64,000 bases of DNA, taken from contig NZ_CP112973.1 in NCBI RefSeq assembly GCF_026410925.1, positions 124,001 to 188,000 on the forward strand, in the 5' to 3' direction. Source of the DNA: Halovenus salina (lineage in GTDB: Archaea; Halobacteriota; Halobacteria; Halobacteriales; Haloarculaceae). Both the position numbers and the translations under genes were made by a program. The notes beneath the pieces are model-generated. The model searched no databases, was not told where the DNA came from, and was given only the letters and a program-made list of their open reading frames with translations. Positions 1-64,000 of the stretch are shown one piece after another; the first letter of the stretch is position 1, and every line of letters starts with the position of its first letter.

Positions 1-61
1 TATCTCGCCACAGCGATGTCGGGTCCGGGTCGAACTTAACGCGAAATCGGTAGGCAGTCAT
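1..61 (-). CDS. pRiA4b ORF-3-like protein, N-terminal fragment
   Basis: Only the first 20 codons are present; the gene runs off the left edge. Its ATG overlaps the TGA of the next gene in a four-base ATGA, so the two are co-transcribed. The readable start, MTAYRFRVKFDPDPTSLWRD, has the Y-R-F-R-V then P-x-x-x-W-R-x pattern of the pRiA4b ORF-3 family. That family is common on plasmids and its function is unknown. The assignment rests on very few residues. Confidence 0.45.
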   Translation of the reverse strand, partial: MTAYRFRVKFDPDPTSLWRD

Positions 62-1029
62 CCTTGCATCTCCGTACCCGTGCGGAAGCTCGTGAGGTCG
101 TCGATACGCTGCTCTAGGTCTTCGATCTCGTCTCGAAGTTGTTCAGCTTCGTCGTCGTCACTGGCCGCAAGACGGTCTTTCAACCCCTGGAGCCGAGATT
201 CTTTCACGTCCTCGTCGACCTCTGCCTTACGGACGTACTCGCTTTCCTCGATGTCGTAGACATCCGATTCAGAGAGTGTGGTCACCTCGAGTGCTTCATC
301 GACTTTCGAGCGGTCGACACTCAGCACACGTTCGCGGTCGATGCCAGCGTTCTCGAGGCGTTCCAGCACCTCCTCGTCGTCTTTGAGCGAGCGATTGCGG
401 CGGCTCGTCCGCTGGACCGAACCGTACTGCCCGGAGACTGGACGGTCGTGATAAAAGCGGGCGAGGAGGACATCGGCGACCTCCTGGCGGAACTCGTTGG
501 CATCTCGCTGCACATCCGAAAGCAGGGTGTAGAGATTCACCAGTGCGTTCGTCTCCAATTCAGGGATATCAGTCACATCGTGACGTTCGAGTGCATCGAT
601 GAGGAGGAGCGTGTCCGAGTAGACATCCAGTCCGTCGGGTTCAGTTCGGTCCTCGTCCGTGGGTTCCTGTTCCGCGTCGACTACCTGCGTCGCCGTCGCG
701 ATCTCTGATTGGGTGATGACACCAGCATCCTCATCAACCTCGAACCGTGGATGGACACTCCACACCGCTGGGTATGGATCGGCATCCGCCGGGAGACGGT
801 CAAGGTCAAACCCGTCCGGGGCATCCTGAATCCGTCGATAGAGCGTTTCGAACTGGTCTCGCTGGAGTGGCCGCGTCTCATCCCTGTCTTCGAAGTGGCT
901 GATGACACGAGCTTCCTGTACCTCAGTAATACGAAATCGGTGATGAGAGAGCGGCGTGATGAGCGTTGCACCTTCGGGAAGGTCGTCGAGTTCCTCGAGA
1001 AGCGTGTGCCAGCTGGCGGTGAAAGACAT
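58..1029 (-). CDS. Conserved haloarchaeal protein, acidic with C-terminal coiled coil
   Basis: A 323-residue soluble protein that I do not recognise. The N-terminal 100 residues look like a compact globular domain (TLITPLSHHRFRITEV, then RPLQRDQFETLYRRI). A helical middle follows, and residues about 265-310 are charged heptads ending in a coiled coil (DEIEDLEQRIDDL). There is no signal peptide or membrane segment. It overlaps the downstream pRiA4b-like gene by four bases, so the two form an operon. The ORFs on the opposite strand here are shadows with poor codon character. Function unknown. Confidence 0.75.
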   Translation of the reverse strand: MSFTASWHTLLEELDDLPEGATLITPLSHHRFRITEVQEARVISHFEDRDETRPLQRDQFETLYRRIQDAPDGFDLDRLPADADPYPAVWSVHPRFEVDEDAGVITQSEIATATQVVDAEQEPTDEDRTEPDGLDVYSDTLLLIDALERHDVTDIPELETNALVNLYTLLSDVQRDANEFRQEVADVLLARFYHDRPVSGQYGSVQRTSRRNRSLKDDEEVLERLENAGIDRERVLSVDRSKVDEALEVTTLSESDVYDIEESEYVRKAEVDEDVKESRLQGLKDRLAASDDDEAEQLRDEIEDLEQRIDDLTSFRTGTEMQG

Positions 1030-1136
1030 ATACTGTGGTTGTGCACCATTCCGACTAAATCTTGTTCACAACGCGGCCATCGGTGGGTAGTCTCCGTAAT
1101 AGACACTCTGATACGTATCTCTTCGGAACTACCGAT

Positions 1137-1493
1137 ATGGCTGAGACGTACGCACTCTGTGTTCAGATCGAGTCACACGAGTATAACGGCGAGTTCTATC
1201 TCATTGGCGAAGGATACGGAACCCCAGCAGACGTGTTAGATACCGTCGCTGCCAACCATCTCTTGCGAATCGCGAATGCGTCACGTATCGAAGAATACCT
1301 ACTCGATGTGCTGAAGAATGGAGAGAATACAGGTGAAGCCGAATATGACGCGACAGACAGCGATGTCGAATGCTGGATTCACGTCGACGTGTCCTACCAG
1401 AGGTACGCCTTCGGTGTCGGGGACAGAGTGTTCGAGTTCTCCGGTGAACCGACGAAAAGCGAGATCTCCTCAACGGTCACACAACTCCAGTAG
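1137..1493 (+). CDS. Small conserved protein, unknown
   Basis: 118 residues from the ATG giving MAETYALCVQIESHEYNGEFYLIGEGYGTP. An earlier in-frame ATG at 1062 would add 25 basic, non-haloarchaeal residues and lies close to the divergent gene, so I prefer the internal start. The composition is acidic, with a predicted alternating beta/alpha pattern and no recognisable motif. It sits alone between two minus-strand genes. Function unknown. Confidence 0.6.
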   Translation: MAETYALCVQIESHEYNGEFYLIGEGYGTPADVLDTVAANHLLRIANASRIEEYLLDVLKNGENTGEAEYDATDSDVECWIHVDVSYQRYAFGVGDRVFEFSGEPTKSEISSTVTQLQ

Positions 1494-1508
1494 GCTGCTG
1501 ACTCTCGT

Positions 1509-2417
1509 TCAGGGGTCGAAGTGGTAAATGTAGGGGTGGGTAGCCTTCCCTGCAGGCATAATCTCTTCGAGGAGCTCGCGAACCTCGGATTCGGAGGGAG
1601 AACTGGTGATAATCCGGTCATCGTAAATCGCCACATAGGCCTCGTTGAGTCCTAATTCACGCAGTTCCCGACCCAAGCTTCGAGCACGGGCCTTTCCCAT
1701 CTCCTGATGGTAAATCCGCTCCAGTTCGTCGGTTTTCTCTCGCAACTGTTCGATCTCCGACCCGTATCGCTCTCGGTTCCGCTTGTTCTTCATGTAGAAG
1801 CGCAACTCTTCGGCGTCCGTCTTTTCGTCTTCCCCGGGTGCTGGAAGCGAGTCGATTATGCCGAAGCGATGTTTGGCCTCCTCGTACTCGTCGTCGATGT
1901 CGGTACTGAGTGACCCTCCGAAGATGATGTTCTTGACTCCGACCCATCCATCGTAGACGATTTCGCCTTCGAACGGCAACAGAGCGACACTCGAAACCAG
2001 GACTGGAAGTGCAGATTCATCCCACAGTTCGGCGAACGGAAGCCGAGCCGGGCGGACTGCGTATGCTTTTGGCGGTTCTGTCCAATCGAGGAAGATCGCG
2101 TCGTCCTCGCGATAGCGGACGACGACGAACTCTCCGGCGACGAAGTCAGTCCATGCTTCGACCTGTTCGAGATCAGCGTCCGACAGATCGGCAGGGTTCG
2201 CTTCAACGAAGTCCTCTATCAGATCCGTCGTCGACTCGTTGTACAGCGTATTTCGGAGCGGGAGAAGCTCATCAGTGTAGTGCTGTTCCAGATCAGCGAC
2301 CGTTTCGATCTCTTCGATGACATCGAATCGATCGTTGACGTACACCAACAGATGGGCGTACAGATCCAGAAACCGTTGTTCGCTCTCTTCAGACAGTCGT
2401 CTGTCGGCTTTACTCAT
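1509..2417 (-). CDS. Conserved haloarchaeal protein, 302 aa
   Basis: An acidic soluble protein with an all-helical N-terminal third, a beta-rich centre (EFVVVRYREDDAIFLDW, ALPVLVSSVALLPFEGEIVYDGW), a long charged helix at about 205-245 and a C-terminal alpha/beta tail ending in YIYHFDP. There are no catalytic motifs I can name. The central VVRYREDDAIFLD stretch resembles haloarchaeal plasmid proteins of unknown role. It runs in the same direction as the PIN module but with a 59-bp gap, so it may be a separate unit. Confidence 0.7.
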   Translation of the reverse strand: MSKADRRLSEESEQRFLDLYAHLLVYVNDRFDVIEEIETVADLEQHYTDELLPLRNTLYNESTTDLIEDFVEANPADLSDADLEQVEAWTDFVAGEFVVVRYREDDAIFLDWTEPPKAYAVRPARLPFAELWDESALPVLVSSVALLPFEGEIVYDGWVGVKNIIFGGSLSTDIDDEYEEAKHRFGIIDSLPAPGEDEKTDAEELRFYMKNKRNRERYGSEIEQLREKTDELERIYHQEMGKARARSLGRELRELGLNEAYVAIYDDRIITSSPSESEVRELLEEIMPAGKATHPYIYHFDP

Positions 2418-2476
2418 TGATAATAGACGTATTCACGGTCACACTAATCAGGCGTTTCGAACTTCGAGCGAGTTCC

Positions 2477-2983
2477 TTATCGGTACTCCGAGATCGCCCG
2501 ATACGGCACGTAGTACCCGATCTCGTCAATCCACGTCGACAGCCACTCGTCAGCAGTCGCTTCATCGATCTTCCCGGCATCGATTGCAGCCAACAGAACT
2601 CCGACCGACCCGACAACAGTCACGCCCTGATCTTTCGCAAACGACCGGGCATCCCCGTCGTCGGTCAGTAGGCGACCGTCCGCTGCGTCCGCCAAGGCGA
2701 ACGCCTGGGCCTCGCCAGGATCGAGATGACCACCAACAACGGCCTCTCTATTAGCGACGGTATCCGAAATCGTCGCGACTGGAATCTCGTCGTCGAGTGT
2801 ATCGAGCGCTGACTGGAGATACGGATGGTCATCGACGCCGTCTTCGAGTTCCTCGCGAACGACTGGCACTGTACAGATTCTAGAGAGTCCTGCAACGACC
2901 CACAGCTGGTCGATATACGCGAAATTCGAGAGGACAGTCGTGTTCAGAACGCTCGGGTTAGCTGGAATATCATCACCTGTCAT
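2477..2983 (-). CDS. PIN-domain toxin (DUF3368-like)
   Basis: 168 residues with the PIN fold: VLNTTVLSNFAYID near the N-terminus, HLDPGEAQAFALA mid-protein and GRLLTDDGDARSFA near residue 110. PIN toxins are Mg-dependent endoribonucleases of type II toxin-antitoxin systems. The E in LDPGEA and the D pair in LLTDDGDAR fit the acidic catalytic centre. The usual first Asp (LDTNVL in VapC) is Asn here, which is typical of the DUF3368 subgroup. The start overlaps the stop of the upstream antitoxin by four bases, the usual arrangement for these pairs. Confidence 0.85.
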   Translation of the reverse strand: MTGDDIPANPSVLNTTVLSNFAYIDQLWVVAGLSRICTVPVVREELEDGVDDHPYLQSALDTLDDEIPVATISDTVANREAVVGGHLDPGEAQAFALADAADGRLLTDDGDARSFAKDQGVTVVGSVGVLLAAIDAGKIDEATADEWLSTWIDEIGYYVPYRAISEYR

Positions 2984-3348
2984 TTCGCGCGTGACCCCTC
3001 GTCGTCCGAGTCCTCATCATCGAATTCGAGTTCGCGTGCTGCCGCTACCTCGTCGGCTGCGTCGTCTTCGTCAACGAGTCCGAGACGAAGTTCGACGCCG
3101 TGCTCACGGAGGATATCCCGCATCGTCCAGCGGTCGACATCGGCGAGTCGCGCAGCGTCACCAAGCGTGATGCGCTCGCGTTCATAGAGGGCGACCGCAG
3201 CTGCAATACGTTCGTTCTCGTTGTCCTTGAAGTATTCACGCACGAACTCGCGCAACGCATCGCTCTTGCCGCCAAACACACCCGCCTCAACAGCCCCCTC
3301 AATAAGGAGATCGAGGTCATCTGGATACGAGCCGGTGATTCGTGCCAT
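2980..3348 (-). CDS. UPF0175-family antitoxin
   Basis: 122 residues. The N-terminal 50 look like a ribbon-helix-helix segment (SYPDDLDLLIEGAVEAGVFGG). A UPF0175-type HTH follows (AVALYERERITLGDAARLADVD, then DILREHGVELRLG), and the acidic tail is probably disordered and binds the toxin. UPF0175 proteins are antitoxins and autoregulators for PIN toxins, and the PIN gene follows with an ATGA overlap. No sequence-specific operator was identified in the 268-bp gap to the divergent AbrB gene. Confidence 0.85.
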   Translation of the reverse strand: MARITGSYPDDLDLLIEGAVEAGVFGGKSDALREFVREYFKDNENERIAAAVALYERERITLGDAARLADVDRWTMRDILREHGVELRLGLVDEDDAADEVAAARELEFDDEDSDDEGSRAK

Positions 3349-3616
3349 CGTTCTATCTCAAACTACGCCTTCATACTATTTATGAACTACGCTGGATCGC
3401 CATATGCATTGAGACAGCCAGTCTCAACTCCTGCGGGCTGTTTGGATGTTAGACTACACCCAAACATATACGAGAATTTCGACAACTTTCTACAGCGTAG
3501 CCACCAGATGCCGTGCTACAACAGAGTGAGTACTGTTACCATTTGACGCTCTCTTGGCCGGTCAAACAGGCACATGTGCCGCAACATGTATTGGTCGTCG
3601 GCTTGTTTTTTCTCTT

Positions 3617-3850
3617 ATGGCTGCCGAAGAGACCAAGGTCAGCGACCGGGGGATGGTGACGATTCCTGCCGCCCTCCGGCGGCGCCTCGATATCGAACCG
3701 GGTGACAAACTCCGGTGGACGATGGACAACGACGGGAACCTCTCTGTCGAGATTGTCCACCAGCGCGAGGGGGTGTTCGACGACTTTGAGCCCGTCGACG
3801 CCGGCGAGACGAACGCCGTTGAGGTCGAAGGCGAGTTCGGAGGCGAGTGA
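3617..3850 (+). CDS. AbrB/SpoVT-type antitoxin (VapB-like)
   Basis: 77 residues with a swapped-hairpin AbrB DNA-binding domain: ETKVSDRGMVTIPAALRRRLDIEPGDKLRWTMD, whose core is K-V-S-x-x-G-x-V-T-I-P. I chose the ATG at 3617. The longer frame from 3554 adds 21 residues lacking haloarchaeal character, and a TATA-like T-rich run (tgttttttctctta) sits directly before 3617. The C-terminal 30 acidic residues would neutralise the toxin. The stop overlaps the next ATG by one base, so the pair is a translationally coupled TA operon. Confidence 0.9.
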   Translation: MAAEETKVSDRGMVTIPAALRRRLDIEPGDKLRWTMDNDGNLSVEIVHQREGVFDDFEPVDAGETNAVEVEGEFGGE

Positions 3851-4278
3851 TGCCAGACGCGCTCCTAGACACGAACGTCCTCTTTGCCAGCGCCAGTGCT
3901 CGCGACGAGTATCACGAACGGAGCCGGGAGATTATCCGGGAGATCGACCACGGCGCACTTCCGACGGCCGTCGTGACGAACTACGTCGTCGCGGAGACAC
4001 TGAACATCACCGGCGAGAAGCTCACCCCGCAGGCCGCTAACGGGATGCTTGACCGCCTTGTTGAGGGCACACACTTCAAGGTAGAGCACACCCCAAAGGC
4101 GGATTTCAACGCGGCCCAGGCTATCTTCCGACGCTACGACGAGCTGTCGTTCGTCGATGCGACCATCGCCGCCTACATGGATCGGGAAGACATCGACTAC
4201 CTCTATTCGTTAGACGACGACTTCGACGCCCTCGACGATGTCAGCCGACTCGACACCGCCGAAAATCCGTACCGGTAG
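3850..4278 (+). CDS. vapC: VapC-type PIN ribonuclease toxin
   Basis: 142 residues with a complete PIN signature: ALLDTNVLFAS at the N-terminus (first catalytic Asp), a conserved Glu in VVAETLNI, and FVDATIAAYM then YLYSLDDDFDAL near the C-terminus (remaining acidic residues). VapC toxins cleave RNA, often tRNA or rRNA loops. The ATG at 3850 uses the last base of the antitoxin stop codon; an in-frame GTG lies one codon upstream. It pairs with the AbrB-type antitoxin immediately before it. Confidence 0.9.
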   Translation: MPDALLDTNVLFASASARDEYHERSREIIREIDHGALPTAVVTNYVVAETLNITGEKLTPQAANGMLDRLVEGTHFKVEHTPKADFNAAQAIFRRYDELSFVDATIAAYMDREDIDYLYSLDDDFDALDDVSRLDTAENPYR

Positions 4279-4446
4279 TGCAGCTACCGAGTGCTCCGTC
4301 GAAGAGAACGAAGTCTAGGGATTCGTCGTTCTCACTTGCCCACTTGACGAGTGGCGCCAGACGCCGCCGGCCCCGCGAACGCTGCTGTTCGACATCGGCA
4401 TCCCGACGACTGTCTTCGAGCGGCAGTATTGGAACGAACTGCAGTC

Positions 4447-4470
4447 GAATAGTATTCTATTTTAGAATAG
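4447..4470. repeat. GAATAGT box plus CTATTTTAGAATAG, downstream of the parA operon
   Basis: GAATAGT lies at 4447-4453 and the 14-mer CTATTTTAGAATAG at 4457-4470, just beyond the TAG of the small parA-partner gene. The same 14-mer and the same heptamer in both orientations recur upstream of parA. The two sites therefore bracket the operon. They look like a partition or centromere site, or binding sites for the operon's own regulator. This is inference; nothing in the protein identifies the DNA-binding partner. Confidence 0.55.
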
Positions 4471-4474
4471 CTAT

Positions 4475-4876
4475 CTATTCATTCGATTCTAAAGAAGCGG
4501 ATTCGCGGGCGTGTCCGAACCGTTCGGCCACTTCGTCGACAAGGTCTTCCTCCACGACAGTTCGGAGGAGCGCGTCCGTCATCTCCCGAACGACGATATT
4601 CTGGTAGCCCTGCTGATTAAGTTCGCGCTCCAATTCGTACTTCAGCCAAGCATCGAAGTCCTCGATTGTAACCTCACGGGCATAGAACGGGCGCTGTTTG
4701 GCATCCTCGTAGCTGAACGCAGTATCGGTTATCGGGTCCCGCGGCTCGACTGAGTCCTGAGCCGAGGTCTTCTCTATCGTCTCCGGTTCGGATGCCTCAT
4801 CCGTATCCTGTGGTTCGTCGTCCGGTTCATCTTCAAGCGTCTCTCCGAGGTCGGCAAACGGATCATCGTCAGCCAT
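4475..4876 (-). CDS. Small acidic partner of ParA (putative ParB substitute)
   Basis: 133 residues from ATG 4876; the longer frame adds eight residues inside parA and is unlikely. The N-terminal 60 residues are very acidic and low-complexity (DDDPFADLGETLEDEPDDEPQ). The C-terminal half is ordered and helical (FYAREVTIEDFDAWLKYELEREL, DEVAERFGHARESA). It overlaps the parA stop by eight bases. Gene pairs of ParA plus a short unrelated acidic protein are common on haloarchaeal plasmids, and the second gene usually supplies the centromere-binding role. No HTH is evident here. Confidence 0.7.
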   Translation of the reverse strand: MADDDPFADLGETLEDEPDDEPQDTDEASEPETIEKTSAQDSVEPRDPITDTAFSYEDAKQRPFYAREVTIEDFDAWLKYELERELNQQGYQNIVVREMTDALLRTVVEEDLVDEVAERFGHARESASLESNE

Positions 4877-5825
4877 GGCGGACCACCTCCCCAGCCTCAA
4901 CGATGTGCGCCAGTTCGTCGAAACACGTCAGCTGGTCACAGTCAGGATCGTAGTCCAGTAGCGGCTTGCGCTCGCCGTAGGCCTTCGTGATGCTGGTACG
5001 GTCCCGAATGCCCGGTGAGGGTTTGAGGTCGCCAGCATCGACGGCCTCCCAATCTGTGATCCGGGCGAAGTTCGGGATACGGTCCTGAAGGCTACCGTGG
5101 GAATTCAATCGTTCGAGGAGCTGTCGATCCTGGGTCTGCTGGTCGATACGACCGCTCAGCATATTCGGGACCAATGCCAGCACGTCCACGTCCATATGCT
5201 GACGAAGCGGGGAAATTTGACGCTCAATAGTTCGCTCAAGGCCAGCCATCGCCTCGTTTCCAGGTGCAAGGGGAAGGACCAAATTTGCCGTCGCAACCAA
5301 CGCATTGTCCGTGAGTCGGGACCGGTACGCCGGCGAATCCGTAACGATGTAATCGTAGGTGTCCTCGAGAAGTAGGTCGACGACTTCCCGCTTGAGCAGC
5401 GCAGAGGGCTGGAAGACGTCACCAACGACGATCTCCCGCTCGACCTGCTCGAGATCCTCGCTGGAGGGGAGGATGTCGAACTCGTGGCCGGTATCATAGA
5501 CCACAGAGGTTGGGTCAGCATCATTGAAGAAGACGTCACCAATGGTCTCCTCCGTGTTGTGATATTCCTCGTCAAAGCCTAAACCCACAGATGCATGGCC
5601 GTTCGGGTCAAGATCAATGAGGAGGACATCGTGATCTTGAGCAGCCAGCTGTCGGGCGAGGTTGACTGCGATCGTTGATTTCCCAACGCCCCCCTTCAGC
5701 ATACAGACCGACACAGCGCGAGAATTCCTGTCGGTCTGTACCGAGCTATATGGCTTATTTGGACTATTTGTACTATCTATGCTATTCCAACTATCTGGGC
5801 CACCCATACTATTCAACAGTATCAT
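4869..5825 (-). CDS. parA: ParA-family partition ATPase
   Basis: 318 residues with a deviant Walker A (MLKGGVGKSTIAVNLA, near residue 43), Walker A' (VLLIDLDPNGHAS) and Walker B-like YDYIVTDSPA. These define ParA/Soj ATPases, which move plasmid DNA by ATP-dependent nucleoid binding. The first 35 residues are Ser/Asn-rich and may be a DNA-binding or disordered extension; Met7 is an alternative start. The gene is read first in a two-gene operon. Its upstream region and its own 5' codons are rich in ACTATTC/GAATAGT repeats, which suggests autoregulation. Confidence 0.9.
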   Translation of the reverse strand: MILLNSMGGPDSWNSIDSTNSPNKPYSSVQTDRNSRAVSVCMLKGGVGKSTIAVNLARQLAAQDHDVLLIDLDPNGHASVGLGFDEEYHNTEETIGDVFFNDADPTSVVYDTGHEFDILPSSEDLEQVEREIVVGDVFQPSALLKREVVDLLLEDTYDYIVTDSPAYRSRLTDNALVATANLVLPLAPGNEAMAGLERTIERQISPLRQHMDVDVLALVPNMLSGRIDQQTQDRQLLERLNSHGSLQDRIPNFARITDWEAVDAGDLKPSPGIRDRTSITKAYGERKPLLDYDPDCDQLTCFDELAHIVEAGEVVRHG

Positions 5826-5910
5826 TCCCTCACGACTTAATTCTGTTGTGAATAGTTTGAATAGTGTACTATTCTTTCTAATTAGGCTATTTTAGAATAG
5901 TAAACTATTC
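5808..5910. repeat. Cluster of GAATAGT/ACTATTC boxes at the parA promoter
   Basis: Heptamers are at 5808-5814 (ACTATTC), 5850-5856 and 5859-5865 (GAATAGT, direct), 5868-5874 (ACTATTC), 5895-5901 (GAATAGT) and 5904-5910 (ACTATTC). The 14-mer CTATTTTAGAATAG is at 5887-5900. The region is AT-rich relative to its surroundings and overlaps the likely parA promoter. Paired inverted heptamers spaced by 2-3 bases suggest dimer-binding sites. The most likely role is a parS-like centromere and operator. Confidence 0.6.
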
Positions 5911-6014
5911 CTAAATAGGAAAGGCAGAAGAAGAGAACAAAGAGTCACGAAACGGGTTCTAACATCGACCGAGCCTCAGACTCGCAATCGCTCAGCTAAG
6001 TGAACTACCCCTGC

Positions 6015-7268
6015 CTACTCACTCGCTTTCGCTCGTTCCTTGAGGCAGGGGCTTCCTGGTTCAACGACGCGCTTTGCAGGAACAACCGCAGTTCCCGTAG
6101 GGAGCGCAGTCTCCACAGGCGTTTCTTCGGAGTGACCCACTCCTAGTTGCGAGAGTCCGCGAGAAAGGATATTCCACGCCGCGTTTGCATCTCTGTCCGC
6201 TTCGAACCCGCAAGCAGGACAGGAGTGTTCACGAACCCAGAGCGGTTTGTCCGTCTTGACGCCACAGGACGCACACTCTTTGGTCGTTCCAGCCGGGTCA
6301 ACTTCCACGAAGTGCGTGCCTTCCCGCTCACACTTGTGTTCGAGCATCGAAGTGAATGTGTTCCACGCGGCTGAGGCTGTGTTACGGCTGTTACCCGGTG
6401 ATTCGAGCATTTCCTTCGTATCGAGGTCTTCGACCGCGACCAGCTCGTACTCCCGAGCGTAGTATGCCGAGAGTTTGTGAAGGAAGTCACGCCGCTTGCG
6501 CTTGATTTGCAGGTGGCACGCTGCTACCTTCTGGCGTTGGTTTTCCCAGTTTCTGGACCCGTACTCTTTGCGTGAGAGTTTCCGTTGCTCTCGTTCGAGT
6601 CGCTCTCTCTCGTCGCTGAGGTCAAGCGATTCGACCGCTGTGCCGTCTGTATCGTGGGCATACTTCAGGATGCCTACGTCGATGCCGACCATCTCGTCAG
6701 TGTCAATATCCTCTAGCGACGGCTTCGCTGGCGGGTTTGTGTCCATCTCGATACCGAAGATGGCGAACCACTCACCAGTTTTCTCTTTTTTGAGCGTGAC
6801 TTCCTTGACCGTGGCGTCGTCGGGCAATGGTCGGTGGAGTTCGATTGGGATGTCCGCAAGCTTCGACAGTGACAGCACAGTCTGGCCACTCTTCTTGTCG
6901 AGTTCGAAGCCAGACTGGTTGTAGGTGAAACTGCGAAACTCGCGTGGAGACTTCCATCGAAGCTCACCGACGTTGTAGCCCTGCTGTTTGAGCTTTCCGA
7001 GTGCGTTGATATTCTTGGCAATCTGCATGACGGTGGGCTGAAGCACTTTCGAGTAGATGTTGGTGAGTGCGTCCCACCAGTCTTTGAGGTCAGGAAGTTC
7101 GTCACGGATTTTTCGCACACGCTGTTTGACCGTACCTTCAGATTCGGGGATCTGGTTGAATCGGTACAGTGCGTGGTTGTAGAGTTGACGACAGGTATCG
7201 CGGTGGTAGTCCAGCGTCTCGCGCTGGTCTTGGGTGGGCTTGAGACGATACCTGTAGTTGTAGTTCAT
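6015..7268 (-). CDS. tnpB: TnpB RNA-guided nuclease of IS200/IS605
   Basis: 417 residues from MNYNYRYRLKPTQ; I dropped 32 upstream codons because the ATG overlaps the tnpA stop by four bases. The RuvC-like residues are visible: D in GIDVGILKY, E in VAVEDLDTKEM and D in EADRDANAAWNI. A four-Cys zinc finger is also present (CASCGVKTDK...CPACG). TnpB is the OMEGA nuclease ancestral to Cas12. It uses a guide RNA transcribed from the element's 3' end, which here would include the hairpin overlapping the last codons. It looks intact. Confidence 0.93.
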   Translation of the reverse strand: MNYNYRYRLKPTQDQRETLDYHRDTCRQLYNHALYRFNQIPESEGTVKQRVRKIRDELPDLKDWWDALTNIYSKVLQPTVMQIAKNINALGKLKQQGYNVGELRWKSPREFRSFTYNQSGFELDKKSGQTVLSLSKLADIPIELHRPLPDDATVKEVTLKKEKTGEWFAIFGIEMDTNPPAKPSLEDIDTDEMVGIDVGILKYAHDTDGTAVESLDLSDERERLEREQRKLSRKEYGSRNWENQRQKVAACHLQIKRKRRDFLHKLSAYYAREYELVAVEDLDTKEMLESPGNSRNTASAAWNTFTSMLEHKCEREGTHFVEVDPAGTTKECASCGVKTDKPLWVREHSCPACGFEADRDANAAWNILSRGLSQLGVGHSEETPVETALPTGTAVVPAKRVVEPGSPCLKERAKASE

Positions 7269-7669
7269 TCTCGTTGATTTTCGATGTACTCTTTCAACAC
7301 ATCCAGTGAGACTTGTCCTGTCGAGATGAGACAGTACGAATCGTTCCAGAACGAATCGCCCCACAGGTCGGTTTTGAGGTCACTTTCGTACTCGTTGCGG
7401 ATGCGACGAGCAGTTGCACCTTTGACGGTATTGATGAACTTCACGAGGTCTGTGGTTGGTTCGGCCCGGAACAGGATGTGAACGTGGTCGTCTTCGCCGT
7501 CAAGGTTGGTCAGTGTAACACCATACTTGTCCGCGAACCCCTCGATGACCCCGCGAATGAACTGGATTCGCTCCTCGGTGAGTACACCACGCCGATACTT
7601 GGTAGTGAGTATCAGGTGGTAGTGGAGTGAATACACCGAGTGCGCTCCAGTGTCGAGGTCGTACTCCAT
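7265..7669 (-). CDS. tnpA: TnpA Y1 HUH transposase of IS200/IS605
   Basis: 134 residues. The HUH motif is HVHILF near residue 62 and the catalytic Tyr is in NDSYCLISTGQ near residue 112, so this is a single-strand Y1 transposase of the usual length. It catalyses peel-and-paste transposition of the single-stranded element. It overlaps tnpB by four bases (ATGA) and lies about 105 bp from the probable left-end hairpin. Both genes appear intact, so the element may be active. Confidence 0.95.
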   Translation of the reverse strand: MEYDLDTGAHSVYSLHYHLILTTKYRRGVLTEERIQFIRGVIEGFADKYGVTLTNLDGEDDHVHILFRAEPTTDLVKFINTVKGATARRIRNEYESDLKTDLWGDSFWNDSYCLISTGQVSLDVLKEYIENQRE

Positions 7670-8073
7670 TGGGTTCAGTCAATATTTGTAGAGCCTAGTA
7701 GAAAGAGATTACGACTGCGTTGGCCTGTGAGCCAGCAACAGAACAGTGTAAGCAAGACGATGACGGCGCTGTATCCCCTCCCTACTGCGCTCCTTGTCCG
7801 CTGGCGCGGACTGCGGTGCTCCTTGAGGGAAGGGGGCTTAGCGCCTGCATTCAGCTAAAAGACCATTCAAGGCCCTTAACACCAACGAGGAACACGACTA
7901 CCAAGAGAAGTGACGACTCCGTCGAGCAGGGGATTCTAGAATCGTTACGCGATACGCTTCGTCAGCTGACAACGCATCACGACCTTCCGCAATGTACGTA
8001 CCATCCTGCTCTTTAATTGGAGCACCGAATAAAAAGAGGGGAGTTGGTGCTCAGTACCTACGAGACAAGTAAT
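7670..8073. other. Non-coding gap between IS200/IS605 and the addAB-like operon
   Basis: 404 bp with no gene. It holds the left-end-type hairpin at 7775-7836, with its CTTGAGGG/AGGGG arm, and then an AT-richer stretch before the helicase stop. A 98-codon plus-strand frame here has Cys/Thr-rich, non-haloarchaeal composition and is not credible as a gene. Confidence 0.6.
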
Positions 8074-10923
8074 TTAAACACTATGTGTTAGCACTAGCTC
8101 TCGAAGAGCCGCCTTGTCGAGAGGGGTAATATTGTGCCGAGTGCCATCATCGGTGTAGAAAATAGACGCAGTGACCGACCGATCGGGATATTGGTCGGCG
8201 ACGACATGGTAGTAGATACTGAGTTGTTTCCGGTATTCATCTTGTGCGTGCGTTGTGAGATCAGTTTTGTAGTCGATGATTTCGACACGGTCAGCTGTCA
8301 CGTGGAGCAGGTCGATGATACCGCCTATCGTTATCTTCTCGCCGTCGACGGTAAGCGGAAGGAAGGCATCGATCTCGGCTCTCGTTTCACCATCGAGTGA
8401 GTCGAGTAACGCCTTCACGTGCTCCTTGTCAGGGTTGTCGCCGGTTTCGACTTCCTCACCGAGAACATACCGTTCCGCAAACTCGTGGACGTCTGAGCCG
8501 AACTCCATTCCTCGGCCACCGGTATTGCCTTCGAAGACGGCGTCATCGATGAAGGTGTGCGGTGAGTAGCTTGTCGGGCCATCAGGCTCAGGAATGTCAA
8601 CCGAATACGGTGAATGCTCGCCGTCATCCGGATTGAATGCAGATAAATCGGGATCGACTTCTTCGACAGCAACGGGGAGTGCATCGAGGAACGAATTCGG
8701 GTCAGCGCCACCAGTCAAGACGAGGTGACTCTCAGCACGCGTGACAGCCACATAGAGGAGCCGACGCTCCTCGTCGTAGTTCTGAGGGAGGCAGCGATTG
8801 AGAACGTCTGTCTTCCAGCTGTCGTAGACATGAGGGACATCGTGTGCCTCCTCTGAGTACACCTTCCGCTGTCGGAGACCAATCGGGTCGGTATACGCGA
8901 TATCGCTCCCACTACCCCCGGAAGACGGGAACTTGTTGGCGTTCATATTCGCCAGAATGACAATCGGGTATTCGAGCCCCTTCGTTGCGTGGATCGTCTG
9001 GACAGTCACCGCATTCGTCCCAGCCCTGGCGTCGACGTCGTGTGTGCTCCCGTCAGCAATCGCCTCCTCGATGAATCGGATCAGCTCGCCACGGGTGAAC
9101 GTCGTCGTCCCGTGAACCGACTGGATAGTGTCGAGAACGACGTCAGCGGTGGGGCCGGAACGGCCGTATTGTTCGAACACGCGCCGGGCGGCCCCGCCCA
9201 ACGTCTCCAGCTCTCGGAGCTCCTCTCGGAAGGCAACCATAGCTTCGGGGTACGCCTCACGCTCGATGATCGCCTTCGCCTCGTCGATCGTGTAGCCAGC
9301 TTCTTCGAGGGCCAGCGCCCACCCGCGTTCGGCGTCGCGTTCCAGGATACGCAACCACGCTAACACCAGCTTCGCGGCGTCGGTCCGAAAGACCTCGATC
9401 CCGCCCTCGTAGGCCATCGGCAGACCGAATTCACTCGCCGTATCGAGCAGATCCCGCCCGAAATCACGGGTTCGCGTCAACACGGCAATGTCGCCGTACT
9501 CTGGAGCGCGATACGTGCCGTCGTCGCCTTCTACGGCGTAGGCGTCGTTGTCGACGATTGCGTCGATCTTCTCGAGAATGGCCTCGTGTTCGTCCTCACT
9601 CGTGAGCGCCTCGATGTAACTATCGTCTCGGTCTGTATCGGCGGTCAGTGGTGTTACCTGCTCGGAGATAGCCTCCGCATCCAGTGATTCGTTCTTTGTC
9701 GCACGGGCAGTCAGCGCGTGGGTAGAGAAGTCCAAGATGGACTGCGTCGAGCGGTAATTCCGCGTCAGTTGCTTGTCGTGGACCGGCGTCGTCGGGAACG
9801 TGACTCGATCTGCGTCCCGATTCAGCTCCGCGGCAAACCGTTCGAGCCGCTCGTCGAACTCGCGGATGTTGTCGACGTCCGCGTACTGGAAACTGTAGAT
9901 GCTCTGTTTCCAGTCGCCGACAACGCAGATGTTGTTCGTGCCGGCCAAAAGCAGCGTGAGTTTGAACTGTATTTCACTGGAGTCCTGGAACTCGTCAACC
10001 ATCACGTACTCGTACCCCAGCTGCTCTCGAAGGTCGTGATCTTCACACAGTAGTACGAACGCGAACAGCTGGAGGAACCCGAAGTTCAGGTAGTTCCGCC
10101 GAAGCGCGAACTCAAGATAGGCGTGATACACATCGTGCACGAACCGCTTGAGTGCTGTTCGGTCCTCCTCGAAGACGCGTTCAGCGAGGTCCGTCGGGAC
10201 TTGCTTGCCATCGCCGCGGATTTCCCACTTTGCGGGCGCCTCCGGGAGGTACGTCTTATCTTTACCGTACCCATTGAGCTTCTCTCGAAGCTTCGATTGC
10301 TTGCTCCCGCCGTTCCGTGGTTCATTTCGGTCGGTGAACAGCGTCTCGAATGCCTCGAAATTTCCGTCGAGGTGTGACTCGTCGTTCCGGTACCAGCCAT
10401 CCGCAGTGGGGAACACACCCTTTGCGGACAGTTCCTTGATTAGATTGAGCAGCTCTGACGTCTCCGACAGCGCCGTGAAGAACTCGTCATACTCTGGGTG
10501 ATTATCGATGAACTGGCCGATGAACTCACGAAACAGCGCCTGTTCGATGATTTCGTCCTCGATAATCCGTGTTGAGCCAGTGATCGTCTCATCGATTCCG
10601 AGCGATGTCGGTGCGTCGTGTCCATACTCGTCGAGCAGGTCGTGTGATAGCGAGTGGAACGTCTGGATCGGCGCGTTCGCGAGCTCCCGCATCCCATACT
10701 CACTGTGACGCACAATTCGTTCCCGCATCTCATCGGCCGCGTTGTTGGTAAAGGTCACCAACAACACGTCTTCGGGATCTACGCCATCTTGGGCCACGAT
10801 ATTGGCGTATCGCCGGGTAACGGTGAACGTCTTCCCAGTCCCAGCACCCGCATCGACGAGATAGAGGCCGTCAATCGCCTCGATGAGCTCGCGTTGCTCC
10901 GGGTTCGGGTCGACGCCGCTCAT
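8074..10923 (-). CDS. AddA/UvrD-like helicase-nuclease
   Basis: 949 residues. Superfamily 1 motifs are visible: Walker A AGAGTGKT at 25-32, LLVTFTNNAADEMRER (Ia), YVMVDEFQDSS (II), VVGDWKQSIYSFQYAD (III), LTRNYRST (IV), VQTIHATKGLEYPIV (V) and LLYVAVTRAE (VI). A PD-(D/E)xK nuclease occupies the C-terminus (FGSDVHEFAERY, then IDLLHV...VEIIDYKTD). The arrangement is that of AddA/RecB, which resects double-strand breaks with a partner subunit. Its start overlaps the stop of the AddB-like gene by four bases. Candidate roles are recombination or defence against invading DNA. Confidence 0.9.
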   Translation of the reverse strand: MSGVDPNPEQRELIEAIDGLYLVDAGAGTGKTFTVTRRYANIVAQDGVDPEDVLLVTFTNNAADEMRERIVRHSEYGMRELANAPIQTFHSLSHDLLDEYGHDAPTSLGIDETITGSTRIIEDEIIEQALFREFIGQFIDNHPEYDEFFTALSETSELLNLIKELSAKGVFPTADGWYRNDESHLDGNFEAFETLFTDRNEPRNGGSKQSKLREKLNGYGKDKTYLPEAPAKWEIRGDGKQVPTDLAERVFEEDRTALKRFVHDVYHAYLEFALRRNYLNFGFLQLFAFVLLCEDHDLREQLGYEYVMVDEFQDSSEIQFKLTLLLAGTNNICVVGDWKQSIYSFQYADVDNIREFDERLERFAAELNRDADRVTFPTTPVHDKQLTRNYRSTQSILDFSTHALTARATKNESLDAEAISEQVTPLTADTDRDDSYIEALTSEDEHEAILEKIDAIVDNDAYAVEGDDGTYRAPEYGDIAVLTRTRDFGRDLLDTASEFGLPMAYEGGIEVFRTDAAKLVLAWLRILERDAERGWALALEEAGYTIDEAKAIIEREAYPEAMVAFREELRELETLGGAARRVFEQYGRSGPTADVVLDTIQSVHGTTTFTRGELIRFIEEAIADGSTHDVDARAGTNAVTVQTIHATKGLEYPIVILANMNANKFPSSGGSGSDIAYTDPIGLRQRKVYSEEAHDVPHVYDSWKTDVLNRCLPQNYDEERRLLYVAVTRAESHLVLTGGADPNSFLDALPVAVEEVDPDLSAFNPDDGEHSPYSVDIPEPDGPTSYSPHTFIDDAVFEGNTGGRGMEFGSDVHEFAERYVLGEEVETGDNPDKEHVKALLDSLDGETRAEIDAFLPLTVDGEKITIGGIIDLLHVTADRVEIIDYKTDLTTHAQDEYRKQLSIYYHVVADQYPDRSVTASIFYTDDGTRHNITPLDKAALRELVLTHSV

Positions 10924-13505
10924 TGTTCACCCTCCAGGAGGAGATCTCGGTTGTCAACCCGTCGGTAGTTCGGCTCGCCGGCGAGCCCCTCGATTGGGAA
11001 CGCCTCCTCGCCAGTGCGCCGCCGGTTGAGTTCCGCCAGTCGATCGTCAACAAACGATTCGAATGCATCGAGATCGGTTTTGAAGAACGCACCCTTCTGC
11101 CGGTCGGCGATTGCGCGCATCACCTGCTCACTCCCTGTTGTCACGTACTTGTACTCGCCAATCTCGGATTCGAGCCGATCAATCATCGTCTCTCCGAACT
11201 CCGATTCGATGAGTTCGTCGCTATCGGTGGTCTCGACGAGCGGCGCAGCATCGAAGAGCGCGGCGTATGTCTGATAGTCGATTTTCGAGAGGATTTTCTG
11301 GCACTTCTGTGCCCCCTCCTCACGGAGATACTCGAAGAACCCCTCCCGTCGCACGTGCTCGGTGAGTGATTCGGGGTAGTATGTTACAGTCGTCAGCGCG
11401 TCGTCGACATCGACATCTCCGGCGATCATGTCGTCGACGAGTTCGGTGACGTAGAAGAACGTGAACGAGAGTTGCTCACTCGGATGCTGCGATCGCCAAT
11501 AGGTGAGATAAAGCAACGCCTGAAAGTCAGGCTCGTCTGTCGGCTCATCGACCGCGGCGTTTTTGACGATCGAGGTGGCGCTGCTCTCGCTGCCACTCTT
11601 GTAGTCAAGCAGATTTCGCTGCGACTGAACGAGGTCGATCATCCCGTTAATGCCCAGTTCTTCATCAGCAAACCGGCATTCAGTCACGGGGGAGTCGACA
11701 TCCCGACCGAAGTGAGCGGCGACAGCATTGTCACCCCCACTGGACGGGGTCAGAAACGCGCCCTCAGTCGGCTGGTTCGCGTCAAGATATGAGACGATTG
11801 TTTCGAGGCTCGCACGATACTCAGTGCGCCGGGTCCGTTCATCGACGGAACGAACCAGCGGACGGACCTCATCGAGCATGAGTTCGACGACCTCTGATAG
11901 TGCCTCTTCGTCAATCTCGTCCGGATGGTTGACGTAGAACTCCGCGAAGTCGTGGAGCAGGTTACCCTCGGTGAGATACGCCTTCTCCGGACCGTCGACG
12001 ATCCGGCTGAAGTAGTAGTCTCGCGGTGAGTTCACGTAGGTATTGAGACTCGACTTGCTGATCGTCTTGACCGGCTCAGGAGACACGTCAGCGGGTTCAT
12101 TCTCGAACCCGTCACCGGCTCGTGCTGCTGTTTGGATCTGATGACTTGTCGAAGGCAGATCGGAGAAACGGTCGTACTCCGGTTCGAGGAGCTCTTCAAA
12201 GTACAAGCATGGCGTAACGGATGATCCCCCGGTCGCGTCTTGGACGAGATAATGTTGCTGGCTGCCGCTCTGTAACAGCAGCTGGAAGCTCTTGAGGTTC
12301 CGTGTGAACTGAGCGTCCTGATCGACCCACGGACGACGTGGTGCGGAGTGGGTCCAGCGGTCGTCGAGCCCCAGGTAGAAGACAACCTCCCGACCCACGT
12401 ACGACGCCGATTTCGCGTCGGCGAGCAGAACGCCCTCGTTCTCTCGGTCGACCGGGACCTCGTAGGTCTGGAGATAGAACGACAAATCGTCGAGACGCGC
12501 TTCCGTAATTGATTTGTCGGTGATTTTGAGTGTCTCCAGTTCCTCGCGGAAGGCGTCAAGCGTCTCGTCGGCGTGGCGTTCAAACATTGAAAGGGCGTCC
12601 GAGAACGTGTACTCTTGGACGTCGTGACAGAACTCGATCAGCCACTCGAGGTGTCCATCGTCAAGCTCGTGCAGTCGCTTGTCTGTGTCAGCATCGTCGA
12701 CGTCGCAATCGAAGGCCGTCAACAGCGACCGAACCTCGCTTATTCGGGTATCAGTCCCCCGGTGGGCGGTCCGGAGGAGATGGATGAACAACCGATGTTC
12801 GCTGCGATCTGTGAAGCCCGGCCCGCCAAAAAACGGGATGTCGGCCGCTTCGAGTGCGGACTCAATAAGCGGTGAGTACTCGCTTTCCTGGTCGAGAACA
12901 ATCCCGACGTTATCAGCGTTCTCGTCATCTACAGAATCGACGACAGTCTCCACAATCTCTGTCGGCGAATCGTGAATCCGGAATGGTGGGAGCTCGAACG
13001 CCGTATCTGTGAAGAGGGTAACCGTGTCGTACTCGGCGGGCAGATACGCTCGTTCGAGTTGGGTAAGCATCGCCGGCTCGACGACGACCACGTCGAGATC
13101 CGAATCGATGGTCTCGTTTGTGAGTTTCATCGAGGCAGTCTCGAGTTCCGCGATTCGCTCCACAGCTCGTTCGGTGGCGTCGTCAACGTAGCCGTCATAC
13201 TCGAAGATGGCGTCGTGTGACCCTCGGTGTTCCCAACACTGGAGGATATTCCCAACCGCATATGCACAGCGCTTCCAGGAGAAGTCCTCGTGATTAAGCA
13301 TGCCGAGGAAGGCGAGACGGTCCTCAGACTCTTGGCGTCGACCGACTGCAAGTCGGCGTGGTGGGATCGCGAACGGGCCGAGATGCGACCGATCGAGGTG
13401 GCGGTTGAGGGCACTCGCAAGCGGTCCGTCCGGGGTGATTACCCGGTCGTATGATTTAACTTCATCGTAGAGTTGGCGTGGCGATTTGGCGCGGGGAAAT
13501 GGCAC
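10920..13505 (-). CDS. AddB-like RecB-family nuclease subunit
   Basis: 861 residues, translated first in the operon. The N-terminal part resembles a helicase-like domain without a functional Walker A (VITPDGPLASALNRHLD). The C-terminus is a PD-(D/E)xK nuclease: NLLHDFAEFYVNHPDEID, ECRFADEELGINGMIDLV and NLLDYKSGSES give the H, D and D-x-K residues. A pairing of an inactive helicase with a nuclease next to an AddA-like protein is the AddAB arrangement. The expected Fe-S Cys cluster was not clearly seen. Plasmid-borne copies of this pair are less usual than chromosomal ones. Confidence 0.82.
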   Translation of the reverse strand: MPFPRAKSPRQLYDEVKSYDRVITPDGPLASALNRHLDRSHLGPFAIPPRRLAVGRRQESEDRLAFLGMLNHEDFSWKRCAYAVGNILQCWEHRGSHDAIFEYDGYVDDATERAVERIAELETASMKLTNETIDSDLDVVVVEPAMLTQLERAYLPAEYDTVTLFTDTAFELPPFRIHDSPTEIVETVVDSVDDENADNVGIVLDQESEYSPLIESALEAADIPFFGGPGFTDRSEHRLFIHLLRTAHRGTDTRISEVRSLLTAFDCDVDDADTDKRLHELDDGHLEWLIEFCHDVQEYTFSDALSMFERHADETLDAFREELETLKITDKSITEARLDDLSFYLQTYEVPVDRENEGVLLADAKSASYVGREVVFYLGLDDRWTHSAPRRPWVDQDAQFTRNLKSFQLLLQSGSQQHYLVQDATGGSSVTPCLYFEELLEPEYDRFSDLPSTSHQIQTAARAGDGFENEPADVSPEPVKTISKSSLNTYVNSPRDYYFSRIVDGPEKAYLTEGNLLHDFAEFYVNHPDEIDEEALSEVVELMLDEVRPLVRSVDERTRRTEYRASLETIVSYLDANQPTEGAFLTPSSGGDNAVAAHFGRDVDSPVTECRFADEELGINGMIDLVQSQRNLLDYKSGSESSATSIVKNAAVDEPTDEPDFQALLYLTYWRSQHPSEQLSFTFFYVTELVDDMIAGDVDVDDALTTVTYYPESLTEHVRREGFFEYLREEGAQKCQKILSKIDYQTYAALFDAAPLVETTDSDELIESEFGETMIDRLESEIGEYKYVTTGSEQVMRAIADRQKGAFFKTDLDAFESFVDDRLAELNRRRTGEEAFPIEGLAGEPNYRRVDNRDLLLEGEQ

Positions 13506-13617
13506 GCACGTAGAATGTCATCGATGTCGGTTAAATCTTTGTCAGATAGAACGATGTGCAGTACAGAAGTAAAGACAGTGGACTGCGTCAGACGACCTGT
13601 TCCTCCAATGTATCTCG

Positions 13618-13845
13618 ATGTACCGGGACGGTCGCCTTCGAGGCATTCGCCACGTCCGCGACATCAGATTGCGTCAGCTATCGGCCCTGCTCACAACCGG
13701 CCTTGTAGAGGCAGGCCGCTGCGAACCCGGCGGGATGGACGCCTGTCGAGACTTGTTTGCGATGACTGGGAATCTCTATGATGAGGAGGATGTCGCCGGG
13801 AATCGTCGCCGGGCAGTAGCGGAAGCGGTCACTCGAACCCTGTAA
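13618..13845 (+). CDS. Short ORF, possible 5' remnant of the next gene
   Basis: 75 codons of clear haloarchaeal composition (LLTTGLVEAGRCEPGGMDACRDL, then NLYDEEDVAGNRRRAV). It is in the same reading frame as the gene starting at 13885, separated by one TAA and about 40 bp. The frame is open back to 13573 without an obvious better start. It could be an independent small gene, or the front part of a longer gene that has acquired a stop. I do not recognise the family. Confidence 0.4.
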   Translation: MYRDGRLRGIRHVRDIRLRQLSALLTTGLVEAGRCEPGGMDACRDLFAMTGNLYDEEDVAGNRRRAVAEAVTRTL

Positions 13846-13884
13846 TTCAAAGACGGGCTGCGCCCGGGGCGGCAGGCGATTTCA

Positions 13885-14619
13885 GTGGTAGGTGGGTTGA
13901 GCAGTGACAATGTCGCAGCGGCGGATGCGGTAGCTGCTCTTGGGGAAGAAGACGAGCCGCGAGAGATGGATCTACAGGATGTTCAGTACGGACTGTCCCA
14001 GCTGTCATGGCGACGAATCCTGCCTGAGATGGGTGAAACTGTCGTGTCAAAGGTGGTTGCAGCGTTGCTCGACGCCCAGGAGCGAGTATCGAAAACAGAG
14101 TTAGCTGACCTCGCAGGATGTTCAGCAAGATCACTGTCAGAACCACCCAACGAGCGGCGATTTGCGGAGTTGGAGAGTGCTGGCCTGTTGGTACGTGAAG
14201 ACCGGGGAAGCGGGAAGGCAACGCTGTGGCGGTTGTGTCTCCCGTTCCGGACGGAACGACACGACGGCGAGCCGTTGCCGAGAATGTTGGTGGGGCAGAA
14301 GACCACGGCAACAGGTGGGGAATGGCACCTCTCGAACGCGGTGTCTGCGGTTCTGTTGACCAGCGCTGACGAGTACGGCGTCGAGTATGGGTTCGAGTTT
14401 GGAGGAGCGGTAGCGAGGGCAGCGTTCTGGGGGCCGCCCCCAATCGAGCGGGATGTAGGACCGCTGACGAGACAGTATCCGCCGGTTGAGCCAGTCGTCT
14501 CACTCCTGGCTATCCTGTTAGATCAAGAAGACCGTCTCGGGGGAGACGACAGGTCGTCGGTGGAGTTCGGCGTGCATCCCGACCCAGCTCAGGCGACACT
14601 CTCCGCAGCAGTCGGGTGA
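13885..14619 (+). CDS. Winged-helix protein, unknown
   Basis: 244 residues from a GTG; an in-frame ATG at 13966 (MDLQDVQYGLSQLSW) is an equally reasonable start. Residues about 55-115 form a winged-helix unit (TVVSKVVAALLDAQERVSKTELADLAGCSARSL, then ERRFAELESAGLLVREDRGSGKATLWRLCLPF). The C-terminal half is more Gly/Pro-rich with no known motif. A regulatory or replication-linked DNA-binding role is plausible but unproven. It is transcribed alone, away from the AddAB operon. Confidence 0.65.
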   Translation: MVGGLSSDNVAAADAVAALGEEDEPREMDLQDVQYGLSQLSWRRILPEMGETVVSKVVAALLDAQERVSKTELADLAGCSARSLSEPPNERRFAELESAGLLVREDRGSGKATLWRLCLPFRTERHDGEPLPRMLVGQKTTATGGEWHLSNAVSAVLLTSADEYGVEYGFEFGGAVARAAFWGPPPIERDVGPLTRQYPPVEPVVSLLAILLDQEDRLGGDDRSSVEFGVHPDPAQATLSAAVG

Positions 14620-14751
14620 GTGACTGTGAACCGGTCTGTTGGTGACGAGAAAAACAGCCGTTCCCGAAACGAGTGAGATAGCGGCATCTCTCTTAGAATT
14701 GGCAGGTGGGGCTGTGCAACATACAGAGGTTGCAGTCAGCAGTTGAGGCGA

Positions 14752-14769
14752 GTTTATCAGTGTATAAAC
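14752..14769 (+). promoter_or_regulatory. Palindromic TATA region of the uspA gene
   Basis: GTTTATcagtgtATAAAC is an inverted repeat with six-base arms ending 30 bp before the ATG of the UspA gene. An archaeal TATA box is expected 25-30 bp upstream of transcription start, and haloarchaeal mRNAs are often leaderless. This is therefore probably the TATA box, possibly overlapped by a repressor site. Confidence 0.5.
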
Positions 14770-14799
14770 CTCTAATACAGCAAAGACACAATTGAATAT

Positions 14800-15240
14800 A
14801 TGACAGTCGTCGTCCCGTTCGATAATAGTGAGATTTCAAAAGCGGGGCTTCAGCGGGCGCAAGAAATTAAGAACCGTTCTGAAGCTCTTATCGCCGTGGT
14901 CGTGATCCCGAATAATAATGACAAGTATGCAAGAAATCATGATTGGCTTATTGACGACGAGGAGTTCGATCCTGAGACAATCAAGACACGGCTTTCAGAG
15001 ATCGTCACGGATATTGCTCCTGATGCTCGGCTAAAGATCATTGCAACTAGCCGCTATGCGAATCCCGGGATGATTGCAAAGGAGATTCGGAGGTTTGCAA
15101 GAGATGCTGATGCTCGGGTCGTCGTCATCGGCAGTGATAATGCTGGTCGCGTTGCTGCGACAGTTGGAAGTGTCGGACGAACTGTTGCGACCGACACCGG
15201 CTACAACATCTACATCGTTCGAACACACCCCAATCGGTAA
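14800..15240 (+). CDS. UspA-family universal stress protein
   Basis: 146 residues, one Usp domain: TVVVPFDNSEISKAGLQRA at the start and VVVIGSDNAGRVAATVGSVGRTVATDTGYNIYIVR at the end. This subfamily has GSxNAG...GSVGxTVATD in place of the classical G-x2-G-x9-G-S/T ATP-binding loop. Its closest relative in the window is the usp gene at 22304, which shares the unusual VIPNxNxxYAR and GSxNAG motifs. Role in stress response inferred only. Transcribed alone from the palindromic promoter just upstream. Confidence 0.88.
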   Translation: MTVVVPFDNSEISKAGLQRAQEIKNRSEALIAVVVIPNNNDKYARNHDWLIDDEEFDPETIKTRLSEIVTDIAPDARLKIIATSRYANPGMIAKEIRRFARDADARVVVIGSDNAGRVAATVGSVGRTVATDTGYNIYIVRTHPNR

Positions 15241-15269
15241 GTTGTCCCAGGGTGAACTGAACCATAGCC

Positions 15270-15416
15270 ATGACTGGAGACACGTCTCAGAACGAGTCTA
15301 TCGAAAACCGTCTTGAGACAGCTGAAGATCAACTCGACGAATTGGAGAGAGGTGAGATCAAACAGCAGATGGGTAATATCGAACAGCGGCTAGACAACAT
15401 TGACAGCGTGTCATAG
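15270..15416 (+). CDS. 48-residue coiled-coil protein
   Basis: ATG at 15270 gives MTGDTSQNESIENRLETAED, continuing with heptads of Leu/Ile (ENRLETAEDQLDELE, IEQRLDNID) to the TAG at 15414. It starts 30 bp after the UspA stop and is probably co-transcribed. It is too short for standard gene callers. The acidic composition and regular heptads argue that it is real and forms a coiled coil. Function unknown. Confidence 0.5.
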   Translation: MTGDTSQNESIENRLETAEDQLDELERGEIKQQMGNIEQRLDNIDSVS

Positions 15417-15640
15417 AATAGTCCGCATGGTTGTTTGTGTATTCGGAGTCAGCGGCTCCGAGACCGCCATCTCCATTCTCACAACAGTCGTGCGCTCCAC
15501 ACCGAATCACCGTTGATGCTGTCTAAATATCAGTATCCACAACGGAACGTTTTCTTTCTAACTTGTTCTATACTCCGTGCACCGGGTGCACGAGCTTCTG
15601 AATTTGTTACGGCTTAAAAGCAGTAATCAGACCGACCAAA

Positions 15641-15856
15641 GTGTGGGGCGTGTTCTATGACAGGCTCAACATTGAAGCTGAGCAGTCACAACTCCGAGAA
15701 GATGTTACTGAATTTGTCGAAGTACTCCGTGAGCAACAGAGAGAAATCCCACATATTGACTCCGTTGAAGGACTCTATCACCGTGTTCAATCACTCGAAG
15801 AAGATGTTGCAGCCATTCGGGAGTCACTTGAAGACGTTGTTGACGACCCTCGATGA
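15641..15856 (+). CDS. 71-residue coiled-coil protein, start uncertain
   Basis: The frame gives AEQSQLREDVTEFVEVLREQ, then SVEGLYHRVQSLEEDVAAIRESLEDVVDDP, a continuous amphipathic coiled coil of haloarchaeal composition. The only upstream start is a GTG followed by a hydrophobic WGVFYDRL. The true start may therefore have been lost, leaving a C-terminal remnant. An overlapping frame from ATG 15657 has poor codon character and is rejected. Unknown function. Confidence 0.45.
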   Translation: MWGVFYDRLNIEAEQSQLREDVTEFVEVLREQQREIPHIDSVEGLYHRVQSLEEDVAAIRESLEDVVDDPR

Positions 15857-16022
15857 AGTTTCACTTCCGGAGACACTTGAGAACGTCCTAAGCCACGCTC
15901 TTCGAAGTGAGTTCTCCAATTGCTGCATATGCCCCATGCCCTGTATTCAGCACTCCGATGGTGATAGTTTCTTAGGTTATTTCAAGCGAGTGATTGATAT
16001 AGCGGCTCAGAGGCTGCATCTC

Positions 16023-16514
16023 TCAAAGAAATCGTTCGTCGGCTTCTTTTGAGTGAATCGTTGACTCCGAGGCTGTAAGCCATCCGGTATCCACATCAGA
16101 TGGAACGTCGAACTCGGGAACAAATGGCTTGATGTCCAGTAAGGGTGTCTGATCGACGACATCGATACCGTTGACGGTTATTTTTGCATCTGTGACAGAT
16201 TCAATCTTGACGACAGAGAGGCCGATTGGATTTGGACGCTGCGGGGCTCGCGTTGCAAACACTCCCCGCTGCTCGTCATCAAGAAACGGTTCAACCTTCA
16301 GCGAAGCAGCGTCGTCAGACGCATGAAAATGATACAGCAAGATACAATGCGTAAATCCGTCGAGATCTTGTAGCCCATCTGCATATTCCTCCTTGAGTTC
16401 GACAGCTCCCTCTACAGCAGTGTCTCCGACCGGTTGGATCGGCATTCCATCCGGTGATTCGAAGGCTGTTCGAATTACCCCGATCGGCTTGTAGCTGAGT
16501 TGATCTTCGGACAC
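16023..16514 (-). CDS. trmO: TrmO (TsaA-like) tRNA t6A N6-methyltransferase
   Basis: 163 residues with the VirR/TsaA fold signature: YKPIGVIRTAFESPDGMPIQP at the N-terminus, a central LDGFTHCILLYHFH, and the highly conserved RAPQRPNPIGLSVVKIE followed by GIDVVDQTPLLDIKPF. TrmO methylates N6 of t6A37 in tRNA-Thr(GGU) using SAM. The length fits the single-domain archaeal form. It is an isolated housekeeping-type gene between accessory genes and lies 0.4 kb from a tRNA-like sequence. Confidence 0.92.
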   Translation of the reverse strand: MSEDQLSYKPIGVIRTAFESPDGMPIQPVGDTAVEGAVELKEEYADGLQDLDGFTHCILLYHFHASDDAASLKVEPFLDDEQRGVFATRAPQRPNPIGLSVVKIESVTDAKITVNGIDVVDQTPLLDIKPFVPEFDVPSDVDTGWLTASESTIHSKEADERFL

Positions 16515-16950
16515 ACCGGTAGTTCAGGCTCGGATTAATAAATCAATTCGTGACCGATACGCGCTGTCCATCTCTGTCTCTTACCGATAAGTTCACCGAG
16601 CCCCGAACAGACGTTTCAGCCGCTGTCGGACCCGATTTGTACTCGGAAAATCGCGGTGAGGAGCGATTCGGGCAGTGGTACCACTGGTAGGCGATTACTG
16701 AATGCGGGTAAACGAGGTCGGCAAAATCGTTCCATAAGGGGGTTATATCTGTAGGTATCGGGATTTGCAGTCGAATTCATCGATGCTGACAGCGACTCTA
16801 TTTGTGGGTAAGAGACAGCTTTCCATCTTGCACGGGAACTCGTGACAAATTCCGAAGCAGATAGCTGCTTCGTTAGATTAGGCAAGACATCCCAGAGAGT
16901 GAGATTAGGGCTAGGAAGTTATTCGTGCGGTAGTTGAAGATTCGGCATGC
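16515..16950. other. Intergenic region between trmO and the tRNA-like gene
   Basis: 436 bp. A minus-strand frame of 89 codons here is hydrophobic and basic and is unlikely to be expressed. The stretch carries one half-copy of the 27-bp palindrome family: the reverse complement of 16806-16832 begins TGCAAGATGGA. I see nothing else identifiable. Confidence 0.5.
16806..16832 (-). repeat. Half copy of the 27-bp TGCAAGATGGA palindrome family
   Basis: Read on the minus strand this begins TGCAAGATGGA like the other members, but the right arm is not conserved. See the perfect copies at 30714-30740 and 51726-51752. Confidence 0.4.
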
Positions 16951-17089
16951 GGGCACGTAGTTCAGTCTGGCAGAACAGCCGGATCAAGATCGGCTCACCG
17001 GGAACGTGAGTCCGCGCGGCACGTTCTGCGGCCATCGGTCAGTGATCCGATCATCCGGACGGCCCTGGGTTCAAATCCCAGCGTGTCCA
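16951..17089 (+). tRNA. Intron-containing tRNA-like gene, anticodon unresolved
   Basis: The cloverleaf parts can be aligned: acceptor GGGCACG (16951-16957) with CGTGTCC (17082-17088), A73 at 17089, D-arm GTTC/GAAC, anticodon 5' strand GCCGG (16978-16982) with CCGG (17055-17058), T-arm CTGGG-TTCAAAT-CCCAG. Between the anticodon half-stems lie extra bases with their own pairing (GATCGG/CCGATC and AACGTG/CACGTT). This is typical of an archaeal bulge-helix-bulge intron. Splicing at the canonical 37/38 site removes about 65 nt and gives a 74-nt RNA with anticodon CAA, but the short variable loop does not fit tRNA-Leu. CAC (Val) is possible with another cut. No CCA is encoded. Confidence 0.65.
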
Positions 17090-17328
17090 TCTTTACTCCT
17101 GTGCAACATTCGCGCGGTCTATTCAGCACTCGCTGCATCGTTCTATACAAGGCTCTTACCGAAGACACCTATGGAAACGCTGCTACCTACACAAACCACC
17201 GTTAACGACAAAATAATTACGCCGTCTCTGAATCTGCTATTGCCACAGCCGACAGGCGGCCCCTATCGTGATGCGGTGCGGTTGCTGTCTGGCGAAAGCA
17301 GTCGCTCTTGGAGGGCCTCGGCCGGCCA

Positions 17329-17352
17329 CTGAGGGCCGCTGGCGGCCCTCAG
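17329..17352. terminator. Strong hairpin downstream of the IS110 transposase
   Basis: CTGAGGGCCGC-tgg-CGGCCCTCAG is a perfect inverted repeat ending 10 bp before the stop of the minus-strand transposase. There is no T-tract. It could be an IS end structure or a transcription barrier. Confidence 0.4.
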
Positions 17353-17361
17353 ATTCCACGT

Positions 17362-18378
17362 CTACGCGCTTACACCAGGTGGATCGTACACTTCGCCTCG
17401 GTCAAGCATGTGGTAGATCGATACCAGCATCTTCCGAGCTGTCGCCACGATTGCCTTCTGTGAATTCTTCCGACTCGCTAGCCGCTCGTAGAAGCGACTC
17501 AGATACTCGTCGTTACATGTGTGAACTGCCGTATGAGCAGCCTGGACGAGCAGCCACCGGACTCTCCCAAATCCACGCTTCGAGATGCTCCCCTCGATCC
17601 GCGAGTCGCCTGACTCGCGGATCACCGGATTCAACCCGACGTAACTGACAACTTCTTTGTCACCGTCGAACCGATCAATCTCACCCAACTCTGCGTAGAT
17701 CGTCAACGCCGTATAGTAGCTCACACCGGGAATCGTCATCAGCGACTGAGTCTCCTTCAGAGACCCAGCGCGCTCTTCGATTGTTTCGTCAAGGCTCTGA
17801 ATCTCTTCGGTAAGCGTCTCTATCAGCTCAATGTATGACTCTAGCAACGAGTCCCATGGCGTCGGGAGCGAGAGTTCCCGCAGGAACTCTCGTCCCTCTT
17901 TGTTCAACGGCTTCACCTCCTCAGTGATGCCATGATCCGAGAGGAGTCCGTGGATCTTATTGGCGTACTTGGTACGGTTTTCGACTAACGTCTGTCGCCC
18001 GCGCACGAGTGCGCGGGCTTCCCTGACTTCGTCAGTGGGAACGTAGCTCTCCGGCACGGAGTTCAACCGCACCATCCGCGCAAGCTCTTTTGCGTCGACG
18101 CGATCGGTTTTCTTGTCAGTATCAGCAATCTGGTTCAGCTCTTTCGGATGAGCAACAGTCACATCCAAATGCTCCGACAGCGTATCGTGGATGTGGTAGT
18201 AATTGCTGGTCGCCTCAAGCGCGGCTTGTGCGCCAGCGTACCGCTGGGCAAGGTCGTCGAGGTTCGCGTTGCGCGGCATCCGGGCTGTAGCGCCCATGAC
18301 TCGGCTTCTTTCGCACACGGACCAGTCAGTGAAACGTGCTCTGAGGCACGGTCTTCGGTTCGGTCTCTTGCGCCCCAT
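17362..18378 (-). CDS. IS110-family transposase, N-terminus apparently replaced
   Basis: From about residue 35 onward the protein is a normal IS110 transposase: NLDDLAQRYAGAQAALEATSNYY, DKKTDRVDAKELARMVR (RuvC-like acidic residues), then the Transposase_20 domain (LMTIPGVSYYTALTIYAELGE, VSYVGLNPVIRESG, SISKRGFGRVRWLL). IS110 enzymes normally begin with a D-x-x-K/H strand carrying the first catalytic Asp. Here the first 35 residues (GRKRPNRRPCLRARF...) are basic and unrelated, and no other frame restores the expected start. The copy is probably inactive. Ends and bridge-RNA region could not be delimited. Confidence 0.75.
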   Translation of the reverse strand: MGRKRPNRRPCLRARFTDWSVCERSRVMGATARMPRNANLDDLAQRYAGAQAALEATSNYYHIHDTLSEHLDVTVAHPKELNQIADTDKKTDRVDAKELARMVRLNSVPESYVPTDEVREARALVRGRQTLVENRTKYANKIHGLLSDHGITEEVKPLNKEGREFLRELSLPTPWDSLLESYIELIETLTEEIQSLDETIEERAGSLKETQSLMTIPGVSYYTALTIYAELGEIDRFDGDKEVVSYVGLNPVIRESGDSRIEGSISKRGFGRVRWLLVQAAHTAVHTCNDEYLSRFYERLASRKNSQKAIVATARKMLVSIYHMLDRGEVYDPPGVSA

Positions 18379-18466
18379 GTCTTAGTTCACGCTCTCATGG
18401 AGTAGCAGCGTTTCCATCGAGTCAGTGAAACAGCAGAATCTCTCGGGAGATCGGTTGGTCGGCCAG

Positions 18467-18493
18467 TGCAAGATGGAGGGCGCGTATTCATCA
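18467..18493 (+). repeat. Left-arm copy of the 27-bp TGCAAGATGGA palindrome family
   Basis: TGCAAGATGGAGGGCGCGTA matches the left arm and spacer of the perfect palindromes at 30714 and 51726; the right arm (TTCATCA) has decayed. It lies 148 bp upstream of the histidine kinase start. Confidence 0.5.
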
Positions 18494-18640
18494 CCAACTA
18501 CGAGCTGAGAGCGGCAAATTCCGCTTCCGTTATACGCCCACAGATATATATCTCTCCCAGTTATTATAGTAAGTATCTCACAATATTGACCTAGAGAGAT
18601 GGACGTATGAAGCAAATCAACGGAAATCAGGTGTAAGTCG

Positions 18641-21304
18641 ATGACATCCAGCGATACAAAAACCGACTATTCAAGCCTTTACAACGCAATCTGTAGTAGT
18701 ATCTCTGAGCCCGTTTGTGTGTTTGCTGTCGAACAGAATGACACTACCCACTCATTCGTGGTTGAAGATAACAATACTATCCACAGCGAACAGACAGGGA
18801 TCGAGAGAGACAATCACGGTGGCCAACCACTGGACGATTTGTTAGCTGCTGAAGATGCAGCCGCGCTTCGTGAACCACTGGGAGACTGTGTTGAACATGT
18901 CGAGCCTATTGAACAGACCGAAACCATCAGTTGGCCGGCATCGACAGTGTCGTGGGAGACGACGTACACGCCTGTTGTCCAGGACGGAACTGTCGAAAAG
19001 ATTGTGGCGACCTCTCAGACGGTCTCAGAATCTTCACCGCCTGATAGCCACCAATCGAATCAGCAGGAAGTAGCGCAACTCACAGAACGGCTCAAACTCG
19101 CCATCGAAGGCGCGGGGATCGGCGTCTGGGACTGGGACATGACGACCGATCATGTCGAGTACAACGAGCAATGGGCTTCGATGCTCGGCTACTCACTTGC
19201 GGATATCGAGCCACATCTCAGTGCTTGGGAGAGTCGAACCCACCCAGCAGATGCTAAGCGGATCAAAACAGCCTTGGAGAATCACGAGCAGCAAGCAACC
19301 GAATACTACGATACAGAACATCGGATGAAAACCGCGAGCGGCGACTGGAAGTGGATCCGTGATATCGGAACTGTCGTTGAGCGAGATGCCGATGGCAACC
19401 CGATCCGTGCCGTTGGAATTCATATCGATATCGACCAGCAAAAGACCGCCCAGCAGGCACTCGAAACTGAGCGAGATATGTTCAAACAAGGGCCCGCAGT
19501 TGTCTTCCGCTGGGGCGATGACGCTGGTTGGCCTATCGAATATGTCTCAGATAACGTCAAAAGCACGTTCGGCTATACGCCAGCTGAACTGCAGTCAACT
19601 GATTTTATCTCACTCGTTCACGACGAGGACGTACAACAGGTCAAAGAGGGGTTTAGTAAAAAGAGAAAAGATGATACTGAGTTGGTCAGCCTGGATCCCT
19701 ATCGGATACGCGATGCTGACGCGAACACCCGCTGGGTAAAAGAATATACCAATGTCGCTCCAGACGAGACTGGAGACACCTCACTTGTCGGCTATCTAAT
19801 CGACATAACAGAGCAAAAAGAAGATCAACGGAAGCTTGAAGCACGCGAGCAGAAATATCGCAATCTGTTTGAGCATAATCGTGATGCGCTCATGCTCATT
19901 GATCGTAACGGGTATCTCGATTGTAACGAGCAAGCACTTGAACTGTTTGGAATCGACTCCGTCGACGAGTTCGTCACGTACGCCCCGGGGGATCTGTCAC
20001 CTACGACACAGCCCGACGGACAATCCTCACAGGTGGCTGCGAGTGAATGGATTGATGAGGCGTTTGAGTCGGGCGAGGCATTCTTCGAGTGGGTACATCA
20101 ACGCCCCGATGGCACAGAGTTCCCAGGGGAGGTGAAACTCACCCGATTCAATTATAATGGCAGATCAGTTGTACATGCCCTCGTCCGCGATATCTCTGCG
20201 CGAAAAGAGCGGGAGCAGAAACTCAAACAATTTCAGAAGGCCGCCGAACAAACCGGTCACGCGGTGTATATTACCGAGACAGATGGGACTATCGAGTATG
20301 TGAATCCAGCGTTTGAGGCGATTACCGGATACAGCAAAGCCGAGGCCATCGGTCATGAGCCAAGTATCCTCAAATCTGGCGAACACAGCGATGACTACTA
20401 CGACGAGCTTTGGGAGACGATCCTCGCCGGTGATCAGTGGGAAGATGAAGTGATTGATGAACGGGCAAACGGTGAGGAGGTCGTACTCAACCAGAGCGTC
20501 TCACCGCTCACCAATGCTGAGGGTACCCCGGAGAAATTCGTCGCAGTGGCGAACGACATCACTCAACGGAAAGTCTACGAACGTCAACTAGAGGAGCAAC
20601 GTGACAATCTGAATATTCTCAATCAGGTACTGCGTCACGATATCCGGAATAATCTCCAGTTGATACTCGCGTATACGGAGATAGTTGCGGACACGATAGA
20701 TCATGATGAGGCAGAAACGCATTTGCAGACCGTCCACGAAAACGCAGAGCATGCCGTTGATCTCACAAATGTGGCCCGAGAGATGGCAGCTGTCATGCTT
20801 TCAGCAGACCACGAGCTTGAGCCGATTAGTATCCGCTCGGTGGTAACCGGTGAGGTTGAACAGATCCGTGAGGCATACCCAGAAGCCAATATCATCACTG
20901 CCTCAGAGATCGAGCCCGTGTCCGTACGAGCCAATGAGATGTTAAGCTCAGTATTCCGAAATCTACTGAAAAATGCGGTACAGCACAACGACAAAGCAGT
21001 CCCGACAGTCGCAGTATCATCGGTGGTAGAAGATGAGCAAATCAGGATTCGGGTTGCAGACAACGGGCCTGGTATCTCTGACGCTGCAAAGGCAGATATC
21101 TTCGGAAAGGGTGAAAAAGGTCTTGACAGCGAGGGCACCGGCATTGGCCTCTACTTGGTCAAGTCGCTAGTTGAGACCTACGGTGGTGATGTGTGGGTCG
21201 AAGATAGAGAGAGCGGTGACGCCGTTGCCAACCAGACGGCTAAAACGGCTACAACTGAAGGGGCCGTATTCGTTGTTGAGCTACCGACGGTACGAAGGGT
21301 CTAA
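18641..21304 (+). CDS. Multi-PAS sensor histidine kinase
   Basis: 887 residues, soluble with no membrane segments. A degenerate N-terminal PAS is followed by four PAS/PAC units. Recognisable PAC ends are IRAVGIHIDIDQQKTAQ (near 265), SLVGYLIDITEQKED (near 395), VHALVRDISARKERE (near 525) and KFVAVANDITQRKVYE (near 645). The histidine phospho-acceptor is VLRHDIRNNLQLILAYTE. The HATPase carries SVFRNLLKNAVQHND (N box), VADNGPGISDAAK (G1) and GTGIGLYLVKSLV (G2). It is a cytoplasmic sensor. No receiver gene is adjacent, as is common in haloarchaea. It appears intact, unlike the kinase at 23.7 kb. Confidence 0.93.
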   Translation: MTSSDTKTDYSSLYNAICSSISEPVCVFAVEQNDTTHSFVVEDNNTIHSEQTGIERDNHGGQPLDDLLAAEDAAALREPLGDCVEHVEPIEQTETISWPASTVSWETTYTPVVQDGTVEKIVATSQTVSESSPPDSHQSNQQEVAQLTERLKLAIEGAGIGVWDWDMTTDHVEYNEQWASMLGYSLADIEPHLSAWESRTHPADAKRIKTALENHEQQATEYYDTEHRMKTASGDWKWIRDIGTVVERDADGNPIRAVGIHIDIDQQKTAQQALETERDMFKQGPAVVFRWGDDAGWPIEYVSDNVKSTFGYTPAELQSTDFISLVHDEDVQQVKEGFSKKRKDDTELVSLDPYRIRDADANTRWVKEYTNVAPDETGDTSLVGYLIDITEQKEDQRKLEAREQKYRNLFEHNRDALMLIDRNGYLDCNEQALELFGIDSVDEFVTYAPGDLSPTTQPDGQSSQVAASEWIDEAFESGEAFFEWVHQRPDGTEFPGEVKLTRFNYNGRSVVHALVRDISARKEREQKLKQFQKAAEQTGHAVYITETDGTIEYVNPAFEAITGYSKAEAIGHEPSILKSGEHSDDYYDELWETILAGDQWEDEVIDERANGEEVVLNQSVSPLTNAEGTPEKFVAVANDITQRKVYERQLEEQRDNLNILNQVLRHDIRNNLQLILAYTEIVADTIDHDEAETHLQTVHENAEHAVDLTNVAREMAAVMLSADHELEPISIRSVVTGEVEQIREAYPEANIITASEIEPVSVRANEMLSSVFRNLLKNAVQHNDKAVPTVAVSSVVEDEQIRIRVADNGPGISDAAKADIFGKGEKGLDSEGTGIGLYLVKSLVETYGGDVWVEDRESGDAVANQTAKTATTEGAVFVVELPTVRRV

Positions 21305-21393
21305 GCCAGGTTCTACTTTGTTAGCAGCTATTGGAGAGACGGCCTTGTTGAAATCCTTAGAAGGTAACAGGTTCACTTACTGAATGCTGATTG

Positions 21394-22218
21394 ATGGACG
21401 ATGTTCCGAAATCCAACCTGCTTCGGTTTGTCGAACGAACACTCGAGTTGGCGCAACAGGTGATTGCCCGCTACTCGTCGAAATACTCCAAACGACGATA
21501 CACCCGCCCTCAGCACGTTGTCTTGCTCTGTCTCAAGGTGAAGAAAACGACCACATACCGGGACCTCGTTGACGAACTCATCGAGATGCCTCGCATTCGT
21601 GATGCCCTCAACCTTGATTCGATCCCTGCACCATCCACACTCTGCAAAGCGTTCGACCGCTTGGAGATGGCCGTATGGCGTGTTCTGCTGCGGGTCTCAC
21701 TCGTTGGACTTCCACTGGATGGCGTAACTGGCATCGATGCGTCCGGATTTGAGCGAGCGCATGCCTCAGCCCATTACACCAAGCGAACCAATCTTACGAT
21801 ACAACAGTTGAAGACGACGCTATTGGTCGATACCGCGACCAACGCAGTGCTCGATATTCACGTGACGACAACACGGAAGCACGATACACAGATTGCACCA
21901 CAGGTTGTGAAGCGCAACGCGGAATCGATTACGGTACTAACCGGAGACAAGGGGTATGACGACCAGAAGCTCCGGCATCTCGCTCGTGATCACGACGTTC
22001 GACCACTCATCAAGCACCGTGAGTTCTCGTCACTCCACAAGGCGTGGAACGCACGACTGGACACTGACCTCTACCATCAACGGAACATGAACGAGACAGT
22101 CAACGCGGCGATCAAACAGAAATTCGGTGCATTCGTACGGTCGCGTGTCTGGTGGAAGCAGTTCCGCGAACTCGTCATCAAATGCGTCGTTCACAACATC
22201 GAGCGGGAGATATTCTGA
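21394..22218 (+). CDS. IS5-type DDE transposase
   Basis: 274 residues from the ATG at 21394, one codon after a TTG in frame. The catalytic triad is visible: D in GVTGIDASGFERAHAS, D in VLTGDKGYDDQKL and E in YHQRNMNETVNAAIKQKFG. This is the short IS5/ISH-like transposase of haloarchaea and its length is complete. The left inverted repeat lies 37-53 bp upstream. The gene appears functional. Confidence 0.92.
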   Translation: MDDVPKSNLLRFVERTLELAQQVIARYSSKYSKRRYTRPQHVVLLCLKVKKTTTYRDLVDELIEMPRIRDALNLDSIPAPSTLCKAFDRLEMAVWRVLLRVSLVGLPLDGVTGIDASGFERAHASAHYTKRTNLTIQQLKTTLLVDTATNAVLDIHVTTTRKHDTQIAPQVVKRNAESITVLTGDKGYDDQKLRHLARDHDVRPLIKHREFSSLHKAWNARLDTDLYHQRNMNETVNAAIKQKFGAFVRSRVWWKQFRELVIKCVVHNIEREIF

Positions 22219-22303
22219 TCTAACTGGAATTACACGTATCCTCGATTCTCACGGTTTGGACAAGACCCCGAGAAACTTTCTGTACCGTAGGAAAAGTTAG
22301 GGT

Positions 22304-22813
22304 ATGACACTGGTCGTTCCATTCGATGGGTCTGACCTCGCTGAAGCAGCACTTGTCCGGGCAACTGAGTTCGGGAACGTATTTGACGAAGATGTGCTGG
22401 CTGTAAGTGTAATCCCAAAGGAAAATAAGGACTATGCCAGAGAACACGGCTGGATCGAGCAGGACGAAGAGTTTGATTTGGAATCTGTTGTATCAACATT
22501 ACACGAGCAAGTGACCGACCTATGTCCAAGTGCCGATTTCCGACATAAAGTTGTAGATCGCTATGCACCATCTGGCTCTATAGCAAAACGTCTACGGAAA
22601 GTGGCACGGGAAGAGGACGCCTCAATGGTCTTCCTCGGTAGTGAGAATGCCGGCCATCTCGTTTCAGCGGTGGGTAGCGTAGGGTCAACTGTTGCGACAG
22701 ATGAGGCCTACGATGTCGTCATCGTTCGAGACCGGAGCCCTGCTAAAATTGCCAAACTCAAAAATGCCTCGCCGTTCAAAAACCCGAAGTCGGATTTTTA
22801 TTTTCTCGGGTGA
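22304..22813 (+). CDS. UspA-family protein inside IS inverted repeats
   Basis: 169 residues, one Usp domain: TLVVPFDGSDLAEAALVRATEFG, then VIPKENKDYAREHGWIEQDEEFDLE and SMVFLGSENAGHLVSAVGSVGSTVATDEAYDVVIVR. It has the same order of motifs as the UspA at 14800, so the two are close paralogues. The C-terminal 20 residues (AKIAKLKNASPFKNPKSDFY) are Lys-rich and unusual for a haloarchaeon. The whole gene lies between inverted repeats of an IS5-type element and so may move with it. Confidence 0.87.
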   Translation: MTLVVPFDGSDLAEAALVRATEFGNVFDEDVLAVSVIPKENKDYAREHGWIEQDEEFDLESVVSTLHEQVTDLCPSADFRHKVVDRYAPSGSIAKRLRKVAREEDASMVFLGSENAGHLVSAVGSVGSTVATDEAYDVVIVRDRSPAKIAKLKNASPFKNPKSDFYFLG

Positions 22814-22858
22814 ATGCCGAATCTATCAGTACTGGAGGATTTCAACAAGGCCAAGCGC

Positions 22859-23458
22859 TTAGACGACATCGACTTCCGAGAAGGCATCGTCGACGATGTC
22901 TTCGCTTGGCGCGTTTAGGTAGGGTTCGATGGCCTGGAAGCTACTCCACCCGCCAACTTGCATCACAACGCGCGGGTTCATCGCTTCGTCGACGAGGAGG
23001 CGCTGGGCGAACCGTCGCCGGAGGTCGTGGGTACTGACCTTACGGAAGTCCTCGACACCGGTTTCTGCAACTGCACGCTCGGCGGTGCGCTTGACGACGG
23101 CGCGGACACCGGGCTGTTTCAAATCAATAAAGGGGTCTCTCGGTGAGATGTTCGCGCTGTTCTGAAAGCGCTGGAGATCGCGCTCGACGCTGTTCGGGAG
23201 GAAGGCATTCCGTGGTTTTCCACCGTTCCCGCTGGTGTCTTTCCCGGCCTCGATGCGCAGTCGGTACTGTCCGCCCTCGCTCTTGGTGATATCGCTGGGT
23301 GTGGGCTGTGGAATTTCAAACGCACGCAGGCCGACGTACGCGCCGAGTTGGATGATGATGTCATCGCGCTGGCTGCGGGTCGCCCGTCGGAGGTCCTCGA
23401 TCTCTCTGTCGGTGAGCCATACTTTGTGTTCATCGCCGCTGGTCGATTCGATACGCAT
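22859..23458 (-). CDS. Tyrosine recombinase (phage-integrase family), catalytic domain only
   Basis: 199 residues from MRIESTSGDEHKVWLTDREI; 16 upstream codons are possible but less likely. Catalytic residues are visible: R in YVGLRAFEIPQ, a Lys in RLRIEAGKDT, H-x-x-R in STHDLRRRFAQR, W in GGWSSFQA (the late His/Trp position) and Tyr in AIEPYLN. It lacks an N-terminal SAM-like core-binding domain. Such short haloarchaeal recombinases occur on plasmids and viruses and may resolve replicons or integrate DNA. It ends directly beside the IS5-type right repeat. Confidence 0.87.
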   Translation of the reverse strand: MRIESTSGDEHKVWLTDREIEDLRRATRSQRDDIIIQLGAYVGLRAFEIPQPTPSDITKSEGGQYRLRIEAGKDTSGNGGKPRNAFLPNSVERDLQRFQNSANISPRDPFIDLKQPGVRAVVKRTAERAVAETGVEDFRKVSTHDLRRRFAQRLLVDEAMNPRVVMQVGGWSSFQAIEPYLNAPSEDIVDDAFSEVDVV

Positions 23459-24935
23459 TACGATTAGTACAGTTTCCGACACTAAAGTATCTAGCGGCTG
23501 GTACAATCGGGGGTATACACACCGGATTTCGAGTGAAACTCGGGGAATCTATTACGACTTATCAGAAAAACCGTGAATCTATGTCTTCTTCTTGTCCGAG
23601 TGAGAAAATGATACATCGCACTGCGAGTCTTGCACCGGAACTCGTTTCAGTTACACGAACTCAAATCGCTCGGTATCGTACAGAAGCACGGGTTGTTTGT
23701 GCAGCGAAACGCTCAAATGATCTAACTGAAAACGCTTGGGTATGGGGCCGGTTGCGTACCGAGACCAAATTTACGAAATATTTGCAGATCCGAACACAGA
23801 ATTTGAGACTCAAATCAAGCAGGCCCTTGATCTCGGTACTGAATATCTCAACCTTTCAGTGGGCTTTTTTACGCGTATCACTGACGGCACGCAAAAAATT
23901 CTTCACGCAACCGGAGACCATCCGCTTATCCAACCCGGGGAAAGCTGCCCGCTCGATGAAGCCTACTGTCGTCGAACCATCGCAATTGATAGCCAACTCG
24001 CCATTGAGGACGCACATGCGTCCACAGAGATTCCCGACACTGCTATTGAGACGTTCGGTTTGGGGGCGTACATCGGCGCGAAAGTCATCGTCGGTGGCGA
24101 AGTGTATGGGACGGCGTGCTTTGCTGATACAGAGCCACGCGAGGACCCCTTTGTTGACGCAGAACGGTTCTTCGTTGAACTGATCGCTAGACTCGGTGGG
24201 CAAGCCATCGAACGGCGGAGCTACGAACGAGAACTCGCACAGCACGAAGAGCGGTTGAACGAGCAAGAAGAAATATACCGAGCCGTCATTGAGGCCAATT
24301 TCGACTCCATCTTTCGGTTCGATACTGACGGAATGTTCACATATGCGTCCGAAAGCGTCCGCGATCTGTTGGGCTATTCACCAGCAGAACTTATTGGCCA
24401 ACCGGTAACGATCACCCATCCGGATGCACAGACCAGCGAGCGGACGTTGAAACATCGCTCACAGATACTGAGCGGGGAGCCAGCCGAAGCCCAAGATTTG
24501 CCACTAAAAAAGAAATCAGGTGACATCATCTATACGGATATTCGCGGTGTCCCGATCTATGACGGGAGCGTGCCGGAGTCGGAACGCTCCGAGGACGACA
24601 TCGTCGGGATACAGATATTGATCCGTGATGCAACAGAACGTCGCCAGCGGGAAGGGCTCATCAGCGTGATCAACCGAGTGCTTCGACACAACGTGCGAAA
24701 CGAGATGTCTGTGATCCGGACTTGGGCAGAGGTGCTTGCCGAAGACATGGATGCGGAGCAGGCTACCAAAGCAACAGCGATCAGGGCAGCTGCGACGCGG
24801 TTGCTTGATCTGACCGAATCTGCGCAGCAAATCGAACAAAATCGTGAGATTTCGCCCGAGTTGGAGTTGACGGATATTATTCCGCTGGTCAATCGTATTG
24901 TCACTGAGTGTGAGACACGGTATCCAGACGTCTCA

Positions 24936-26056
24936 TAGTGATTAGGCAAGTGATTTGCTTATCGAGATCTTAGAGCCTGTAATGGGTCGGCTTGACGATG
25001 TCACGCTCGAAGAACTCTACAAGCTCAAGGACCAGATCGACGAAGGAAAGCCGCGAGAACGTGTTCTCGCGGCGATCGGCCGCAAGCAAGGCGATCAAAT
25101 AGACACGCTGGCTGAGCGCCACGGTGTTGTTACGCGAACGATTCAAAATTGGCTCAATCGGTTCAAGGAACAACCGATTGAGCAAGCTCCTTACGACGCT
25201 CCCCGACCAGGTGGTCCGGCTAAGATCGATGGAGCAGAGCGCGAGCAACTCTTCGAACAACTACAACAGCCACCGACTGAACTCGGCTACGACCAACAAG
25301 CTTGGTCAGCGAAACTTCTGCTTCACCACGTCAAAGAGGAGTATGGCGTCGAATACCACGAAACATACGCGTATGACTTATTGAGAGAGGCCGGGCTGTC
25401 CTGTCGGACAGCACGGCCTCGCCACCACGAGGCCGACCCCCAAGACAAAGCCGAGTTCGAAGACACAGTCGAAAAAACGCCCCGAACTGAGCGAGAAAAC
25501 TGTCGTTGTCGTCGATCAATTCACCAAACACGTTGGCACTGTCTTGCGGCGTGGCTGGTTCCCGATCGGCTCGAATCCAACTGTCGAGACTTCGACTTCG
25601 TGGGAGTCGGTGACAGTGCTGGGCGCTGTCACCGACGATGGCGACAGCTTCTATTGCTGGACGGACGAGAACCTGACCCGGTTCCACGGAATCCGACTGT
25701 TAGAAGCGCTACAAGAGCGCTTCGGTGACGAGTTGGTGGTGTTTCTTGACCGGGCAGGCTACTTCTGGGCACGGGATCTCTGGGAGCACGTCAGCGGCAC
25801 CCGAGCGACCGAAACTGTCGGAGACAGTTCGGTCGCGTGCGTACGTGGTGACGATCTCGAGGTCTGGTACTTCCCGTCGAAGCTTCCCGAATTAAACGCC
25901 GTCGAAGGCTGCTGGGACCAGCTTCAGGAGTGGTTCAAGCATCGACTCGTTCCTGATCTCTCGACGCTGGAAGAGTATCTTCGACAAGGGCTGAGCACGA
26001 TCAACGAACCAGATATTTGGCCATATCTCACCAGCAAATATTTGTCCTAGTCACTA
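24936..26056 (+). mobile_element. IS630-family element, copy A
   Basis: Imperfect terminal repeats start TAGTGATTAGG at the left and, read inward, TAGTGACTAGG at the right. The flanks carry a 3-bp duplication, TCA. The element is nearly identical to the one at 34326-35447 except for one A fewer in an A-tract and a G-to-C change. Length 1,121 bp. Confidence 0.88.
24982..26050 (+). pseudogene. IS630-family transposase, copy A, frame broken
   Basis: The first frame encodes an HTH module (GRLDDVTLEELYKLKDQIDEG, HGVVTRTIQNWLNRFKEQP) up to about 25477. The second frame (25478-26050) carries the DDE domain (VVVVDQFTKHVGTV, VVFLDRAGYFWARD, ELNAVEGCWDQLQEWF). In this copy the junction reads GAAAAAACG with six A, so the two frames differ by +1. 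The A_AAA_AAC slip site of copy B is destroyed and full-length transposase is not expected. It may be mobilised in trans by copy B. Confidence 0.8.
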
Positions 26057-26390
26057 TCAATAACTGTTGACGCGCCGGATAAAGCGATCGCGGAAACGCT
26101 TCCACGCGTTGAAATAGCGCTATTTGAACTTGTGGACAACGCCGCAAAGCATGGGGGAACCCCTGCATCCGTCGGAATTGAGGTGGGTGTTTCGGACCTT
26201 TGGATCACCTGCCGAATATGCGATGACGGGCCGGGACTTCCAAATACAGAACGGGACGTCTTAGAAGCGGGCGAAGAGACACCGCTTGTCCATGGACAGG
26301 GGCTTGGACTGTGGGTGAGCTATTGGATTATCACGACGTTAGATGGAGAAATCGAAGTCACGGAAGCCGATCAAGGAACGACGATCGAAA

Positions 26391-27861
26391 TTCGGTACTT
26401 CACGAACGAGTCGACACAGCGTGATCTGAACGCCACAAACGAATCACTTTCTGTATGATTTTGGGGGAGATTCTCGCAACCACTGTGAAAGAACGGACGG
26501 CAGAAACGAGCTACCACACCAAACGGACGAGAACAGGCAATTTTACGCCGGTGCTGCAGAGAGCTGTCGCTGACGGATCCTCGGACAGGCCGTGGGCTGA
26601 CCGCGGTCAGCCCGCGGCTGCCACCGAGCCGTACGTCTCAGGAACACCCACACCGTTCGCCTCGACGTACCAGCGTCGCTCTAACTCGTCTTCGAGTTCG
26701 TTCCGAATCCAGTCACAGAACGTCTTGAACGTGAACTCCTCCGGGAGGTCGCGCCCGCCCCGCCGCGGGCGGGCGACGACCGCCCATCGGAGCACGAGCC
26801 ACAGATTCTCCAGCAGTGCCGCGACGAGCATTATCGCAAATCGCACGACGGGATCACGCGTTGTCGTGATCCCTCGTGCTTGCCGAAGCAACCGGTAACT
26901 CGTCTCGATGCCTGAGCGTTTCCTGTAGAGGCGTTCGACTTTCTTCGGTGACTTTTCAGCAACGCCACAGGCGACGTAGCCCCGAACAACCTCTCCGTGT
27001 TTGCCACGGTCGCCATTCTGGTAGGAGACTGCGACCGCGAGCGGGATCTGAAGCTCCCGCTCGCTGTCCTTGTACATGCGATAGGTCGTCATGTACGACT
27101 TGTGTACGTCGAGTTTGTCCTTCATGCGCTCACCTTTCTTGGGAACGTGAACGACCGTTGCAGCGATCTCACGGGAACGGCGGATGACGCGTTCGTTGTA
27201 GAACCCGCTGTCGGCAAGCAGGAGGTCGATTTCGAAGGGATAGTTCTCGACGCGGGCGAGCACGCGCTCGACCGCGTCGGCCTCGTCTTCGTCGTTGCGG
27301 ACGTACGTCATCGCCAGCGTCACTGGCTTTTCGTTGGAAACGATGTACGCCGTACAGTATCGGTGACACGTTGTGGTCCCATCTTTGGGGGACATTGAAC
27401 AGAGTTCGCCTTCATCGGCGTAGTGATCGCCGTGGTAGGGGTTATCGATAAAGTCGATGGAGACGATTCTCGACCGGTCAGCGTCGAGAATCGTCATAGC
27501 TAGGCGAGCGAGTAGGAGGTTAGCGACGAATTCGAGCCACTGCCGATTGAGTGTATGTAGCCACGTCAAGACGGTGTCGTCGCATGGTGTTCCGTCGGTG
27601 TCCTTGCAGGTTTCCCAAATCGAGGTCTGATTGGTGCAGGCCAAAATGACGACGAGCCAGATATCGCCGGGGTCGAGGGGGCTCCCCTCGACACCCGGCA
27701 ACGGGAGTGGAGTGATGACCTCTTCCGCTACGTCTTTTACCTCCGACGCCGAAAGATAACCGTCTGGATTGGGGAGCTTGAACACATCCTAATCCAGACA
27801 CTTTCTCGTGGTCAAATCAACGATTCAATCTAACCGATTACGCTGTTCGTGAAGTACCGAA
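26391..27861 (-). mobile_element. ISH3-family element, copy A
   Basis: Terminal inverted repeat TTCGGTACTTCACGAAC at 26391-26407 is matched by its complement at 27845-27861. The insertion lies in the last codons of the histidine kinase; removing it with an AAT duplication restores that gene's C-terminus. It contains one intact transposase on the minus strand. A decayed second copy lies at 61245-62691 in opposite orientation. Confidence 0.88.
26607..27785 (-). CDS. ISH3-family DDE transposase
   Basis: 392 residues. Catalytic residues appear in SIDFIDNPYHGDHYADEGEL (first Asp), FEIDLLLADSGFYNERVI (second Asp) and LYRKRSGIETSYRLLRQARG (Glu of the Y-R-E type motif). Length and order match ISH3-type transposases of haloarchaea. 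It is intact, in contrast to the copy at 61.3 kb, so this copy could supply active enzyme to both. Confidence 0.93.
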   Translation of the reverse strand: MFKLPNPDGYLSASEVKDVAEEVITPLPLPGVEGSPLDPGDIWLVVILACTNQTSIWETCKDTDGTPCDDTVLTWLHTLNRQWLEFVANLLLARLAMTILDADRSRIVSIDFIDNPYHGDHYADEGELCSMSPKDGTTTCHRYCTAYIVSNEKPVTLAMTYVRNDEDEADAVERVLARVENYPFEIDLLLADSGFYNERVIRRSREIAATVVHVPKKGERMKDKLDVHKSYMTTYRMYKDSERELQIPLAVAVSYQNGDRGKHGEVVRGYVACGVAEKSPKKVERLYRKRSGIETSYRLLRQARGITTTRDPVVRFAIMLVAALLENLWLVLRWAVVARPRRGGRDLPEEFTFKTFCDWIRNELEDELERRWYVEANGVGVPETYGSVAAAG

Positions 27862-27983
27862 ATTCGTCTCCCGACACCATCGGGGGAGTAGAGGAAACAA
27901 GAACAGAGTGGACGTGTTTCGGCTGGACGGGGAACTTACGGATTGCTCAGTACAGGTGTGTACTGAACATCACTGTTGCCGAT

Positions 27984-28172
27984 TCACTGGTGTCGGATGA
28001 CGTCCGAGGCGAGTTCAACGATAATCCACACTGGAAGGAGGTACATCAGCAAAATTGCGACGATTCCGATTGCATCTAATACTTGACTGTCGGAGGACCC
28101 GGACGCTGTCTGAATGAAAATCAGAACCACGAACCAGAGGGTGATGGTTTGGACCAATTCGGTTCTTTCCAT
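27984..28172 (-). CDS. Small two-helix membrane protein
   Basis: 62 residues from MERTELVQTITLWFVVLIFIQ; MAMERTE two codons earlier is possible. It has two membrane helices (TITLWFVVLIFIQTA and IGIVAILLMYLLPVWIIVEL) separated by a short loop, with charged ends. It lies alone downstream of the ISH3 element. Similar in plan to the 73-residue protein at 30181. Unknown function. Confidence 0.55.
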   Translation of the reverse strand: MERTELVQTITLWFVVLIFIQTASGSSDSQVLDAIGIVAILLMYLLPVWIIVELASDVIRHQ

Positions 28173-28310
28173 TGCCACACGAAGGATGAAATTATGAGTC
28201 TAAGTACTTTCTGATCAGTAGACGATCTGTATTGATTTCGATCGGGATGCGTGCAGCAGACCAGTGATCAAACCAAATTGGTTTTTGAGACGGGAAACGA
28301 TGTGCCAAGT

Positions 28311-28517
28311 ATGCCCTCTGAGACGGTTTGTCCAGATTGTGGGGAGCCACTAGAGCAGATGGAGCTCCAAGGGACCGACGCCGTTGGTGAACTCTCTATT
28401 GTTTCACAGACGGAAGACGACGGATTTCTTAGTAGCATGCGAGCGGATGAAATCCTTACGCCGGTTCCATACGTGTGTCCCGAATGCCGACGAACCCTGA
28501 TCTACGCCGAAGGGTAA
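28311..28517 (+). CDS. Small zinc-ribbon protein
   Basis: 68 residues from MPSETVCPDCGEPLEQMEL; an in-frame GTG 60 bp upstream would add 20 residues. Two CPxC knuckles, CPDCGEP and VCPECRRTLIY, frame a central acidic segment (VSQTEDDGFLSSMRADEIL), so one zinc is expected. Small haloarchaeal zinc-ribbon proteins of this plan are widespread and mostly uncharacterised. No operon partner is obvious. Confidence 0.7.
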   Translation: MPSETVCPDCGEPLEQMELQGTDAVGELSIVSQTEDDGFLSSMRADEILTPVPYVCPECRRTLIYAEG

Positions 28518-28883
28518 TCAATATCCCGGTCACCTGCACTGACCATCTCCGGCGTGCTGTTCGAGTTGTGTAAGAAGTCGTCATTCACTCAATAGCGCTG
28601 TGAAGTGACCGTCACCTCGGGATTAATGCAGCACCACGACGAGCCAAACCGTCGTCCGGTCCGTCGGTGGGTTCGACCGCGCCATTTCGTACTCGGTGAC
28701 AAACGTGTCCTCGTGTGCTCAGTGATGAACCGCTGTACTACAACGTCAAGCGGGCCGTCAAACAGTGAATTCTACCGCTTTATGGCGATGTAACACAGCC
28801 TCTGACAGACACCGGGAGTGTGCTGTGGACTCGCTACATACCTGTGGCTAACGGCGAAAACAGGGCAACAGGGGGAGGACCGG

Positions 28884-29513
28884 TCAGAACGCCAAAAGCG
28901 GGACAAGATCGGCCACGAGCTGCCCAACGGTGCCGATAAAGCGGTCGTCGATGTAGCCGTCGCGGTTGTGGTCTTCCGGAATCCAGATCTGACTGTCGTC
29001 GTTCCGGTCGCTCTCAGAACTGATGTCCGTTGAGTCGTTGTTCGGTGTCGGCTGGGTCGGTGACGTGGACTTGTCCGGCACCGGTTCGATGTGGATGGTA
29101 CCGTTGCCGACGTCATCCCCGTTCGCAGGCGCGTCGTTGCACGGCGAGTCTGCCCCGACGAGGCAGATACCGGCATCGCTGCCGGATTCTGCATCGGAGT
29201 CGTCACCCTGGAAGCGCTCGTCGATCTCACCGTCGCCGTCCTGGTCTTCCGGAATACCCATCCGACCGTCGTCAGCATCGGTGTCGTCACCAATGTGCTC
29301 ACTGTCGTTTGTATTAGTATCATTGGCGTCCTCGGGAGCGTCGTTGCACGGCGAATCCGCGCCGACAAGGCAGATGCCGACATCGCCGCCGTCGTCCGAG
29401 GCGTCGTTTGCTGTGATGTTCGTGCTCGCGTCGCCGGCGGCGGCGGTTGCGCCACCGGTAGCGACGAGCAACAGTGCGAAGACCGTCAGGAGCGGTATCA
29501 GTTTCCGTCGCAT
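28884..29513 (-). CDS. Secreted acidic protein with duplicated Cys motif and Ca-binding-like loops
   Basis: 209 residues from MRRKLIPLLTVFALLLVATG, a Sec-type signal peptide ending near GGATAAAG. The mature part contains two identical 15-residue units, GICLVGADSPCNDAP (near residues 46 and 118). Each is followed by a loop of dockerin/thrombospondin-3 type: PEDQDGDGEIDERF and PEDHNRDGYIDDRF. The D-x-D-x-D-G-x-x-D spacing suggests calcium binding, and the two Cys of each unit probably form a disulfide. The tail is Thr/Pro/Asn-rich. The C-terminus (VADLVPLLAF) is hydrophobic but short. Extracellular role, unknown partner. Confidence 0.75.
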   Translation of the reverse strand: MRRKLIPLLTVFALLLVATGGATAAAGDASTNITANDASDDGGDVGICLVGADSPCNDAPEDANDTNTNDSEHIGDDTDADDGRMGIPEDQDGDGEIDERFQGDDSDAESGSDAGICLVGADSPCNDAPANGDDVGNGTIHIEPVPDKSTSPTQPTPNNDSTDISSESDRNDDSQIWIPEDHNRDGYIDDRFIGTVGQLVADLVPLLAF

Positions 29514-29790
29514 TGCATGTACACCTACAGACACCATATAAAAACCGGCAGCGTAAATTCAAACGTCGGTTTCAGTTGCTTCGGACGTTTTACTGAAATG
29601 GTACGCACGCGAACGGCATCAGAACGGTCCGGCAAACTGTGCCTGACGCGCGGGGTTACGTCTCCCGACCGGACGTGCCGAGGCCGGTGCTGAGAGAAAC
29701 CGCGGCGGCATGCGCCGCTGCGTATTCCGGACGGCAGCGTACGTTGGACGGATATCGGCTGTAACGTGGACACGGGTTGATTGGCGTCGT

Positions 29791-30069
29791 CTACGCCAGC
29801 GCAATCCCGGCACCGACCGCGAGACTCGTCACCGCAAGGCCGACAAGCGCGACTGTTGTCCGGTCTTGGTATCCGTCGAGGTCGTCACCAGAGTCGAATC
29901 CACGGCCGGTCAGAACGCCGAGGCCGACAGCGACCGCGGAGAGACCACCGGTGAGCGCCAGTGTCGCCCAGGGTTCGAGTCCATGTTGTGCGACTTCTCG
30001 TGCAGCCGTCCCAGCGAGCAGCACGCCAGTTGCTATCGGGGCCGCGGCTGTCGCGTTGTTGGAGGGCAT
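29791..30069 (-). CDS. Small membrane protein, three predicted helices
   Basis: 92 residues from MPSNNATAAAPIATGVLLAG; a 48-codon upstream extension has poor composition and is rejected. Helices are predicted at APIATGVLLAGTAA, LALTGGLSAVAVGLGVL and TTVALVGLAVTSLAVGAGIAL, with a charged loop GRGFDSGDDLDGYQDR between the second and third. No known family. It belongs to a local run of small membrane or secreted genes. Confidence 0.5.
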   Translation of the reverse strand: MPSNNATAAAPIATGVLLAGTAAREVAQHGLEPWATLALTGGLSAVAVGLGVLTGRGFDSGDDLDGYQDRTTVALVGLAVTSLAVGAGIALA

Positions 30070-30180
30070 CAATCGAATTTCCAACACGATTCTCAAAAAT
30101 GTGACGGTGCCGTTCCGAGGACAGGGCTCCGTACAGGATCCACACTCATCAGAAAACATTTCAGCTTCTGAGGAATAATT

Positions 30181-30402
30181 ATGATGATGTCCTCCACCAG
30201 TGATATACCGCAATGGCGTGAGGTGATGATGCTTATTTTACTGAGTGTGGTCTTTGCGTCACTTCAGTGGAATGCGCTACAGGACCTCAGTTCCAACGGA
30301 CCAACGGCAGTCAACACGTTCGTGGATGTTTCATTGTTAGTTCTCTTGGGTATCACTGTCATAGGCACGATATACGAAACCCTACAGATGAGAACAAATT
30401 GA
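30181..30402 (+). CDS. Small membrane protein, two helices
   Basis: 73 residues; MMMSS or MSS starts are equivalent. Two hydrophobic helices (VMMLILLSVVFASLQW and VSLLVLLGITVIGTIYE) are separated by a polar loop. It is divergent from the preceding gene, with about 110 bp between their starts. Unknown function; real by hydropathy and codon pattern, but too short for firm judgement. Confidence 0.5.
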   Translation: MMMSSTSDIPQWREVMMLILLSVVFASLQWNALQDLSSNGPTAVNTFVDVSLLVLLGITVIGTIYETLQMRTN

Positions 30403-30605
30403 GGACTTCGCAAATACAGTCGTACCAGCCAGTCCAGACAAACCCCCTCAAGTTAACGAGTCTGTCTTGCTGACTTCACCCTCTGGACTGACCGAGAACA
30501 GTTGATCGAATAACTCGGTACTAGCGCGTTCCACTCGGTAGACGGGGTGTCACCCAACAGCGGACACTCCGGAAACGTGGTGTGTGGTCCGCGTGGGGCA
30601 TCGCA
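30403..30605. other. Intergenic region, no gene
   Basis: Together with the sites at 30606 and 30714 this is a 414-bp gene-free stretch between the small membrane protein and the CNNM-type gene. An 87-codon minus-strand frame across it is Cys/His-rich and not credible. Apart from the two palindromes I see only a TATA-like tact-atc-tta region just before 30817. Confidence 0.5.
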
Positions 30606-30656
30606 GCCTTATGTAACAAATCGTCCGGGTAGTGAGGATATCTGTTACATAAGAAC
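30606..30656 (+). repeat. 51-bp inverted-repeat site, copy 1
   Basis: GCCTTATGTAAC, a 26-bp spacer, then GTTACATAAGAAC. The inner arms CTTATGTAAC/GTTACATAAG are a perfect 10-bp inverted repeat, and the outer flanks GC and AAC are not symmetric. The same arrangement, with the same 26-bp spacer length but unrelated spacer sequence, occurs reverse-complemented at 63328-63378. No coding content. Confidence 0.7.
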
Positions 30657-30713
30657 TGTCTACTGTCGCAGGTTCTCGCGGAGTCACCTATCAGTCTTCC
30701 ACTAGAACTGCAG

Positions 30714-30740
30714 TGCAAGATGGACAGCACGAGTCTTGCA
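30714..30740 (+). repeat. Perfect copy of the 27-bp palindrome family
   Basis: TGCAAGAtggacagcacgagTCTTGCA has 7-bp perfect arms. It ends 77 bp before the start of the CNNM-type gene at 30817. An identically spaced palindrome is at 51726-51752. Confidence 0.6.
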
Positions 30741-30816
30741 GTCTGGCAGATAAAACGACAGTGTTTCTCTTCTGATTTGGACACTATCTTATGTCCGGTA
30801 CTAGTATGGCCAGCCG

Positions 30817-31884
30817 ATGGAACCGCTTGAAATCGGTTTGCGGATTCTTGGTGGTATCATCCTGATCGGGGTGAACGCCTATTTCGTTGCAGTCGAATTT
30901 GCGCTGACCCGTGTGAGACAGTTCCCGAAATCGGAGTTCAACACGCCCGGGCTTGAACTCGCGTGGGAGATGACCAACGATTTGGAGTTCTATCTGACGA
31001 CGTGCCAAGTCTGGATTTCCGGAACGAGTATCGCGCTGGGTATTATTGCTGAACCCGGACTGGCAGCGCTCTTTGAACCGCTGTTTGCGAACACCACGCT
31101 TGCCTCAGTCGGCGCTGGCTCGCTCCTTGGATTCCTGATTATCAATTTAGTCCATCTCACACACGGCGAGCAAACGCCAACATATCTTGGCGTCGAACGT
31201 TCCAAACAAGTTGCCCGCTACGGCGCCCGACCGCTGTACTGGTTCGCCAAAATACTCGCTCCGGCTATCTGGGTTGGCGACTCGATTGCAAAGGCAACAC
31301 TGGGACTGTTCGGCATCAAAATGACCCAATCATGGACAGAAACCAATGAGGAAATCATCGAGACTCGGGCAGAACTCCGAAACAAGCTTGGGTCGGTACT
31401 TGAAGAAGGCGAGTTGCCAGATGAACGCCGTGAGGAAATTATGAATGCCTTGACTATCGGCGAACAGTCGGTGAGAGAGGTTATGATTGCCCGTGAAGAC
31501 ATCGTGGCACTCTCAACCGAGGACGATCCCGAATCGAACTTTCAGAAGTTAGAAGAGCATCCCCACACGCGGTATCCACTGATTGGTGAGGATCTGACCG
31601 AGTTCCGCGGTGTCGTTTACAGTCCGGCCCTCTTTAATCACCGTGAGAAACTGTCCAGCGACAATGCTGCATTCACTGACCTCGCGGCACCGACAATGAC
31701 ACTCTCGACCGATACTGACGTGAGCGATGCGATCGATCAGTTCCAGACAGAGCGCCAAGAGCTTGCGCTTGTAATCGAAGACGGCGAGGTAGTTGGACTC
31801 GTAACGGTCACTGATCTTCTTGAGACAATTATTGGCGATATCGAAGATCCACTTGACCAAGACGACCCAGCTGTCCTCGATTAG
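30817..31884 (+). CDS. CNNM/CorC-HlyC-type membrane protein with CBS pair
   Basis: 355 residues. A DUF21/CNNM transmembrane domain covers residues 1-200, with helices at ILGGIILIGVNAYFVAVEFAL, TTCQVWISGTSIALGIIAEP, GAGSLLGFLIINLVHLTHGE and AKILAPAIWVGDSIA. A CBS pair follows (IGEQSVREVMIAREDIVAL, then VSDAIDQFQTERQELALVIEDGEVVGLVTVTDLLETIIGDIEDP). Family members are implicated in magnesium or other divalent cation export. It ends shortly after the CBS pair and lacks the C-terminal CorC_HlyC domain. A second, broken member of the family is at 33551-36059. Confidence 0.88.
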   Translation: MEPLEIGLRILGGIILIGVNAYFVAVEFALTRVRQFPKSEFNTPGLELAWEMTNDLEFYLTTCQVWISGTSIALGIIAEPGLAALFEPLFANTTLASVGAGSLLGFLIINLVHLTHGEQTPTYLGVERSKQVARYGARPLYWFAKILAPAIWVGDSIAKATLGLFGIKMTQSWTETNEEIIETRAELRNKLGSVLEEGELPDERREEIMNALTIGEQSVREVMIAREDIVALSTEDDPESNFQKLEEHPHTRYPLIGEDLTEFRGVVYSPALFNHREKLSSDNAAFTDLAAPTMTLSTDTDVSDAIDQFQTERQELALVIEDGEVVGLVTVTDLLETIIGDIEDPLDQDDPAVLD

Positions 31885-31939
31885 ACATACGTGAGTCGAT
31901 TTGGGTGGGTGGCGACTCGCTCTGATTCTGTCGTTCATT

Positions 31940-32240
31940 GACATCCTCCCCGCCCTGAAGGGCGAGGTCTCCCAAGCGTTGGGATATTAGGGTTTGCAGT
32001 CTCCCTGTTCTCTCGGTGTGAACCGTCCGCTCTCACGGTTGAACAGGAAGACTCCAGGCTGTGCCAACCAGCCGTTACTCATATCCTCCGTCGGGAGACT
32101 CTGAGTTATCTTTCTGCGAATATTCACCGCACCGTTCACGCCCGCATTCATCGTCGTCTCGCACGACTCACAGACGTACAGACCGCGCTCCACGCGGTTG
32201 CTCTCTCGAATCTGCCCGCAACACGAACACGTCTATCGCT
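31940..32240 (-). pseudogene. TnpB C-terminal remnant with IS200/IS605 right end
   Basis: Minus-strand translation gives CSCCGQIRESNRVERGLYVCESC then AGVNGAVNIRRKI, the zinc finger and last RuvC Asp region of a TnpB, followed by its variable tail and stop at 31987. Beyond it, GACATCCTCCCCGCCCTGAA with its GGGCGAGG complement is a typical right-end hairpin. The N-terminal four-fifths of tnpB is missing. Confidence 0.75.
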
Positions 32241-32367
32241 GCATCAGTGTTCACCAGCCTGCTGTTCACCGTTCTGGTGTAAAGAGATGTAGGCCATCAC
32301 GTGAAAGCGGTGAGTCCCAACACTGACAACAGCGTCAGTTTTAGTATTGCAGTGCCAACGTCGAACT

Positions 32368-32496
32368 ATGGCAGAGAACCCAGACACCGACGAGCCGACC
32401 ACTGAGGTCGGTTTGCTCTCGTTAATACTGTTGGTCACGGCTGTGTTGGTCGTCGTACTCGGAGGTGTAGTCGGCTATATCGTAGCGACTACGTAA
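32368..32496 (+). CDS. 42-residue single-helix membrane protein
   Basis: ATG at 32368 gives MAENPDTDEPTTEVGLLSLI, then one long hydrophobic helix (LLVTAVLVVVLGGVVGYIVA) and a TAA at 32494. It has an acidic N-terminus outside the helix. Too short for automatic callers. A small tail-anchored or sec-dependent peptide; function unknown. It lies between a TnpB remnant and the UspA gene. Confidence 0.5.
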   Translation: MAENPDTDEPTTEVGLLSLILLVTAVLVVVLGGVVGYIVATT

Positions 32497-32566
32497 CAGT
32501 TCCCCCCAGCCGTGCAGACCGTCGGGTCACATAACGAACCTGCTGTGACCAGTTGACCGTCGTATG

Positions 32567-33436
32567 TCACTCCGAGTCCGCGATGGTCATCACAGGAACG
32601 GGTGCGGAGCGAACCGTTTTTTCTGCCACGCTTCCGAGAAGAATGCGGTCAGTCCCGCGTTTTCCGGTCGTCCCCATCCCGACAGCGTCTATTTCGTGTG
32701 ATTCGATACTCTCCAGTATTTCCTCGACGGGTGAGCCGTATTCGATGTGGCGGACAGTGTTCGCCACTCCGCAGGCGTTGGCCTGTGAGACGACAGTTTC
32801 GACAGCGTCGGTCGTGGCTTGTTCGCTCTCCGTCTCGGACGCCGTCGGACGGACATCCGCTTCACCGACGGTATCGTCTACGACAGACAGGACGTGTACA
32901 GTCGCATCTAGCGCCGCCGCGAGTTCGATCAGCGACTTCGCAGCGTGTGTCGCTGCGGTACTCCCGTCGGTCGGGATGAGGATGTTCTCGTAAGGGAACA
33001 CCAGTTGTTCGTCGGGTTGCATGCGGACTGTGAGTACGGGAACCGACGAGAGACGGACGACCTTCTCAGAAACACTTCCGAGGAGATATCGTGAAACACC
33101 CTCACGGCCGTGGGTTGGCATCACAACGAGGTCTTGGTTGTATCGCTCGGCGTAGTCGACGATGGTCGGGGCTGGATTACCCTGGACGACGTCTGTCTTG
33201 TACCTGTTCCCGAGGGTGTCAAGTGTTTTTGCGGCCTCCTCAAGAATATCTTCGCCTTGTCGTTCGAGGACATCGACAGTCTGGCCTTCGACGACCGTGA
33301 CACTGTCACGCGCGGTATCGGCAACGTAGATGACGTTGATGGTCGCACCGGCCCAGTGTGCGATCTCGCTGGCGTGGTAGAGTACCTCAGTTGCACCATC
33401 ACTACCGTCGTACGGAAGCAGGATGTTCTCGTACAT
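32567..33436 (-). CDS. Tandem two-domain universal stress protein
   Basis: 289 residues with two full Usp domains. Domain 1 has YENILLPYDGSDGATEVLYHA and ATP-loop VMPTHGREGVSRYLLGSVSEKVVR. Domain 2 has YENILIPTDGSTAATHAAKSL and GMGTTGKRGTDRILLGSVAEKTVRSA. Both loops keep the G-x2-G-x9-G-S/T nucleotide-binding pattern, unlike the two single-domain Usp proteins in this window. Tandem Usp proteins are common stress-responsive proteins in haloarchaea. Confidence 0.93.
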   Translation of the reverse strand: MYENILLPYDGSDGATEVLYHASEIAHWAGATINVIYVADTARDSVTVVEGQTVDVLERQGEDILEEAAKTLDTLGNRYKTDVVQGNPAPTIVDYAERYNQDLVVMPTHGREGVSRYLLGSVSEKVVRLSSVPVLTVRMQPDEQLVFPYENILIPTDGSTAATHAAKSLIELAAALDATVHVLSVVDDTVGEADVRPTASETESEQATTDAVETVVSQANACGVANTVRHIEYGSPVEEILESIESHEIDAVGMGTTGKRGTDRILLGSVAEKTVRSAPVPVMTIADSE

Positions 33437-34325
33437 TTGTCTGTGTCCTGGTTCGTCATCTGTTCCCCTAATAGTTTGTACCGTCTCTCTATGAGACTCC
33501 CTTCCTGCTGTCGACGCCTCGCAGAGGCGACTCCAGCCGAGATACTGTGGTCAATCGGCGTCGTTCTCGTCCGGTATGTCTTCGTCGACTGCGCCGACAG
33601 TGTCGCGGTCGACTGTCACCCTGACTTTCTGGATACGGGTGTTTTCCACCTGTTCAGCTCGAAGCGTGACGTTCTCGTAGTCGAACTCCTCGTCCTGTTC
33701 AACGAGCCGGCCTGCAAGGTTGAACACAAAGCCTGCGATGCTCTCGAACTCCTCGCCTTCTGGGAGTACGATGTCGAGCGCTTCGTTGATTTCCTCGATG
33801 TTAACCTCGCCGTTCACAAGGATAGTATCGTCACCGGCGAATTGAATCGGCGTTTCCTCGTCACCCGCTAGTATCTCACCGACTATCTCTTCGGTCATGT
33901 CTTCCATCGTGATGAGACCCTCAGTGGCACCGAACTCGTCGACCACGATGACCATGTGCAGTCGATTCTCGCGCATCTCGGAGAAGAGTGTATCGACGTT
34001 CTTCGATTCGGGAACGTGAAGCGTCTGACTGGCCTCATTTTCGACCTTGCTGTCGGCGAATTCGTCGTAGTTCGACTCGGTCAAGTCACGGATGTCGAAG
34101 ACACCGACGACGTTGTCGAGCGAGCCCTCATACACCGGGAGACGAGCATGTCCTGACCCGATGCACTTTCTGATTGCTTGCTCAACGGTCGCCTCGCTCG
34201 AAATAGCCGCCATGTCGAGTCGCGGGGTCATCACTTCCTTGGCACTGGCGTCGGTGAACCGCAGAGCACGCTGGAGGCGCTGGCGTTCCTCCTCGTCAAG
34301 GACGCCCTCGCGCCCGCCCGTCTGA

Positions 34326-35447
34326 TAGTGATTAGGCAAGTGATTTGCTTATCGAGATCTTAGAGCCTGTAATGGGTCGGCTTGACGATGTCACGCTCGA
34401 AGAACTCTACAAGCTCAAGGACCAGATCGACGAAGGAAAGCCGCGAGAACGTGTTCTCGCGGCGATCGGCCGCAAGCAAGGCGATCAAATAGACACGCTG
34501 GCTGAGCGCCACGGTGTTGTTACGCGAACGATTCAAAATTGGCTCAATCGGTTCAAGGAACAACCGATTGAGCAAGCTCCTTACGACGCTCCCCGACCAG
34601 GTGGTCCGGCTAAGATCGATGGAGCAGAGCGCGAGCAACTCTTCGAACAACTACAACAGCCACCGACTGAACTCGGCTACGACCAACAAGCTTGGTCAGC
34701 GAAACTTCTGCTTCACCACGTCAAAGAGGAGTATGGCGTCGAATACCACGAAACATACGCGTATGACTTATTGAGAGAGGCCGGGCTGTCCTGTCGGACA
34801 GCACGGCCTCGCCACCACGAGGCCGACCCCCAAGACAAAGCCGAGTTCGAAGACACAGTCGAAAAAAACGCCCCGAACTGAGCGAGAAAACTGTCGTTGT
34901 CGTCGATCAATTCACCAAACACGTTGGCACTGTCTTGCGGCGTGGCTGGTTCCCGATCGGCTCGAATCCAACTGTCGAGACTTCGACTTCGTGGGAGTCG
35001 GTGACAGTGCTGGGCGCTGTCACCGACGATGGCGACAGCTTCTATTGCTGGACGGACGAGAACCTGACCCGGTTCCACGGAATCCGACTGTTAGAAGCGC
35101 TACAAGAGCGCTTCGGTGACGAGTTGGTGGTGTTTCTTGACCGGGCAGGCTACTTCTGGGCACGGGATCTCTGGGAGCACCTCAGCGGCACCCGAGCGAC
35201 CGAAACTGTCGGAGACAGTTCGGTCGCGTGCGTACGTGGTGACGATCTCGAGGTCTGGTACTTCCCGTCGAAGCTTCCCGAATTAAACGCCGTCGAAGGC
35301 TGCTGGGACCAGCTTCAGGAGTGGTTCAAGCATCGACTCGTTCCTGATCTCTCGACGCTGGAAGAGTATCTTCGACAAGGGCTGAGCACGATCAACGAAC
35401 CAGATATTTGGCCATATCTCACCAGCAAATATTTGTCCTAGTCACTA
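34326..35447 (+). mobile_element. IS630-family element, copy B
   Basis: 1,122 bp with the same termini as copy A (TAGTGATTAGG outward-left, CCTAGTCACTA right) and a TGA duplication at 34323-34325 and 35448-35450. It is inserted in the CNNM-type gene. Compared with copy A it has seven rather than six A at the frame junction. Confidence 0.9.
34372..35441 (+). CDS. IS630-family transposase, two frames joined by a slip site
   Basis: Frame 1 (34372-34881) is the HTH part, GRLDDVTLEELYKLK to EFEDTVEKNAPN. Frame 2 continues from about 34866 to 35441 and carries the DDE residues (VVVVDQFTKHVGT, VVFLDRAGYFW, ELNAVEGCWDQLQ). The frames meet at GA[A AAA AAC]G, a canonical A_AAA_AAC heptamer in the right phase for -1 slippage. 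Slippage would give a fused protein EDTVEKK-RPELSEKTVVVVD. The first catalytic Asp lies only in frame 2, so active enzyme requires the fusion. Confidence 0.82.
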
Positions 35448-36074
35448 TGAATCATATTCCGAATCTCATCCCGCGTGACGTACGTCGACTCCATGGACGG
35501 ACTGCCGCCCGTAATTTGGTTCACGATGCGTGTCAGGTAGTAAAACACCGTTATGAGTGGCCACAGCACCTTCTCGACAGCGGTTAGTCCGAGGGCAACG
35601 CGCCGGGCATGCAGTTCGGTGTTCTCGACGGCGTACGATTTGGGTGCGCTCTCGCCAAATACTAGCACCATCGACGTAATACCGAGCGACGAGACGATGA
35701 CTGCTGTGCCGGCGTCGAAGTAGAAGCCGACGATAGTTGTCGAGATAGAGGACATAGTGATGTTGACGATATTATTTCCGACAAGAATCGTCACGAGGAG
35801 GCGATGAGGGTCCTCTTTGAGAGACTTGACCGCTTTCGCGCCGGGCAGGTTTCGTTCGACCATCGCGTCAATCTGGTGGTTTGGGAGAGAGAACAACGCA
35901 ATCTCCGACGAGGAAAAACCCCGACCCGACCAAGAGCAGCAAAATCAGGCTCATACCGATAGCGGTGACTGCTGTTTGACCCAGTTCGATGCCGGTGATC
36001 GGCACAGTGTACTGTAAAAGCCGACCCTCGGATAGTGCTGTGAGCAGGGAAGTCCACATACTACCGCCTACCAG

Positions 36075-36428
36075 GTGCGCCAAAAAATAACCCCTGGCTA
36101 TCTTGATTCAGCCGACCAACTGAACGTGAAGCTCATCAACGGAGACAAACTCGTCGACACCCTCAACGGCTACTCGTCAGACCAGCTTCAGCACGTCGCA
36201 CGCTATGCCGAGGAGTTGGCGGAGCACAAAGCTCGCGAGGCCCGGCTTGAGGAGAAATCGGAGGACAACGAAATCGACGACCGACCGGACGATCTTCCGG
36301 ACGACGTCCCGTCAAAAGCCACGATCACAATCAAGGAGATCAACGACAACCGCTACTACTACTGGCAGTGGCGGGAAGGTGACAAGCTGAAGTCGAAATA
36401 TAAGGGGCCGGTTAACCCAGACCAATAA
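36075..36428 (+). CDS. DUF6788-like protein with a nuclease-tail-like N-terminus
   Basis: 117 residues from GTG 36075; GTG 36126 (VKLINGDKLVDTLNGY) is an alternative. The C-terminal part, ATITIKEINDNRYYYWQWREGDKLKSKYKGPV, matches the DUF6788 pattern of a Tyr-rich strand followed by R-E-G and K-Y-x-G-P. The front part, LNVKLINGDKLVDTLN, resembles the end of an Mrr-type endonuclease. A highly acidic linker joins them. It may therefore be a fusion or remnant. It sits next to a pseudogene. Confidence 0.5.
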   Translation: MRQKITPGYLDSADQLNVKLINGDKLVDTLNGYSSDQLQHVARYAEELAEHKAREARLEEKSEDNEIDDRPDDLPDDVPSKATITIKEINDNRYYYWQWREGDKLKSKYKGPVNPDQ

Positions 36429-36575
36429 CTGTTGTTGGTGATACGATTTCTTTATTCGCAGTAATTCGATTGTTCGCTGGCATTGGGGCTGCAAACTGTC
36501 GCATCTAGACCTGTTCTCTCAATCAGCATTACTTGTCTGACTGATCTTCTTGTATCAGTGGCTCAGAGTTCGTGT

Positions 36576-37601
36576 ATGGAGGATATCGTGGAATCGGCTC
36601 TTGAGAAATCCACGAGCCCGTGTTCAGAGGAGAGGGCGTGCCTGGTCAGCACAGATGCGTTTCTCCCCCCAGAATGTGCCGTTGTCGGGTGTGGGTCAGT
36701 AGGAATCGATTGGCTCCGTCACGCGGACGCAGCACACATCGACATCGCTCTCGGTGGCAAGCCCACACTCGAATCGATGGACGACCTACCCGATACTCAG
36801 ATTCGGGTGTCAAAAGCTGCTCCTGATGACCGATCATCAAGAATTGAGTCCCATGATTTCGGTCAAGCACTGGACATCCCCTTTGACCAGCTAGATATCG
36901 TTGCTGTCGTACTCCGTCTCGACGAACCAGAACTCGCTTATCTGGCTGCTTCTGTCTGTCGCTCACTTGAGGACGACCAGACCGTGTTTGCAGTCCCAGC
37001 AATTCCAGAGAACGGTCTCTCCGAAGCATCTACTGTAGCGTTTACTGCTCTCGTCGATGCTGCAGGAACAACGGTTCCGTACGATCTTGGCCGGATTCGT
37101 GACAGCTTTGCAGATGCGTTCTCTGATGAATCCCAGCAGGAAGTTCTCGACACGACTGGCAGCGTGATGATCGACTGGGTGGAAGATGTCTTCGAGGCAC
37201 TTCGTGATCCGCTGACGGTTCCCCTCAACTGTGCTGATGCGCATGCACTCCTGCAGGATGGTGGTGTCTCACTGCTGTACCGGGGTTGGGGGTGTCGTGA
37301 TAATCTCCCCGACGTGTTGCTTCAGGATGCTGCGGCACATCGCGTGTGTGACGGTAATCGGTCGAGTGCCGACGGCGGGTTCGGCTTCCTCCGGTTCGGA
37401 GAGCCATTCACATTGAGGGAATTCGAGGCCGTCGAACAACATGCCGAGAGCGTGTTTCGTCCCGAAGGGGTGGATTCGGAGCAATGGCTCATGTCAGGGC
37501 AGTCGTCGCTGGCCCTGGGTGACAACTGTTGGCTCGCGTTCCTCCTCACTGGCATCGATGCGAAATCGCTTCCGTTCCTACAAGACCGATGCGCGAAGTG
37601 A
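36576..37601 (+). CDS. Degenerate FtsZ/tubulin-like protein
   Basis: 341 residues from MEDIVESALEKSTSP; an upstream extension to 36483 is hydrophobic and improbable. The fold can be followed along FtsZ. ECAVVGCGSVGIDWLRHA takes the T1 loop position, TVFAVPAIPENG...AFTALVDAAGTTVPYDLGRI the strand and helix after the signature loop, VPLNCADAHALLQDGGVSLLYRGWG the T7/C-terminal domain start, and FGEPFTLREFEAVEQHAESVF the last helix. The tubulin signature GGGTGTG is absent (the region reads VVLRLDEPELAYLAAS), so GTP binding is doubtful. It overlaps the phosphatase gene by 13 bp. Confidence 0.6.
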   Translation: MEDIVESALEKSTSPCSEERACLVSTDAFLPPECAVVGCGSVGIDWLRHADAAHIDIALGGKPTLESMDDLPDTQIRVSKAAPDDRSSRIESHDFGQALDIPFDQLDIVAVVLRLDEPELAYLAASVCRSLEDDQTVFAVPAIPENGLSEASTVAFTALVDAAGTTVPYDLGRIRDSFADAFSDESQQEVLDTTGSVMIDWVEDVFEALRDPLTVPLNCADAHALLQDGGVSLLYRGWGCRDNLPDVLLQDAAAHRVCDGNRSSADGGFGFLRFGEPFTLREFEAVEQHAESVFRPEGVDSEQWLMSGQSSLALGDNCWLAFLLTGIDAKSLPFLQDRCAK

Positions 37602-37999
37602 CCGAGCAACTGTACTACGGCGGCACAGAGTCCGCGGCTAACCACGACCAGTACCAGCGCCATGGCATCGAACACGTGATTCAATTAACCTACGAAGAGC
37701 CAACAGGCGGCTATCCGGACCATGTCGATGTCTACACGTTCTCGATGATGGACGGGCCACAGAACAACGAGGATGTATTTCGAGCGGCCGTCTCGAAAGC
37801 CGTGAGTTTGGTTGGCCAAGGCCACCGCGTGCTCGTACACTGCTCGGCAGGACAAAGTCGGTCTGTCTGCGTTACAGCTGCGACACTCAGCCGGGTCGAA
37901 TCACTGTCGTTCGACGAGGCGTTCGAACGGCTTCGAGAAACTGGGCCAGTCAACACACACGAAACGCTGCGTGATCACGGTCGGAGCTGCTGTCGATGA
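37589..37999 (+). CDS. Dual-specificity protein phosphatase
   Basis: 136 residues with the Cys-phosphatase signature VLVHCSAGQSRSVCVTAA (H-C-x5-R-S) and an upstream acidic candidate for the general acid in FSMMDGPQNNED. LSFDEAFERLRETGPVNTHETLRDH forms the usual C-terminal helices. This class dephosphorylates Ser/Thr/Tyr. It starts 13 bp before the end of the FtsZ-like gene, so they are translationally coupled. The C-terminus is a little short (GRSCCR end), possibly from a mutation. A regulatory pairing with the FtsZ-like protein is likely but inferred. Confidence 0.85.
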   Translation: MREVTEQLYYGGTESAANHDQYQRHGIEHVIQLTYEEPTGGYPDHVDVYTFSMMDGPQNNEDVFRAAVSKAVSLVGQGHRVLVHCSAGQSRSVCVTAATLSRVESLSFDEAFERLRETGPVNTHETLRDHGRSCCR

Positions 38000-38197
38000 G
38001 GTCGGAAGTCTGAAATATCGGCTGTTCGAGCCAATGATGACCGTCAACGACTTGATCGTGTACCTGCCCCCAACTGGCAGCAACGCTCACCCAATAGTGG
38101 CTCCAAGCATCTACGTCGCGTCGATAACGAAATCAAGCAGGAGTTTTGTCCCCCGCCCAGATGACCCGGCTTCTTCTGCGTACGGCCGGAGAATAAT

Positions 38198-38707
38198 CTA
38201 TTCTCTCGGACAAACAGTCCCATCATCTCGACGGACGCGGTCGAACGTCGTGAGATACGCGATCCGGTCGCGAACCTCGTCGGTGTCCAGCTCTAATTCG
38301 GCAGCTAACTCATCGACGGTCATCGGCTCATCGAGTGCCTGGAGGACTTCGAGCCCTCGGTAGTACCTATTCGTGAGCTCTTGGAGGCGGCCCTCGATCG
38401 ACGTGGTCACCCCGTACCGTTCCTCAAGTTCGACCAAGGCTTCGTTCGCGAACGTTGCGAACTGATCGTCACCCAGGCGTTCGATCTGGGCTTCGAGTTC
38501 ATTCCGGACGACATCGTAATCGAGGCCGGCCTGCACCAGCATATTCATGTCCTCGATGTCGTCGTCGCGCCCGGCGATCGCCTTGAACAGGAAGATATCC
38601 TCGTTGCTGACCAGCCGGACCATTAGTTGATCCGTGTCGGGGAACGGCTCGCTGCGCTCTTGCATCTCGTCGGTGAGAACGAGCTTGTTCGCAACCTGCT
38701 GGGTCAA
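38198..38707 (-). pseudogene. DUF6036-type nucleotidyltransferase, C-terminal fragment
   Basis: The frame QQVANKLVLTDEMQERSE, then MVRLVSNEDIFLFKAIAGRDDDIEDM, is the second half of a haloarchaeal DUF6036/MNT-like nucleotidyltransferase. Such proteins start with a G-G-G-S-M nucleotidyl-transfer motif, which is absent here. The homology begins abruptly at 38707, exactly where the TnpB remnant's right end starts. A C-terminal HTH-like segment (MTVDELAAELELDTDEVRDRIAYL) remains. The 5' half has been lost. A TTG could initiate the fragment. Confidence 0.7.
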
Positions 38708-38717
38708 CTACCCCACC

Positions 38718-39330
38718 CTATGCGCCTTCGGCACTTTGAGGGTGGGGCTTGTCCATGGATTCGGCGTCGAACCCTTCCGGGTGGGCGGTGTATCCCCCAC
38801 TTGGCGTCACAGTCCCAGACTTTAGGGCGAGTTGACTGTCGCCCGTCCGCCGAGACGACTGTTGGCCTCGACGGACGTACCGCATACCGATATTCTTCGC
38901 CGCGTTATAATCTGCGTTCGCTTCCGAGTCACACTTCTGACACCGGAAATCGTTTCGATTCGGGCGATTCTCGTCCGCCGTGAATCCACACTCGGCACAC
39001 CGCTTAGACGTGTACGCCGACCCCACTTGCTTCACAGAAATACCCTCTGCTTCGGCTTTGTACGCTACTTGCTCGTACAGTGTTCGGAACGCCCACGTGT
39101 GCCCCCACGACGCTCCGGTGCGGTCGCGAATATGGGCCAAATCCTCGAACGCGATTACGTCACACTCGTACCGGAGTGCCTCGTCCACGATGGCGTTCGA
39201 CGCCCGGTGGGCGCTTCGCGTCCCGGTCTGTTGGAGTCCGGCGCGTACTTTTTCGAACTCGCGGAGGTTGTGGGTTAACTCCCGCCCGCTGAAAAAGTAG
39301 GCGGTACTCGTGACTGCGAGGTTTTCGTCA
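38718..39330 (-). pseudogene. TnpB remnant, N-terminally truncated
   Basis: Translation from about 39330 gives NLAVTSTAYFFSGRELTHNL, then VRAGLQQTGTRSAHR, CDVIAFEDLAHIRDRTGA (RuvC Glu), CAECGFTADENRPNRNDFRC (zinc finger) and [13 protein letters not shown] (final Asp), ending in a normal variable tail. The first 200 or so residues are missing because the frame runs directly into the orc gene on the other strand. The right end at 38709-38760 (ACCCCACCC...GGGTGGGG) is a hairpin. Decayed element. Confidence 0.82.
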
Positions 39331-40583
39331 ACCGTGACCTCGTCGAACCGGACACGATTATCGATGAGGAGCGAATCGTCGGCCGTGACGACCAGCTTGA
39401 ATCCGTCGTCTCATTTCTGAAGCCGACGCTCCAAGGAAATCGACCACCGAATATGCTGTTGTACGGTCCCGCAGGGACGGGGAAGTCACTCATCATAGGG
39501 GCCGTCACGCAACAGATCATCGAGCTCTGTCAATCCAAAGGCGAACGGTTCGGCGTTGTCGATATCAATTGCCAGCCAATCAATACGCTCGATCAGGCCG
39601 TCTACGAACTCGTCCAAACTGTCGCCCAAGACGTTGGTACGGAAGCCGGTGTTCCAGAGACCGGCGTATCAACGAAGCGCAAGTATCGACGTCTGTACGA
39701 ACTTATCAACGAACACTACGATTCGGTCATCTTCATTCTCGACGAGATCGACCTCTTAGTCGGCCGGCGCGAAAACGACGAACCCGCATACTCGAAGCTT
39801 CTCTATCAACTATCGCGAGCAAGTAACACGAACGAGATCGAAGGCCGTGTGTCCGTCGCAGCGCTGACGAACGATCCAAAATTTATGGAAGACATCGACG
39901 GGCGTGCCGAGAGCTCATTCAATCCACGTGACGTCTACTTCCCTGACTATGACGCGACCCAGTTGCGCGAAATTCTCGAAAATCGACGCGATGCGTTCCG
40001 TCAAGATGCTCTCAAAGACGACGTGATTCCGCTCGTGGCGGCGTTCGCTGCACAAAGTCACGGTGACGCACGGAAGGCCATCGATCTGTTCCGCGGTGCC
40101 GGTGACCTCGCAGACGAGCGGGGAAATGAAGTGGTCACAGAGGACCACGTCCGAGAATCTCAAGAGGAAATCGACAAAGACCGTTCGCTGAAGCTCGTTG
40201 AGGGACTTACGACGCAAAAGAAGATTTCACTATACGCAACTGCAGCTGTTGCGCATCACTCGAACCGAACGGGAAGCTCCGTCCCAAGCCCGGTTGGATT
40301 CAAAGTCTATCAGTGGGTGACAGACGAACTCGATGCGGACCAGATGACCCGTGAGACGTACGTCAAATATGTCAAAGAACTCTCAACGTACGGATTGATT
40401 TCGACAGCCCGGAAAAGCCGTGGACGAGGCGGCGGGATGCATATGGAATTCACATTCACAGGCGATCCTGAAGCGATGATGACTCGGATTGTCGATGATA
40501 CACGCTTGGAAGGAATAGTCCAGCAGGAAGAACTCCTCAGTTCGGTCGTGAATGCTCAACTGAAAGAATTCCACGACGAGTGA
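39318..40583 (+). pseudogene. Orc1/Cdc6 replication initiator, N-terminus and start lost
   Basis: Homology starts at EVFVNRDLVEPDTIIDEERIV (from 39318) and continues with Walker A NMLLYGPAGTGKSLIIGA, Walker B SVIFILDEIDLL, sensor 1 VSVAALTNDPKFM, sensor 2 SHGDARKAIDLFRGAGDLA and a C-terminal winged helix (DQMTRETYVKYVKELSTYGLI). No start codon is in frame between the TAA at 39276 and the ATG at 39453, which lies inside Walker A. The initiation region has been overwritten by the TnpB remnant. A very short truncated product from 39453 would lack the N-terminal AAA+ region. The adjacent origin suggests this was its initiator. Confidence 0.85.
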
Positions 40584-41190
40584 AGTCCCGATCGACGATA
40601 TAGCTTAGAACACCCCCCGTGTTCGATGTGTAAATTCCAGTCAGGAGCGGGACACAGGTCGAGAGAAGTCTGAACTGGTGCCGGTGAGTCAGAATGCACG
40701 GAGTAGCCTCCCACTATCCTTCGAACCTACTGGAGAAAAGATAACGAGACCGTGTCTCGTAACCCCCACCCCCCGTCATCGATGTGTAAACAGCACAGGG
40801 GAGAAAGAGAAACTTGCAAGAGACAAACTACGAAAGTCGGGTTTGACGCCACAAGACCGTTGATTCAGGGAAAATTGCGAAGACAAACAACGAGCATGAT
40901 GAAGATATTCTTGCTCGGTTAGTCGAAGTTTTTCTTCTCCTAACCTTTGCATCTTAATCTAGTGCGGATTTGGTTACAACGCACTGCATATAAAACTTCG
41001 TCAGACAATATGCAGTGCTTACGAGAATGAAATCTCGGACGCTGAGTTCCTCTTCTTCATGTCTGTGGCATTCTTGCCGGTTCTCCGCCATTCTCCTCTC
41101 GTCACGCCTCCTTCCTCTCATGGTTTTACACATCGATGACGGGGGGAGGGAGTGTAACCGCAGTTCTCTATGAAACCATCCACTACTGGG
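40584..41190. other. Probable replication origin with three ORB-like boxes
   Basis: Boxes with the core CCCCCCGTNNTCGATGTGTAAA lie at 40613-40634 and 40769-40790 (plus) and 41125-41146 (inverted). The last two are identical over 22 bp and face each other across about 330 bp. That spacer contains AT-rich DNA (cttaatctagtgcgga, atataaaacttcgtc) suited to unwinding. A G/C-run joined to a T/A-containing inverted box next to an orc gene is the usual haloarchaeal origin layout. It lies between orc and polB. Confidence 0.72.
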
Positions 41191-43340
41191 TCACTGGAAA
41201 TCGGTTAGTTCTGGTTCACGCGCCCCTGAGAGTTCTTGTTGAATGTCCGTGCGATCCCATCCAAGTGGAGAGAGGACACTCTCTATCGCCCGGATAAGCT
41301 GAGTCTCATAGTACGACGCATCGTACGATTCGATCTCCTCTTGAGCCAACACGACCTGTTCCCGCGAGGTCTTCTCGTCGTCGACAACCACGTATTGGAT
41401 GTCCTGTCCCGGGTGGACAGCGAGGTCCTGGTCTCGAGCCCGCTTCAGCGCTGCCACGTTCTGTGTGTTCTGCGTGTAGCCCTCTGCGGTTTAGAGACAC
41501 GATTCCGTTCGACGAGTTGTTCGACTGGTACTGTTCTAGAATGAAGGCGCTTGATCGCATCCTGAAGACAATCGAGGACGGCGTCCGGTGATTGAGTCAC
41601 ATCTAGCCGTTCGAGACAGCTTCGTTGGACGTCCTTGATGAACGCTGGGGTTGAGCGCTGCCGAGCTTCGATACCGCGTATCTTGAAGTCGTTATTGCCG
41701 GCTACCTTCCCGAAGTACTTTGTCAACGCGCCGGCGTCGCTCTCCCGCTGCGGGACGAACGCAACCCAGTCATAATGTGCTTCGTGTTCGAGTCGGATCT
41801 CGACATCCTCCGTAATCTCCGTCGCAAGCGCGTTGAGGTCCTCGCGGTCTTCATCGTCGACATCGGGGTCCGTTGTCACCCAGATCGAATCAATGATTCC
41901 ATGGACGACCCGCCAACCACCGGCTTCCAGCCGCTGTTTCGCCGTCAGCAGAATTTCGCGAGCATACGCGTTGATCGCCTCGTGGCATTCGATCCGCCCG
42001 AACTTCGCGTTGCTGAATCCCTGGTAGCCGAAGCAGGCGACGAGAATCCATTTCAGCGCTCCCGACCGCCCCTCGAGTTCGGCCAGCCGGTCCTTGTCGG
42101 AGTTGTCCTGACATTTCTCGTGACGAATGGCCGCCTTGATTTCGTCGCGAGCATCGATGATGGGTTGAAGGACATCAACGAGATAGCCGCGTTCGTCGCA
42201 AATCGAGTACCCTAGTCCAGGGACATCCTCGCGGTCGCTGTGACAGTCACACCGGATGACATCGGGTGAGACGTTCCGGGTGCAGATGATGTTCGGATAC
42301 AGACTTGAGAAGTCGAGTTCGTGGACATCCTCGTGGACGCCGACCTCGGGCGCGAAGATGAAGCCGCCGCGGTCGGCGTCGTGAAGCGTCCCCATCGGCT
42401 TGTAAAACTCGTGACGCCAAGAGTTCCACGGGACGAGTACGCCGCGGTCGTGGGCCTCACAAATCTGAATCGCGGTCAGCACGTTGCCGATGGATGCCCA
42501 CGCCAGCTCCTGGACGGGCTTCTTCGAGCGTGAGACGAGATCGAGGACACCGTCGAGATTCGTCTCCCCGTAGAAGAACGTGTTACTCTCGTCGATAATC
42601 GCCCGTCCGGGTACGTTATACCGCGCCGGCGAGTGGCCCACCCGGCCGTAGCTCGAGTATGTCGACCGACTTGCAAGTTGCTGGTAGTCGACGCCGGACC
42701 ACCGGCTCAGCGTGAATTCGTCGACGCTGGCGGCCGCGGCCATCTCGTACAGCGTCGGGATAATTTCACTCGTCGAGCAGACCAGGATATCCGGATTCTG
42801 GTTTTCGAGCGCTGCTTGGACGGCGGTCAGGATATCTGTCGGCGAGCCGGTAACGGTGTCACCTGCGACAGACAGCCCCCCATAGCTGTCGTTGCTCGTT
42901 TCGGTCACCGGAACGCTGAGCCGGAGCGTCGACAGCTCATTGGTCCGCGTCGGATCGACGTCTTCCTCGAGACAGTAGCGAAATTCTCGCGAGAAATCCA
43001 CGTTGAAACAGGCGAGGTCCCCGACCGGATACATGTTCAGCTGGCGTGCCTGCTGTGCGAGTGGGGTGACACAGTCGATGTGACCGACGTCGACGGCGAG
43101 GACTGACTCCTTGTCGCGACGGAACCCGGGACGACGCGTCACCATCTTGGTCGCGACAACGTCGGGGTGTTGGTCGTAGAACGATCGGAGTGCCGTGAGG
43201 TCGATGTCGTCGTCAGGGTTCCGGGCAGCGACGTAGAAGCGTGGGGTGTAGTCACCGCGCTCTGTTGCGACGGCGCCGTCGACGGTTGTTTCGCACTCAA
43301 GAACGCGACCGTCGTCCAAGAAGTCGATGGTGAACGCCAT
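41191..43340 (-). pseudogene. Family B DNA polymerase, frameshifted near its C-terminus
   Basis: From MAFTIDFLDDGRVLECE to about 41470 the polymerase motifs are intact: A HELDFSSLYPNIICTR, B GALKWILVACFGYQGFSNAKFG, C VVHGIIDSIWVTTDPD (one Asp of the usual D-x-D), and thumb region KYFGKVAGNNDFKIRGIEARQR. At VSKP the frame shifts by one base; the true continuation is EGYTQNTQNVAALKRARDQDLAVHPGQ, read to 41191. No DIE or N-x-x-x-F-D exonuclease motifs are visible in the N-terminal 250 residues. This matches plasmid-type PolB2-like enzymes. The shift may be a mutation or a sequence error. Confidence 0.83.
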
Positions 43341-43481
43341 TCTGTATAGAACCGACCGCTGCGTGTCGGATAACCGATGGCGTGTCACTTCCGGATTTCA
43401 GAGACGGATGTTTTACTTTCGCAGCTTACAGATATTTGAGTAACACAAAGATATATTGAGACACAGCACATCTGTACTACT

Positions 43482-44010
43482 ATGACTGAGTTCGATCCAG
43501 CTCCTGAACCTGATACCGACCAGCCACGGTGGCAAGAAGGATCAGATACCTTTAGCCGTGTCTACGATGTAATTCTCGGGGTCACGTCGCCGACAGCATA
43601 CACTGATATTGCAGAGCTTGCAGACTGCTCTCCGAATACAGCAAAAAAGCACCTTGATCGTCTGACAGAGATGGGTATTGTCCGGGCGCATCGCGAGAGT
43701 CGCCCTGCAACGTACGAACGAAACGCAGGGTATCTTGAATGGCAAGACGCGAATCGGGTTGCCTCTGATCTCTCTGTTGAAGAAATCGTTGACCGTGTTG
43801 CAGAATCTCGAAGAGCAACGCTCCGAGTATGAGGAGCTGTTCGGAACCACGAATCCGGATTCTGTCTCCGTGTTCGATGCTGGCAATCACGAGACGATCC
43901 ACGAACGCATGAACGCAGTGAGTGAATGGAAAGGCGTAATTCGTGATATTCGCCTGTACGAACTTGCCCGGCAACTCTCGCAAAACGACGGCCATCTGAT
44001 CCCTGCCTAA
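43482..44010 (+). pseudogene. DUF7342 HTH protein, module 1, one-base frameshift
   Basis: The N-terminal frame (43482-43832) has a winged HTH, YTDIAELADCSPNTAKKHLDRL, then MGIVRAHRESRPATYERNAGYLEW. A single extra T near 43809 shifts the frame. The second frame gives LEEQRSEYEELFGTTNPDSV, then FDAGNHETIHERMNAVSEWKG and the conserved end ELARQLSQNDGHLIPA. Together they form one full DUF7342 protein, a predicted transcriptional regulator. The next gene starts 2 bp after the stop. This is either a recent mutation or a sequence error. Confidence 0.82.
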
Positions 44011-44011
44011 G

Positions 44012-44449
44012 ATGGGTTCCCCAACAGAGAATTCAGGACCCAACTCAACGGGACCTCCTGATCGACAGACGTTGCGTCTTCTTGAGCGGCAGCTTGCCTC
44101 GGATTCACTGGTCGCTGAGACCGTCTTCGAGCCGGATCCGTATGAGCCCCGGCTACTGCGAGCGTTACTGGACTCGGGACGGTATCCTGAGTCAGTGACC
44201 GCAACTCGAGTCGATATCCGGTGGTTCACGACTGACGACTTTTCAATTCACTACCTCGAATCTCGGGAAGATGATAACTGGGAGTGTCGATGGGATCGAC
44301 ACCCAAATCCGCACAACACTCGGCTGCATTTTCACGAACCGCCGAGAGGCAGCGAGGTCTCAGATCTTGAACTCTCTTCACTTCATCCACTCGATGTCTA
44401 CTCGAACGTGTTTCAGGCGGTCGAACAGCGTATTGTGTCTCTCTGGTGA
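44012..44449 (+). CDS. TumE-like (DUF6516-like) protein, module 1
   Basis: 145 residues. The core ATRVDIRWFTTDDFSIHYLES, then WECRWDRHPNPHNTRLHFHEPP, has the beta-strand, R-x-D, P-H and H-x-H-x-P pattern of TumE-type toxins. That class is found beside small HTH partners. It is 2 bp after the DUF7342 gene, so the two are co-expressed. The second module at 45167-46257 repeats the same order. A toxin-antitoxin role is inferred from this arrangement and the sequence pattern, not shown. Confidence 0.6.
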   Translation: MGSPTENSGPNSTGPPDRQTLRLLERQLASDSLVAETVFEPDPYEPRLLRALLDSGRYPESVTATRVDIRWFTTDDFSIHYLESREDDNWECRWDRHPNPHNTRLHFHEPPRGSEVSDLELSSLHPLDVYSNVFQAVEQRIVSLW

Positions 44450-44526
44450 CCGCTGGTCTATCACGAGAGCAGACCCGTCTTCCGTCATCTGTTTGTTGAA
44501 TAATTTCCAAGATTGAGGGTCTATTA

Positions 44527-44568
44527 TTAACCAACAAATCTTAGCTCTTCGTCGATAATGTTGGTTAA
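44527..44568. repeat. 42-bp inverted-repeat site, copy 1
   Basis: TTAACCAACA, a 22-bp spacer, then TGTTGGTTAA; total 42 bp. A second site of exactly the same length and arms is at 48378-48419, with a different spacer. This copy is 78 bp downstream of the first TumE-like gene and upstream of a TnpB insertion. Confidence 0.65.
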
Positions 44569-44698
44569 CGTACGATGACGATTGGTAAGATTCGGCAGTA
44601 GGATCGTTCGGATACGGGTGTGATCAAGTCGGCCCCATCCGGTAATCAGCGTCGGTCTCTATCTCATCGTACATCCGTCCCAGCATATCCAAGGCCGA

Positions 44699-45053
44699 GT
44701 AAACTACCCAACCCTACTTCGCTCGGTCTGACGACCTCGCTTCGTTGAGGATGAGGCTTTAGGGTGGACTCCGACTCTGGCCGGGATTTCCGGCAGGAGG
44801 CTCATACTCTCCGTTCGCGTTCAGCGTCCCGCGATTCAAGCGCATGCTTACGGGTGCGCCTCCGTCGTCCCCAGTTTGGTTACGACGGAGATACCGCAAT
44901 CCGATGTTTTTTGCGGCGTTGTAATCAGCGTGGTTTTGGTAGCCGCATTTCAGACACTTGAAGCTCTCTCCGTCAGGCGGAGGAGGATGTCAATACAGAT
45001 GATTAAGGAGAATGCCCACGGACTTCAGTCGTGGGAGGATGTCAAAGGCAGAG
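44699..45053 (-). pseudogene. TnpB C-terminal remnant inserted between the two HTH modules
   Basis: Minus-strand frame from about 44975 gives [20 protein letters not shown], then [21 protein letters not shown] and a stop at 44759-44761: the zinc finger half, last RuvC Asp and tail of TnpB. At 45015-45035 CCCACG...CGTGGG, followed by GGAGGATGTCA, is an IS200/IS605-type end hairpin, so both flanks come from such elements. On either side, short minus-strand coding snatches (LLPEDIDHKVLRLL; MLGRMYDEIETDADYRMGPT) suggest an unidentified gene was interrupted. Confidence 0.7.
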
Positions 45054-45166
45054 TAGCCTGAGTACCTTGTGGTCAATATCTTCTGGCAACAGGTTGGGAT
45101 CTCTCTGTCCAGACAAATATACTGTCCCACAAATTATTATACCTATCTCTCGTTAGTTAGGATACG

Positions 45167-45778
45167 ATGTCTGAGGAAACGCTCCCACCCAACCGAGTGA
45201 GTCCTGATGGCGGTACCGACCGCCGTAATATAAACGACGCTGTCGTTGAGGAGTGGATCGAGGACACGACACCCTTCGAACGAGTCTACGGAATCATCCG
45301 CACTACCTACGATCCGACATCCGCATCTCAGATTGCTGACCGCGCTCGTGTTTCGTCGACGACAGCACGAAAGCACCTGCGGACGCTCGTGAATGCTGGC
45401 GAGGTGGCGACATCTCAGGACGGACAGACCACGCTGTACTGCCGGTCAGAAACAGGTATCGTCACCGAGCATGCACAGTCGCTGCTTGCAGAACGGACAC
45501 CCGAAGAGATTGCTTCTGGAATCGCCGATTTGAAAGCACAGATCCAAGACTGGCGTGACAAGTACGGCGTTAATTCGCCCGAGGAACTCGCCCGGGAACT
45601 AAACATTGAGGACGCCGATAGCGACTATGGGGCGTTGCTCAGAGAGTGGCAAACGACCCGCCGTAACCTCGCGCTGGCACAAGCGACACTTGCGATTGCT
45701 GAAGCAAGTCGTACTGGCCATCTCACTGGCACGGATACGGACGACGATGGCAACAGTGACACGTCGATTATCGTATGA
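45167..45778 (+). CDS. DUF7342 HTH protein, module 2
   Basis: 203 residues. A winged HTH is at about 45-110 (PFERVYGIIRTTYDPTSASQIADRARVSSTTARKHLRTLVNAGEVAT). The DUF7342 helical region follows (TPEEIASGIADLKAQIQDWR, then YGVNSPEELARELNIED). The Arg-rich recognition helix and LKAQIQDWRDKYGV core identify the family. The stop overlaps the next start (ATGA). It is intact, unlike the module 1 homologue, and probably autoregulates the pair. Confidence 0.85.
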   Translation: MSEETLPPNRVSPDGGTDRRNINDAVVEEWIEDTTPFERVYGIIRTTYDPTSASQIADRARVSSTTARKHLRTLVNAGEVATSQDGQTTLYCRSETGIVTEHAQSLLAERTPEEIASGIADLKAQIQDWRDKYGVNSPEELARELNIEDADSDYGALLREWQTTRRNLALAQATLAIAEASRTGHLTGTDTDDDGNSDTSIIV

Positions 45779-46257
45779 CTGATGACGAGGGACCCTCCTC
45801 GGATAGCCAGCCGGCCGAACAGGCTGAGATGTTTGGGCCGATCGATGCCGGAGCATTACGCGAGATCCGAGATTTAGTTGTTGATCAAGAGCCGCTGGTT
45901 GAGGAAGCTTCACTAGACGAACCTCTGAATCCACAAACACTTTCGATTGAATTGTCCGACGGCATCGGCGTAGCGGATACGGCCCGACTCGACATACGAT
46001 GGAGTCTGACTGGGAACTACGCCGCCCACTACACGGACAACCAAGGTCGGGATTTTCGGTTCGACTGTCACGCGAAACCCGACGCACCGAGACAACACTT
46101 CCATCCACCCCCCGACGCTCCAAGTCGCCCTGTTGAGCCATCTTGCATTACCGTGTGTGAGGCCTCTTTGGTCACGCGAGCGATTCTCCAACGGTGGCGA
46201 TACGCCTACACGAATGAGACATTCGATGGACTCAACGATGCAGAAAATCCACCATAG
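45775..46257 (+). CDS. TumE-like (DUF6516-like) protein, module 2
   Basis: 160 residues. Core TARLDIRWSLTGNYAAHYTDN, then DFRFDCHAKPDAPRQHFHPPPD, parallels module 1 (D-I-R-W, the H-x-H near-centre and following Pro cluster). Overlap of four bases with the HTH gene. The acidic N-terminal 55 residues are less conserved. The paired HTH and small His-rich protein suggest a TA-like module; no catalytic residues are established for it. Confidence 0.62.
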   Translation: MTDDEGPSSDSQPAEQAEMFGPIDAGALREIRDLVVDQEPLVEEASLDEPLNPQTLSIELSDGIGVADTARLDIRWSLTGNYAAHYTDNQGRDFRFDCHAKPDAPRQHFHPPPDAPSRPVEPSCITVCEASLVTRAILQRWRYAYTNETFDGLNDAENPP

Positions 46258-46298
46258 CAGGATTCTTGACGACACGGGTTTCTACCGGCACAAATACC

Positions 46299-46946
46299 TC
46301 AAAGAACCGGATCAAGTGATTTCACCGAGAAATATGACTTCGAGCAGTACCGTTCTGCGAGGTCCATCAGCGCTCGGGTTCGTCGGATGTCGGCGACGTT
46401 GTGAATAATTAGGCGCTCATATGTACTTTTTTCCCACGCTGTAACCGCTTCCCTACTGTCGGCGAATGGATCGAGGTCGTTCAACCCTGAACCAATCAGT
46501 TCGCCATAGACGCCCTCCAACGTATCCTCACTGGTATTGAACCGTTTCTCGAAAACATCCATTACGTCGACGTACGGGAGCGTCCCAAAGGGCCATTCGA
46601 GACCGTGTGTACAGAGCCGGGTCCGGAGAAACGGCAAGTCAAATCCGCCGTTCCATCGCTCGCCGTTGTACGCGACGAGCTTAGCATCTCGTTGGGTGAG
46701 CGTGGATGTGGTGAATGTTGTCAGCTCAGTCAAGAGCTCCTGCTCGGTATCATGGTAGGAGAGCTGTACCGGTGTCTGGAGCGTGTTGTTTATTTGATCT
46801 GCGAGGGCTGCCGGCGGGGTTGTTCCACCGGTATTGAGAAACACGCGAGAGGAAACCGCCGAATCAAACCCAGCTACTGTGAGTTCATCGTCGGTCTCAA
46901 ACCCTGTCGTCTCGATATCGAAGGCAATTGTCGTCAGATCCGTCAT
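46299..46946 (-). CDS. Stand-alone DEDD 3'-5' exonuclease (polymerase proofreading-type)
   Basis: 215 residues. Exo I TTIAFDIETTGFETDDELTV, Exo II KLVAYNGERWNGGFDLPFLR (N-x4-x-F-D) and Exo III YERLIIHNVADIRRTRAL (Y-x-x-x-x-x-x-x-D type) are all present. This is the RNase H-like fold used for proofreading by family B polymerases. The nearby PolB lacks these motifs, so the exonuclease may act in trans. Its ATG overlaps the stop of the preceding minus-strand gene by four bases, so it belongs to the three-gene operon at 46299-48213. Confidence 0.85.
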   Translation of the reverse strand: MTDLTTIAFDIETTGFETDDELTVAGFDSAVSSRVFLNTGGTTPPAALADQINNTLQTPVQLSYHDTEQELLTELTTFTTSTLTQRDAKLVAYNGERWNGGFDLPFLRTRLCTHGLEWPFGTLPYVDVMDVFEKRFNTSEDTLEGVYGELIGSGLNDLDPFADSREAVTAWEKSTYERLIIHNVADIRRTRALMDLAERYCSKSYFSVKSLDPVL

Positions 46947-47263
46947 TCCATTTCTCCAGTGGTATCTTCTCCTGTCGATTGCTGTCGGTCGGGCTCCGCG
47001 TCCGAAATCCGTTGTTCAAGCTCCGCCAGGCGTTCCTCGTGGTCATCAAGGCGGTTCTCCTGTTCGAGATCGATACTGAGTAACCCCGGAAGCAGCGGAT
47101 TCTGGTGGTTCAACAGTCCGCTCGCGTCGGCGTGCTCGCGGGCGTACTCGAACAGGCGGTCGAACCGTGGTTGGTCGCGACGTCGTAGTGCCCGCCTGAA
47201 GTCTGTCCAGCGTTCCTCGATGGCTCGGAGTGCGTCTCGATACGTCGGGTTCGTACGCCCCAT
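46943..47263 (-). CDS. Small conserved haloarchaeal protein in the replication operon
   Basis: 106 residues from MGRTNPTYRDALRAIEERWTDFRRALRRRDQ; the upstream 11 codons overlap the RecA-like gene and are dropped. The conserved helical head with a HADASGLLNHQNPLLPGLLSID middle and a coiled-coil tail (ENRLDDHEERLAELEQRISD) is a known uncharacterised family. It is always small and often adjacent to replication genes. Middle gene of a three-gene operon (RecA-like, this, exonuclease). Confidence 0.72.
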   Translation of the reverse strand: MGRTNPTYRDALRAIEERWTDFRRALRRRDQPRFDRLFEYAREHADASGLLNHQNPLLPGLLSIDLEQENRLDDHEERLAELEQRISDAEPDRQQSTGEDTTGEME

Positions 47264-47265
47264 CG

Positions 47266-48213
47266 CTATTGACCTCCAGTACCGCTCGCCGTCCACGCAT
47301 CGAGCAAAGGGTCCGCGGTGGCCGACACGGTTTCACTGTCAGCTGTGACACCCGTACCGACACCTTCCGAAGTCAGCGTCGACGGCGCCGGCGTCGTCGA
47401 TTCCATGCCGACCTGCGTAGCACGTGCCGCGAGCAGCTGCCGCCAGTAGGCGAACGTCGTCTGGTAGTACGCACCGTCGTCGACGGGGTAGACGAGCGTC
47501 TCGAAATCCTCGCCGAGGATTCGGGGCCCCATTCGTGTTTGCTTGCACTCTGGGTGATGATCGGCGACCGTCGCGACAGGTTCGGTGAAATCGGAGCGCG
47601 CGCTCCGGGTGACGAGCACCGGGATGTCGTAGCCGTCGGCATAGGTTGCCAACCGAGCGAGTGAACGGGCATGGAGTGTGTCGGCGTGGCGCTCCCCGAG
47701 GGTGTCGTCGGTACGATACTGGACGTCGACGGCCGGAGCGACGATGAGCGAAGGAGTGTGTGGTGATTCATCGTTACTATCCCCTGGCTGGCGATCTCGT
47801 CTGGTGTCGGTGGTCGTCGATTCCCGGATGGATTGATTCACCGCCGCGGGGAGATTACAGACAGCGCCGTAGTGCTGATAGGCAGTAAAGCCGCGTGCAA
47901 CGTGAATCTGGTCGAGTAACCGTTGACTGGGGGAGATTTGAGAGAGTGTGGTCGTCGTTGCGTATCCGTTTGCGTCGACCCAGAAGGCGGGGCCGTCGTG
48001 CATGAGAAGATGATCGAGTACGAGCGACTGTAGAACAGGAACGTTTCGGTCACCCTCTACGTCGAGCAATGTGATGCCCTTATCGAGGGATGGAAGCAGC
48101 ATATCGTTGGTTGCTGGGTCGACTTGCTTAGCAAGAGATTGATTGTGGTCAGCGCCGCGAGTGGGCTGGTCGACCGCTAAACGGTCCGAGGAAGCTGTTG
48201 ATTGATCAGGCAT
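47266..48213 (-). CDS. RecA/RadA-superfamily-like protein lacking a clear Walker A
   Basis: 315 residues from MPDQSTASSDRL; six more codons upstream are possible. GITLLDVEGDRNVPVLQSLVLDHLLMHDGPAFWVDANGYATTTTLSQISPSQRLLDQIHVARGF follows the order of RecA-like cores (loading strand, then A-W-V-D-A-N in place of a Walker B neighbourhood and R-I-x-V-A-R-G-F). The GxxGxGK Walker A is absent. A RadA paralogue without ATPase activity is my best reading. It leads the three-gene operon beside PolB and carries the 42-bp palindrome 165 bp upstream. Confidence 0.55.
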   Translation of the reverse strand: MPDQSTASSDRLAVDQPTRGADHNQSLAKQVDPATNDMLLPSLDKGITLLDVEGDRNVPVLQSLVLDHLLMHDGPAFWVDANGYATTTTLSQISPSQRLLDQIHVARGFTAYQHYGAVCNLPAAVNQSIRESTTTDTRRDRQPGDSNDESPHTPSLIVAPAVDVQYRTDDTLGERHADTLHARSLARLATYADGYDIPVLVTRSARSDFTEPVATVADHHPECKQTRMGPRILGEDFETLVYPVDDGAYYQTTFAYWRQLLAARATQVGMESTTPAPSTLTSEGVGTGVTADSETVSATADPLLDAWTASGTGGQ

Positions 48214-48658
48214 ATTCAAATTGATGTTCACAGTCTCAATAAGCCGTGGCGTGGCGCTTCCGGGTTTCAGGAAAGTGGACGAAAATCGTGTGGCTCGGCC
48301 AGAGTCTGCCGATTCCTGCTATTGTTCTCTCGCTTCAGAGATTGTCTCCAGAATTGGATTAGCTCTTTCTGCCAAAATTAACCAACAAATTGGTACCATG
48401 TGAAACCTTTGTTGGTTAAATATGACCGTAACCGGCGCTATTTCGCCTCGCCGGCCCTGAATAGTTAAATTACTGATATATATATGCCCACGAGCACAAT
48501 TTTCTTTTAATCGATTAATACAGACTCTATGCTTGGGTTGGCGTTGGGGCGTCACAACTGAATGAACCGCCTTAGGGTCAAGCCCCGAGGAACTCGGCCT
48601 GCTCCAGCTGTAGGACTGGGAACTCTCATGAGAGTATCGTGAAACTCCGAGACTCCAG
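48214..48658. other. Upstream region of the RecA-like operon
   Basis: 445 bp without a gene. It contains the second 42-bp inverted repeat (48378-48419) and an AT-rich patch around 48465-48530 (taaattactgatatatatat, ttttaatcgattaatac) with several TATA-like stretches. The operon promoter should lie between 48214 and about 48300. Confidence 0.6.
48378..48419. repeat. 42-bp inverted-repeat site, copy 2
   Basis: TTAACCAACAAA, an 18-bp spacer, then TTTGTTGGTTAA; total 42 bp with 12-bp perfect arms. The distance between outer ends equals that of copy 1 at 44527-44568. It sits 165 bp before the RecA-like start, a suitable place for an operator or origin-like binding site. Confidence 0.65.
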
Positions 48659-49515
48659 TCAATCTCGCACGGTTTGTGCGAGTTCCTCAGCACGCTCAGT
48701 CGTTTTGTAGACAGTCTGGTTGTGAAACTCTTGATCTGGGGCGTTTTGCCCCCTTCTCTTGGCTTCATTCTGTTTGTATTTGACGAGGAAGCCAACTTGG
48801 CGGAGTGTGCGGTACAGGTGCCGGACGTATTCAAACTCCATGTCGAAATGATTAGCCGTGATTCGTGGAGAGTCTGGGCCAGCACAGCGCAGTCGTTGGA
48901 TGATTTGCTGGCTATCCGGGAGATGGCGTAACACGTTCAGTTGCCCTTCTGGTTCATCAAGAAAACGTAAGAGGTGGTCACCTTCTCGTGAGAGTCGATA
49001 GTATGTGTGGTGTTGGCGGACTTCGTCGGCTTTTTCGCTTTGACATTGCGCTGTTTGACTGTCCCTGATTCAACACGTTCGAGGACGCCTGTTTCTTCCA
49101 TCTCCTGGCACAACTCGTCGACTTGTTTGCGTTGTGCGTCGAGGTGACCGGCAATGGATTTCGGATAGTCGCCTTCGACGTAATCGAGATGGTAGCAAAT
49201 GAGATAGGCGACTGGGTCGGCTGGTAACGACGCCAACTGCTCATCGACTTGCTCTTGACGTTTGAGGTCTGCTTCGAGTTCATTTGCTCGTTCGTATCGA
49301 GACTGTGCGTTTGTTGCAGGGTCAGCCTCGAAATCCAAGGTAATCGTAATCGAGTCCCCCGCCGGCGTCTCAAGTGTCACTGGGAGTTCCCCTGTCTCCC
49401 AATGGTCGCCAGTCTCGTCATGAGCCCGGGCCAGCAACTCTTCGACCTCTTGGTACCGGGTCATAATCGTATCTGCTTCCAACCGAAGCTCCTCAACCTT
49501 CTCCCACGACACCAT
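48659..49515 (-). pseudogene. DUF2250 family protein, one-base frameshift
   Basis: Frame 1 from 49515 reads LADELLARAHDETGDHWETG-like regions and the conserved LPADPVAYLICYHLDYVEGDYPKSIAGHLD, then VLERVESGTVKQRNVKAKK. Near 49030 one base is missing. The continuing frame gives DEVRQHHTYYRLSREGDHLL, then FLDEPEGQLNVLRHLPDSQQ and FDMEFEYVRHLYRTLRQVGF, ending at 48659. These are one DUF2250-type winged-helix protein of about 285 residues. Function unknown; the frameshift splits it into two apparent ORFs of 192 and 91 residues. Confidence 0.78.
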
Positions 49516-49729
49516 TCATATCGACTTTGTTGGCCAAGAGATTTGAAGCTACCGAGCAGCCAACGGGTCTTCAATCCCGCCCAACTTGCCAAAACTTGGC
49601 GAAAAAGGCCGGACGCTCGCTCTACCCGCGTCTGATGCAACCCTTGTACAACAGCAAAATAATTCGAAAAAACGGATGTTTTGAACGCTGCTCGGACCAC
49701 AATGAGCCACAACATATGTCTGAATACCC

Positions 49730-51475
49730 TTAGCTCTCCCACTGGAATTTGGGATAGCTACCCGAGACAGTCCGCCAGATCTCTTTAAAATCAAGTTCCA
49801 TGTTTTTGTCGGCGTCGTTTCCAGCCATTTGACTGGTTGTGAGCCCTTCCACATTCGTCGTCGTATCAGCAGAGCCATCTCCCACTGCTGCGGACTGTCC
49901 TGTCGTTTTATTGTCCCAGTATGAGTCCTCCAGATCGACATCTCCACCAGATCCAATCTCGCCTACCAGTCCACCGGTATCCCGCCCGCTAATCTGACCA
50001 GTCGCAAACGAATTATCGATTTCGAGTTCGTATCCATTGTGAAGGCTCCCGACGATTCCACCGGCAGTATCTTCCCGACTGGTCACGCTACCGGTTGCGT
50101 AGGAGTTCGAAATCGTTGCAGTACCGCTGGCCTGTAGCTGACTCACCCGACCAACCAGCGAGCCGGCACGCCCGTCTGTTTCGACATCACCAGTGGCGAA
50201 GGATTCTTCAATCGTTCCGACCCAGTGGATCCCGACTAGGCCGCCGTAATTATGATTACTGGAACTAGCCCCTTCCACTCCGGTTACGTCACCCGTTGCG
50301 TGGGAACGTTCAATCGTTCCGAAGTTCTCACCGACCAGTCCGCCAACGCGTGGGAAGTCGTCCTGGGCATCGTTGACCGTCACGTCTCCGGTCGCATACG
50401 AATCGCTGATTGTCCCTTCATTTGTCCCGACCAGTCCAGCGACGTGGCGATTGCCCAATTCCTCTATCGTGACGGTTGCAGTAGAGACTGAGTTTTCGAC
50501 AGTCCCATCGTTGAATCCGACGAGTCCCGCGATTTCGGAGCTATCGCCCGTTATCTTTCCTCTGACCGATGAGTCGATGATTTGCCCACCGTTGGTGTTT
50601 TCCCCGACCAATCCGCCGACGTTCTGATTACCAACAACGGCATCGTCATAAACATCAGAAACTTGATATCCTCCAGAGACCTCCATTATAGTGCCCTGGT
50701 TTTCACCGACAACCCCACCAACAGCATTGGCTCCACTGATCGCAAAGTCTTCCACGGAGAAGGATTTAATTTCTCCAGACTTTTTGACATTAGCGAATAG
50801 TCCGACGTTATCCTCGCTCTCGCGGGCAATCGTGAGTCCGAGGATCCTGTGGCCATCTCCATCGAATGCCCCCTCGAAGTCTTGGATCGGATCGAAACCG
50901 TCGCCGCCGTTCCACTCGTCGGTTTTGCTGGCGTCGATATTATTACCAAGCCGATAGCTATCCTTGGGGCTGAGATTGGCTGTTTCGTTGCCGACGGCCT
51001 GTAGTTCACTGTCCGTCCGAATAATAAATGGATTCGATTCCGAGCCATCTCCCTCGATATCCGACGCAGTGACGCTCGCTGGTGACGAACTCGGCTCGGA
51101 GATGTCACCAATCAGCTCTGAGGCAGTGAGTGTCCGGATCTTGCTGCTCTGTTCGGCACCCACTGCAATGATGGAGTACTCTAACCGAGGATCAACCTCT
51201 GCAAGCGAAACCGTATCACCCACGGAACCCATACGACCGTGGATATTGCCTGCCTCGTCTTGAATCAGCACTTCCTCCAGATTCTGCTCCTGCATCAGGA
51301 GTACCCGCTCGCCGTTCTCAACCTCCACTGCTGCGTAGGGTGGTGCTGCCGGATTTTCGAGAATACCAAGGGCAACGACGACAATGATACTGCCAAGAAC
51401 AATGGCGATTGCGACCAACAACAGATTGCCGAGGACTGCTGTCTGGGCTCGATCAGTACCAGACAGGGAATTCAT
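49730..51475 (-). CDS. Pilin-like surface protein with GLUG repeats
   Basis: 581 residues. The N-terminus RAQTAVLGNLLLVAIAIVLGSIIVVVALGIL is a class III (type IV pilin/archaellin-type) signal followed by its hydrophobic helix. A linker of 150 residues follows. From about residue 215 repeated GLUG-type units (GGLVGENTNGGQI, AGLVGFNDGTVENS, AGLVGTNEGTISDSYATGDV, GGLVGENFGTIERSHATGDV and others) form a beta-helix adhesin. It is probably assembled at or anchored to the cell surface. No other pilus genes are adjacent. Likely adhesion role. Confidence 0.82.
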   Translation of the reverse strand: MNSLSGTDRAQTAVLGNLLLVAIAIVLGSIIVVVALGILENPAAPPYAAVEVENGERVLLMQEQNLEEVLIQDEAGNIHGRMGSVGDTVSLAEVDPRLEYSIIAVGAEQSSKIRTLTASELIGDISEPSSSPASVTASDIEGDGSESNPFIIRTDSELQAVGNETANLSPKDSYRLGNNIDASKTDEWNGGDGFDPIQDFEGAFDGDGHRILGLTIARESEDNVGLFANVKKSGEIKSFSVEDFAISGANAVGGVVGENQGTIMEVSGGYQVSDVYDDAVVGNQNVGGLVGENTNGGQIIDSSVRGKITGDSSEIAGLVGFNDGTVENSVSTATVTIEELGNRHVAGLVGTNEGTISDSYATGDVTVNDAQDDFPRVGGLVGENFGTIERSHATGDVTGVEGASSSNHNYGGLVGIHWVGTIEESFATGDVETDGRAGSLVGRVSQLQASGTATISNSYATGSVTSREDTAGGIVGSLHNGYELEIDNSFATGQISGRDTGGLVGEIGSGGDVDLEDSYWDNKTTGQSAAVGDGSADTTTNVEGLTTSQMAGNDADKNMELDFKEIWRTVSGSYPKFQWES

Positions 51476-51846
51476 ACCTATTGTACCCAGTATGTGTTTA
51501 AAAATTTTTATTACCGGCGGGCGTGAGAAGTGTTAACAGGGTTGAGCTGGCTAATCTCAATCCGGCTCTTGGGTTGTCACTTTTCCAGTAGCTATTCCAA
51601 ACATGGGCCAGCTAAATCGGTTACTCCCACAATCCGGACACTGTAACCCGACTTTTTTGCGGTCAGTGCCGCTGTGGATTGACCGCTGAGGGTGTTGACA
51701 ACTTTTGTATGTATTCTGAACGCCGTGCAAGATGGAAGGCGCATATCTTGCAGGGTAAATTGTATCAGCCTTCAAGAAATGTTGGCTGATAAATAGCCTG
51801 TTAAACAAAGCCCCACGATAATATCTTTAGGAAGTAGTATACTAGT
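51476..51846. other. Intergenic region with 27-bp palindrome and Cys-pair remnant
   Basis: 371 bp. A minus-strand stretch (about 51557-51670) reads GLQCPDCGSNRFSWPMFGIATG, a possible zinc-ribbon scrap without a credible start. 51669-51752 resembles 59937-60018 over about 83 bp: CTGTGGA-TGAC-GCTGAGGG at one end and the 27-bp palindrome at the other. Confidence 0.5.
51726..51752 (+). repeat. Perfect copy of the 27-bp palindrome family
   Basis: TGCAAGATggaaggcgcatATCTTGCA has perfect 8-bp arms and a spacer of 11. It ends 95 bp before the start of the gene at 51847. Same length and arms as 30714-30740. Confidence 0.6.
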
Positions 51847-52185
51847 ATGAGTACCCAGAATCGCTTGGATAAATTGCTCGGCGCCCTCGCAGATTCGTAT
51901 CCGCGTGAGTTATTGCTTGCACTTATAGAACATAATCCACAGGATGACGACGACGCCGATCCGTTAAACATCCACGCGGAGGGGGAGGACACCATCTCAC
52001 AGTTGAATATCTTTATGGGTCATCTTCCGCAGCTCGATAAGATGGGAATCATCGACTGGGATCAGGACAATAATCAAATAACCAAAGGGCCAGACTGGGA
52101 GGAATTCGAACCCCTCCTTCAGTTGATTGCCGAGAATAAAGATAGCCTCCCAGCCGGATGGTTCGATGACGGCAAAAGCGAGTGA
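51847..52185 (+). CDS. Haloarchaeal HTH-like protein (DUF7344-type)
   Basis: 112 residues. LDKLLGALADSYPRELLLALIEH, then EGEDTISQLNIFMGHLPQLDKMGIIDWDQDNNQITKGPDWEEFEPLL, fits the winged-helix pattern of DUF7344: first helix with R-E/R-R, a recognition region, and L-P-x-L-x-x-x-G-I-I-x-x-D. These are predicted regulators in haloarchaeal accessory DNA. The 27-bp palindrome lies 95 bp upstream. Confidence 0.72.
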   Translation: MSTQNRLDKLLGALADSYPRELLLALIEHNPQDDDDADPLNIHAEGEDTISQLNIFMGHLPQLDKMGIIDWDQDNNQITKGPDWEEFEPLLQLIAENKDSLPAGWFDDGKSE

Positions 52186-52530
52186 AAACGGCTACCTGAG
52201 CGACGAACGCCAAATTTATCAATGTCCTTATAATCGCCGGACCACCCTCGGCGTATCGATCCTCTATATCTTGCACGGCAGTTCTAATGAATTACTGACA
52301 AGTGTATACTTTCGTCCAATCACTGCATTCCCTGGACTGACTGATCCTCGGACTACTCTCTCAGGGTATGTGAACTGTTCTATGACGCCCTCTTATGATA
52401 TCTAAACACTCACTCAGGAAGAGCGACAGGTGGTCTCGTAAGGACATCGAAGGGCGTGAACAGTTTGGGGAGAATTTCACTGCGAAAACGGGCAAATTTC
52501 CTTCGGTAAATCGAACTACGGATGTCGTCG
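52186..52530. other. Gene-free stretch
   Basis: 345 bp between the HTH gene and the beta-helix gene. It holds a minus-strand member of the 27-bp repeat family at 52249-52275 (left arm TGCAAGATATAGAGGATCGA, right arm decayed). The ORFs over this region are short and Ser/Arg-rich. I see nothing else. Confidence 0.5.
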
Positions 52531-54887
52531 CTAGATGTCAGATATCGACAGGCGGTACGTCTGAGTCTCCTTCGTGTCCCAAGAGATTTGGTCAGTTGTC
52601 TCGCCACCGACGCGAACCGTAGCAGAAATTCCATCCTCTATTGGATATCCGCGCATCTCCAGCGTCGTCGCGTCTGCAAGTTCGGTATCGAAGAATTTGA
52701 CGACGGAAATCTTGTCTTCTGGGCCGAGCCAGCGCCACGTCTTACCGTCAGCCTGTTCCTGGCCGTCGACGCCCTCGCCGAAGAGTACTCCATCTTCTGT
52801 CTCGCCAACCGAAACCTCTCGAATGACATCGCCGTCATGATCAAACAATCGGAGGTCAAAACAAGAAAACGCGAGCTGACGGTCGCCCACAGTGACAGTT
52901 CGAGAGAACTCCAAAGTAACTGGCTCCCATTGCAATAACCGTGCAGGGGTACGCTCTCCGTCAATTCGCAATTCATTATTTGAGAGTGATATCTCCTCGC
53001 TGTCGGTGCGAAAGCCAAATCCAGACAGTGCCTCGGATGTACCAGTCACCGTGTTCTCGGAGAGTGTTACTCCGCTCAGGTTCGAGATTCTGAATCCAAA
53101 ACCACTGTTGGAGTAGTCCAGACGGTTGAGGTCACGGAGGTCGTTTCTTTCGACGATCACATCTTTCGCGTCAGATAGTTCGATACCCGCCCCAGCAGAC
53201 GTTTCGATGTCGTTGTCGACAATAGTGATATCCTCGTTGGGGTGAGACTCGGTTGAGTTCCCACCTGGGGCTTCGTGATGTACTAAAATACCGAACGGGG
53301 CATAACCGGCAAGAAGGCCGAGACCGGGACGACGGATGGTGTTGTTTCGGACCGTCACGTCCCTGATACCACCCTTTGGCGGCCAGTGCCCAAGGGTTCC
53401 GCTATGTAATTCGATCGCACTGAGATGTGTGCCAACGAGGATATTGTTCTCGATGACACCGCCACCAGCACTGCGCGAATTAGATTCGCCCGATGGTTTC
53501 GGAATTCGTTGTTTCGAATTGTATAATTCTCGCTATTAGTGGCGGTATTGCCAAGAAAATCTCCCTCGGCGAGTGCCTCTCTGACTGGTTCTTCAAACGT
53601 GATTGTGATTGGTTTGACCCGGTCCCCTACGGAAGCAGATGGTCCCTGAACCGATTCCACAGGTGGCAAATCTGTTTTCCGAACACCGGTTGGCGATAAC
53701 GCCTCCAGACTGTCGCCTGCTTTGACCACGAACGGATGGATTTCTTTCACCTCGACCGTTCTATCGTCCTGAAATCTCCTAATGGTCGTCATTCGATTGT
53801 CAACAGCGACACTGTCGTCCCCGAGGGAGTCATGATAGCAGTTCTCGACCGTCGAACGCTCCAGACAGTTCGTGATCCGAATTCCATCAGCTACAGAGGA
53901 CAGCTGTCGGTCCGAGTTTGGAGGTGGTGCAACGGTACAATCTCGGAACGTAGGGCTCTCACATACTTGAACCGAAAAATCTGCGCCGGAGGCTGTCCGA
54001 ATCGTGACGTTCTCGAAGTTCGGATTCTCTGTTTTATACATACTAAGGACCGCACCATTGTTTCGAGCGACGACGGTGAGTCGTCGTCCCTCGGCCAGAC
54101 CGCGGAAATTGGAGTTGCTGTCGAGAGAAAATCGATACGCCCGCCCACCGGTATGCTTGATATCGGAGAAGTATTTCTCCGGAGGGCCGTTTGCCCGAAC
54201 CCCGCTGAAGAACTGCCCGTCGGGTTCGTGAACCATCGCGTACACACTATCAGCCCGCTGGAATATCGAATGATCGAGTGTCGGATACCCCTCATCGAGA
54301 GTGAGCGTCAGCGTTCCATCATCGGATAATACCGTTTCGAGTCTCCCTTGTGTAAACGGCACCGGGTCATAATCCAAAATCAAGTCTCGAATCGTTATAT
54401 CGGAACCACCAATAAACCGGAATCCACCGATAGACGGGTTTGTCAACACGAACGTTGCACCGTTCCCCTCAATAGTGACATTCTCAACACTCTGAAGTAG
54501 GGCGTGCCAATTCGCTCCGCCACCTTGTAGTGGCTCAAACCGGTAGGTATTGGGCTCGACGACCACCGTGCCACCCCCGATCTCTGCGGCCGTCATGACA
54601 GCATCCACGAACGACTCAAGATCGCCACCATCGAAGACTCGATCTTTCGGAGTTGCTGTTTCCGTTGGTGTCGGTGTTGCCGTACCAGTCGCTGTCGGTT
54701 CGGGCGTGGGTGCCGAAGACGGTGTTTCGCTGGTTGTTATCGGCGTTTCAGAGCTGGCCGTCGATTCGTCTGTGAATACGACTGTCGGTGACGGTGTATC
54801 CGATTCTGTCGAGTCGTTACAACCAGCAAGCCCTGCGAGTGCGCCGGTGCCAACAAGCATCTGTAGGTATCGGCGCCGGTTCATCAA
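52531..54887 (-). pseudogene. Beta-helix surface lipoprotein, one-base frameshift
   Basis: Frame 1 begins MNRRRYLQMLVGTGALAGLAGC, a Tat-type twin-Arg lipoprotein signal with lipobox LAGC, then a Thr/Pro-rich linker and parallel beta-helix repeats (ENVTIEGNGATFVL, SDITIRDLILDYD, ENVTIRTASGADFSV). At about 53478 one A is missing after RANLIRA. The continuing frame gives AGGGVIENNILVGTHLSAIE, RDVTVRNNTIRRPG, DITIVDNDIETSAGAGIEL and a final beta domain to 52531. Together it is a lipid-anchored right-handed beta-helix protein of about 785 residues, likely carbohydrate-active or adhesive. Confidence 0.8.
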
Positions 54888-55257
54888 TTGCTCTCCTGTT
54901 GGAAATTATTGACATTTCCCAAACATGCAGTTCTGTAGTTCCCTTCACTAAATGGGCCGGGCATCAACACTCCAATCTCTAAGTGTGTTGCTTCTTTCCA
55001 ATTGCTGTAGACAGAGCTGTTCACTGGTGACTAATTCGTTACCGAAACGTATCATTTTCTCAGTAATTAAATCTGCTGGTGGATCCACGCTCTGTATGAT
55101 TCAGGGCCATTGAGAAGTTTCTAATATGAGATAGGTGGAGTAGTAATCTGAAACTCACAAATCCACGGTTGAAGCACCTCTCAGAAGGGTGTGTTCGGGA
55201 TCTGTGCGGTTGAACACACACCCCACTGTTTCCGTTGAAAACCACACGATAGCGGAC
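54888..55257. other. Intergenic region next to orc, with ORB-like box
   Basis: 370 bp. Near 55219-55243 the minus strand reads TTTTCAACGGAAACAGTGGGGTGTG in two parts: GGAAACAG and TGGGGT correspond to the haloarchaeal ORB core, with a G-run. It is 15 bp beyond the orc stop codon. Upstream at 54950-55080 I see only AT-rich DNA. Only one ORB-like box is clear, so this is a weaker origin candidate than that at 40.6-41.15 kb. Confidence 0.5.
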
Positions 55258-56286
55258 TCATTGCCTCGGCGACGCAGTTGCTGAATCGACGAGCAAATAC
55301 TCTCTATCCCGACTCGTGCCTTCCGCCTTGAGGAGATTGTACTGCTCCATCTTGGACAGGTACGTTCGGACGGTTCGTTTCGTCCGCGGATCGTCAACCT
55401 CCTCGGTATAGCGGTCGTAGATCTCGCTTGGTCCCACGGGGGCATGGTCACGAACAATATCGTAGACAACCCGCTGGTGAGGGGTAAGCGAATCGAGGCT
55501 CTTCTGTCTGATCTGAGCGCGGGCATCCTCTGCAGCATTTTGAAGGATGCCGTCGGTAATCCGCTCACAATTTTCGCGGTTGGCCGTGCTTGCGGCCGTG
55601 CGGAGGATGCCAATCGCGAGGCGGGCATCGCCAGCGGCTGCATCTGCAATCTGGTAGAGTTGGTCGTCGGTGATGACGTCCTCGTTGAGGCCCCATTTTG
55701 CACGAGCACTTAGGATGTCGTACAACTGCTCGTCGTGGTACTTGTCCATGCGGACGTGTTCGCTGGAGCGCAGTCGACTTACGAGCCGGTCGTCGACGCG
55801 TCCAAACAGCTCTTCCTCTTTGTTTGCGATACAGATGATACCGAACTGTGGGAGGCTGTGGAGGTCGTAGATGACGCTCGGGTCTTCGAGTTGGTCAGCC
55901 TCGTCGAGGATGACGACCGTTCGAGGGCCGTCGTGCTGCTGGAGCCGGTCAATGAGCTCGTCGTGGGGTGTTGACTGACGGTGGATGTCGACGGTTGTCC
56001 CAAGTTCATCGAGGATTTGGTAGAGCGTTCGGAATCGGGTATAATTGCGCCAGCAGTTGACGTACGTTGTCTTGATATCGAGGACCTCCTCGCGCAGGCG
56101 TTCCGTGACGAACTTCGAGACGCACGTCTTTCCTGTTCCGCTAGGTCCCGTCACGATAGCGGTGTCAGCCGGCTCGTCGTTCGTAATGGGTTCGAGAACG
56201 CTGGAGAGGAGAGTCACCTCGCTCTCGCGATGCTCAACTTCGCGGGGGACGAATCCGGCTCGGAGGACGCGAGCATCACGTATCAT
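55258..56286 (-). CDS. orc: Orc1/Cdc6 replication initiator
   Basis: 342 residues with an intact AAA+ module: Walker A IVTGPSGTGKTCVSKFV, Walker B TVVILDEADQLED, sensor 1 FGIICIANKEEELFGRVDDRL, sensor 2 GDARLAIGILRTAAS, and a C-terminal winged helix (LTPHQRVVYDIVRDHAPVGPSEIYDRY, TVRTYLSKMEQYNLL). These proteins bind ORB sites and load the helicase. It is the only complete initiator in the window. A single ORB-like box follows its stop codon. Confidence 0.93.
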   Translation of the reverse strand: MIRDARVLRAGFVPREVEHRESEVTLLSSVLEPITNDEPADTAIVTGPSGTGKTCVSKFVTERLREEVLDIKTTYVNCWRNYTRFRTLYQILDELGTTVDIHRQSTPHDELIDRLQQHDGPRTVVILDEADQLEDPSVIYDLHSLPQFGIICIANKEEELFGRVDDRLVSRLRSSEHVRMDKYHDEQLYDILSARAKWGLNEDVITDDQLYQIADAAAGDARLAIGILRTAASTANRENCERITDGILQNAAEDARAQIRQKSLDSLTPHQRVVYDIVRDHAPVGPSEIYDRYTEEVDDPRTKRTVRTYLSKMEQYNLLKAEGTSRDREYLLVDSATASPRQ

Positions 56287-56480
56287 CTCTGGTTGACAGG
56301 GTGTTTTCTGAGCAACTCATATAATGCTAGGTGGGTCGCTTCCGGAAAGGTACGACGTAGCAGCGTGATTGAGTGAAATCCCTGTGCGGTTGCGTGGTTC
56401 TCGTTATGAAACGCGATAGTTCCCGGAAATACGGCTACTTCTCATTTCTCGATCTCTATAGTCTGGAATAGAATATCAAC

Positions 56481-56696
56481 TTGAGATCCGCTTCTGTCGC
56501 GACGGGGGATGAACGCTGGGCGGCGACCTTCCGGTCGCACGCCCAGCTCCTCCTCCACGAGTTGGGGGAGTACCTCGGTTACTCGGCGCCACCGCTGTTA
56601 GAACGACTGATCGAAGATGCACAGAAGATTCACCAGCAACGACCAATCTTACAGGAGAGACTCACTGCCGCTACACAGCCGAGAGGTGAGGCTTAG
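56481..56696 (+). CDS. Short ORF, unknown, probable remnant
   Basis: 71 codons starting at TTG; no ATG or GTG in frame. RWAATFRSHAQLLLHELGEYLGY, then APPLLERLIEDAQKIHQQRPILQERL, is clearly haloarchaeal-like coding sequence. The missing start suggests that the 5' end has been lost. No family recognised. Directly after it, MKERLKSIQSEIEELQALGL (56734-56802) is a second tiny coiled-coil frame of unclear status. Confidence 0.35.
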   Translation: MRSASVATGDERWAATFRSHAQLLLHELGEYLGYSAPPLLERLIEDAQKIHQQRPILQERLTAATQPRGEA

Positions 56697-57536
56697 CTAA
56701 AGACCAATGCTCCGCAATTGAAGCAGAGGGGGACATGAAAGAGCGACTCAAGAGCATCCAAAGTGAGATCGAGGAACTCCAAGCACTCGGCCTGGATATT
56801 TGAATCTTTCTCTGGACTTTTTTTATGTATAATCGGTTTGTTGGAGTGATTTATTGAACTCATAAACAAAATGGAAAAACCACATATGACGATCACAGTA
56901 CAATCCAATTCTGCGGCTTTTAAAAAAGAACTCGACCGAGTTGGGTACTTTGACCGGGAAAATGAGCCCCTGCGGTAGGGTTGCATTCTCAATTTGGCCC
57001 GCCGTTGCGGGGGTGTTGAAATTCTTTTAAGTGTTTCTTGCGACAATATGCGTATTGAGGCGGTTCGGTCAGCAGTTCCCCGAAGGGGATCTGGTGGCCA
57101 TTGGCTATCGCGGCCGATCAGCGACCCTTCTCCAAAGCCGTTAGGCTTTGAGCGAATTATTCATCGAAGCTCTACCTGAATTCTCCCACAAAGCCAATTT
57201 GGCTTTGAACTGTCGAGGAACTTCAGAGGGAGCTGCTAAGTCGGTTAATGTAGCGCGTGCGAGAACCCCTTCCGGGGTTTGTTCGGAGGTGTCTCATTGT
57301 GGAGAATTCGTATCTTCACCACGCGTGCACGACTCGCGCGCTACCCTCTGACAGCGTTTAACGAGTACTCAGCACCGCCTTCCTTCTCGAAGAGAACTCA
57401 CTGACTCAGTGCCCAGTCCGCTTCGTCAGTGGCTCTTCTGACTGACTTTGTGTCCCACGCCCAGTGGCGACACTGTCGATACGTCCGCGATACTTAGCTG
57501 AGTCTCACCGTCGCCGTTGAGAGCGTTACAGCACCT
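56697..57536. other. Long gene-poor stretch with structured RNA candidate
   Basis: 840 bp without a convincing gene. 56697-57059 contains AT-rich DNA and a Gly/G-run (ccgccgttgcgggggtgttg). 57060-57360 is unusually rich in hairpins and is listed separately. Frames here have few haloarchaeal coding features. Confidence 0.55.
57060..57360. ncRNA. Candidate structured non-coding RNA (unassigned)
   Basis: Dense nested complementarity. CAGAGG (57224-57229) pairs CCTCTG (57345-57350). GTAGCGCGtgCGAG (57250-57263) pairs CTCGCGCGCTAC (57333-57344), with a 2-nt bulge. Inside are AACCCC-ttcc-GGGGTT (57264-57279) and GTGGAGA/TCTTCAC (57299-57319). Upstream are CCCC-gaa-GGGG (57078-57088) and two near-identical hairpins CAAAGCC...GGCTTTG (57133-57150, 57189-57207). 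No known RNA family (RNase P, SRP, tRNA) matches what I can see. Orientation is unknown; could equally be a DNA element such as a partition or recombination site. Confidence 0.4.
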
Positions 57537-57932
57537 ATGTTCGATGCAAACCACTACACGCATGACCAGTCGTACGTTCCACAGATTAACCGACCGCACG
57601 CACCCGAGCAGTGGCGGACCCGGACGCCCGCCGGACTCACGCTCGTAGAGGCATGGAAGCAGGCAGTCCCGATCCATGCGCCGGACTGCGATGCCGACAG
57701 TACCCGTCTGTATGCACCGTACGATGCGCTCCTCGTTGAGCGCTCGGGGGTTCTCAGGACGGTGTTGAACAACGACGGCCGCGTCGAAACAGACGGTCTG
57801 TCGACCTGTGCAAATTGCGACGGCCTGTATGATCCTCTTCGGACAGAGGGAAGCTGCCGGTGGTGTGGAGCACCGTTTCCAAGCCAGCGGACGACAGCCG
57901 GCGTAACGTTGGTCCGTGGAGGTGAGCAGTGA
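57537..57932 (+). CDS. Zinc-ribbon protein of a small plasmid operon
   Basis: 131 residues. A C-terminal Cys4 ribbon, TCANCDGLYDP then SCRWCGAPFPSQR, follows an N-terminal 95-residue domain of unknown type (APEQWRTRTPAGLTLVEAWKQAVPI, RLYAPYDALLVERSGVLRTVLNND). It starts 105 bp after a structured non-coding region and overlaps the next gene by one base of its stop, so both are one operon. No family name known to me. Confidence 0.7.
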   Translation: MFDANHYTHDQSYVPQINRPHAPEQWRTRTPAGLTLVEAWKQAVPIHAPDCDADSTRLYAPYDALLVERSGVLRTVLNNDGRVETDGLSTCANCDGLYDPLRTEGSCRWCGAPFPSQRTTAGVTLVRGGEQ

Positions 57933-58234
57933 TGAGCGGACCTCCAACAGTCGATCTCGGTGATCTTGACGGTACGCACGGATGGGTGAAGACGAAGGGG
58001 TTCGTCAACTGGACCGAAGATGTCGCCTCTTATCAGCCCCGACAGCGTGTAAAACTCGGTGACGATACGAGTCGGGACGGTGTCGTCTGCACGGTCTGGA
58101 CAGGAGATATTACTCTTGAGGAGGGTGTTGGGTACTACTTCGGCGGCGTGGACGACACCTACGATGAGCGCGAGGAAATTCAACTCAAACTGTTCGAGGG
58201 GTCGTGGGCGAACGAGTTCTGGCGGCGGGAGTAA
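57932..58234 (+). CDS. Small OB-fold-like protein, unknown
   Basis: 100 residues from the ATG overlapping the zinc-ribbon gene stop; a GTG one codon earlier is possible. Pattern WVKTKGFVNWTEDVASYQPR, RVKLGDDTSRDGVVCTVWTGDITLEEGVGYYFGG alternates beta strands as in an OB-fold, and the end LFEGSWANEFWRRE is amphipathic. Predicted nucleic-acid or protein-binding small protein coupled to the zinc-ribbon gene. Function unknown. Confidence 0.6.
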   Translation: MSGPPTVDLGDLDGTHGWVKTKGFVNWTEDVASYQPRQRVKLGDDTSRDGVVCTVWTGDITLEEGVGYYFGGVDDTYDEREEIQLKLFEGSWANEFWRRE

Positions 58235-58325
58235 CCGATAACACTGTATTATTCTGACTCACGATAACACAGACGCGAACGGTCGACGGTATCGAAGCGG
58301 CGGTGGACACATCATTGGAGAGTCG

Positions 58326-58490
58326 ATGCCTGGGACGATTGGAGATGCCGAACGGGCGCTTCACGATGCAGACGGACACACACCAGCAGTGAATAAAGAC
58401 ATCAAGGTCCCGAGCACTGAAACAGAGGAAGGCACAGAGTCAGTAACTACCGGAGATGCCGACGTAAAAGAGTTGTTACAGCGGCTATAA
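58326..58490 (+). CDS. 54-residue acidic protein
   Basis: ATG at 58326 gives MPGTIGDAERALHDADGHTP and runs to VKELLQRL and the TAA at 58488. It is probably disordered and acidic with an amphipathic C-terminal helix. It follows the OB-fold-like gene after 91 bp and may be the third gene of the operon. Small but of regular codon pattern. Function unknown. Confidence 0.45.
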   Translation: MPGTIGDAERALHDADGHTPAVNKDIKVPSTETEEGTESVTTGDADVKELLQRL

Positions 58491-58520
58491 GATCGGCCCG
58501 CTCTCGGCGTACTTGACCGG

Positions 58521-59009
58521 TCAGCGACCGACCCTGTCCACGATGTGTCGCCAGATGCGGCGTATGCTATCCACGAACCCGTAATCTAAATCAGACGTGT
58601 TCACTGTTGAACCGGACATACCGGTCTTCTCAGAGTTTGCAAGTTCACGACGAAGGCGTCCAACTCGTCTTTGCTGTGTACCCCGGTATTCGTTGAGATA
58701 CTGTATCAACTCGGCTCTTGTTTGATCGCTCAACTTCGCCGAGACACTATGGCTCGTGAATGCGGAGTAGACGTTCGCGCTCTTGGTGGTAGAAGTACTC
58801 CCGCCACCTGTCGAAATCAAACCGACATCGTACATTGCCCAGACGAATTTAGTAGGTACGGTATCCCCGTCTTTGTATCCAGTATCGGTGAAGATCCTGC
58901 CAGCCAAATCAGATACTTGCAGTGTGATTGGAGCGCCAGCACCGACATTTGCCTGAATATAGTAGCCTGTCTGTGACGATGTTGGCACGTACTGTCGGAG
59001 AGTAGGCAT
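58521..59009 (-). CDS. Hypothetical protein, Ser/Thr-rich
   Basis: 162 residues from MPTLRQYVPTSSQTGYYIQA; a start five codons earlier is possible. The first half is beta-like (YYIQANVGAGAPITLQVSDL, FTDTGYKDGDTVPTKFVWAMYDVGLI). The second half contains a helical, basic segment (RAELIQYLNEYRGTQQRRVGRLRRELANSE). No membrane segment or signal peptide. Not recognised. Confidence 0.5.
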   Translation of the reverse strand: MPTLRQYVPTSSQTGYYIQANVGAGAPITLQVSDLAGRIFTDTGYKDGDTVPTKFVWAMYDVGLISTGGGSTSTTKSANVYSAFTSHSVSAKLSDQTRAELIQYLNEYRGTQQRRVGRLRRELANSEKTGMSGSTVNTSDLDYGFVDSIRRIWRHIVDRVGR

Positions 59010-59197
59010 AACTGATAGATTCAAGCCACACGTAAGCGAGTAGTGATATTGTCCAAGAATTTGGGTGTGGATATGATTTTCCGAGAGATTCAGAAAAGCA
59101 TCCGGGGCTGGTTTGTCCTAATTGTGGGCGAGACCACCTCAAGAGGTACGCAGGAATTCTGGGGTACCTCAGTGTAGAGAAATTTGATGAAACATAA

Positions 59198-59809
59198 GTG
59201 AAACTCGTTGAATCCGGGGAGCTGTTAGAAGAGGTCTCATTCTCTGCATACGAAGCGAACGAACTTCGGCTGCTCCTTGAACAGCGTCAAGAAGTCGCAT
59301 TCCACGATGATGTCCTCGAAGATGGCGTCATCGGGATGTGTGCTGCATTTGGGGCAAAAGACTCCGGTGACGCCCGGAAGGCACTCGATCTCCTTTTGAG
59401 GGCTGGCGACATTGCTCGTGAGAATGATGCTGAGTCAGTCACCGAAGAACACGTCCGGCAGGCGCGCAACCGCCTGCAACGTGACCAAGTGGTCGAGGGA
59501 ATTCGAAACTATTCAGAGCATAGCCAGCTCGTCCTTTACGCTCTTCTCCAGCTTGAGAAACGTAGGGAGACGCCAGCACGGACGAGTGAAATCCTCGATA
59601 TGTACCAGTCGATTGCGACCAGGAAAGCTCTCTCATCCGTCCCCGAGCGTTCTGTTCGTGACTATCTCACCGAACTGAACCAACTCGGTATTATCTCGTC
59701 AGAAGAGTACAATCAAAGCAAAGGTGGAGGCAAGTACAAGAAACACGAACTGGTTCAGTCTGTCTCAAGTGTGGAGAATGGATTGTCGATTCTTCTTGAT
59801 TCTGAATAG
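59198..59809 (+). pseudogene. Orc1/Cdc6 C-terminal fragment
   Basis: 203 codons from a GTG. SFSAYEANELRLLLEQRQEVAFHDDVLED, then KDSGDARKALDLLLRAGDIAREN is the sensor-2/lid region, and RNRLQRDQVVEGIRNYSEHSQLVLYALLQLEKRR with SVRDYLTELNQLGIIS the winged helix. The whole nucleotide-binding half (Walker A, B, sensor 1) is missing. It cannot be an initiator but could still bind ORB DNA. This is the third orc sequence in the window. Confidence 0.82.
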
Positions 59810-60096
59810 TGCTCCTCTGTTGTTATCGAATCAATCTCAACCGGTCAGCTGCTGTGTGGACTGGCCGATCACAGTTTATCCGATAAACCGTGGATTGCTG
59901 TATTCTTTCTGTCCGGGTATAAAACGGAGACATCGCGCTGTGGACTGACTGCTGAGGGAACTACCCGATAAGACTGATATTTGTACTGGTATGCAAGATG
60001 GAGGACGCGTATGCAGCACTCAATCGTGATTAACGTAAGAAACTTCTTGACGAGAACTGGGATAAATTTAATATTTCAGGCAGGAGTCCAGCAGGT
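59810..60096. other. Intergenic region with a repeated leader-like block
   Basis: 287 bp. 59937-60018 resembles 51669-51752 in order and spacing of its ends. It includes a 27-bp family copy (59992-60018, TGCAAGATGGAGGACGCGTA, right arm decayed) 79 bp upstream of the next gene. Otherwise AT-rich; no gene. Confidence 0.5.
59992..60018 (+). repeat. Left-arm copy of the 27-bp palindrome family
   Basis: Shares the first 20 bases with the copies at 18467 and, more loosely, 51726; right arm TGCAGCA instead of TCTTGCA. Placed 79 bp upstream of the gene at 60097. Confidence 0.45.
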
Positions 60097-60393
60097 ATGG
60101 TCCAAGACCTCGTAATTAGTGCACGCGAAGCACCCCGGGATTTCCCCGATGCGCTTCCACAAGTCCCGCCAACGGCTGATGAAATCACTCAACTGCTAGA
60201 ACTGTGGACAAATGTTGTCCATATTGGCTCATTGCGCTATGAGGATTGGAATGAAGTGCAACGGAGCGAATATATGATATGGACCACGGACGACAACCGG
60301 CAATTTCGAGTGATCTGGGACTCTGATGCCAACGCATTCTGGACATGTGAACGGACCAATCCATTACCTGATACCGGAACGCAATTCGGGTAA
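60097..60393 (+). CDS. Small hypothetical protein
   Basis: 98 residues. An acidic N-terminus (PRDFPDALPQVPPTADEITQLLELWTNV) is followed by a W/Y-rich beta stretch (SLRYEDWNEVQRSEYMIWTTDDNRQFRVIWDSDANAFWTCERTN). The Trp pattern suggests a small sandwich or regulatory fold, but I cannot name it. Alone, preceded by the 27-bp repeat. Confidence 0.6.
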   Translation: MVQDLVISAREAPRDFPDALPQVPPTADEITQLLELWTNVVHIGSLRYEDWNEVQRSEYMIWTTDDNRQFRVIWDSDANAFWTCERTNPLPDTGTQFG

Positions 60394-60662
60394 ATAACTT
60401 AATCTACCGTTGTAAAAGCGAATAACAGGGAGGCAAAAAGTCAATCTGGACGAGGGGTGCGTTTACATCATCAGAAGATACGTACGAATCCATAGAAGGC
60501 AGAGCAGTAGATGACTTGAGAGATGGATTACTCGGTGCCGTATGGATCCTCTGATTGTGTGGGTGCAACTCATCGTGCGCTTTCTATCGTTCTGATGTCC
60601 TACGTCCAAAGGATGTGATATGAATACTTATTTAAATATAGCCTGGGACCACGTTATACACT

Positions 60663-61238
60663 ATGTCTCGGACAGGACCCGGATACGTAGAGTCGGAAGC
60701 AGAGCTATTCGCTGACCTCGAGCGTAAAGAAGAGAATGGCGAAATCTCTGAAAGGACTGCTAACGCATTCAGAGAGCTCTACGAATTTGCTAAAGAAATC
60801 GGTGACGAGGTTCAGATTGGGGAAGCAAAAAACGCTAATTTCCAGGTAAAAGTTGATGCACACCAAGGAGAGTCTCCATCTGACACGAGCGTTTTCACTG
60901 CAAACGTCAACGGAAAATTGAAGATTTGGCCTGCAATGATGGTCATCAAGAACGACGCCGGACTCGACTCAGTGGAATGGGAAAAAGAAGACTACGACGA
61001 ATTTGAACGGGCATTCCATTCCCTGAAAGGAGTCCCACGAGACTCGAAATCAATTAAGTTTGAGACATTCGCGTCGAAAACAGATAGAGACGAATTCATG
61101 TCGATGGTCGATGAGTTTGTTACGATTTGTCAAGAGATTCGCATCGGCTACGTAGGAGGAAGAATCCGACGCAGCGACACTCTTCGAAAGAGATCTTCTA
61201 AATCGTACATACTCTTTCTGGCAGTTTCTCTTTCTTAA
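60663..61238 (+). CDS. Hypothetical protein, 191 aa
   Basis: A lysine-rich and glutamate-rich protein (AELFADLERKEENGEISERTANAFRELYEFAKEIG) with an alternating beta region (VFTANVNGKLKIWPAMMVIKN, DEFERAFHSLKGVPRDSKSIKF). The higher Lys/Glu ratio and AT content differ from neighbours, which suggests recent acquisition. It ends six bases before the terminal repeat of the ISH3 copy, and its last 25 residues (RRIRRSDTLRKRSSKSYILFLAVS) look frame-altered. The original C-terminus may have been cut off by the insertion. Confidence 0.6.
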   Translation: MSRTGPGYVESEAELFADLERKEENGEISERTANAFRELYEFAKEIGDEVQIGEAKNANFQVKVDAHQGESPSDTSVFTANVNGKLKIWPAMMVIKNDAGLDSVEWEKEDYDEFERAFHSLKGVPRDSKSIKFETFASKTDRDEFMSMVDEFVTICQEIRIGYVGGRIRRSDTLRKRSSKSYILFLAVSLS

Positions 61239-61244
61239 ACACCA

Positions 61245-62691
61245 TCGGTACTTCACGAACAGCGTAATCGGTTAGATTGAATCGTTGATTTGACCACGAG
61301 AAAGTGTCTGGATTAGGATGTGTTCAAGCTCCCCAATCCAGACGGTTATCTTTCGGCGTCGGAGGTAAAAGACGTAGCGGAAGAGGTCATCACTCCACTC
61401 CCGTTGCCGGGTGTCGAGGGGAGCCCCCTCGACCCCGGCGATATCTGGCTCGTCGTCATTTTGGCCTGCACCAATCAGACCTCGATTTGGGAAACCTGCA
61501 AGGACACCGACGGAACACCATGCGACGACACCGTCTTGACGTGGCTACATACACTCAATCGGCAGTGGCTCGAATTCGTCGCTAACCTCCTACTCGCTCG
61601 CCTGCTATGACGATTCTCGACGCTGACCGGTCGAGAATCGTCTCCATCGACTTTATCGATAACCCCTACCACGGCGATCACTACGCCGATGAAGGCGAAC
61701 TCTGTTCAATGTCCCCCAAAGATGGGACCACAACGTGTCACCGATACTGTACGGCGTACATCGTTTCCAACGAAAAGCCAGTGACGCTGGCGATGACGTA
61801 CGTCCGCAACGACGAAGACGAGGCCGACGCGGTCGAGCGCGTGCTCGCCCGCGTCGAGAACTATCCCTTCGAAATCGACCTCCTGCTTGCCGACAGCGGG
61901 TTCTACAACGAACGCGTCATCCGCCGTTCCCGTGAGATCGCTGCAACGGTCGTTCACGTTCCCAAGAAAGGTGAGCGCATGAAGGACAAACTCGACGTAC
62001 ACAAGTCGTACATGACGACCTATCGCATGTACAAGGACGAGCGGAGCTCGATCGCGTCTCTACCAGAATGGCGACCGTGGCAAACACGGAGAGGTTGTTC
62101 GGGGCTACGTCGCCTGTGGCGTTGCTGAAAAGTCACCGAAGAAAGTCGAACGCCTCTACAGGAAACGCTCAGGCATCGAGACGAGTTACCGGTTGCTTCG
62201 GCAAGCACGAGGGATCACGACAACGCGTGATCCCGTCGTGCGATTTGCGATAATGCTCGTCGCGGCACTGCTGGAGAATCTGTGGCTCGTGCTCCGATGG
62301 GCGGTCGTCGCCCGCCCGCGGCGGGGCGGGCGCGACCTCCCGGAGGAGTTCACGTTCAAGACGTTCTGTGACTGGATTCGGAACGAACTCGAAGACGAGT
62401 TAGAGCGACGCTGGTACGTCGAGGCGAACGGTGTGGGTGTTCCTGAGACGTACGGCTCGGTGGCAGCCGCGGGCTGACCGCGGTCAGCCCACGGCCTGTC
62501 CGAGGATCCGTCAGCGACAGCTCTCTGCAGCACCGGCGTAAAATTGCCTGTTCTCGTCCGTTTGGTGTGGTAGCTCGTTTCTGCCGTCCGTTCTTTCACA
62601 GTGGTTGCGAGAATCTCCCCAAAATCATACAGAAAGTGATTCGTTTGTGGCGTTCAGATCACGCTGTGTCGACTCGTTCGTGAAGTACCGA
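61245..62691 (+). mobile_element. ISH3-family element, copy B (decayed)
   Basis: Terminal repeat TCGGTACTTCACGAAC at 61245-61260 and its complement at 62676-62691, as in copy A. It is inverted relative to copy A and nearly identical apart from small deletions. No flanking duplication was recognised. 1,447 bp against 1,471 bp for copy A. Confidence 0.87.
61320..62477 (+). pseudogene. ISH3-family transposase, copy B, two deletions
   Basis: The reading starts normally (FKLPNPDGYLSASEVKD). At 61604 a one-base deletion (CCTGCTATG for CCTAGCTATG) gives a premature stop after LLLARL. Another short deletion near 62040-62070 removes part of DSERELQIPLAVAVSYQ. The three pieces match copy A's protein otherwise, including SIDFIDN, LLLADSGFY and RSGIETSYR. 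It cannot make an active transposase. Confidence 0.87.
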
Positions 62692-62721
62692 ATGTGCGGT
62701 TGAAAATAATATATTGACGAA

Positions 62722-63243
62722 TTAGGTGAATCCAGCGATGAGCAACTGAATAAATGCAAAGAGTATCAGCACAATCGACGTGAAGATTAGGGCCTTCTGT
62801 AGACGTTTTGGGTTCCGGATTGACGCCTTGTAATGTGACCGGTCCCACACACTGAAACTGTACGCTGGGTCGTAGCTGGGAGACCTCCCTGGCCTCAGTG
62901 TTCGGAATCCATCTTCGCTCCCAGATGCACCGGCTGCCCCGATACCTACAGTTCCGTGCCCCTCATACGCGAGAAGTTTGTTCCCGATAATTACTGTCTC
63001 GGTGTCGCCATCTTCGAGCGGCCCGAATTGCCTTGTCCCTTCGTGAACAATTTGCGTTGGATCAGTCGTGATACTCCACGAGAACTCACTGTCACCGTCG
63101 AAGTCGTACTCCGAACCATCATTCTCGATGGTAACCTCAAATTCAGGGGCCTGGTCAGTGAAGTAGACGGGGTCCGGCTTCTCGACGGGCTCGACCCTGA
63201 AGGTTAGCCCTTCGAACATTGTTACTTCTTGTGAGGCGGGCAT
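62722..63243 (-). CDS. Membrane-anchored beta-domain protein
   Basis: 173 residues from MPASQEVTMFEGLTF; MFEGLTF at 63219 is an alternative. Residues 10-110 form a beta-sandwich of CARDB-like character (VYFTDQAPEFEVTIENDGSEYDFDG, FSWSITTDPTQIVHEG). The C-terminus is a single membrane helix (ALIFTSIVLILFAFIQLLIAGF) preceded by a basic segment. No signal peptide, so it may be tail-anchored. Function unknown. Confidence 0.6.
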   Translation of the reverse strand: MPASQEVTMFEGLTFRVEPVEKPDPVYFTDQAPEFEVTIENDGSEYDFDGDSEFSWSITTDPTQIVHEGTRQFGPLEDGDTETVIIGNKLLAYEGHGTVGIGAAGASGSEDGFRTLRPGRSPSYDPAYSFSVWDRSHYKASIRNPKRLQKALIFTSIVLILFAFIQLLIAGFT

Positions 63244-63693
63244 TCAGAAGTCGGTCATGTCGCTCCGATCAAGAATGTTGCTGTCAATCCACAACCATTA
63301 CACTTCGATAGCGCGGCCAGCCTCGACGTTCTTATGTAACTTTAGGTCGCACACACCGGCCCGCATGTTACATAAGGCTAGCAAAAAGAACTGACGGCTG
63401 CCGTCGCGCCAAGGTTCGCGCTACCTCATTGACCTCTTAGTTGTCTTAATCAATACTAAACCAATTTTGGGCGGAATTGATTATATCACGACCATTTTGA
63501 AGTACCCCGCCGCTGTCGGGTAAGCACGAATGCTAAACCGGCTCGTGCCGCCGTTTCCCAGGTAGAGCCGACAAGAGCGGGGTCCAAGATTTCTCTGGGG
63601 CTCCTCAGCCGAGCCCACGTGAACTGCGAGGACAGCCTCGTGATAGACCAGATGCCTAGGACCTATATCACGACACCGCACGAAAGGTGGTGT
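63244..63693. other. Gene-free stretch with the second 51-bp site
   Basis: 450 bp between the membrane protein and the HTH gene. It contains the inverted 51-bp site at 63328-63378. A 66-codon minus-strand frame (63481-63681) is not credible. A TATA-like tctatatca-acctatatca region lies about 30 bp before the HTH start (63663-63675). Confidence 0.5.
63328..63378 (-). repeat. 51-bp inverted-repeat site, copy 2
   Basis: On the plus strand GTTCTTATGTAAC, 26 bp, GTTACATAAGGC. Read on the minus strand it begins GCCTTATGTAAC and ends GTTACATAAGAAC, identical to the outer parts of copy 1 at 30606-30656 including the non-symmetric flanks, with the same 26-bp spacer length. The spacers do not match. 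Confidence 0.7.
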
Positions 63694-64000
63694 ATGGCCG
63701 GAGGTGAATCAAGTTCCGAGGACCCGATGGAACGCCAACCCACGGATGAAGACCGGGTACGAATGATCGCCCGGCAGGTCTCGGAGCCGCGGACAGCTAA
63801 CTGGATCGCCTCCGAAACGGACTGGTCACACGAACCCACTAAGCGCGTCCTCACACGGCTCGTCGACGACGGCATCCTCCACCGTGACGAGAGCGGCACC
63901 CACACCACGTACTCCCGATTACCGGCGCCAAGCAATGCAGGAGGCGATGCGCCTGCGGGACAGCGGCCACACTGTCGAGGAGCTTACGGACCGGCTTGCG
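63694..64000 (+). pseudogene. DUF7342 HTH protein, partial and frameshifted
   Basis: Starts ATG 63694. The HTH region VRMIARQVSEPRTANWIASETDWSHEPTKRVLTRLVDDGILHRDESG is intact. At about 63922 (HTTY) two bases appear to be missing relative to YYPDYRRQ. The other frame continues YRRQAMQEAMRLRDSGHTVEELTDRLA, the normal DUF7342 body, to the window edge. Same family as the genes at 43482 and 45167. Partial at the right edge. Confidence 0.75.

Follow-up and report, generated by a model that had tools for sequence, protein, structure and literature searches.

The window, meaning the whole 64,000-nucleotide stretch of DNA analysed here, carries a pair of overlapping genes that encode a degenerate relative of FtsZ2 and a small dual-specificity phosphatase (DSP). 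On sequence evidence, the pair appears to represent a non-GTPase branch of FtsZ2 carried within a mobile phosphatase cassette. The first-pass annotation had proposed a tubulin-fold protein without its GTP signature, encoded on a plasmid together with a phosphatase and possibly acting on the host division machinery. The genes and segments on which our analysis rests are as follows.

36576..37601, + strand: degenerate FtsZ2-like protein with a tubulin fold and without GTP motifs, 341 aa, ATG start
36576..36602, + strand: N-terminal helix MEDIVESAL, lying in the 10-residue segment with the highest identity to FtsZ2
36687..36704, + strand: T1-loop remnant GCGSVG, residues 38-43 (FtsZ2 has GAGGAG or GCGGAG)
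36912..36950, + strand: segment aligned to T4 AGMGGGTGTGAAP, now LRLDEPELAYLAA, with the tubulin/FtsZ signature lost
37209..37265, + strand: T7 loop/H8 segment PLTVPLNCADAHALLQDGG, with the NxDxxD catalytic motif lost and its last D kept
37589..37601, + strand: 13-bp overlap of the FtsZ-like and DSP coding sequences, a layout typical of translational coupling
37589..37999, + strand: dual-specificity (Tyr/Ser/Thr) protein phosphatase, 136 aa, ATG start
37838..37864, + strand: intact phosphatase P-loop HCSAGQSRS

Both genes lie where they had been annotated, with the 13-bp overlap, the GCGSVG loop, and the intact HCSAGQSRS loop all present. An in-frame TTG is found upstream of the FtsZ-like gene at position 36483; homologues begin at the ATG instead.

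Fold and family of the two proteins

No Pfam or NCBIfam family was assigned to the 341-aa FtsZ-like protein in single-sequence searches. Neither PF00091 nor PF12327 matched it above the cut-off, and the best Pfam trace among its relatives was a below-cut-off match to FtsZ_C in one relative only (E=0.008). Because single-sequence searches of Pfam, NCBIfam, and the PDB were nearly blind, profiles were needed, and we used a family profile composed of the window protein and its degenerate relatives only, with no canonical FtsZ included. Against PDB sequences, this FtsZ-free profile matched 48 distinct FtsZ sequences, the best at E=4e-16 and over nearly the full length, indicating that the match to FtsZ is not due to chance.

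Structure prediction gave the same answer. The main AlphaFold2 model of the window protein, whose input alignment contained FtsZ2 rows, reached a pLDDT of 84.2 and a pTM of 0.82, and when it was searched with Foldseek, all 50 of the 50 PDB matches listed were FtsZ (E values to 1.3e-18, TM about 0.7). Considering that the FtsZ2 rows could bias this model, we built a second one from family members alone; it was poor (pLDDT 48), and its top-ranked matches were still FtsZ (E 9e-5). FtsZ was the best match throughout, with no confident match to a non-tubulin fold. As had been proposed, the protein is by its profile matches and predicted structure a member of the FtsZ/tubulin superfamily, with a Rossmann-like N-terminal domain, a long H7, and a C-terminal domain.

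The product of the downstream gene is, by sequence, a predicted Tyr/Ser/Thr-type phosphatase with an intact catalytic domain. It matches Pfam DSPc (PF00782) at E=7e-14 (52.2 bits versus a cut-off of 33.5), and its top match among PDB sequences is dual specificity protein phosphatase 12.

Probable FtsZ2 parentage and the motifs lost and kept

FtsZ2, rather than FtsZ in general or CetZ, is most likely the parent of the FtsZ-like protein. The first-pass annotation had been right about the tubulin/FtsZ superfamily and had called the protein FtsZ-like, a description that profile scores now favour narrowing to FtsZ2. In the window's own genome, the family profile matched FtsZ2 at E=9e-21 over positions 1-331 and FtsZ1 at 3e-5, and found no CetZ; across nearly all Halobacteria, it gave full-length matches with E values of roughly 1e-17 to 1e-25. 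When a tree was built with FtsZ1, FtsZ2, and CetZ, the six family members included formed a single clade (99/98) that joined FtsZ2 at 100/100, with the CetZ clade separate. The family branches in this tree are very long. An AU test on a reduced tree containing the two shortest branches only was undecided (FtsZ2, 0.33; FtsZ1, 0.11), so the assignment to FtsZ2 rests mainly on the scores and on the N-terminal helix.

Several other candidates were rejected as family members. The match in G164 is an ordinary FtsZ2, those in G115, G142, and G030 are a 2-oxoacid oxidoreductase-like protein and ordinary FtsZ2 paralogues, and an apparent tubulin-like motif, GGGAGAG, at L054 1170-4397 belongs to a helicase. 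Separately, the window's own chromosome carries three unusual tubulin-superfamily genes (437, 438, and 610 aa) within 10 kb (C1:1885166-1894630), which score only 44-53 bits with PF00091.

The motifs were compared one by one in an alignment of the window protein and family members with haloarchaeal FtsZ2. T2 (AINTD), T3 (GAGGDP), T4 (GGGTGTG), T5 (TPFxxERA), and T7 (NxDxxD) are lost as motifs in all members; the Haloferax marinum protein retains GASGDP near T3, and T1 of the family retains GxGxxG. The loss of GGGTGTG noted at the outset is therefore confirmed, with LRLDEPELAYLAA standing in its place, and it is accompanied by the loss of further motifs for GTP binding and hydrolysis. The T4 signature GGGTG[T/S]G is absent from every aligned family member. 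At the T7-loop/H8 entry to the C-terminal domain, VPLNCADAHALLQDGGVSLL of the window protein aligns with FtsZ2 SLINLDYADMTAIMNQGGVAVM; T7 here reads PLNCADAH, in which only the final acid of NxDxx[D/E] remains. The C-terminal anchor tail is missing from all family members. From these sequence changes, we infer that GTPase activity has been lost.

The stretch most like FtsZ2 is at the N terminus. The helix M-x-D-I/L-V-x-x-A-L (MQDIV..AL in FtsZ2) is retained in the long forms of the family, where it is the 10-residue segment with the highest identity to FtsZ2 (0.65 versus a median of 0.18). Conservation within the family is also highest at this helix (0.70), and the C-terminal-domain core is more conserved than the N-terminal domain (0.46 versus 0.32). 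The long forms additionally share derived residues, such as ADGGxGxxRFGxPFxLxEF. Together, the retained helix and the conserved C-terminal domain suggest that the protein may still meet FtsZ2 or FtsZ2 partners. A short form of 233 aa, restricted to one genus, has lost the FtsZ2-type helix while retaining the DSP, so the helix is dispensable in some members.

Recurrence of the pair and its genomic surroundings

A genome search with the protein identified true relatives, at 30-36% identity, in H. marinum (G343), H. marisrubri (G181), and G186. A profile search added a member in G469, and G077 carries a very divergent one. A survey of DSPs revealed the short form of the FtsZ-like gene preceding a DSP in G202, G266, and G372, which belong to one further genus, and a search with this form across 171 genomes of their family matched exactly those three. 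At the resulting nine loci in Halobacteria, the window included, the DSP lies directly downstream on the same strand in six, within 5-19 kb in two, and is missing from one. In each of the six adjacent pairs, the DSP follows the FtsZ-like gene on one strand, with either an overlap or a gap of about 3-26 bp: the gap is about 25 bp in both Haloferax genomes and 3 to about 25 bp in the three short-form genomes. The DSP of G186 is 4.9 kb from the FtsZ-like gene in one cluster, that of G077 is about 18 kb away, and no DSP was found in the G469 genome. Recurrence of this gene order, which had been named as a sign of support, was thus found in six genomes, distant ones included, and the pair is probably a real module; as a rule for the whole family, the pairing is not universal, with six cases adjacent, two near, and G469 without a DSP.

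Among the six long or divergent members, a DSP is present in five, versus 28 of 288 genomes in the survey (Fisher p=7e-5, kinship uncorrected). Most of the 30-odd relatives of the window DSP have neighbours that are not FtsZ-like, so the phosphatase is not specific to the pair. The distribution of the FtsZ-like family is patchy, with the family profile finding it in 5 of 392 genomes at E<1e-70. Neither a tblastn search of phage and plasmid records with the protein nor a profile scan of viral contigs gave a match, and the most divergent member (G077) had no relatives in a sample excluding G077 itself.

The replication genes and other neighbours of the pair in the window are listed below.

36075..36428, + strand: small conserved plasmid gene, 117 aa
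38198..38707, - strand: DUF6036 nucleotidyltransferase-like gene, 169 aa versus 267 aa in plasmid relatives
39453..40583, + strand: Orc1/Cdc6 plasmid replication initiator
41445..43388, - strand: family B DNA polymerase (PolB), part of a common haloarchaeal plasmid replication region

In contig C2 (188,763 bp), the sequence starts over after 145,977 bp at 99.9% identity (C2:1-24,000 compared); the contig most likely represents a circular replicon of about 146 kb whose overlapping end was left untrimmed, with one copy of the pair. The two reported gene copies are therefore best read as one, and a duplication of the pair was rejected as a product of the circular-contig overlap. Window positions 21978-45977 and beyond fall in this repeat, and the assembly contains that part of the window twice. 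The suggested plasmid location is borne out by Orc1/Cdc6 and PolB on this ~146-kb plasmid-like replicon. Other haloarchaeal plasmids that lack the FtsZ-like/DSP pair have homologues of the gene at 36075-36428 adjoining Orc1/PolB, and on Haloplanus and Haloterrigena plasmids this homologue, DUF6036, Orc1, and PolB occur together, again without the pair. The FtsZ-like locus also lies beside plasmid replication genes at L132 and L134; the relatives in G186, G469, G077, and G202 are on megabase contigs that are likely chromosomes.

Other features of the region were recorded along the way. The truncated DUF6036 gene adjoins a TnpB-like fragment (window 38198-39188), and intact MarR+DUF6036 pairs beside Orc1/PolB on other haloarchaeal plasmids resemble a toxin-antitoxin-type pair. 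Two transposase elements (24929-26061 and 34319-35452; IS630-like by eye) are 99.6% identical, and a CBS-domain/CorC-like gene (33551-34339, 35438-35896) appears to be interrupted by the second.

The module had been described as a two-gene system. This holds for the pair itself, and in relatives the module is larger, including SIMPL proteins and calcineurin-like phosphoesterases. The order in Haloferax is SIMPL protein, FtsZ-like protein, DSP, and calcineurin-like phosphoesterase, with a second phosphoesterase adjoining SIMPL on the opposite strand. The same parts are present in a reshuffled order in G186; in G077, SIMPL adjoins the FtsZ-like gene and a phosphoesterase adjoins the DSP. Related combinations occur without an FtsZ-like gene on plasmids of Haloplanus rubicundus (L170; SIMPL-DSP-phosphoesterase), Haloarcula halophila (L169; SIMPL-DSP), and Halobellus ramosii (DSP-phosphoesterase), the SIMPL gene lying 10 bp 5' of the DSP in the first two. 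In the window, and likewise in the g53 copies, neither SIMPL nor a phosphoesterase adjoins the FtsZ-like and DSP genes, so these two persist on their own. Given these combinations with and without the FtsZ-like gene, the window pair may be a cut-down form of a mobile phosphatase cassette.

The Haloferax loci have further neighbours. In H. marisrubri, the FtsZ-like/DSP locus has E2-like, ubiquitin-like, and JAB-E1 genes (L055 3332-6437) no more than about 1.5 kb away, and about 6 kb from the pair a Tubulin_2 protein is encoded. Contig C3 of H. marinum, which also carries the pair, starts with three consecutive Tubulin_2-type genes (C3:19-9353).

Proposed function and comparison with known systems

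Our preferred reading, which we put forward tentatively and at somewhat less than an even chance, is that this two-gene plasmid operon encodes an FtsZ2-derived, non-GTPase mimic that engages the host divisome and is tuned by the DSP. In this mimic, the tubulin fold would be retained together with the FtsZ2 helix at the N terminus, without the GTP motifs and the membrane-anchor tail. With T2 to T5 and T7 lost, neither binding nor hydrolysis of GTP is expected, so the protein would be unable to polymerise into FtsZ filaments alone. It could engage the divisome via the N-terminal helix, the C-terminal-domain face, or both, and might then cap, delay, or redirect FtsZ2 assembly, with the DSP controlling how far the mimic, or a partner that the two proteins share, is phosphorylated. 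FtsZ1 of Odinarchaeota is tethered to the membrane by an amphipathic helix at its N terminus, and FtsZ2 there binds SepF via its C-terminal tail (PMC12583498); SepF also binds FtsZ2 in H. volcanii (PMC8187382). The SepF-binding tail is absent from the window protein, and a kept helix with a missing tail would fit a mimic that docks without SepF anchoring. The more far-reaching version, in which a plasmid-borne pseudo-GTPase mimic of FtsZ2, controlled by the DSP (and, in relatives, also by SIMPL and calcineurin-like proteins), reprograms host division for the plasmid, we regard as doubtful.

The main rival to an FtsZ2 mimic is that the FtsZ-like protein acts as an accessory scaffold, or as a substrate, in a mobile phospho-signalling cassette that has no role in division, with the tubulin fold serving as a nucleotide-free platform. 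The clustering of SIMPL, FtsZ-like, DSP, and phosphoesterase genes in H. marinum, H. marisrubri, and G186 argues for such a cassette, as do the plasmids of Haloplanus, Haloarcula, and Halobellus that carry its other parts without the FtsZ-like gene. However, the FtsZ2 N-terminal helix is retained in all long forms despite divergence elsewhere, and the pair persists without SIMPL or phosphoesterase in the window and g53 copies; we consider this explanation unlikely, if still one to be reckoned with. A plasmid defence, anti-defence, or addiction module, in which the mimic brings division to a halt and the phosphatase either lifts this arrest or sets it off, would suit the patchy distribution and the replication genes beside the window, L132, and L134 loci. 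The H. marisrubri copy adjoins an E1/E2/JAB-like operon, and an eLife 2020 survey reports that FtsZ/tubulin and calcineurin-type domains occur, rarely, in conflict systems (PMC7159879). Such a module is nonetheless improbable, since PADLOC matches neither protein, further components of known systems (MoxR-vWA, GTPase) were not found beside the window pair, and a DSP beside a broken FtsZ-like gene (G372) or an FtsZ-like gene without a DSP (G469) would be odd for a toxin-antitoxin system.

Decay of a functionless FtsZ2 duplicate, with the phosphatase an incidental neighbour, would account for the very long branches, the motif loss, and the two in-frame stops in the G372 copy, alongside which the DSP is kept. 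We think this very improbable: the frames are open in eight of the nine family members at 22-36% identity, derived residues are shared among the long forms, and adjacency to the DSP is repeated. The dN/dS of the FtsZ-like gene (0.25 for G202/G266 and 0.32 for G343/G181; DSP, 0.23 and 0.09, respectively) points to purifying selection and likewise argues against decay. Least probable by far is plasmid partition by a TubZ-style filament, which the tubulin fold and the Orc1/Cdc6 neighbour on a plasmid might bring to mind. TubZ is an active GTPase, and partition by it requires GTP-driven filaments; here the GTP motifs are lost, neither a TubR-like gene nor a centromere was identified among the listed window neighbours, and relatives lie on likely chromosomes.

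The tubulin superfamily is defined by GTP-driven assembly, and a recurrent, motif-less FtsZ2 relative under selection would be a pseudo-enzyme branch of it. Linkage to a phosphatase makes a connection between phospho-signalling and archaeal division testable, and the plasmid location suggests that mobile elements may tune division of their archaeal hosts. H. marinum and H. marisrubri carry the pair, and H. volcanii is a tractable host.

Archaeal FtsZ2 is the closest paralogue by score and shares full-length homology, the fold, and the N-terminal MxDIVxxAL helix with the window family. Unlike FtsZ2, the family lacks T2/T3/T4/T5, NxDxxD, the long linker, and the C-terminal DVIR-type tail, and the window protein is only about 20-22% identical to it, linked to a phosphatase, and patchily distributed. 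CetZ belongs to the same superfamily but retains the GTPase domain PF00091, which the window protein does not. Surveys of the archaeal tubulin superfamily describe FtsZ1, FtsZ2, and CetZ as well as non-canonical members of patchy occurrence (PMC9856176, PMC9871819), and a literature search covering mainly papers outside subscription yielded no description of a GTP-motif-less FtsZ2 relative with a DSP. FtsZl1, FtsZl2, and Tubulin_2 are likewise divergent FtsZ-superfamily families. FtsZl1 also has a linked gene set, with vWA, GTPase, and OmpA genes (Makarova and Koonin 2010, PMC2875224), whereas the partner of the window protein is a DSP. The window protein has no Pfam Tubulin_2 match, and PF13809 finds none on contig C2.

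The window DSP has the catalytic domain and HCxxGxxRS loop of PF00782 dual-specificity phosphatases and differs from others in being small, stand-alone, archaeal, and co-encoded with an FtsZ-like protein. In TubZ/TubR/tubC systems, the plasmid also encodes a tubulin-superfamily protein, but that of the window has no GTP motifs and no DNA-binding partner was seen beside it. SulA and MciZ bind a longitudinal face of FtsZ; the likeness to these inhibitors lies only in the proposed mode of action, as they are not tubulin-fold proteins, unlike the protein encoded here.

Follow-up and report, generated by a model that had tools for sequence, protein, structure and literature searches.

A conserved promoter-like box and a conserved set of base pairs lie directly upstream of a zinc-ribbon gene in Halovenus salina, and in relatives they keep strict company with three genes, here termed A, B and C. 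We put at about one in two the probability that the element encodes a new haloarchaeal structured noncoding RNA with its own promoter, and that this RNA is the RNA part of a module in the order A, RNA, B, C, working as an RNA-protein system with B and C. The analysis covered a window of 64,000 nt (contig NZ_CP112973.1, positions 124,001 to 188,000), and all coordinates below are those of the window unless a contig or locus is named. In our best reading, the element comprises the promoter-like box and then a structured RNA of ~460 nt that ends just before the zinc-ribbon gene, B (Table 1).

Table 1. Predicted features of the element and the genes on either side of it
Feature	Coordinates	Strand	Supporting observations
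Gene A remnant (last 18 codons and stop)	56922..56978	+	14/18 identical to Haloarcula japonica A
Promoter-like box, TTTAAGTGTTTCTTGCGACAATATGCG	57026..57052	+	Aligned in 27 sequences; single site per genome in 17/17
Structured RNA (predicted)	57054..57514	+	Alignments A8 and A5; compensatory changes; fold z -4.68 (window)
Hairpin P1 (two-storey, 5')	57067..57099	+	Helices 1 and 2; model R1, 81.4 bits at 57022-57102
Hairpin P2 (first CAAAGCC)	57133..57150	+	Helix 3; kept in group I; two compensatory pairs
Second CAAAGCC hairpin	57189..57207	+	Insert lacking in the other 5 alignment rows
Helix P3	57255-57261 with 57335-57341	+	Helix 4; 85.7% of cells paired
Closing helix P5	57358-57373 with 57497-57514	+	Helix 5; six compensatory pairs
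Hairpin P6 (CAGTG-GCGA-CACTG, GNRA loop)	57462..57475	+	Kept in 24/30 sequences
Gene B (131 aa, C-terminal zinc ribbon)	57537..57932	+	Weak Pfam DZR_2 match below cut-off; conserved family
Gene C (100 aa from ATG)	57932..58234	+	Overlaps B stop by one base
Gene D (54-aa reading frame)	58326..58490	+	80-89 aa homologues after C in G015 and G296 (group I)

Extent and surroundings of the element

A preliminary description of this DNA had marked 57060-57360 as a strongly structured stretch without coding features. A structured element is present there, but its borders lie elsewhere, as DNA relatives match beyond both ends. Of the 392 genomes of the order that were searched at the DNA level, 14 had a match; a conserved block lies at 57022-57090, and genomes G015 and G296 show a further one at 57365-57513. 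We therefore place the element at ~57026-57514. Within it, the 5' end of the RNA was set by its distance from the TATA box and the 3' end by the last paired bases. The absence of coding features was borne out: the longest ATG reading frame of the element in the window is 24 aa, and among the nine of 30 sequences inspected no reading frame is shared across elements, the frames of relatives being different.

The same description had placed the stretch between orc and a zinc-ribbon operon and had assigned it to the plasmid. In relatives, the element is tied to the module A, RNA, B, C and not to orc. It is also not particular to the plasmid, as relatives lie on chromosomes, for example in Haloferacaceae archaeon XH8 and Haloglomus halophilum. 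No similar DNA was found in sequenced plasmid and phage collections, and no relatives were found in viral contigs.

A fuller orc gene occupies 55258-56286, and only the C-terminal half of an Orc1/Cdc6 protein (lid and winged helix, 203 aa) is encoded at 59198-59809. Upstream of the element, 56511-56710 holds part of a transposase gene of the ISH8 type (IS4 family), ~80-90% identical to many haloarchaeal copies. Elsewhere in the window, Rfam models identified a sot0042 RNA (31947-32111, - strand, 95.9 bits) and a 139-nt tRNA match (16951-17089) that probably bears an intron and received no ARAGORN call.

Base pairing and compensatory changes

The 301-nt stretch of the preliminary description is more stable than all 100 of its dinucleotide shuffles, with z-scores of -3.75 on the + strand and -3.74 on the - strand; because both strands fold about equally, stability alone leaves the strand undecided. 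All 13 sequences tested (of 30) were likewise more stable than shuffles (z -2.3 to -8.5).

For comparative analysis, the sequences were treated in groups. Group I comprises the window, Haloarcula japonica, XH8 with two identical copies, Hd13, G015, G474 and G296; group II comprises 11 others, with G392 close to them; groups III and IV have five and three members, respectively, and Haladaptatus QDMS2 stands by itself. Structures and pair counts come from one set of alignments, which favours the structures, and the sequences are few (6 and 11). In alignment A8, which holds six of the seven distinct group I sequences, 50 pairs in six helices were paired in 91.2% of cells, compared with 32-40% when partners were slid, and 12 of the 50 pairs had changed on both sides, a number reached by none of 500 shuffles. 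Among the 11 group II sequences, 49 pairs were paired in 98.5% of cells (31-46% when slid), and six of the 49 had changed on both sides. These compensatory changes support base pairing in the element, as judged by sequence comparison.

At the 5' end, the letters of the P1 inner stem change with pairing kept in most of 28 sequences across all groups; when the stretch was folded, the same hairpin did not form in three rows of group III (out of five) or in the group IV row of G405. Both CAAAGCC hairpins that had been described upstream are present in the sequence. The first is conserved in relatives, and the second is confined to this plasmid.

The helix on which the preliminary description had based its covariation check, 12 bp with a 2-nt bulge (57250-57263 with 57333-57344), is likewise present in the window. 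As a conserved helix, this exact register was ruled out, as only 38 of 57 cells (66.7%) were paired across six sequences and compensatory changes numbered zero. A register two bases off, P3, is weakly conserved, with one compensatory pair that is G-C in the window and U-A in two relatives. Nearer to B, the GNRA-loop hairpin lies 49-93 nt before the gene wherever it was found; it is missing in all five group III sequences, and G405 has another loop (30 sequences). The P6 pattern matched once in the window and not at all in 100 shuffles.

Promoter-like box

The box consists of a TATA box (TTTAAGT) followed by a conserved TTGCGACAATATGCG that reaches the likely transcription start; its alignment excluded two sequences identical to XH8. 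The single site per genome (Table 1) was obtained in a search that allowed up to 3 mismatches. Two genomes, that of Hvn. salina itself (G000) and G015, show the box twice. A second, identical genome copy in G000 was considered and rejected, as the end of contig C2 repeats ~42.8 kb of its start (aligned over C2 1-20000 and 30000-42055, the remainder presumed), as in an uncircularised plasmid assembly. G015 carries its two boxes on a single contig of 102 kb (C4), separated by 84.9 kb; the element matches twice there, and we take this to be redundancy of the same kind. In all 29 sequences measured, B starts 446-499 nt from the box, and in one more the distance is 484 nt.

Box-like sites (TTTAAGT, then GGCGAyAAGG) also occur near stand-alone A genes, twice in locus L077 (positions 3730 and 4586) and once in L074 (4801). 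These A-only loci carry sequence related to the box, yet different from it, a hint that A and promoters of this kind are linked. In Halococcus dombrowskii, box-like promoters stand both before and after A.

Genes of the module and their distribution

Among the annotated plasmid matches of A, 6 of 11 are named RNA polymerase subunit epsilon, including the best two (56% and 51% identical), these names being annotation in the sequence records; by sequence, A is homologous to the proteins so named. PADLOC returned one weak match for A (HEC-02B, E 0.005), and a single PHROGs family, without assigned function, matched A weakly (E 1.7e-5). The remnant in the window was identified by tblastn with the Haloarcula japonica protein as the query (E 2e-5, 3-kb subject). 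The rest of the gene has been lost, and a whole-genome search found no A anywhere in the genome.

Relatives of B were found in 65 of 392 genomes (E 0.001), most of them without box or RNA among the loci examined. PADLOC gave no match to B. C had no Pfam match, and nothing of note for it emerged from Pfam, NCBIfam, PADLOC or solved-structure searches. Across these four resources, A, B and C together yielded at most the weak zinc-ribbon (B) and HEC-02B (A) matches, and none of the three received a confident name in Pfam, NCBIfam or PADLOC. The predicted models of B and A were of low confidence, and fold searches gave no match. Gene D seems to extend upstream in frame without an ATG, and its start is tentative when set beside relatives of 80-89 aa.

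Based on profile searches, A, B and C all lie beside the box in 30 of 30 box-bearing loci (29 genomes; the window itself is outside this set). In groups I and II, A lies upstream and shares the orientation; in groups III and IV it keeps its place but is inverted. All three genes together were found in none of 19 box-less loci (five with A only, five with B and C, nine with B only); these loci were chosen by a relative of A or B, and many cover only ~1.5 kb on either flank, where a partner gene farther away would be missed.

Model R1, built on the box and P1, found 17 places scoring at least 56 bits in 15 of 392 genomes, all of them module loci, although every one of these genomes except G266 had a sequence in the training of R1. 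Among loci left out of training, the scores were 73.4 bits for G474, 27.4 bits for G442 and 16.6-23.6 bits for four loci of group III. Lower down, R1 reported 22 places at 21.1-28.1 bits; of the three examined, those in G442 and G280 are module loci and that in G213 (contig C1) is not the module locus of its genome. Model R2, trained on the GNRA region of group II, did not report the window or anything else in its genome, and gave five matches in other loci (E 0.3-0.43), each of which fell on the hairpin it was meant to detect.

Defence-type neighbours were noted at loci L049, L052, L055, L058 and L071, where 5 of 10 proteins, hand-picked from 110 neighbours with no control set, matched defence models; they include an Old/Gabija-like ATPase, a type I restriction enzyme, an MrfA-like helicase, a methyltransferase and a DUF262 protein.

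Comparison with known RNAs

None of the 4227 families of Rfam 15 matched the element at the gathering cut-off, and no Rfam family covers the RNA; the best sub-threshold matches (E up to 5), mir-1288 (17.8 bits) and CRISPR-DR33 (16.7 bits), fall far below it. The sot RNAs are likewise a haloarchaeal family, but there is no sot match in this element. A literature search found no title describing this RNA, this module or such a system in archaea, and the main text of Weinberg 2010 (PMC2864571) contains none of the words haloarcula, halobacteri or haloarchae.

The candidate RNA resembles OLE of Gram-positive bacteria, which is described as large, noncoding and elaborately folded. OLE is part of an RNA-protein complex, whereas for the haloarchaeal RNA a complex is only proposed. 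In addition, OLE is described as ~600 nt long and bacterial, whereas the element has no Rfam match, and no Pfam match of B or C points to a partner of OLE. The OLE covariance model of Rfam 15, which we take to be among the families searched, gave no match in the element.

Alternative explanations

The alternative that survives best, possible but in our ranking below an RNA-protein system with B and C, is that the element serves only as a long structured 5' leader of the B-C message, a cis-regulator such as a site that B or C would bind to control its own expression. Like structured leaders and riboswitches, the element is a structured RNA upstream of an operon. That B always follows the box within 446-499 nt fits a leader, as does the lack of a TATA-like box directly before B, which we found in none of 11 sequences inspected by eye. 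In riboswitches and other cis leaders, however, the same motif stands upstream of different genes, whereas this very long and elaborate element is bound to one module only (17/17 R1 places), with no high-scoring R1 copy before other genes in the 392 genomes. According to one report (PMC4983044), structured leaders are also untypical of haloarchaea, most of whose messages lack a leader (72% in Haloferax volcanii), so ~480 nt before B is unusual.

The preliminary description had offered, beside a regulatory RNA, a protein-bound DNA element. An operator, origin or cruciform of this kind, not acting as RNA, is improbable, and least disfavoured for the box itself, which is strongly conserved DNA. 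An orc gene is nearby, and in haloarchaeal plasmid replication origins, origin recognition boxes flank orc; the company kept in relatives, however, is A, B and C. The two strands fold about equally well, and inverted repeats can keep pairing in DNA too; against this, the GNRA loop is kept, and in group II departures that preserve pairing on only one strand favour RNA. There, those keeping pairing on the + strand only (G.U) outnumber those keeping it on the - strand only (A.C) by 23 to 6, and the strand evidence appears clear; in the window's own group I the numbers are 15 and 12, and the evidence is weak. The RNA reading of the preliminary description is supported by the compensatory changes, the GNRA-loop hairpin and the dedicated promoter-like box, a regulatory role being putative.

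Equally improbable is a type III-like toxin-antitoxin system in which the RNA would be the antitoxin and B a ribonuclease toxin. Such systems pair a tandem-repeat RNA antitoxin with an endoribonuclease of the ToxN type, and they share with this locus the position of the RNA, immediately before a gene for a small protein. The predicted model of B, with two helices and three strands, placed ParDE and DinJ-YafQ entries at ranks 6 and 17 of a fold search, but these matches are not significant (E ~3-4, mean pLDDT 56.6). The RNA also lacks tandem repeats, the region holding just two short two-copy families, and the toxin-antitoxin reading leaves A and C, two further conserved partner genes, unexplained.

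Chance structure in decayed intergenic DNA is the least credible reading, as the ISH8 fragment and the truncated gene A fit it but the promoter box is intact and relatives show conservation and compensatory changes, which in groups I and II refute chance structure for the family as a whole.

Proposed role and implications

Under the preferred reading, a structured RNA acting with B and C, transcription of the + strand would start near 57054, and A, where present, may help RNA polymerase at the box, a role suggested by its position. The RNA and the B-C message would be made as one transcript, since no separate TATA box precedes B. Again judging by position, the RNA may then assemble with B, C or both into an RNA-protein particle; our guess is that such a particle would control transcription or defend against mobile DNA. 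Against this proposal, the window has lost A but kept the RNA.

Most known examples of large noncoding RNAs that fold elaborately and have partner genes dedicated to them are bacterial. OLE, in its published description, is an example of the known kind, a large folded RNA with partner proteins. A broader picture, which we regard as tentative and less probable than the module itself, is of a horizontally moving archaeal RNA-protein machine in which an epsilon-type factor drives one dedicated promoter, and a folded RNA with two small proteins controls transcription or guards against invading DNA. A belongs to a family whose members bear the name of the haloarchaeal polymerase subunit epsilon, but it differs in sitting in a module with an RNA, and its polymerase binding is putative. 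The Halobacterium epsilon subunit is described as allowing the polymerase to transcribe native templates, and its role has been called enigmatic (PMC8305020). If our proposal is correct, a haloarchaeal RNA family with a promoter of its own and a linked epsilon-like gene would offer a handle on this enigmatic subunit, and would provide a candidate RNA-protein complex in organisms already in culture, among them Haloarcula japonica and Halorubrum californiense.
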